20,948 nucleotides of DNA from IMG/VR virus record IMGVR_UViG_3300032236_000821, positions 1-20,948 of that record; one strand, written 5' to 3'. The notes below the pieces were generated by a model. The model worked only from the letters and a program-made list of their open reading frames with translations. It did no database searches and had not been told where the DNA came from. Below, piece after piece: positions 1 to 20,948 of the stretch. The position numbers were made by a program, and so were the translations under genes. Numbering within the stretch: position 1 is the first letter of the stretch; every line of letters begins with the position of its first letter. Source of the stretch: a virus.

Positions 1-156
1 AACAAGTGTTAATTCATTTTGGGCAATGCTAATTTTACCTGTACCAGAGTCATAGTATAGCGGAGCATTAGCGCCACTAACTTGTCCTGGAGGACCCTGC
101 GAGCCTACAACTAGTGGAACCCAATTTGCTCCATCGTAATATTTAAGTGTACTCAT
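1..156 (-). CDS. Collagen-like tail fibre protein, N-terminal fragment (runs off left edge)
   Basis: Only the first 52 residues are in the window; the frame is open to base 1. The protein begins MSTLKYYDGANWVPL and then has a short collagen-like stretch (GSQGPPG, residues 18-24). The start ATG (156-154) shares one base with the TAA of the upstream SGNH hydrolase gene (TAATG), so the two are probably translationally coupled. The opening MS-x-LKY-x-D followed by Gly-X-Y triplets matches the N-terminus of the 166-aa protein at 2402-2902, so the two look like paralogues sharing a short attachment module. A role as a fibre or fibre-tip component is inferred from this and from position. The missing C-terminal part would decide the function. 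Confidence 0.8.
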   Translation of the reverse strand, partial: MSTLKYYDGANWVPLVVGSQGPPGQVSGANAPLYYDSGTGKISIAQNELTLV

Positions 157-2402
157 TATAGCCTCGTAGTAATCTGCGTATTAATAATCTGGTTAGCTAT
201 TTCTTCTGCCAGAAGCCTATGACCTTCAGGACTAGGGTGAGCACCATCAGAAATAATCATAAAGTCAGTATTACCACTATTGTTTTGACTAGTTATATAG
301 CCAGTACCTGTAAATATACATGGACCAACTTCGGTAACAGTAGTTCCTGATGTAAGTGATATGTCTGGGTATTTATTTAAAGTTAGAGTATATGGACCAG
401 AACCACTAATAGCAGTAACAACTCTACGACCTCCCCAAGTTCCATAAATATTACCTAGGTCAACGGTAGCCCCAACTGAGATGTAGTTAGTAGTAACAAT
501 ATTAGAACTAGATGTAGAGTACGTGTAATTGCTGGACAGCGTTGTTGATGCTGGGGTATATCTGAGTGGAAGTTCCAATAAGTTAATAAATATACCGTTT
601 ACTTGACTATCAGCCATAGCAGTTTTAATAGCATCAGTTGCTTTATACCAGTTAACGTTAAGACTTTCTACACCAAATGATGGCAGCGTAGAAAGACCAA
701 TAATAATTGAGGTAGGAAATAATGCACGTATTGAACGAAAATAAGTAAGGATTTCAGTAGCAAGTCTAGTAGAGTCAAAGTTAAGGTCGTTGTGACCACC
801 AGCAACAACTATGATATCTGGGACTTTAGTTAACTTACTCAAGTCAGTAACGTTACGTGCTCTAAATATTGGTCTAGAACCACGTACCACTGAATCACCA
901 GCGTAATGTGCCTCAGCAGTAGTCGGTAAAGACCCGTAGTTTACACCGCGAGTAAGTAAAATGTTATTTCCTGGAGAGTAGTTTACAGTTACATACTCAG
1001 CTCCAATAAAAGCATTAAAAGGATATATAAGGGCTTTACCTGACTGACCTGTAGCAGACCCCGTAGCGCCGTTTGAAATTGTAAACTGAGTTGTGCTTAC
1101 AGATGTAATAACTTGACCAGGCAAGTTAAATTGTGTAGCTGTAAGCCCTGTAATACTTACCGTTTGCCCCACAGTATACAAGTTATTACTATTGCTAAAA
1201 GTATAGGTAACTACCCCACTAGAGCCCGATACCGCAGTAACGGCAGCGCCGCCAAAGTTTACTATATTATCCACTGTTGCAGTAGTAGATGAAGCGGTGA
1301 TATTAGTGGTTAAGTTTGCAGCTTGGCTCTGAGTATCGCTGATTGCAAGGAATCCAGTTCCACCTTGGGCAACGTTAAATATTTCATCAACTCCCAAAAG
1401 TTTTGAAGTAAGCGTTGCGTATCCATCCTTCAAAACTGTAGTAGAACCAGTACCTTCAGTAAATGAATCGCCTTGCCATAAGATGCTTGTTACTTTTGAA
1501 GGTGGCTTATAAATGCTAGCAGTAGGCTGTCTGTAGATTCCGTAAAAAGGTACAGGCGCAGAAAATGCTATAACTACTCTACGAGTAGTTCGTACTTCTT
1601 TAGCAACTGATGCAGTTTGACCAGTAACTGATGCTGTAAGCGAGCCTGAAATTTTAACTGTAAAAGTAGTAGTTCCAGTTACACTAGCCACAGTAACACC
1701 AGAAAGATTAAGAGAGCTAGTAGTCAACCCCGTAATACTAACGACATCTCCAACTGATAATGTGCTATTTGGGTTTGTAACAGTATACGTAACAGTACTT
1801 GTGCTAGTGCTAGCAACACTAGTTGCTGCAGTTACCACAAGTGGAGTAAACGTAGGGTCAACAAACTTAACAAGATTTCGGTATGTGCCTCCAGCACCAG
1901 ATGGACCAAACGATACATAACTAGAATTTACAGGCTGACCATCTATAAAAATCATACCCTTGTTGGTTGACGCAGCATCTTTATAGGCAATTTCAAACTG
2001 AGAACCGTCGTAGTCAAATTCAACTGAATAAGCACCGCCATCAAATGGGTAACCATTATTAAGTGAGCCTTGTACAGCAGTATAATCTGGAGCAGTTGTA
2101 CCAGCAGATTTCATTACATTTCCGTGGTATAAAAAGTAAGGTGATTTACTAGCATCAAAAAGACGACTAAACCCAGTACCTGTACCCGTGGCTGTACCTG
2201 GGTAAACTAAAACAGAGTTTGTTATTATTGCAGCAGTAGTCTGAGTAATAGTAGGCGGGTTAGTCATAACAGACAGACTTTGTAGAGAGTCTGTGTATGT
2301 GCGTTTAGGCAAAGTATATCTACCAGGTAATACCTTATTTAAGCCAGCATATTTAGCGTCCGACTGCGCTTTTGAATAACTAGGTACGTCAAGAATTCCC
2401 AT
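156..2402 (-). CDS. SGNH/GDSL-type hydrolase tail protein with inserted beta modules
   Basis: A 748-aa protein with the blocks of the SGNH (GDSL-like) esterase fold widely separated: block I WQGDSFTEG (Ser313), block II NVAQGGTG (Gly348), block III AGGHNDLN (Asn538) and block V SDGAHPSPEGH (Asp719, His722). All expected catalytic residues are present, so it is probably an active esterase or deacetylase acting on surface glycan; this is inference from the family. The N-terminus (PSYSKAQSDAKYAGL) resembles fibre attachment regions. Residues about 186-266 form a beta module with VGDVVSITGL. Residues about 365-505, between blocks II and III, hold a module with IGAEYVTV, LTRG and AHYAGDSVV, which is itself split by a second module (VGQTVSITGL). 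A further beta-rich stretch (about 634-695) lies between blocks III and V. Both gene boundaries are TAATG overlaps. Confidence 0.85.
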   Translation of the reverse strand: MGILDVPSYSKAQSDAKYAGLNKVLPGRYTLPKRTYTDSLQSLSVMTNPPTITQTTAAIITNSVLVYPGTATGTGTGFSRLFDASKSPYFLYHGNVMKSAGTTAPDYTAVQGSLNNGYPFDGGAYSVEFDYDGSQFEIAYKDAASTNKGMIFIDGQPVNSSYVSFGPSGAGGTYRNLVKFVDPTFTPLVVTAATSVASTSTSTVTYTVTNPNSTLSVGDVVSITGLTTSSLNLSGVTVASVTGTTTFTVKISGSLTASVTGQTASVAKEVRTTRRVVIAFSAPVPFYGIYRQPTASIYKPPSKVTSILWQGDSFTEGTGSTTVLKDGYATLTSKLLGVDEIFNVAQGGTGFLAISDTQSQAANLTTNITASSTTATVDNIVNFGGAAVTAVSGSSGVVTYTFSNSNNLYTVGQTVSITGLTATQFNLPGQVITSVSTTQFTISNGATGSATGQSGKALIYPFNAFIGAEYVTVNYSPGNNILLTRGVNYGSLPTTAEAHYAGDSVVRGSRPIFRARNVTDLSKLTKVPDIIVVAGGHNDLNFDSTRLATEILTYFRSIRALFPTSIIIGLSTLPSFGVESLNVNWYKATDAIKTAMADSQVNGIFINLLELPLRYTPASTTLSSNYTYSTSSSNIVTTNYISVGATVDLGNIYGTWGGRRVVTAISGSGPYTLTLNKYPDISLTSGTTVTEVGPCIFTGTGYITSQNNSGNTDFMIISDGAHPSPEGHRLLAEEIANQIINTQITTRL

Positions 2403-2902
2403 TATGACACCACTATCTGGGGCACAGTAATCGCTGCCCCGTTTGAATCACGAGTAATTGTAGGTTGTGTATAAGTTATGGAAGTACCATAAGTAATCTT
2501 GTAAGAGTTTACTGCACCAGAAGGGTCTATAGAAAGAGTTGTGTATGTTCCAGGAGTTCCATCTGGAAATATTACATCTGCTGAAGTGACCACTCCAGAA
2601 AAGTTTCTAGTAATATTACCCACAATAAGAAGGTCTGGGTTTTTTACTGCCTGTACATTTGCAACAACAGAAATAGCGCCACCAACAAGTACATTAGTGC
2701 CGTTTAAAATAAACGCTACAGAAGTAGAAGTAGTAGTATCTACCCATAATTGTGTGGTATCTGTAGGCGGTGTAGCAGAGGTTACTGTTCCAGTAGGACC
2801 TGCTGGACCTTGGGGACCAGTTAAACCAGTATCTCCCTTAATACCTTGGGCAAAGTATTTCCAAGTATTACTGGTTGAATCCCAATATTTTAAAGCACTC
2901 AT
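2402..2902 (-). CDS. Collagen-like tail fibre protein (166 aa)
   Basis: The protein starts MSALKYWDSTSNTWKYF, then has about six Gly-X-Y triplets (residues 20-38, including GPQGPAGPTG), followed by a Thr/Val/Ser-rich beta region. The layout of a short head, collagen-like shaft and beta C-terminus is typical of small trimeric phage fibre or fibre-adaptor proteins. Its N-terminus is similar to that of the fragment at 1-156, suggesting duplication of the attachment module. It overlaps its upstream neighbour by ATGA and its downstream SGNH gene by TAATG, so the fibre genes are co-expressed. It has no enzymatic motif. Confidence 0.8.
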   Translation of the reverse strand: MSALKYWDSTSNTWKYFAQGIKGDTGLTGPQGPAGPTGTVTSATPPTDTTQLWVDTTTSTSVAFILNGTNVLVGGAISVVANVQAVKNPDLLIVGNITRNFSGVVTSADVIFPDGTPGTYTTLSIDPSGAVNSYKITYGTSITYTQPTITRDSNGAAITVPQIVVS

Positions 2903-3096
2903 GCTGAACCACCATCTACCAAAGTAGTGTAAGTAGTGTCATTAGGGTCAGCCCAAACTACAGAAGTAGAAGGAGCTGTTGTGCTTATTACAACTCCTGG
3001 AGGACCCACTGGACCTTGAGGACCAGTAGTGGTACCGCTAACAATTACATTACTAGGGGTACCAGGAGAGTTAATAACAACTACGCTATCGCTCAT
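2899..3096 (-). CDS. Small collagen-like virion protein (65 aa)
   Basis: A 65-aa protein with a central collagen-like segment (GPQGPVGPPG, residues 25-34) flanked by short Val/Thr/Ser-rich stretches. The C-terminal part (VVWADPNDTTY) recalls the LWVDTTT segment after the collagen-like shaft of the next gene. The start overlaps the stop of the 473-aa gene (TAATG), and the stop overlaps the following start (ATGA). It is too short for a full fibre and may be a fibre connector or a small trimerising cap. The coding call rests on the tight junctions and the Gly-X-Y pattern. Confidence 0.75.
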   Translation of the reverse strand: MSDSVVVINSPGTPSNVIVSGTTTGPQGPVGPPGVVISTTAPSTSVVWADPNDTTYTTLVDGGSA

Positions 3097-4517
3097 TAGG
3101 AAACCTTTATAGAGAAGTTAGGAGTGGTCGTTGACATGTAATATGTAACACCTGACACTACATACGAACTAGTGCAGGTAACCGCAAACACATAAGTTCC
3201 AGTAACTGTAGGTGTTCCGTATACGGAACCTGCAGCGTGTCCAGCGTCAACTCCAGTGCCGTCTTTAGATAACTTAAGTCCAGTAGGCAAAGAACCACTG
3301 CTTACTGTGTAAGTTGGACTAGTTCCAGTAGCTGTAAACGTATAGGAATATGGAGTTCCAACCGTTGCTGTTTTTGTAGGGTTATCTGCTGTAAATGTAG
3401 GACCTTGGTAAGGTTGGTAAACAACTGGTGTAGGGTTGTCTACGGTTATTTGTCTGTTAGCAAATACTATGCCTCGTACGTAAGTTTGGTTGAACGTCCC
3501 ATCAACACTAGAAATCTGTAAGTCCCAAAAAGCCTTTAATGGAAAGTTATCTGTTTGGTCTGAAGTTAAAGACAACTGAATCTTACCATTAACTAAATCA
3601 ACAGCAGTAATAGTTGGAGATGCAATAAGTAAAGGTGAGCCTGGGTACGTACGTATTTGAGCTTGTAAGTTGTATCCTGTTAAGTTAAATGGGGTGTTAG
3701 AGCTGTTGTAAATATCAAATTCAATGCTCCAGGTATCACCTTGGGTAATAACAATATCATATACACCAACTGGGTCTGGTAGAGGGGTTCTACCTCTAAG
3801 GTTATTTTCAACGTAAACTCGTTCAGCCATAGTACTGTCATCAATTTCTTGAGGAACATAAATTGGCACAAGACGGTTAGTGGTGCGTGAGACTCGGCGA
3901 AGAGTACCTACTTCAATACGCCATAAACCAATATTTAAAGCAGAACATAGTTCTCGGTATTGTTCTCTTCTCTGAGCAACAATATTAGATAACTGGGTAA
4001 ACCGCTGTGCTCTAGGAATAGTAACGCCATCTGGGGCTTGAATATTAATATCAAAAGAGGCATCAGTTGCAAGCGCCCATAATGCCTCTATAGTGGCTAA
4101 TAAAGCCACAGGATACTCTTCTACTGGAGGAATAAGCGCTATGGTTATTTGTCTACCATAAGAGTCTGTGCGGTTGTCTGTGTGCTGTAGAACGGCTGTA
4201 TTAACAAAGTTGGTTAGTTCATTAGTTGTAAAGTAACGGTAATGCGTACCAGTAACTGCAATTACGGAGTTTTCTACTGGAGCAGTAGCAAAGTGCACCA
4301 TGCCTAGGTTTTCTTCTACCGTGTAATCTGTGCCTTGAGCTTTAGGAGTTCCATTGATGTACACAGCAAATCCGTTAGCACCAAAAGAATCTACAGGCTT
4401 TACACCTAAATAAAAGTCTTTAGTAACGCCATCACCAGTAAGGTTAATGGTAAATTGCTTAGCATTATCCCCAAGCTCTAGTCGAACTCTCGAAAGGAGG
4501 TCGGAAAGTACAGCCAC
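3096..4517 (-). CDS. Neck/adaptor-like virion protein fused to beta and Ig-like domains
   Basis: A 473-aa protein with three apparent parts. Residues 1-220 are mixed alpha/beta (LLSRVRLELGD at the start, then FTTNELTNFVNTAV and a helical LLATIEALWALATD segment), resembling head-tail adaptor proteins made after the capsid. Residues about 250-358 (ITQGDTWSIEFDIYNSS, FNLTGY, FWDLQISS) resemble the N-terminal domain of BppU-type baseplate/fibre proteins. Residues about 380-472 (VGTPYSYTFTATG, SGSLPTGLKLS, GTPTVTGTY) match the putative Ig (He_PIG) pattern. The start is GTG, six bases after a clear AAAGGAG site, and lies after the terminator at 4592-4612. It heads a tightly overlapping fibre operon. 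The role of connecting neck to fibres is inference. Confidence 0.75.
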   Translation of the reverse strand: MAVLSDLLSRVRLELGDNAKQFTINLTGDGVTKDFYLGVKPVDSFGANGFAVYINGTPKAQGTDYTVEENLGMVHFATAPVENSVIAVTGTHYRYFTTNELTNFVNTAVLQHTDNRTDSYGRQITIALIPPVEEYPVALLATIEALWALATDASFDINIQAPDGVTIPRAQRFTQLSNIVAQRREQYRELCSALNIGLWRIEVGTLRRVSRTTNRLVPIYVPQEIDDSTMAERVYVENNLRGRTPLPDPVGVYDIVITQGDTWSIEFDIYNSSNTPFNLTGYNLQAQIRTYPGSPLLIASPTITAVDLVNGKIQLSLTSDQTDNFPLKAFWDLQISSVDGTFNQTYVRGIVFANRQITVDNPTPVVYQPYQGPTFTADNPTKTATVGTPYSYTFTATGTSPTYTVSSGSLPTGLKLSKDGTGVDAGHAAGSVYGTPTVTGTYVFAVTCTSSYVVSGVTYYMSTTTPNFSIKVS

Positions 4518-4519
4518 AG

Positions 4520-4560
4520 ATACTCCTTTAATAAACTAGTTCACTATAAATCATGCCCTA
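4520..4560 (-). promoter_or_regulatory. AT-rich leader with RBS and weak possible promoter for the neck/fibre operon
   Basis: Between the terminator at 4592-4612 and the GTG at 4517 lies an AT-rich leader. It ends in a strong AAAGGAG ribosome binding site (4524-4529) that fixes the GTG start. A TATAGT box can be read on the minus strand about 25 bases upstream of the RBS, with only a poor -35 (TTCTTA) 17 bases further up. The RBS is well supported; the promoter is a weak guess made plausible only by the terminator just before it. Confidence 0.3.
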
Positions 4561-4591
4561 TTTCTTAAGAAAAATCAGGCTAAAATAGAAA

Positions 4592-4612
4592 CAGCGGGCA
4601 AGTAGCCCGCTG
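4592..4612 (-). terminator. Rho-independent terminator after the 122-aa gene
   Basis: A perfect 8-bp stem (CAGCGGGC / GCCCGCTG) with a 5-base loop, followed on the minus strand by a T-rich tract (TTTCTATTTTA). It starts 17 bases past the stop of the 122-aa gene. It separates head genes from the neck/fibre operon. Confidence 0.85.
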
Positions 4613-4628
4613 CCTCAAGACGCTATAT

Positions 4629-4997
4629 TTAGATAACGCCAGCTAGGTAACCCTTTTCTTCAAGGTGGCGAGCAAGGCTCCGAGAAACCTTGTACTTCTT
4701 TCCAGCCTCAAATGAGTAGTAGTTTCCTGCACCGAAAGTCATACTATCAATGCTTTCAACCACGCGGATTGTAACCGTATCGCTATCTGTGTCAACAACT
4801 GTTGGTTCGTCAACGATAATTTCAGACTGACGAGGGCTAGTAGCATCAATAACTACTGAGTCATTATCAATCTTTTTCTGTGCAGTTGCCATTGCCATAG
4901 TAGAGGCTGCTTCTGCTTGCTGTTCAGCAAACTCGTGCTGAAGCTTTTCGCGCTGACGACCTGTTGCGTCTGTAGGCTTTGCTTTTGATGTTGCCAT
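4629..4997 (-). CDS. Small protein following the major capsid gene (122 aa)
   Basis: The first 50 residues are a charged, Gln/Ala-rich probable helix (GRQREKLQHEFAEQQAEAAS). Then comes an acidic linker with many Asp, Val and Thr, and a compact C-terminal domain with YYSFEAGKKYKVSRSLARHLEEKGYL. The pattern of aromatic/Glu-Ala-Gly, Tyr-Lys-Val, Ala-x-x-Leu-x-x-x-Gly recurs in small phage proteins encoded beside capsid genes, but I cannot name a family. The start ATG has a GGAGAATACTC leader. The gene is isolated between two terminators (5033-5056 before it, 4592-4612 after it), which suggests its own expression level. A head-completion or decoration role is possible and unproven. Confidence 0.75.
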   Translation of the reverse strand: MATSKAKPTDATGRQREKLQHEFAEQQAEAASTMAMATAQKKIDNDSVVIDATSPRQSEIIVDEPTVVDTDSDTVTIRVVESIDSMTFGAGNYYSFEAGKKYKVSRSLARHLEEKGYLAGVI

Positions 4998-5032
4998 GAG
5001 TATTCTCCAATGTTAGTGTCTGTTAAAAGGGT

Positions 5033-5056
5033 GAGAGGGGGCTTGCGCCCCCTCTC
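5033..5056 (-). terminator. Strong GC-rich hairpin after the major capsid gene
   Basis: A perfect 10-bp inverted repeat (GAGAGGGGGC / GCCCCCTCTC) around a TTGC loop lies 12 bases past the capsid stop, followed on the minus strand by CACCCTTTTAACA. The T tract is short (four T), so it may be a partial terminator or an mRNA-stabilising 3' hairpin for the abundant capsid message. Confidence 0.75.
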
Positions 5057-5067
5057 GGGGGTATTGA

Positions 5068-6138
5068 TTAGTTGGTTTCTGCAACCACGATTGCCTGGTC
5101 GGTGATTAGACCAAGACCGAAGATTGAGTACCATGCAAGTGCATGCTCACGTCCGAAGTCTAGGATACCACCATCGCGCAACTCAACTGGAAGTGAGATA
5201 GCGTGACCGAAAGCGTTGTCGCCGATGAAGATTGCTGAGTAGCGGTCAGCATTACCGTTACCTACTAGAGTGTTAGGTGTAGTGTAGCCACCACCAGCAG
5301 CAATAGTTGGGTTAGCAACTGCAGTATCTGTTGACCATGTTGAACCAGCACCGTTAGGAACCTTGAGAACCTGAGTGGTCTCAATGAATACGGTGTCGTA
5401 CAAACGGCCGATTTCACCAAGCATGAAGTTACCAGGAGCGGCATACTTCGTGACTTCGATGAACTCTGGAAGGTCGCGTAGACGACGGCTCTGGTGAGGG
5501 TGTACGAAAGCAACGTATGTTTCACCCAAACGTGGGATGTTACGTGTTGCTAGGGTCTCAACAGCATCCTTGACAGTCTTGGTTGTCAAGTATGATGAGC
5601 CTGTAAGACCTGTACGTGCGGTAGCAGTTGTACCGTATGCGTACCAGTTGTTTACACCCTGCTGGTTGGTGCGGTCTTCACCGTAGATTACAGAAGTCGC
5701 ACCGTAAAGGGTGTCGCGTGAAATCTGGTCTAGGTAGATTGCCATGTTGCGACCTAGAAGACGTGAGGCAGAAGCCATAACATCATCGAAGGAAGCATTA
5801 AGCAATAGTTCCGAAACAGCAAGCGCGTAGCCGTGCTCCGAAACTGTGATGCTGAACTGCTGTGCAGTCAAAGCATTTGTAGTCATACGTACACCTTCAA
5901 CCAATGGCTGTGCAAAGCCAAGGTTGTTGTAACGCATGAAGTTAATCTGCAAACCAGGTGCAACACCTAGTTCGGTCTTCTTTACAGCGAACTGTTCGAA
6001 ACGCAGGATTGGCATTGCCTGGAAAAGGATTTCCTTTGACCAAATCTGCTGAATCGCCTGAGTTAGCTGCGAGTTTGTGCCTGAATAGGCGGTTGGTGAC
6101 GCGGCGAGATTGCCTGTACCTGTTAGTGCGCTAGCCAC
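5068..6138 (-). CDS. Major capsid protein, N4-gp56-like
   Basis: A 356-aa protein in the expected place after the scaffold gene. Segments typical of the N4-gp56 capsid family (HK97-fold shell proteins) are visible: QIWSKEILFQAMPILRFEQF near residue 31, GLQINFMRYNNL, the central SASRLLGRNMAIYLDQISRD region, and VHPHQSRRLRDLPEFIEVTKY followed by GEIGRLYDTVFIETTQV. No signal peptide or fused domain is seen, and the length is normal for the family. The start is GTG with an AGGAG site six bases upstream; base composition here is smoother and less repetitive than in the fibre genes. It shares a probable transcript with the scaffold gene 43 bases upstream and ends in the GC-rich hairpin at 5033-5056, fitting high expression. 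Confidence 0.85.
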   Translation of the reverse strand: MASALTGTGNLAASPTAYSGTNSQLTQAIQQIWSKEILFQAMPILRFEQFAVKKTELGVAPGLQINFMRYNNLGFAQPLVEGVRMTTNALTAQQFSITVSEHGYALAVSELLLNASFDDVMASASRLLGRNMAIYLDQISRDTLYGATSVIYGEDRTNQQGVNNWYAYGTTATARTGLTGSSYLTTKTVKDAVETLATRNIPRLGETYVAFVHPHQSRRLRDLPEFIEVTKYAAPGNFMLGEIGRLYDTVFIETTQVLKVPNGAGSTWSTDTAVANPTIAAGGGYTTPNTLVGNGNADRYSAIFIGDNAFGHAISLPVELRDGGILDFGREHALAWYSIFGLGLITDQAIVVAETN

Positions 6139-6181
6139 TTGTGACTCCTATATATAGTGTGGTTAATTGGGTTAATTTGTA

Positions 6182-6964
6182 TTAGCCGAACAATCCCTGT
6201 GAGCGACCCTGAGCACTTGGGCTCAGAAGCTGCTGACGGTATTTTACGTATTCATTCATCGGCATGTCTGCAATATCTGCAGCACTAAACTGACGTGAGC
6301 CCGTCTCGATATCCATAGGTCCAGCAGGGGGCGTAGTAACTCTCGTTCCCGCCATATCCCTACGTGCAGTTTGCGTTGCTTGCTGCACACTATCTAGGAT
6401 ACGGGATGAGCGGTCCTTTAGTCCCTGAATACTTTGTTCAATTTCTTCGATTGAACCTCCGCTAATCATGTCTACAAGTTCTGGGATAATGTTATCCCGT
6501 TCTTCTTCTAGACGAGAATTGCGGTAGTTCTGAATTTCTGTGAACGCTTTTTCACGTTCCAGTAATGCAAAGGCGCGTTCACGCTCTTGGCGCTCACGTT
6601 CCAACTGCTCCGACCATTCTTGCTCTTTGACCTTTAGAAGGTCACGAACTTCAAGTTCTTCCTCTTGCTTACGCTTAGCTTCTTCAGCAATAGCTGCTGC
6701 TTCTGCTTCTTCTCTAGCAGTTTTTTCTGCTGCTTCGGCATCGCGGTCTCTTTTAATTGCATCAAGTTCTTCCTTGAGGCTATTAATCTGAGGGTATAAC
6801 TTGTCTTTCTCCTGGCTTCGAACTCTTGCCAAATCTTCTTCAGTGTAGAATTTCTGACCGTTCGACGAAGTAGCAGTAGGCACGTCAGCGCCAGTTTCTG
6901 CTACTGGAGCTACATTTACCTCAGCGGCAAATGCGTCTACATCTGCGTTTACAGATACATCCAT
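6182..6964 (-). CDS. Scaffolding protein
   Basis: A 260-aa, highly charged protein. Residues 1-35 are low-complexity Ala/Val/Asp. FYTEEDLARVRSQEKDKLYP follows at about 39-58. A long Glu/Lys/Arg/Ala-rich region (about 60-155) looks like continuous coiled coil, and the C-terminus (MPMNEYVKYRQQLL) looks like a short helical capsid-binding tail. This composition, together with placement directly between portal and major capsid genes, is the usual signature of a phage scaffold that directs procapsid assembly and is removed before DNA packaging. The start ATG has AAGGA six bases upstream. No protease domain is seen, so any maturation protease would be elsewhere or absent. Confidence 0.85.
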   Translation of the reverse strand: MDVSVNADVDAFAAEVNVAPVAETGADVPTATSSNGQKFYTEEDLARVRSQEKDKLYPQINSLKEELDAIKRDRDAEAAEKTAREEAEAAAIAEEAKRKQEEELEVRDLLKVKEQEWSEQLERERQERERAFALLEREKAFTEIQNYRNSRLEEERDNIIPELVDMISGGSIEEIEQSIQGLKDRSSRILDSVQQATQTARRDMAGTRVTTPPAGPMDIETGSRQFSAADIADMPMNEYVKYRQQLLSPSAQGRSQGLFG

Positions 6965-7060
6965 ATTATTTCCTTAATGTCCTAGAGGTCGTTTTCCAAA
7001 TGTGCTTTCGCACGTAACACGTATGACCAACCGATTGTTTCTATACTTAATTTTTCTACT

Positions 7061-7089
7061 ATTATGAGAAAAAATCTACGTAAAGTAAA
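7061..7089 (-). promoter_or_regulatory. Candidate sigma70-like promoter for scaffold and capsid
   Basis: In the 125-base gap between portal stop and scaffold start, the minus strand reads TTTACT (7084-7089), a 17-base spacer and CATAAT (7061-7066). This is 4/6 and 5/6 agreement with the consensus boxes. It would place the two most abundant head proteins under their own promoter. The match is moderate and AT-rich gaps give chance hits. The rest of the gap holds only a small GTGC-GAAA-GCAC hairpin and the scaffold RBS. Confidence 0.35.
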
Positions 7090-8820
7090 TTATTTTTCAT
7101 AATCCGTTGGAACTCTTCTATTAGGTAGAGTTGTTCCGTAGGCTTTTGTGACCAAGTCAACACGCAGTTGCTGCTCTGCTACTTGGCTTTGGATTGCTGC
7201 TTCATCAAGAATTGGAGGCATACCAGGTGCTGGAGCTCCGCCAGGGGCACCAGGAGTTCCCATATTTCCACCCATAGATGGGTCTACAGGAGTAGGTTGA
7301 CCACCAACTCCACCTGAGAGCATGCCTGTTAGTTCAGCAATTTGCTGTTCAATCTGAGTTTGTACAAGTTTCAACGCGCCGTCTGCCTTAGCATCCTGCA
7401 TAAGTTCTGCGCGAATCTCATCAAGCTTTTCATCTGGGAATTCTTCACCAAGAGTACGAAGAGCACCAACTTTAGACTCAAGACCCAAAGACATCTTTGA
7501 CTGGACTTCGTTGATAATAACCAACTTGTCAAGCGGTAGTGGAGGTGGAAAGTGTACGTAAGACTTGTAGGTTAATGGGTCATTAACATCCAACTGTACA
7601 GATTCACCTGGAGACGGTGGAACTTCTTGAGTTGGGTCCCAAGTAAATGTTTCTGGCTCTTTCAGGGCAAGGTTCAGAAGCACTAACTCATTAATACGCT
7701 GAATACCGTATGCGTACTGAATAATCTTCTGGTGGTACTTATTCATCAAAGGCTGGAACTGAATAGAAAGTGCAACGCCTGAGGTATTAGAAATCTGCTG
7801 TGACATACCAAGAGCAGTCTCAGGAACACCCGTCATTTCGTGCATTGACTTCTTGAGTAGTGCTAGGAAGTCCATAGCGCCCTTTAGACCCTGTGCGCCA
7901 CCCTCAAGGTTCTCTACACGGGCATCCTTAGGTAGACCGCCCCATACCTTGTTAGCGCCCTTTTCTAGTTGGGAAGCCTTAGCGCCAATAATTACCGTTA
8001 CTGGTGCGGCATGGTAATTAACAATATCGGCAACATCAGTAGCCACTTCGTTATATGTACGGTTAATTGGAATAATATCATAGCAATCAGACAAGCCCCA
8101 AGGACTACCAGAAATACGCACGTTAGGAATGTGGATAACTGGAATAGTACCAAGCGGGTTAGGGCGCGAATCAATAAGTTCATCGTTGATATATTCTTCG
8201 ATAATGTCATCAGTCAAAATCTCCGTATACGTAAAGACCTGACGAGTACCTTCTAGAGATGTTCCCCAGAAGCGGTACTTGAGCTTAAATCTGATAAGCC
8301 TGTCGCGGTCGTGTGGATGGAACTCAGGGAAACAGAATGACGCGTTAAGCGGGAGGATTCGGACTCTTCCTGGATGAAGTCTACCCACAGAATCAACATA
8401 CGCCTCTTCGTAAGCAACCTTGACGAAACAGTCACCTGATACTCCTCCTTGTTGTCCCATTTCCCATAATACAGTAGGCTTGTTATTGTCTACTTCCCAT
8501 ACTCTTTCAAGAAGATACGGAACAATTGCTGCGGTTTCTTTAGGGCTGGTAAAGTTAACACCATTACCAAAAGCAAAGTTAATATTATAGTCCGTTATAG
8601 CACGGTAGTAGTTAAGAACCATTTGGGTCTCACCAGCCTGACGGCGGTAAGAAGTATGGTGACCTAGGTACATAGCCCAGTTAAGTGAATAACGGTTTAG
8701 ACGAGGACCGTGAACCTCAAACTCTTCATCTGCAAGTTCTACAAGACCAAGAGGGGAAATTGAAATAGTGAGGTCGGAAGAAGCCGCCCTATAACTGGGT
8801 GGCGAAAAATCAATACTCAC
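7090..8820 (-). CDS. Portal protein, SPP1 gp6-like
   Basis: A 576-aa protein that would form the dodecameric ring at the packaging vertex, through which DNA enters and leaves. Family-typical features are visible: an N-terminal helical segment with MVLNYYRAITDYNINFAFGN (residues 68-87), the WEMGQQGGVSGDCFVKVAYE strand region (119-138), PNPLGTIPVIHIPN (220-233), GLSDCYDIIPINRTYNEVATD (242-262), and LLKKSMHEMTGVPETALG (321-338), the usual 'stem' helix before the crown. The last 80 or so residues are Gly/Pro/Met-rich and likely disordered. The start is GTG with AGAGG upstream. It lies 44 bases after the 103-aa gene and downstream of the terminase, the standard packaging order. Length is within the usual portal range. 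Confidence 0.9.
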   Translation of the reverse strand: MSIDFSPPSYRAASSDLTISISPLGLVELADEEFEVHGPRLNRYSLNWAMYLGHHTSYRRQAGETQMVLNYYRAITDYNINFAFGNGVNFTSPKETAAIVPYLLERVWEVDNNKPTVLWEMGQQGGVSGDCFVKVAYEEAYVDSVGRLHPGRVRILPLNASFCFPEFHPHDRDRLIRFKLKYRFWGTSLEGTRQVFTYTEILTDDIIEEYINDELIDSRPNPLGTIPVIHIPNVRISGSPWGLSDCYDIIPINRTYNEVATDVADIVNYHAAPVTVIIGAKASQLEKGANKVWGGLPKDARVENLEGGAQGLKGAMDFLALLKKSMHEMTGVPETALGMSQQISNTSGVALSIQFQPLMNKYHQKIIQYAYGIQRINELVLLNLALKEPETFTWDPTQEVPPSPGESVQLDVNDPLTYKSYVHFPPPLPLDKLVIINEVQSKMSLGLESKVGALRTLGEEFPDEKLDEIRAELMQDAKADGALKLVQTQIEQQIAELTGMLSGGVGGQPTPVDPSMGGNMGTPGAPGGAPAPGMPPILDEAAIQSQVAEQQLRVDLVTKAYGTTLPNRRVPTDYEK

Positions 8821-8864
8821 TTATTTACCTCTCTGCTAAACAACTAAATGATACCATAAAATAA

Positions 8865-9176
8865 CTAACCTCGCATTTGTTCACCGCGGATATTACCGCG
8901 ACCAACAGGTTTTGTTACTTTCTTCTTAGCTGCAGCTTCTTTTTTCTCGATTGCTTCCTGGACGTAATCCCTGAAACGTGGGTCGATGTCTTTTTTCGAA
9001 GTTACAAATTTGCCACCCATTTGTGCATAATGTGAATGCACCCAGTGAGCGGCTGCTGGGGACGGGTAGACTCGAAATCTAGTCTTAGCCTGTGCAACAT
9101 ACATATTCCATAGGCGTGGATTAGCAGGCAACTGCCTCGGTCCTTCTTGAACCGATTTACCTTGAATAAGAGCCAT
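8865..9176 (-). CDS. Small basic conserved protein before portal (103 aa)
   Basis: A 103-aa, strongly basic protein. The central segment has LPANPRLWNMYVAQAKTRF, then RVYPSPAAAHWVHSHYAQMGG, then an acidic/basic helix and a Lys/Arg/Gly tail. The R-F-x-x-Y-P-S-x-A-A...W-V...Y...G-G pattern is one I associate with short proteins in aquatic phage genomes, but I cannot give a family name or function. The ATG has AAGGA six bases upstream, right after the hairpin at 9186-9227. It is probably cotranscribed with portal. Confidence 0.75.
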   Translation of the reverse strand: MALIQGKSVQEGPRQLPANPRLWNMYVAQAKTRFRVYPSPAAAHWVHSHYAQMGGKFVTSKKDIDPRFRDYVQEAIEKKEAAAKKKVTKPVGRGNIRGEQMRG

Positions 9177-9185
9177 AATAAATCC

Positions 9186-9227
9186 TTAAGCCCCCTAGTA
9201 ATGTCTCAGCAATACTAGGGGGGTTAA
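9186..9227 (-). terminator. Long hairpin between the 134-aa and 103-aa genes
   Basis: A 15-bp inverted repeat (TTAAGCCCCCTAGTA / TACTAGGGGGGTTAA) with one G-G mismatch and a 12-base loop sits 7 bases past the stop at 9235. The downstream T tract is weak (AAGGATTTATT) and contains the RBS of the next gene. It may therefore be an attenuator or RNA-processing hairpin rather than a full terminator. Confidence 0.65.
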
Positions 9228-9234
9228 GCTCGTA

Positions 9235-9639
9235 CTAGTCCTGGACTACTGATGGGTTCAAGCGGTACTGGTGACCACCATCACGGAAGACCTCTTCGAT
9301 AACGTTTTCGCCGTGGTCAGCAAATGCTTCACTAGCAAAATCATTAAGAACAGTTGGTGCTTCCACCCATGCTGCAGAACCTACGTGAGCCCGCTCGCGC
9401 ATTGTTTCTTCGGCTGGCTTCTCGAATACGTTACGATTCTGGTTAGGACGACCTGGTGCAGGAATGTATCCCTGCATTGCACCCATGGTGAATTCCTGTG
9501 GAACATCCGTATCAGTTGCGATTCCTTCTTCAAAACGAAGTGGACCACGCTGACCTGGAATTGCAGGGCTCAAGGTGCGGTCATAAACGGTGCCTGGACG
9601 CTCAGGGAACTGAGGGTCTGGTGCGATATTCATTGACAT
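9235..9639 (-). CDS. Hypothetical protein between terminase and portal (134 aa)
   Basis: A 134-aa acidic, proline- and glycine-containing protein (IAPDPQFPERPGTVYDRTLS near the start; FASEAFADHGENVIEEVF near the end). No family is recognised, and no membrane segment or metal motif is seen. An AAAGGAG site lies 8 bases before ATG 9639; a second in-frame ATG at 9633 would give 132 aa. It is flanked by a possible promoter with a palindrome upstream and by the 9186-9227 hairpin downstream, so it may form a single-gene transcript. Position suggests a virion or head-assembly role, which is inference. Confidence 0.75.
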   Translation of the reverse strand: MSMNIAPDPQFPERPGTVYDRTLSPAIPGQRGPLRFEEGIATDTDVPQEFTMGAMQGYIPAPGRPNQNRNVFEKPAEETMRERAHVGSAAWVEAPTVLNDFASEAFADHGENVIEEVFRDGGHQYRLNPSVVQD

Positions 9640-9663
9640 AGAGAATTCTCCTTTAAGGAAGGT

Positions 9664-9675
9664 TGAGGTACCTCA
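9664..9675. promoter_or_regulatory. 12-bp perfect palindrome TGAGGTACCTCA near a possible promoter
   Basis: A perfect palindrome in the 83-base gap between terminase and the 134-aa gene. On the minus strand it begins 6 bases after the CATAAT box at 9682-9687, that is, where transcription would start. It could be an operator-type protein site or a short RNA hairpin. The sequence is certain; the function is speculative. Confidence 0.35.
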
Positions 9676-9681
9676 CTTAAA

Positions 9682-9710
9682 ATTATGCCTTGTATTGGGC
9701 TGTACGTCAG
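9682..9710 (-). promoter_or_regulatory. Candidate promoter for the 134-aa gene
   Basis: The minus strand reads CTGACG (9705-9710), a 17-base spacer and CATAAT (9682-9687), with 4/6 and 5/6 agreement to sigma70 boxes. It lies just after the terminase stop, where no terminator is visible. Its -10 box is identical to that of the candidate before the scaffold gene. Confidence 0.35.
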
Positions 9711-9722
9711 ACTAAACTTAAA

Positions 9723-11306
9723 TTATCTGCTAAAAAACGGATTGCTAGTCTGTTCTACTTCTGGCATGGAATAATCCAGGGTTAGGCTACATGCAATCGC
9801 TAAAGAGTCAGCAAAGTCGTCATGTGCATGCGCCTCATCAGGAGCAGCAGCCATGAAATTAGGACCCTTAAACTTGGTCTCTAGGTCTGTCATCTGCTGG
9901 TAAAACCGCTTATATGAGCGTAATCTACGTGTTTTAGCGTGGGCAGGAAATCCTACTAGACGGCGGTCAATAAGGGCTTTAAGGTGCTTCCAGCGCTTTG
10001 ACTGCTCTGTCGGGCTACTGGTTAGGGAAATAACCTCTGCTCTAGGTAGTAGCAGTTTAAGGCGTTGGGCTACTGCGTCACCGACACCGTTTGCATCAAC
10101 TCCGACTAAGAATACATTGTAGTTCTCAAGGAAGTTTACAATTTGGAAGTACTGGTCTTCCCAGTCGTCTCCCTGAATCTCTAGCCAGTTGAGTACTCGG
10201 TGGTCGTAGTAACCAAATTCATCAGGGCGGTCCCAGTCTACCCATACCACAGTAACAACTGTAGAGTCCATCTTACGAGCGGGGTCAATTCCAACTACAA
10301 CTGGGGTACGGTAGTAAGCCTTAACGACCTCCATACTGGTATCACCAAGTTCATCCATAACCGTAGAGGTAATGAACATACCCTTTTCGAGCATCCATTT
10401 GCAGTTGTACGACATCTGGAACTCATCAGAGTCATCACCGATACGTAGCATTTCTTTTTTAATGAACTTGCCGTAGTCTTTGTTGACCTTGGCTACTTCC
10501 TGCCAATTCCACTCAAAGTGGTTTTTTCGGGAACGTGATGTCTGTCTACGTTTATTTAACTGAATAGACTTATAAAAGTTGTTCTTGACGTTTGCTGGGG
10601 TTCCAGTCTTAACCATAGTACCTGAGTAGTACGCCAACATAGGAGAAATAGATTTAGCGACCATGAAGTCATCTGCACCCTGGCACTCGTCAATAACAAT
10701 GAGGTGAAACGACTTAGACTCAATCTTAGCGCGAGGGTTCGCGGTCATCATCATAAGGCTACTGCCCGAGTTTTTAAGTTTGATTTGGCGGGTAATACCA
10801 GGTACCTTACCAAGAGAGTCATCAATCTCAGGGTCACCAAGGATATCTTGTGCATGCTCAGAAGTAAGTCGGTTTACAGTTCTACCGAATAGGGTTTCTA
10901 CCTGACCTTCAACAGGAGCAAACATACCAATCCAGATACCATCTTTAAACTTACCTAGTAGGTCTGGATACATCTTTGCAAGACGTGGGAGTAAAACCAT
11001 AAGAGTGGCTACTGTGTTGGCTACTGTCTCAGATTTTCCTGACTGACGGGCTGCAAGAGCAGTAATTTCTTCGCCGTCACCAATAATGACTGATTCCATT
11101 ATACGGCGCGCTAGAGGGGCTTGGTAAGGGTGCAGTGAATGACCAACAAGAGTATCCATAAAGAGCATCATCTTGTCTACTAAAGCATTTACAAAATCTT
11201 TAGATAGTTCGTCCATCTCATCTTCAGGCTCATCCTGAAGAGGGATATCGTCAAAGTCTTCCTCTAATTCAAGGTCGTCTTCGTAGAAGAGATGTTGCTC
11301 GCTCAT
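9723..11306 (-). CDS. terL: Terminase large subunit (packaging ATPase and nuclease)
   Basis: A 527-aa protein. The ATPase domain has Walker A LAARQSGKSE (Lys91), Walker B HLIVIDECQGAD (Asp206, Glu207) and a KTGTP coupling motif at 233-237. The C-terminal RNase H-like nuclease has VVGIDPARKMDST (Asp341), LVGVDANGVGD (Asp404) and the acidic HAHDDFADSLA stretch (Asp496, Asp497, Asp500), giving the three metal-binding acidic positions. It powers translocation of DNA into the procapsid through portal and cuts the concatemer. The N-terminal 35 residues are unusually acidic. The start ATG 11306 has only a weak GGA upstream, but the next methionine is too far in. No small terminase is recognisable; the small genes just upstream are candidates only by position. 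Confidence 0.95.
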   Translation of the reverse strand: MSEQHLFYEDDLELEEDFDDIPLQDEPEDEMDELSKDFVNALVDKMMLFMDTLVGHSLHPYQAPLARRIMESVIIGDGEEITALAARQSGKSETVANTVATLMVLLPRLAKMYPDLLGKFKDGIWIGMFAPVEGQVETLFGRTVNRLTSEHAQDILGDPEIDDSLGKVPGITRQIKLKNSGSSLMMMTANPRAKIESKSFHLIVIDECQGADDFMVAKSISPMLAYYSGTMVKTGTPANVKNNFYKSIQLNKRRQTSRSRKNHFEWNWQEVAKVNKDYGKFIKKEMLRIGDDSDEFQMSYNCKWMLEKGMFITSTVMDELGDTSMEVVKAYYRTPVVVGIDPARKMDSTVVTVVWVDWDRPDEFGYYDHRVLNWLEIQGDDWEDQYFQIVNFLENYNVFLVGVDANGVGDAVAQRLKLLLPRAEVISLTSSPTEQSKRWKHLKALIDRRLVGFPAHAKTRRLRSYKRFYQQMTDLETKFKGPNFMAAAPDEAHAHDDFADSLAIACSLTLDYSMPEVEQTSNPFFSR

Positions 11307-11336
11307 ATGTTGTCCAAACTAGTAAACCCTTTAACA

Positions 11337-11585
11337 CTATACCACAGTTCTATTGTGTAGTTCAGTTACTACCGCATGCAAAGCTTCAGAGCCAATTAGA
11401 GCCTCTTCTAGGTACCAGTCCTCACCAGTACGCTGGTAACCAGAAAAACACCTGTTGAGTTCAAATAGCGCCTGGTCTGCCCATCCAGACAACTCACCAG
11501 TAGGTATTCTTGATACTCTCTTGGCTACTTTCTCAGAGAACGGCTTGTCCCATATTTTTTTAGGCTTACGGTGGAACCTTACCAT
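11337..11585 (-). CDS. Small hypothetical protein upstream of terminase (82 aa)
   Basis: A basic N-terminus (VRFHRKPKKIWDKPFSEKVA) is followed by an apparently helical C-terminal half (SGWADQALFELNRCF and LEEALIGSEALHAVVTEL). The start overlaps the stop of the previous gene by 7 bases (ATGGTAA). The helical content, basic head and position directly before the large terminase would suit a small DNA-binding terminase partner. However, the length is short for a small terminase and no helix-turn-helix is clear, so I leave it unnamed. Confidence 0.7.
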   Translation of the reverse strand: MVRFHRKPKKIWDKPFSEKVAKRVSRIPTGELSGWADQALFELNRCFSGYQRTGEDWYLEEALIGSEALHAVVTELHNRTVV

Positions 11586-11839
11586 TCCATTAGTTCCTCT
11601 ACTGTTATATCTAGTTCTCTACCCCAAATTGCAGATGTAAGAGCGCTATCTTCGTCTTGTGATTCTAACCACCAGCCCAACACAAACCCTCTATGGGTAA
11701 AAGGTAAACGAAATACTAGGCAACTGCCTCGGCGAAAAGGCTCTTCGATTTCGTGAGTCCAGCCTTTTTCAATAACTGGAAGTGGTTTACGATGTGGGTA
11801 CTTTAATGTTTTTACGTATAGTGGTCCGTTAATCTTCAT
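11579..11839 (-). CDS. Small hypothetical protein (86 aa)
   Basis: I choose ATG 11839 (MKINGPLYVKTLKYP) because AGGA lies 6 bases upstream and the overlap with the previous gene is then only 11 bases. The farther ATG at 11893 would give 104 aa and a 65-base overlap. The protein has a Trp/Arg/Phe-rich centre (HEIEEPFRRGSCLVFRLPF, RGFVLGWWLE) and an acidic C-terminus. No family is recognised. It belongs to a run of four overlapping small genes between the holin-like unit and terminase. Confidence 0.65.
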   Translation of the reverse strand: MKINGPLYVKTLKYPHRKPLPVIEKGWTHEIEEPFRRGSCLVFRLPFTHRGFVLGWWLESQDEDSALTSAIWGRELDITVEELMEW

Positions 11840-12329
11840 CCGATATCCTATCTGGTCTTCCTGGGTTATCCATACCGTTAATAAAGTTATCATACACCTG
11901 CATAACTTGGTTTACTCTTCTAGTGTCTCCAGTAAACTGTAGACCACCAGAAATGTCCTGCTCTCTAGCCGCTGCTTCTACAACAGAATCTAGAGCATTA
12001 ATCTTATGAGGAGACATATCTTCTCTATCAACGGGACCTTTATCATCCCAGTGGTCTAGTCCAGACTCTGCAAGATATACGCCCTTGGATGGAGCGGCTT
12101 TAAACTCTAACCAAATTTCTTCAGGTACATTATAGTAATTATACCAAGTTCTATCTCTAAACACAACTGTCATAGTTCCAGTCTTCTTATCCCAACCAGC
12201 CGCTAAAGTACGAGGTCTATCTGGGTTACTAGTAGATGTGCTTTTAAGTTCTAGTTTTGCATAGGTCTTGCTTCTTGGGTCTGGGTCAGTATCAAACTCA
12301 TCAGTTAAGTCTTGTTCTTCGGGCATCAT
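11829..12329 (-). CDS. KTSC-domain protein (about 166 aa)
   Basis: The middle of the protein carries a KTSC-like domain: LAAGWDKKTGTMTVVFRDRT, then WYNYYNVPEEIW, then AAPSKGVYLAESGL. The domain is named for residues in bacterial and phage proteins and is of unknown, probably nucleic-acid-related, function. The N-terminus is acidic. The C-terminal third (SGGLQFTGDTRRVNQVMQVY) is predicted mixed helix without a recognised motif. A longer frame starts with TTG at 12341, but the ATGATG at 12329/12326 overlaps the TGA of the upstream gene and is the better start. The exact choice between these two ATGs is open, and the RBS is weak, which suggests translational coupling. Confidence 0.75.
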   Translation of the reverse strand: MMPEEQDLTDEFDTDPDPRSKTYAKLELKSTSTSNPDRPRTLAAGWDKKTGTMTVVFRDRTWYNYYNVPEEIWLEFKAAPSKGVYLAESGLDHWDDKGPVDREDMSPHKINALDSVVEAAAREQDISGGLQFTGDTRRVNQVMQVYDNFINGMDNPGRPDRISDED

Positions 12330-12595
12330 TCTAACTCGCAATCATGTAGTTCTGTTTCGTCTTCCCTGACTCTGGCATGGCAATCATAACAACGTAGCCA
12401 TCTAAGAGGGGTAAAATTATTTTGCGCGGTAGCGCCTGGTTCAAAGTCGTACCCATCTTCATTAAAGGCTGGGTCGTAATCATAAATTACTTCTGGTTCT
12501 TCAAATAGTTCTGGGGGAAACGGACCTCTAGGATTAGTGACCCTATTAGGTACTGGGTGACCTTGATATGCTGCTACGGTTTTTATTACGTTCAT
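12326..12595 (-). CDS. Small acidic protein with C-terminal CxxC/HxC motif (89 aa)
   Basis: The start ATG 12595 (MNVIKTVAAYQGHPVPNRV) is chosen because the upstream in-frame GTG at 12619 lies inside the stem of the terminator 12612-12636 and cannot be a sensible start. The protein has a proline/acid-rich middle (PPELFEEPEVIYDYDPAF) and a C-terminal CYDCHARVREDETELHDC. Its Cys-x2-Cys-x11-His-x-Cys spacing could bind one zinc ion. The RBS is weak (ATAGGT directly before ATG). Function is unknown; it may be a small nucleic-acid- or protein-binding factor. Confidence 0.65.
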   Translation of the reverse strand: MNVIKTVAAYQGHPVPNRVTNPRGPFPPELFEEPEVIYDYDPAFNEDGYDFEPGATAQNNFTPLRWLRCYDCHARVREDETELHDCELE

Positions 12596-12611
12596 ACCTA
12601 TAGAATAGCAA

Positions 12612-12636
12612 AAGAGCACCCTTTACGGGTGCTCTT
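12612..12636 (-). terminator. Rho-independent terminator after the holin-like gene
   Basis: A perfect 10-bp stem (AAGAGCACCC / GGGTGCTCTT) with a 5-base loop TTTAC, followed on the minus strand by TTGCTATTCTATA. It begins 12 bases past the stop of the holin-like gene and closes the lysis-like unit. The next gene starts 17 bases later. Confidence 0.85.
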
Positions 12637-12648
12637 CTGACAGTTTAA

Positions 12649-12852
12649 TTACTTAGTAGCGCCTGCACCATATGCTGGGTTCTTAGGATTAGCGCCAACT
12701 GCGATAGGTCCTAGAACGGCTACAAGAGCAGCCTTAAGCAAGTCTGATGGGGTTGTGTAACCTGCAACAAATGCAGTGGCTACTGCCACGATTGCTGCGT
12801 ACACGTAATGTTCAGCAACTAGTGCTAACTTATTTTTAGTTGTAGTACTCAT
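12649..12852 (-). CDS. Holin-like small membrane protein (67 aa)
   Basis: Start ATG 12852 (MSTTTKNKLALVAEH) is chosen for the GGAG four bases upstream and the 10-base gap to the preceding stop. A longer frame to 12954 would run deep into the upstream gene. The protein has two hydrophobic segments (YVYAAIVAVATAFVAGYT, about residues 16-33, and LLKAALVAVLGPIAVGA, about 38-54), a short loop with Thr-Thr-Pro, and a small polar C-terminus. Size and topology fit a phage holin that permeabilises the inner membrane, and the neighbour is another membrane-anchored small protein. The amidase-like gene is 5 kb away, so the assignment is by protein features, not by direct linkage. Confidence 0.65.
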   Translation of the reverse strand: MSTTTKNKLALVAEHYVYAAIVAVATAFVAGYTTPSDLLKAALVAVLGPIAVGANPKNPAYGAGATK

Positions 12853-12862
12853 AGTTCTCCTA

Positions 12863-13123
12863 TTATTGTTTATCGAGGTGATTATCAAAACGCTCCTGCA
12901 GTTTGTCCATCTGCTTCTCAATGCGGTTAATCGCATCTCGCATACTGGACCCACCGTTTGGAACGTATTGGCTTTCTACCTTTTTAATTCTATCATCAAT
13001 CTGGTCTAGTTTGTCCAATCGAGCGCTAAACTTATTAAGCATCTTAACACCAGCCCATAAAAATACAAGGATTTCAATGGAAGCTGCAATGAATTGGGAC
13101 CAAGCGCCCGCGGAATTTAACAT
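12863..13123 (-). CDS. Membrane-anchored coiled-coil protein of the lysis unit (86 aa)
   Basis: An N-terminal hydrophobic segment (FIAASIEILVFLWAGVKML, residues 11-29) is followed by a long charged heptad-rich region (LDKLDQIDDRIKKVES; NRIEKQMDKLQERFDNHL). This looks like one membrane anchor plus a coiled coil. Such proteins often sit beside holins in phages and can act as holin regulators, second holins or spanin-like factors. There is no lipobox. AAGG lies about ten bases upstream of ATG 13123, and the gene ends 10 bases before the holin-like start. Likely cotranscribed; exact role unproven. Confidence 0.65.
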   Translation of the reverse strand: MLNSAGAWSQFIAASIEILVFLWAGVKMLNKFSARLDKLDQIDDRIKKVESQYVPNGGSSMRDAINRIEKQMDKLQERFDNHLDKQ

Positions 13124-13130
13124 AATCTAA

Positions 13131-13238
13131 ACCTTCGTTTTTGGATTCTATAAACTACAACAAAAACATTCTACGTAATAAAAACTCAATATATTAATTA
13201 AACCGTAAAAGTTGTTTCATGTCTAGATTAAACAATAA
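13131..13238. other. AT-rich spacer before the lysis-like unit
   Basis: About 108 bases between the terminator at 13239-13266 and the 86-aa gene are strongly AT-rich. As the first sequence after a strong terminator they should contain a minus-strand promoter, but I could not find a convincing -35/-10 pair. The only small frame is an 8-codon ATG...TAA with no RBS. Confidence 0.4.
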
Positions 13239-13266
13239 AAAAGCCCTAGCCGAAGCTAGGGCTTTT
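13239..13266 (-). terminator. Strong terminator after the 634-aa gene
   Basis: A perfect 12-bp stem (AAAAGCCCTAGC / GCTAGGGCTTTT) with CGAA loop, 12 bases past the stop codon. The minus strand continues TTATTGTTTAAT. A-runs on one side and T-runs on the other mean it could also work on the plus strand, although no plus-strand gene is seen. Confidence 0.9.
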
Positions 13267-13278
13267 CTATTTAGGTTT

Positions 13279-15183
13279 TTACAGACCGTAGTTGCGTGTC
13301 AAGTCAACAGACAAAGAGTTACCAGAGTTTGCAGCATATGCAGTAACAATGGTGTTCTTTGGACGAGCAACAAGGTTAGTAACTGTGGTAGTACCTGTTA
13401 CGTTAGCAATGGTGAACGTGAATCCACTTACAGCCGCGACTGTTGCATCACCAAGGTTATTGGCTACTGCACCAGAAGTACCGCCACTTAGGTTTACTGT
13501 ATCGCCAACACCAAGGGTGTGTGCAGTAGAGCCTGTGGTGAACTTCCAACCAGTTCCATCTGCTACAGCCGCTGTGACCGATAGGTCAGCAGTGAATGTC
13601 AAGTTACCTGTCTGTAGACCAGCAGCGCGAATCTTCTGGATTGCGTTTGTGGTTGTAAGACCAGTAACTGTAGGAGTGGTGTAAGTAGGTACATAAGCAG
13701 GGTAGCCACTGTCTTGGTTAGTAACACGGTCATGGTTATCCAAACCAGGTACCAAGTAGCTTGATGGGTAAGCATAAGTGTAAGACCAGCCATTGTCAGC
13801 AGCAGTGATGTAAGCAGTACCAGTGAATGTACCAGTGTTCTTAGCAACGCTACCGTATGCGGTAACACCGCTTAGAGCAGGGCTAGACGCAGTGTAGGTA
13901 ATGGTGTAAGTAGTAACAGCAGAAGCAGTTGTAGATGCGGTATTAATCGCAGTTACAGTTCCACCAGTTACACCAGATACGTTAATAACATCGTTAACCG
14001 CAAAACCATGAGGTGCATTGGTTGTGATTGTTACAGACGAAGCGCCAACAGAAATTGCAGAAATTGCAAATACTGGTGCTGGAACGCTGAACGTGTTTGC
14101 ATCAAGAACAGTAGCAGGCTTATCAATTACATTGAAACCAGCAACGCTTGAACTACCAACGCTTACGTTCTGACCTGAAACTAGGTTGTGAGGAGTAGCG
14201 GTTCTGTAGTTAATTGTGCGGGTAGTAGAAATTGTAAAGGCATTTGCTGAAGATACTACGCCAATTGCAGCAGGGTTAACAGTAAGTGTTCCTGTTCCAA
14301 TTGCAGTAATAACACTTCCTGTAGCAAGACCTGTAGCAGTTACACCCATGCCAACACTCACGCCAGCTGTTGCAACTGTGAATGTTACATCACCTTTTGC
14401 ACCAGCAACAGTCGGGGTTTGGCTAGTAGATACACTTGATACAACACCAGTAGCAGCGTTAATAGCCACAGTGTTGATACCATTAATAGCGTACTGCTTA
14501 ACAATTGTACCAACTTTGTTGGTTACAGCTTTTGTAAGAGGGCTGTTAAATACAATGCTTGTAGTACCAGTTGATGCAATTTGTACAGTATCAAAGTTGT
14601 AATCATTAGGAGCAATGCCCTGAATGGTTACAGTTTGACCAGCAACTAGACCATGACCTGTGCCAACAGTGAATGTTACCTGAGTACCATTTGAAGTTAC
14701 GTTGCTAGTTGCAACGCCTACTACACGAAGGTCACCATCAGTAGCATCTTTGTTAGGCTGAATTGGGTTAGTAGCGCCCCACTCGCGGGCAACACGTACG
14801 TTAGTCTGAGCGGTAGTAGGCAACCAAGTGGTGTCCCAAGGACTGTTAGAAACAAGTGACTGTTGGAAAACAGTACCTGAAACAGATGACGAAGACGTAG
14901 AGAACGCGGCTGGAGTCTTAACAGTAAAGATATTAGTACCAGTTACAGAAGCAACAACGGCTGGAGTACCAGCGCCTGTTCCTGAAGTTGGGTCGTAGTT
15001 AAGCCAAGCGTTAGAGAAGCCACTTGTAATAACTGGCTGACCAACAACAAGCTTATGTTCACCAGTAGTTGTGTAAGTAATTACAGCATTTGTGGTGTCA
15101 TTTGAAGCAGTAGCAGACAGTGAAAGTAATGGGTCTGTTACTGGTGGGTTGCTACGTGTGTAGCTACCTGAATCTTGTGCCAT
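13279..15183 (-). CDS. Large repetitive beta-module virion protein (634 aa)
   Basis: The protein is Thr/Val/Ala/Ser/Gly-rich, low in Lys and Cys, and built of repeated modules. The commonest has the core His-x-Leu-Val-x-Gly-Gln-x-Val: GEHKLVVGQPV (41-51), GHGLVAGQTVTIQGI (176-190), PHNLVSGQNVSV (331-342), PHGFAVNDVINVSGV (391-405) and AHTLGVGDTVNLSGG (555-569), each followed by a V-x-x-x...F-T-V strand. This resembles the FCCH-like repeat found in many phage structural proteins. Residues about 265-318 (SVGMGVTATGLATGSVITAI) are a second repeat type. Residues 504-530 (PTVTGLTTTNAIQKIRAAGL) look like a PASTA domain. An AAGGA RBS precedes ATG 15183. It is framed by its own promoter candidate and strong terminator, consistent with an abundant fibre or head-decoration protein. 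The exact role is unknown. Confidence 0.8.
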   Translation of the reverse strand: MAQDSGSYTRSNPPVTDPLLSLSATASNDTTNAVITYTTTGEHKLVVGQPVITSGFSNAWLNYDPTSGTGAGTPAVVASVTGTNIFTVKTPAAFSTSSSSVSGTVFQQSLVSNSPWDTTWLPTTAQTNVRVAREWGATNPIQPNKDATDGDLRVVGVATSNVTSNGTQVTFTVGTGHGLVAGQTVTIQGIAPNDYNFDTVQIASTGTTSIVFNSPLTKAVTNKVGTIVKQYAINGINTVAINAATGVVSSVSTSQTPTVAGAKGDVTFTVATAGVSVGMGVTATGLATGSVITAIGTGTLTVNPAAIGVVSSANAFTISTTRTINYRTATPHNLVSGQNVSVGSSSVAGFNVIDKPATVLDANTFSVPAPVFAISAISVGASSVTITTNAPHGFAVNDVINVSGVTGGTVTAINTASTTASAVTTYTITYTASSPALSGVTAYGSVAKNTGTFTGTAYITAADNGWSYTYAYPSSYLVPGLDNHDRVTNQDSGYPAYVPTYTTPTVTGLTTTNAIQKIRAAGLQTGNLTFTADLSVTAAVADGTGWKFTTGSTAHTLGVGDTVNLSGGTSGAVANNLGDATVAAVSGFTFTIANVTGTTTVTNLVARPKNTIVTAYAANSGNSLSVDLTRNYGL

Positions 15184-15255
15184 GGGTTTTCCTTCCTAGG
15201 CGAGTTAGAGTTATTTTCTTTTAATCACTTCTAAACCACCAATACCTAATGGCGC

Positions 15256-15282
15256 AGTATAAAGTTATTTTACATATATCAA
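15256..15282 (-). promoter_or_regulatory. Candidate promoter for the 634-aa gene
   Basis: In the 176-base gap before the gene, the minus strand reads TTGATA (15277-15282), a 15-base spacer and TATACT (15256-15261), 5/6 and 5/6 to consensus. The spacer is shorter than ideal. The gap also holds a 6-bp dyad (CTAGTC-TATAAT-GACTAG, 15332-15349), and no gene. Confidence 0.45.
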
Positions 15283-15331
15283 GTACCAGATTGTATTACT
15301 ACTACATGCTCATCGCATAGCGACTTTTTGG

Positions 15332-15349
15332 CTAGTCTATAATGACTAG
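15332..15349. repeat. Small inverted repeat after the basic-protein cassette
   Basis: CTAGTC (15332-15337) and GACTAG (15344-15349) form a 6-bp stem with a 6-base loop, about 10 bases past the stop of the 88-aa gene. There is no T tract on the minus strand, so it is at best a weak end signal for the long upstream operon. Confidence 0.3.
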
Positions 15350-15359
15350 TATGAGTCTA

Positions 15360-15626
15360 TCACCATTTGACTTTGTTAGCCCAATAAGCCGCAGACATTT
15401 TTCCCTTGGCAATATTCTTAGCATGGCGGGCTTTAAATGCCTCATTACGCTTTGAGCCATCAGGAGAACCTTTAACACCCTTTTGCCCAAAATGAATAGT
15501 TTTAACCTTGTCACCTTCTTTAGCTACAACAACGTGTGATTTAGTTGGGTGATTAGGAGTAGCCTTAGGCTTGTTGTATCCAGATACACCAGCACGTACT
15601 AAACGTGGGTCTTTCTGTGTAGCCAT
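15360..15626 (-). CDS. Small basic protein (88 aa), conserved-looking
   Basis: A Lys/Arg/His-rich protein with distinctive segments: GYNKPKATPNHPTKSHVVVA (residues 16-35), KVKTIHFGQKGVKGSP (40-55), then FKARHAKNIAKGKMSAAYWA (64-83). I recall this arrangement (KSHVVVAKEGDKVK-x-I-x-FG-Q...FKARHAKNI) from unannotated small proteins of many aquatic phages, but I cannot give a family name. The start overlaps the stop of the 36-aa gene (TAATG), making it the last gene of the long cassette. The high positive charge suggests contact with DNA or RNA, possibly packaged in the virion; this is inference. Confidence 0.8.
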   Translation of the reverse strand: MATQKDPRLVRAGVSGYNKPKATPNHPTKSHVVVAKEGDKVKTIHFGQKGVKGSPDGSKRNEAFKARHAKNIAKGKMSAAYWANKVKW

Positions 15627-15736
15627 TACTTCTTCCCCTTTTTAACTACCTTCTTAGCAAACTTCTTATTAGCAGCCGCTAGAGTCTTTTGACCATGCTT
15701 ATTCTTAGGCTGCTTACAGCCACATGTTGCACACAT
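15626..15736 (-). CDS. 36-aa basic protein with CxxCxC motif
   Basis: A 36-residue frame starting MCATCGCKQPKNKHGQ and continuing to a Lys-rich end (KKFAKKVVKKGKK). Cys2, Cys5 and Cys7, with His14, could hold a metal ion. It fits exactly between its neighbours: ATG one base after the upstream TAG (TAGTATG) and TAA overlapping the downstream ATG (TAATG). The same junction types occur throughout this cassette, which is the main evidence that it is translated. Function is unknown; the charge pattern suggests nucleic-acid binding. Confidence 0.7.
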   Translation of the reverse strand: MCATCGCKQPKNKHGQKTLAAANKKFAKKVVKKGKK

Positions 15737-15737
15737 A

Positions 15738-15971
15738 CTACTTACCCTTCTTATGTGGATTGGCTTTGTGCCATTTTTTAGTAGCAGATACGCCAGCCTT
15801 AACGGTCTTAGCGCCTGCTTTTTTGGTTAAATCAATTTTATCGTATTTGCCATTTTGCTTCTTAGAACCAGCATGGTCAACAACAACATCGCCTTTTTTA
15901 TCTTTATACACACGATGCACCTTGCCTGAAACCTTAATGGTGGCAGGGTTTTCCTTTTTCTTCTCAGCCAT
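15738..15971 (-). CDS. Small lysine-rich protein (77 aa)
   Basis: Very basic: MAEKKKENPATIKVSGKVHR, then VYKDKKGDVVVDHAG, then a Lys-rich C-terminal half ending TKKWHKANPHKKGK. The centre has an alternating Val/Lys/Asp pattern like a small beta hairpin or SH3-like fold, but no family is recognised. The start overlaps the upstream TAA (TAATG) and the stop is one base from the next ATG. A DNA- or RNA-binding role is inferred from charge only. Confidence 0.75.
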   Translation of the reverse strand: MAEKKKENPATIKVSGKVHRVYKDKKGDVVVDHAGSKKQNGKYDKIDLTKKAGAKTVKAGVSATKKWHKANPHKKGK

Positions 15972-16132
15972 TACTTTTTCTTCTTCTTAGCGGCGTTCAT
16001 ATTGTCTACAAGATTAGGATAAGGACGACCAGCAGCCTTAGCAGATGCTTTAGCCGATGCCTTCTTCTTAGGGCTGAGCTTCTTATCTTTTTTGGTGGGG
16101 TCTGGTTTTTCCCAGACTTCTTTCTTTGCCAT
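15971..16132 (-). CDS. Tiny lysine/alanine-rich protein (53 aa)
   Basis: Start ATG 16132 (MAKKEVWEKPDPTKKDKK) is chosen because AAGGA lies 7 bases upstream; the longer frame to 16210 would overlap most of the previous gene. The middle is Lys/Ala/Ser-rich (SPKKKASAKASAKAAG), then comes PYPNLVDNMNAAKKKKK. The composition resembles histone-H1-like tails and condensing peptides. It joins the next gene by TAATG. Function is unknown. Confidence 0.7.
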   Translation of the reverse strand: MAKKEVWEKPDPTKKDKKLSPKKKASAKASAKAAGRPYPNLVDNMNAAKKKKK

Positions 16133-16142
16133 GTTATATTCC

Positions 16143-16301
16143 TTAACTTTGGTGTTCACCGTTTGGTCCACGACCAGGTGCAGTATAACTAAGTATACTA
16201 GGACTTTCATTTGGATTCATTGGTAACTTACGCATACCAAAACGGGAGTCCCGAACCGTAATAGGCTCTGGAACAGCCTCAGAGAAGATTTTAGAGCGCA
16301 T
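16143..16301 (-). CDS. Tiny protein (52 aa)
   Basis: A complete 52-codon frame (MRSKIFSEAVPEPITVRDSR ... NESPSILSYTAPGRGPNGEH) that exactly fills an apparent gap. Its ATG overlaps the TAA of the 61-aa gene (TAATG), and its TAA lies 10 bases before the next ATG, partly within that gene's RBS. It is Pro/Ser/Arg-containing without a hydrophobic segment. No family is recognised. The evidence for translation is the junction geometry. Confidence 0.65.
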   Translation of the reverse strand: MRSKIFSEAVPEPITVRDSRFGMRKLPMNPNESPSILSYTAPGRGPNGEHQS

Positions 16302-16486
16302 TACTTATCCCACCTATCCCACTGTGCCGCTTGGGTAGGAATGCCTCTAATACCCCCTGTGACCTTTGTAATAGCATCACGGAAGTCTCTTGGTCTAGAC
16401 GCAGCCCTATTTTGCAAATAACGGGCTGTTGCCTGTTGTTCAAGGCTAGAGTTTGGCTGAAGATTGTTAGTTTTTTTCTTTGGCAT
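16301..16486 (-). CDS. Small basic protein (61 aa)
   Basis: The true start is most likely ATG 16486 (MPKKKTNNLQPNSSLEQQAT), one base after the upstream TAG (TAGTATG), with GGAGGG about 9 bases upstream. A longer frame to 16645 is an out-of-frame reading of the neighbouring gene. The protein continues ARYLQNRAASRPRDFRDAIT and ends QAAQWDRWDK. No family is recognised. It may be a minor virion component like its neighbours. Confidence 0.7.
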   Translation of the reverse strand: MPKKKTNNLQPNSSLEQQATARYLQNRAASRPRDFRDAITKVTGGIRGIPTQAAQWDRWDK

Positions 16487-16487
16487 A

Positions 16488-17213
16488 CTAACTACCCTCC
16501 GAGTATGAGCCGCCTTCACCAGGTCCTTTACCAGCACGGCGGGTATCCATCTCTTTATCTTGAGCAGAAGGAGTATTCCACTCAGCAGCACGAGCCGCTC
16601 CAACCTTCTTAGTAGTCTTTGTAGCAGATGCCTGCTGAGCAACAAGTAACTGGTTTGGAGTAAACGTCATTTCTCCAGCCTGTGGGAACTGAGAAGGCTC
16701 AGTACGAGAAGCAGTCTTTGTCTTATTATTAGTTGCGGGCTTTGCTTTGTGACCTGGGCGTTCTTTCTCCAGTTCAGCCATTCGTTTTGCTTTTGCAGCC
16801 TTACTGCCCTTTTCTTCTTCACGCTTATCCGCTGCAGTTTGGCGTGCCTTAGTATCTCTACGGGCGTTAGTCTTCTTGCCTCTGTCTAGTTTAAGAGACT
16901 CTCCTGTGGCGTGCTCTCTATCCTGACGACCGCCTTCTCGTTTTGCGGTATCTAATTTGATGGCTTCGCCTGTGGCATGTTCTCTATCATGCATCTTTAG
17001 GGCAGTCTTAAAGATGCCCTCTCTAGCACGAATGTCTGCGTGGAAAAGTTTTTGCTTATCCTCATTCTCTAACTCAGCAACAGACTTTCCTTCACCATTT
17101 TCTTTCTTCTTCTTCTTTTTCTTAGTTCTAACCATGCCATACAAGACACCAGCAGCCCGCGCGTTAGCGGTTGGTATCTTCATATTATTAAGATTGCTAG
17201 CATCATCAGCCAT
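16488..17213 (-). CDS. Highly charged protein with a 22-residue tandem repeat (241 aa)
   Basis: Start ATG 17213 (MADDASNLNNMKIPTANARA) follows AGGAG by 5 bases; the longer frame to 17264 is rejected. A run of seven Lys occurs at about residues 31-37. Residues 76-97 and 98-119 are two copies of a 22-residue unit starting DREHATGE-x-x-KLD, which look like a helical, coiled-coil-prone repeat. Lys/Arg/Glu-rich sequence continues to about residue 160, followed by a Thr/Gln-rich section (GEMTFTPNQLLVAQQASATK) and a Gly/Ser/Glu C-terminus. It looks like an extended scaffold-like or internal virion protein. No family is recognised. It sits between the HNH gene and the small basic genes. Confidence 0.75.
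   Translation of the reverse strand: MADDASNLNNMKIPTANARAAGVLYGMVRTKKKKKKKENGEGKSVAELENEDKQKLFHADIRAREGIFKTALKMHDREHATGEAIKLDTAKREGGRQDREHATGESLKLDRGKKTNARRDTKARQTAADKREEEKGSKAAKAKRMAELEKERPGHKAKPATNNKTKTASRTEPSQFPQAGEMTFTPNQLLVAQQASATKTTKKVGAARAAEWNTPSAQDKEMDTRRAGKGPGEGGSYSEGS
16857..16988 (-). repeat. Two tandem copies of a 66-bp coding repeat
   Basis: The 66-bp units 16988-16923 and 16922-16857 encode the two DREHATGE-x-x-KLD repeats. The DNA copies have diverged at many codons, so this is an old duplication within the gene rather than a recent one. Confidence 0.7.
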
Positions 17214-17226
17214 GATAACTCCTAAA

Positions 17227-17535
17227 TTATTTCTTTTTCTTAGGGGTAGCTTTTTTACCCGCACGACGTTTATTTTCTTTGGCTACGTTCTTGGAGTGAC
17301 TCATAGCCTGTAGGTTTGACTGGCTATCGTGACCTTTACGCCCGCCATTGTCTTTGTGGTCTACATCGGTGTTTTTAGACAGTTTCTTACCTGTCTTTTC
17401 TTCATAGTCAACACGTGCTTTATTACTGGAGGTAGTAACCCATTTACCGTTTACTTTTTTCTTGTAAACGTAAATAGGACGACCACCATTTTGAGAGGAG
17501 CCCTTATAAGGACCAAACTTTTTAACCTCAGCCAT
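17227..17535 (-). CDS. HNH endonuclease-like protein (102 aa)
   Basis: The HNH pattern is NTDVDHKDNGGRKGHDSQSN followed by LQAMSHSKN: Asp59-His60, Asn74, and His80 with Asn83. The usual metal-binding Cys pairs are missing, as in many short phage HNH proteins. The N-terminus has PIYVYKKKVNGKWV, a basic beta-hairpin-like stretch that may contact DNA. The C-terminus is Lys-rich. It overlaps the hydrolase gene by TAATG. Phage HNH proteins often assist packaging or act as homing nucleases; here the gene is in the basic-protein cassette, 6 kb from terminase, so its job is unclear. Confidence 0.8.
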   Translation of the reverse strand: MAEVKKFGPYKGSSQNGGRPIYVYKKKVNGKWVTTSSNKARVDYEEKTGKKLSKNTDVDHKDNGGRKGHDSQSNLQAMSHSKNVAKENKRRAGKKATPKKKK

Positions 17536-18131
17536 TACATGATTCTCGCAGACTGTAGAGTAGTTCCAATAGTTTTGTTATCAGTAAATTGCTTACTTGC
17601 ATTAGGGTTTCCTGATGCGCCACCCGCGCTACCAGTATTACCTACTCCACCATTAGGTACAAGATTTGGAGCAATGTAGTCTTTACCAGCAGAGCTTTTA
17701 TCAAAGTTAACACGGGCATAGCCACCTTTTCGGTCAGTTCTAACCATACTAGACCAGCCTAGGAACTGACCAGAACCTTTTCCACCCCATACCTGGTCGT
17801 ATCGAACCTTGCCTACCTTATTACCCTGGGCATCAGTAGAGTATACATAACCATTTCCAGCAGAAATTGCTACGTGACCATGACCAGTTTTGCCACCAGC
17901 ATAAAAGACTGGTACGCCAGCAGGAGGGGCAGAGGTCCTAACCCACTTTTTCTTGCTAGCATCATTATACCATTGTTTAGCATCATCGTAGTTTCCGCTT
18001 CTGCCATTTAACAGGTCTTCTTGGACAAACTGAGCACACATGGTTGAGTCATGGTTAGTACCCATCCACTTCTGTGTTCTTGCTAAAGCAGAATTAGGGT
18101 CAATACCTTTTGAGTAATCTGGGTCAGTCAT
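17535..18131 (-). CDS. CHAP/NlpC-like cysteine peptidoglycan hydrolase (198 aa)
   Basis: Catalytic-type Cys32 in TMCAQFVQEDLL and His86 in KTGHGHVAISAGNGYVY, with YSTD (Ser98, Asp100) as a possible third catalytic position. PAGVPVFYAGG before the His segment and FLGWSSM at the end of the domain are typical of CHAP/NlpC-P60 folds that cut peptide bonds in peptidoglycan. The domain covers about residues 10-130. The rest is Gly/Asn/Ser-rich (SAGGASGNPNASK) and likely flexible, with no recognisable cell-wall-binding domain. It overlaps both neighbours by TAATG. It could be the endolysin or a virion-associated lysin for DNA entry; its place in a virion-like cassette, away from the holin-like gene, slightly favours the latter. 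Confidence 0.8.
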   Translation of the reverse strand: MTDPDYSKGIDPNSALARTQKWMGTNHDSTMCAQFVQEDLLNGRSGNYDDAKQWYNDASKKKWVRTSAPPAGVPVFYAGGKTGHGHVAISAGNGYVYSTDAQGNKVGKVRYDQVWGGKGSGQFLGWSSMVRTDRKGGYARVNFDKSSAGKDYIAPNLVPNGGVGNTGSAGGASGNPNASKQFTDNKTIGTTLQSARIM

Positions 18132-19549
18132 TAGTAAATCCTAGGTACATATAGTTGTTGTTGACCAACACTTAAGTCTAAATGCGGCTTTGGCTTCGGC
18201 TTCTTTTCCTCTGGAAACTCTGGAGGTGGAGGTGGTAACTTATTACCTGGGTCTTCTGGAGTGCCCGCTGTTCCAGGAAGAGGTACTAAAGGTGGAATAA
18301 CTGGAGTGGTAGCAGAAGCACTAGCGCTTGGAGAAACGCTAGGCTGTGGGCTAGCCGAACGTTCTGGAGCAGAAGGTCTACTGGTTTTAGGGCTAGGTGT
18401 AGGTAGTATTTCAGGTTTAATAGTCGGTTTAGGTGTAGCAGTCCTACTAGGGGTAGGACTTACAGAAGGTGTAGGAGCAGGGCTCTTAGTAGGTTTAGGA
18501 ATAATAGGCTCACCAGTACGCTTAGGGACAGGGCTTTTTGTTGGCGCTGGAGTAGGAACCACTGGTGGTACTACAGGAACTGGTGTTTTCTTTGGCGCAG
18601 GAGTAGTCTCTGGCTTTGGAGGAATCGGAGGAACTACTGGTTTAATAGTTGGTCCAGGAGTAGGAACTGCTGGAACTGGGGTTTCCTTCGGTATTGGCGT
18701 TTTCTTTGGAATTGGCTTCTTGGGAGGTTTACGAGGCTTAGTTGGGTCATGGTAAGGCTTAGGTTCTCTAGCAGGACCTGGGGTTGGTCGTGTAAATGGT
18801 TGTTCACCTGGCTTCTTAATTGGCTTTTCACCTGGTCGTGTAAATGGCTTTGTAATTGGTTTTGTTCTTGTAGGCGCAAGAGTTTTAGGCTCGACTGTAG
18901 TTGGGTTAATTTTTGCGCCTCTTGGAGTAGCCGCATCTGGGGCATCATGTACTAAGTCTTCAAGCCACTTCTCAGCAGTATTAAACCCCTTTGACACTGC
19001 ATTTACGGCTTCACGAGCGTGTACAGTAATAGTAGGAGCAATAAGATGTTCCCCAGCCTCTATAGCTTTCTTACCTACTGCGCCAACAACTTTTCCAACA
19101 GGTAAAACGTTTACAAGGTCTAGACCCATTTGACCCCAGCTTTCTCCACCACCAGCCTGTTCGTAAGGGTCTTTTGCCTTGGTGTTCGTTGATAAATCAT
19201 TCTGAACTACATAACTAGCAAGTTTACCTAGTCTAGTAACACTTCTACCTGATTCAACTGCCGCACCAAATAATGGGTTCATAGAAGCAATTTGGTCACC
19301 TAAACTGCCTTGTGGCTTCCCCATATCCGCAGCATTTTGTTTAGCGCTTTTTGCCCAAGGTGGTTTAACTGGAGCAGGTCCTGGAGTAAAAGTTGGCTTA
19401 GGTGCTTTACTAGCTTTTGCTCTAGCATTGTTATCAGCGGTATTACCAATGTTTCCACCAACACCGTGGAAGTTAGCACCAACACCAGAATATAGGCTAC
19501 CAGCGTCAAAAGAGCTATTGCGTTTGCCCTTTTTCTTAGGAGTTGACAC
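18131..19549 (-). CDS. Proline-rich virion protein (472 aa)
   Basis: The start GTG 19549 shares its first base with the TAG of the 45-aa gene (TAGTG), with AAGGA ten bases upstream. The N-terminal 200 residues include a Lys-rich start (STPKKKGKRNSSF), a Gly/Asn section and a partly hydrophobic helical part (LDLVNVLPVGKVVGAVGKKAIEAG; EKWLEDLVHDAP). Residues about 220-455 are an extended low-complexity region of Pro with Thr, Lys, Ser and Val (motifs such as KPFTRPGEKPIKKPGEQP and TPSPSRTATPKP), which should form a stiff rod-like stalk. The last 17 residues (HLDLSVGQQQLYVPRIY) are an ordered-looking tip. A stalk or internal virion protein is likely by context; no enzymatic motif is seen. Confidence 0.75.
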   Translation of the reverse strand: MSTPKKKGKRNSSFDAGSLYSGVGANFHGVGGNIGNTADNNARAKASKAPKPTFTPGPAPVKPPWAKSAKQNAADMGKPQGSLGDQIASMNPLFGAAVESGRSVTRLGKLASYVVQNDLSTNTKAKDPYEQAGGGESWGQMGLDLVNVLPVGKVVGAVGKKAIEAGEHLIAPTITVHAREAVNAVSKGFNTAEKWLEDLVHDAPDAATPRGAKINPTTVEPKTLAPTRTKPITKPFTRPGEKPIKKPGEQPFTRPTPGPAREPKPYHDPTKPRKPPKKPIPKKTPIPKETPVPAVPTPGPTIKPVVPPIPPKPETTPAPKKTPVPVVPPVVPTPAPTKSPVPKRTGEPIIPKPTKSPAPTPSVSPTPSRTATPKPTIKPEILPTPSPKTSRPSAPERSASPQPSVSPSASASATTPVIPPLVPLPGTAGTPEDPGNKLPPPPPEFPEEKKPKPKPHLDLSVGQQQLYVPRIY

Positions 19550-19686
19550 TACGCACCAGTCCTTCTAATTGCGCCTAAAGCATTCTGTCCTAGGCTATAG
19601 CGACCGTAAGAAGGTCGTGGACCAGAGAACATACCAACGTTGATATTTCTAAATTGTACATTAGAATTACGCGAAAAAATAGGCAT
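19549..19686 (-). CDS. Small basic protein (45 aa)
   Basis: A complete frame, MPIFSRNSNVQFRNINVGMF then SGPRPSYGRYSLGQNALGAI and RRTGA, filling the apparent gap between two larger genes. The ATG lies one base after the upstream TAG (TAGTATG) and the TAG shares its G with the downstream GTG. It is Arg/Asn/Ser-rich with aromatic residues and no transmembrane segment. No family is recognised. The junction geometry, the same as throughout this cassette, supports translation. Confidence 0.65.
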   Translation of the reverse strand: MPIFSRNSNVQFRNINVGMFSGPRPSYGRYSLGQNALGAIRRTGA

Positions 19687-19687
19687 A

Positions 19688-20948
19688 CTATATGAATATT
19701 CTTGATGTTAGTAGGTTCATTAACCGCTCACGCTCTGCATCAGCAGCCTCTTTACCTTGTTCTTGCCGTATACGTTCCAAGTAGGCTTCTTTTTGTTTTC
19801 TCTCAAGTAATTTAAACTGATGTGCTTTCGACTTTGAAATCCTTTCAGAGTCTGAAGCATAACTGTTAGGGTCTCTAGCATCATATTTAAACCTACTAGT
19901 TACATCTTCATCATCCCATTTACTTAAACCTGTTTGTTTAAGCCCCAGTCCTGATGGGTCAAACCAAGACATAACTTGATGAGTTCTACCCTGATTTATA
20001 AACCCACCGTCATGCTGGAAGCCTTTCCATCCATGCTCAAGAGCAGATTCTTTTAATACGTTATTGTAGGGAGAACCAGCCATGAAGAAACCCCACCTAC
20101 TTTGTTGACCATCTTTCGTTAATCCATTTAGATGAGGTACATCACCACGATGTTGTAGCACACGGGTTCTACCTGTTCCACCTTCCATAGCATGGAACTG
20201 TTGTGCATGTGCTTTACTACTTTTAAGAATACGTTGATAAATTGTGTTAAACAACTTAGGGTCTTGAGAGGCTAGTGTTGGTCCGTCTGATTGAAGGTTA
20301 AGCATTTTATCTCTAGGGTCCATACCCTCTACTTCAAATACCTTAGTATTATCAACTGGGTCCGCGTTGTTAGTAACACCTGGTCTCACTCTTTGTCGGG
20401 TGTACGTTAATGCTACATCAGGGTCTGTTGTGGCAAACAAGTCTCCACCAGCAATATTATGACTAGTATCCGCTCGTAAACCTAGCTCAGAAGGAGTTTC
20501 AGTAGCTCCATGGAACATTTTACTTCTAGATATTAATCCTGATGGTAAATTAACGTTTGTTCTTGGGTTACTTAAAGAAGAAGCACGGCTTTCAGGAATA
20601 CCTATATCCTTTTGCGTATCACTAAGTGCCTTTACATCTCCAGATTTTTTAGCTACTTCTTTTGCTTTATAGTAGTCCTTTAGTGCTTTGCTAGGTTCTG
20701 TATGAGAAACTCTATCTGCTCTAGTAGTAGCAACCTGTCTAGCTTTATTGCCAGTAATAACATCAGGAGAGGTAACTCTTGGTGCACTATCAGTTTCATA
20801 ATGCTTAGTAACAGTACTGTATAAGCCTTCTGGGTCTCCAGTAACAGTACCGCTAGACTTATCAAGGTCGAACTTATTTTTAATAAATGGAACGCCTCTA
20901 GAAATACTATTTTTATGTAATACTTGAATGTCATGGTTACTCAGTTGG
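19688..20948 (-). CDS. C-terminal part of a large virion protein with ADP-ribosyltransferase-like motif (runs off right edge)
   Basis: The frame is open from the right edge to the TAG at 19688, giving 419 residues in the window. The ATG at 20518 is internal: the 143 codons upstream contain no stop and no in-frame ATG. Residues about 144-185 contain MFHGATETPSEL, then AGGDLFATTDPDVALTYT. Later come GWKGFQHDGGFINQGRTH and VMSWFDPSGLGL. The order His-Gly, F-x-T-x-D-x-x-x-A-x-x-Y, D-G-G...F-D-P resembles ADP-ribosyltransferase-like domains of large phage polyvalent proteins; His146 and Tyr182 would be the NAD-binding positions. The C-terminus is a charged helix (LLERKQKEAYLERIRQEQ). It is probably a multidomain internal or ejected virion protein, but the N-terminus is missing and activity is uncertain. 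Confidence 0.7.
   Translation of the reverse strand, partial: QLSNHDIQVLHKNSISRGVPFIKNKFDLDKSSGTVTGDPEGLYSTVTKHYETDSAPRVTSPDVITGNKARQVATTRADRVSHTEPSKALKDYYKAKEVAKKSGDVKALSDTQKDIGIPESRASSLSNPRTNVNLPSGLISRSKMFHGATETPSELGLRADTSHNIAGGDLFATTDPDVALTYTRQRVRPGVTNNADPVDNTKVFEVEGMDPRDKMLNLQSDGPTLASQDPKLFNTIYQRILKSSKAHAQQFHAMEGGTGRTRVLQHRGDVPHLNGLTKDGQQSRWGFFMAGSPYNNVLKESALEHGWKGFQHDGGFINQGRTHQVMSWFDPSGLGLKQTGLSKWDDEDVTSRFKYDARDPNSYASDSERISKSKAHQFKLLERKQKEAYLERIRQEQGKEAADAERERLMNLLTSRIFI

Follow-up and report, generated by a model that had tools for sequence, protein, structure and literature searches.

A phage SGNH esterase with catalytic blocks separated by inserted beta modules, one of which is nested in another

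P0001, a protein of a tailed phage from an environmental sample, is an intact SGNH/GDSL esterase in which inserted beta modules part the catalytic blocks, and one of these modules sits inside another (Table 1). Its gene lies in IMG/VR virus record IMGVR_UViG_3300032236_000821, the whole of which, 20,948 bases, forms the window analysed here. We consider it very probable that P0001 is a virion-borne CE2-like esterase that received beta domains in its surface loops, that a barrel was then nested within an outer module, and that such modules spread as cassettes. Of a nested domain insertion one usually sees only the end product. For P0001, nature offers the uninterrupted core, forms with a single insertion and the nested form, so that the order and the exact sites of insertion can be read and tested.

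The original prediction, made from the sequence, held that the catalytic residues are intact and widely spread, and this was borne out. We located a GDS motif with Ser313, Asn538, and Asp719/His722, with 409 residues between the serine and the histidine, and these four residues are invariant in a 24-row alignment with IMG/VR homologues. P0001 contains blocks I, II, III and V of the SGNH/GDSL hydrolase superfamily with their Ser, Gly, Asn and Asp-x-x-His. The block II glycine, given in the prediction as Gly348, is likely two residues off: G347 and G350 are nearly invariant in the alignment, position 348 is occupied by alanine or serine in several rows, and the oxyanion glycine is probably Gly350. 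The Pfam profile Lipase_GDSL_2 matched intact P0001 above the cut-off (7e-9) over residues 523-597 only, and PF00657 spanned 524-735 below its cut-off.

In CE2 enzymes an SGNH domain comes after a jelly roll (PMC2661963, PMC9487903). Model strands and Foldseek matches revealed the same plan in P0001. The AlphaFold2 model comprises a beta domain (strands 50-290) and then the SGNH core, with pLDDT mostly ~77-94, and the insert region 356-508 has pLDDT ~30-56. The top nine PDB chains matched by this model were all CE2-type esterases (E 7e-8 to 7e-7). The CE2_N profile matched weakly at 124-159 (E 0.03-0.06, 13.9-14.8 bits against a cut-off of 27.9), and for this reason we call P0001 CE2-like only. 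The fold match suggests that the catalytic residues meet in space, and residues and fold together point to SGNH chemistry.

Excision of the modules in silico improved the match to the hydrolase. The Lipase_GDSL_2 score rose from 36.9 bits for the intact protein to 40.5 without the inner module, 48.4 without the outer and inner modules, and 50.7 when the third module was removed too; the profile was covered from 3 to 136 in a single stretch after the second of these excisions and from 3 to 178 (of 178) after the last. In tblastn searches of 50,697 phage records, intact P0001 had no match, and P0001 with the modules removed matched 71 records; Gordonia phage esterases came first (E 1e-18), in a single alignment spanning 91% of the query. 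Random cuts of equal lengths were as good as the true excision of the three inserted blocks in 0 of 300 cases (single alignments with homologues from unrelated phages). As the true excision beat all 300 random cuts for each of the six homologues, the inserts are not a product of chance. The original proposal that the inserts lie outside the hydrolase core agrees with these scores, with the homologues that lack the modules, and with the low pLDDT of the insert region next to a confident core.

Natural empty sites were found at both levels. Three IMG/VR contigs (L002, L003 and L004) carry an identical allele of 674 aa, 82% identical to P0001 at the protein level, which has 3 residues in place of P0001 residues 385-459 (75 residues) and no further gap of more than 3 residues. 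The empty inner site is one allele common to three contigs and the filled one comes from one contig; whole-protein and alignment scans of IMG/VR recovered just these three contigs. At the other level, homologues of Gordonia, Streptomyces, Bradyrhizobium, Bacillus and T4-like phages are without module 1 and without the outer, inner and third modules. The third-module site is filled in L099, L100, L103, L105, L122 and L124. With empty sites at both levels and the excisions, the nesting has two levels: the inner module interrupts the outer module, the outer module interrupts the hydrolase, and each can be removed. The module within a module between blocks II and III was therefore correctly predicted, the three contigs lacking the inner part only.

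Residues 385-459, modelled with relatives of the module, gave six strands at pLDDT 91-97, with the first and last strands at the two ends. The limits of this confident model agree with the empty site within one or two residues; of the predicted limits (about 387-457) the position stood and the exact ends did not. The halves of the outer module that flank it had pLDDT ~44-61 in the same modelling. Thus, the inner module appears autonomous at the level of prediction, and recurrence elsewhere suggests that the outer module, whose modelled fold is of low confidence, is a unit. Alignments that mixed full proteins with module fragments (A7, A9, A10, A11) were misaligned and excluded from modelling. 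A search of the insert ends for terminal repeats or target duplications revealed just weak, chance-like repeats. The motifs are at residues 217-226 (VGDVVSITGL), 411-420 (VGQTVSITGL), 466-473 (IGAEYVTV), 483-486 (LTRG) and 498-506 (AHYAGDSVV).

Table 1. Features of the window and segments of P0001 (positions in the window; residues of P0001 in brackets).
Feature	Position	Strand	Evidence
P0001, 748-aa CE2-like SGNH esterase gene with four inserted beta modules	156..2402	minus	Intact ORF, ATG start; Pfam Lipase_GDSL_2 7e-9; Foldseek best matches CE2 esterases
N-terminal jelly-roll-like domain, first part (~50-188)	1839..2255	minus	Model strands; sub-threshold CE2_N at 124-159; conserved in phage homologues
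Module 1 (~189-270), VGDVVSITGL, inner-module family, before last jelly-roll strands	1593..1838	minus	HMM 2e-14; site empty in all aligned homologues but L004
Jelly-roll-like domain, end (~271-299)	1506..1592	minus	Alignment; model
SGNH core, first part (300-355): block I (GDS, Ser313), block II (GGTG, probably Gly350)	1338..1505	minus	Excision test; alignments; model
Outer module, N-terminal half (~363-384)	1251..1316	minus	Outer/third family HMM; continuous with C-terminal half in L004
Inner module (385-459), VGQTVSITGL, nested in outer module	1026..1250	minus	Absent in L002-L004; pLDDT 91-97; HMM 1e-20
Outer module, C-terminal half (~460-507), IGAEYVTV...TRG...AHYAGDSVV	882..1025	minus	Outer/third family HMM
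SGNH core, middle (508-614): block III (GGHND, Asn538)	561..881	minus	Pfam; excision test; alignment; model
Third module (~615-697), second copy of outer-module family, between blocks III and V	312..560	minus	HMM 1.8e-23; site empty in most homologues
SGNH core, last part (698-748): block V (DGAHP, Asp719/His722)	159..311	minus	Alignments
Capsid	5068-6138
Portal	7090-8820
Terminase	9723-11306

The VGDVVSITGL module predicted ahead of block I is present, and it belongs to the same family as the inner module. An HMM of this family found 112 copies in 91 ORFs from 82 sequences, in ~21 groups of otherwise unrelated proteins. Hosts named by profile are the tail sheath (phrog_23; L014) and baseplate wedge/J proteins (L066, L087), and once the module is cut out, the Bacillus phage SP-15 sheath aligns without a break at that site. 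Between unrelated hosts, the DNA of the copies is up to 80% identical. The view of the modules as cassettes that tolerate internal insertion fits this range of hosts, as well as the tail-tube proteins that carry the outer family. It is possible, and we put it forward tentatively, that the inner FCCH-like barrel serves uncultured phages as a dedicated cassette that is actively mobile and enters loops of sheath, baseplate, esterase and other cassettes with the frame kept, as a general means of adding surface-binding sites. Among bacterial genomes, 394 pattern matches to the inner family yielded 0 confirmed members. A tblastn search of isolated phages with single modules found nothing, which is weak evidence of absence as the search filters low-complexity sequence. 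In a cluster of 38 ORFs related to the tail sheath (L014, L022, L029-L068, L081 and others), full-length members have the inner-family module at about residues 109-177.

When the inner module was compared with the PDB using Foldseek, the matches were E1 FCCH and phage endosialidase structures (E 0.009-0.12), with E1 structures and the isolated FCCH domain 2v31 among the top ones (probability 0.94-1.0); the 'decoration-type' label in the prediction was the wrong comparison. The inner module also matched domains in baseplate and tail proteins from uncultured phages, with an rmsd of 1.4-2.4 Å for many of them. Any likeness to E1_FCCH (PF16190) would be one of fold, E1 enzymes topping the search at these modest E-values, and the two differ at the profile level, where matches remain below the cut-off: the Pfam profile did not match the P0001 inner module, it matched 5 of 29 family members (best 7.5e-6), and the matches seen scored 24-26 bits (24.4 for the L079 copy) against a cut-off of 29.5 bits.

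The predicted third beta stretch between blocks III and V is present and was identified by HMM as a second copy of the outer-module family, which is distinct from the inner family. The outer family is also present in tail-tube proteins that match Phage_tube_2, in L099 at the N-terminus, and in six further esterases, where it again lies between blocks III and V. A single homologous family comprising the outer and inner modules was rejected (hhalign probability 0.8%), though MAFFT tends to superpose both. The outer-family inserts in six tail-tube proteins (L131, L132, L134-L137) are at differing positions, and Phage_tube_2 was found in the three that were tested. A 245-aa protein of L004 (8002-8739) has a VGMAVNGTGI-type module in its middle, possibly of a third cassette family. 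In the libraries searched, neither the inner nor the outer family has a model matching above the cut-off, and describing both would better annotate many virion proteins.

The comparisons suggest an order of events in which the core came first, the third module entered in several lineages, the outer module and module 1 entered in the lineage of the window and L004, and the inner module entered in the window lineage. In a tree of the core, the six homologues with the third module form a clade (support 89) and the window pair is placed with a support of only ~12, a tree compatible with either one or two third-module insertions. Between the window and L004 alleles, dN/dS is 0.07-0.28 in all shared segments, a sign of constraint throughout that is least strong in the outer halves.

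The last step could also have run in the other direction, with an ancestral inner module that was deleted in the lineage of L002-L004 and no nested insertion in the window lineage. Only two alleles are available at this level, and the pair alone leaves the direction unfixed. However, we favour insertion because every other copy of the outer family, whether a third module, the L099 N-terminus or a tail-tube insert, is uninterrupted; moreover, what L002-L004 lack corresponds exactly to a single copy of a domain that also occurs independently. We therefore regard deletion as unlikely, and with either direction the window protein contains a nested module.

Two further explanations are less probable than deletion. 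Assembly could have joined two phage populations of the sample into a chimaera with the nested arrangement. A search of IMG/VR for a second contig with the inner-module junction found none, as would fit such a chimaera or a rare allele. Yet the reading frame runs through both junctions, the ORF is intact, the ends of the insert are those of an autonomous family, and the insert has the GC content of the whole window (0.44), slightly above that of its flanks (0.40-0.42), making a chimaera very improbable. The idea that the repeats are a low-complexity T/S/A-rich spacer, grown by slippage or intragenic tandem duplication, rather than functional domains, is slightly less probable still and largely refuted. 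It would accommodate the kinship of module 1 and the inner module (41% identical) and the tandem copies in some phage proteins, such as the doubled module of the sheath-related L081. But the inner module is nearer to copies in other phages (up to 60% amino acid identity) than to module 1 of its own gene, the sole match of more than 20 nt to it in the window DNA is itself, its motif set is conserved, and its fold is predicted with confidence.

Under the preferred explanation of successive insertions, P0001 would be an O-acetylesterase that is carried on the virion and acts on polysaccharide; its jelly roll would bind carbohydrate, and the SGNH domain (Ser313, probably Gly350, Asn538, Asp719/His722) comes after it. 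Surface loops would have received module 1 in the jelly roll, the outer module, which parts blocks II and III, and another outer-family copy, which parts blocks III and V; later, in the window lineage, the outer module would itself have taken up the six-stranded barrel. The enzyme may deacetylate host surface polysaccharide, by analogy with the SGNH receptor-binding proteins of Klebsiella phages and G7C, which are active esterases (PMC13123978). The inserts could lie next to the active site as a cap or rim, bind host surface glycan, add avidity, and change host preference, as suggested by the accessory domains of endosialidases and CE20 enzymes: the barrel of the K1F endosialidase is a glycan-binding site and a hotspot of host discrimination (PMC12632334), and the ancillary domain inserted in the SGNH domain of CE20 helps to form the active site (PMC12313940). 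The modules appear to travel as DNA cassettes that keep the reading frame, for which illegitimate or short-homology recombination would be the simplest route. Their families offer ready loop sites to study how accessory domains alter binding.

Among known systems, the CE2 esterases CjCE2A (2WAA), CtCE2 (2WAO) and BpEst2A (3U37) resemble P0001 in having a jelly roll and then an SGNH domain and were the best Foldseek matches; the D-x-A-H form of block V in P0001 is known from CE2 (PMC9487903). P0001 differs from them by its four extra beta modules and the sub-threshold CE2_N match. The gp4 esterase of Gordonia phage GOATification and its relatives (Bradyrhizobium BDU-MI-1, Streptomyces LibertyBell, Bacillus Mater, C-terminal parts of T4-like Hoc proteins) share the jelly roll and SGNH core, with 25-30% identity in one piece once the inserts of P0001 are removed, but no member of this group has the four modules. 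CE20 esterases likewise have a beta domain inserted in the SGNH domain, over the active site (PMC12313940), but theirs is a single-level GH2-like beta-sandwich, whereas P0001 has two-level nesting and different module families. Phage endosialidases (K1F, phi92) are virion enzymes with a small glycan-binding beta-barrel (PMC12632334), and some part of their structures matches the inner module with an rmsd of ~3 Å over 80 columns; they have a propeller catalytic domain and no detectable sequence similarity to P0001. Sheath proteins with extra domains (PMC9230969) and phage receptor-binding proteins with shuffled domains (PMC10684548) have been described. Inserted SGNH domains (PMC12313940) and nested insertion are already known, the latter as the A1-B1-C-B2-A2 pattern of ndhH and RNA polymerase (PMC13114784), which P0001 follows. 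The main text of that survey does not contain the words phage or virus, and P0001 adds natural empty sites for each level and modules that recur in unrelated virion proteins. What is new is the combination of a phage enzyme, two-level nesting, empty sites at each level, and module families across unrelated virion proteins.

In the window, the capsid gene is followed by fibre-like genes with collagen-like stretches and then, last, by the P0001 gene. The annotations of P0001 homologues are esterase, tail protein, or head outer capsid protein (Hoc) of the T4 type. With the gene placed after the capsid gene and next to collagen-like fibre genes, and with homologues that in part are Hoc (head) proteins, the designation as a tail spike is no more than putative; a tail fibre and a head fibre are both compatible with the neighbourhood and the annotations. 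Hoc-annotated T4-like homologues with the jelly roll and SGNH core would put such an esterase on the head. One such protein is the Hoc of Cronobacter phage Pet-CM3-4 (L096), a Hoc-annotated capsid protein of Enterobacter/Cronobacter T4-like phages that bears the same core.

Several other genes of the window are worth recording; those at 3096-4517, 13279-15183, 15360-17535 and 18131-19549 lie on the minus strand. A 634-aa protein (13279-15183) consists mostly of beta modules, 2 of them of the inner family, and matches E1_FCCH with 7.7e-6. A series of short lysine-rich proteins (15360-17535) includes one that looks HNH-like by eye (17227-17535), and a 472-aa protein with long proline/threonine-rich repeats (18131-19549) adjoins a CHAP-domain protein (17535-18131). 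One virion gene exists in three states near one loop region: without an insert in the window (3096-4517), with a GIVVGMSASGTG-type module in L004 (2036-3298), and with an inner-family module in L021 (862-2178). The window copy of this gene encodes an additional C-terminal He_PIG (Ig-like) domain.
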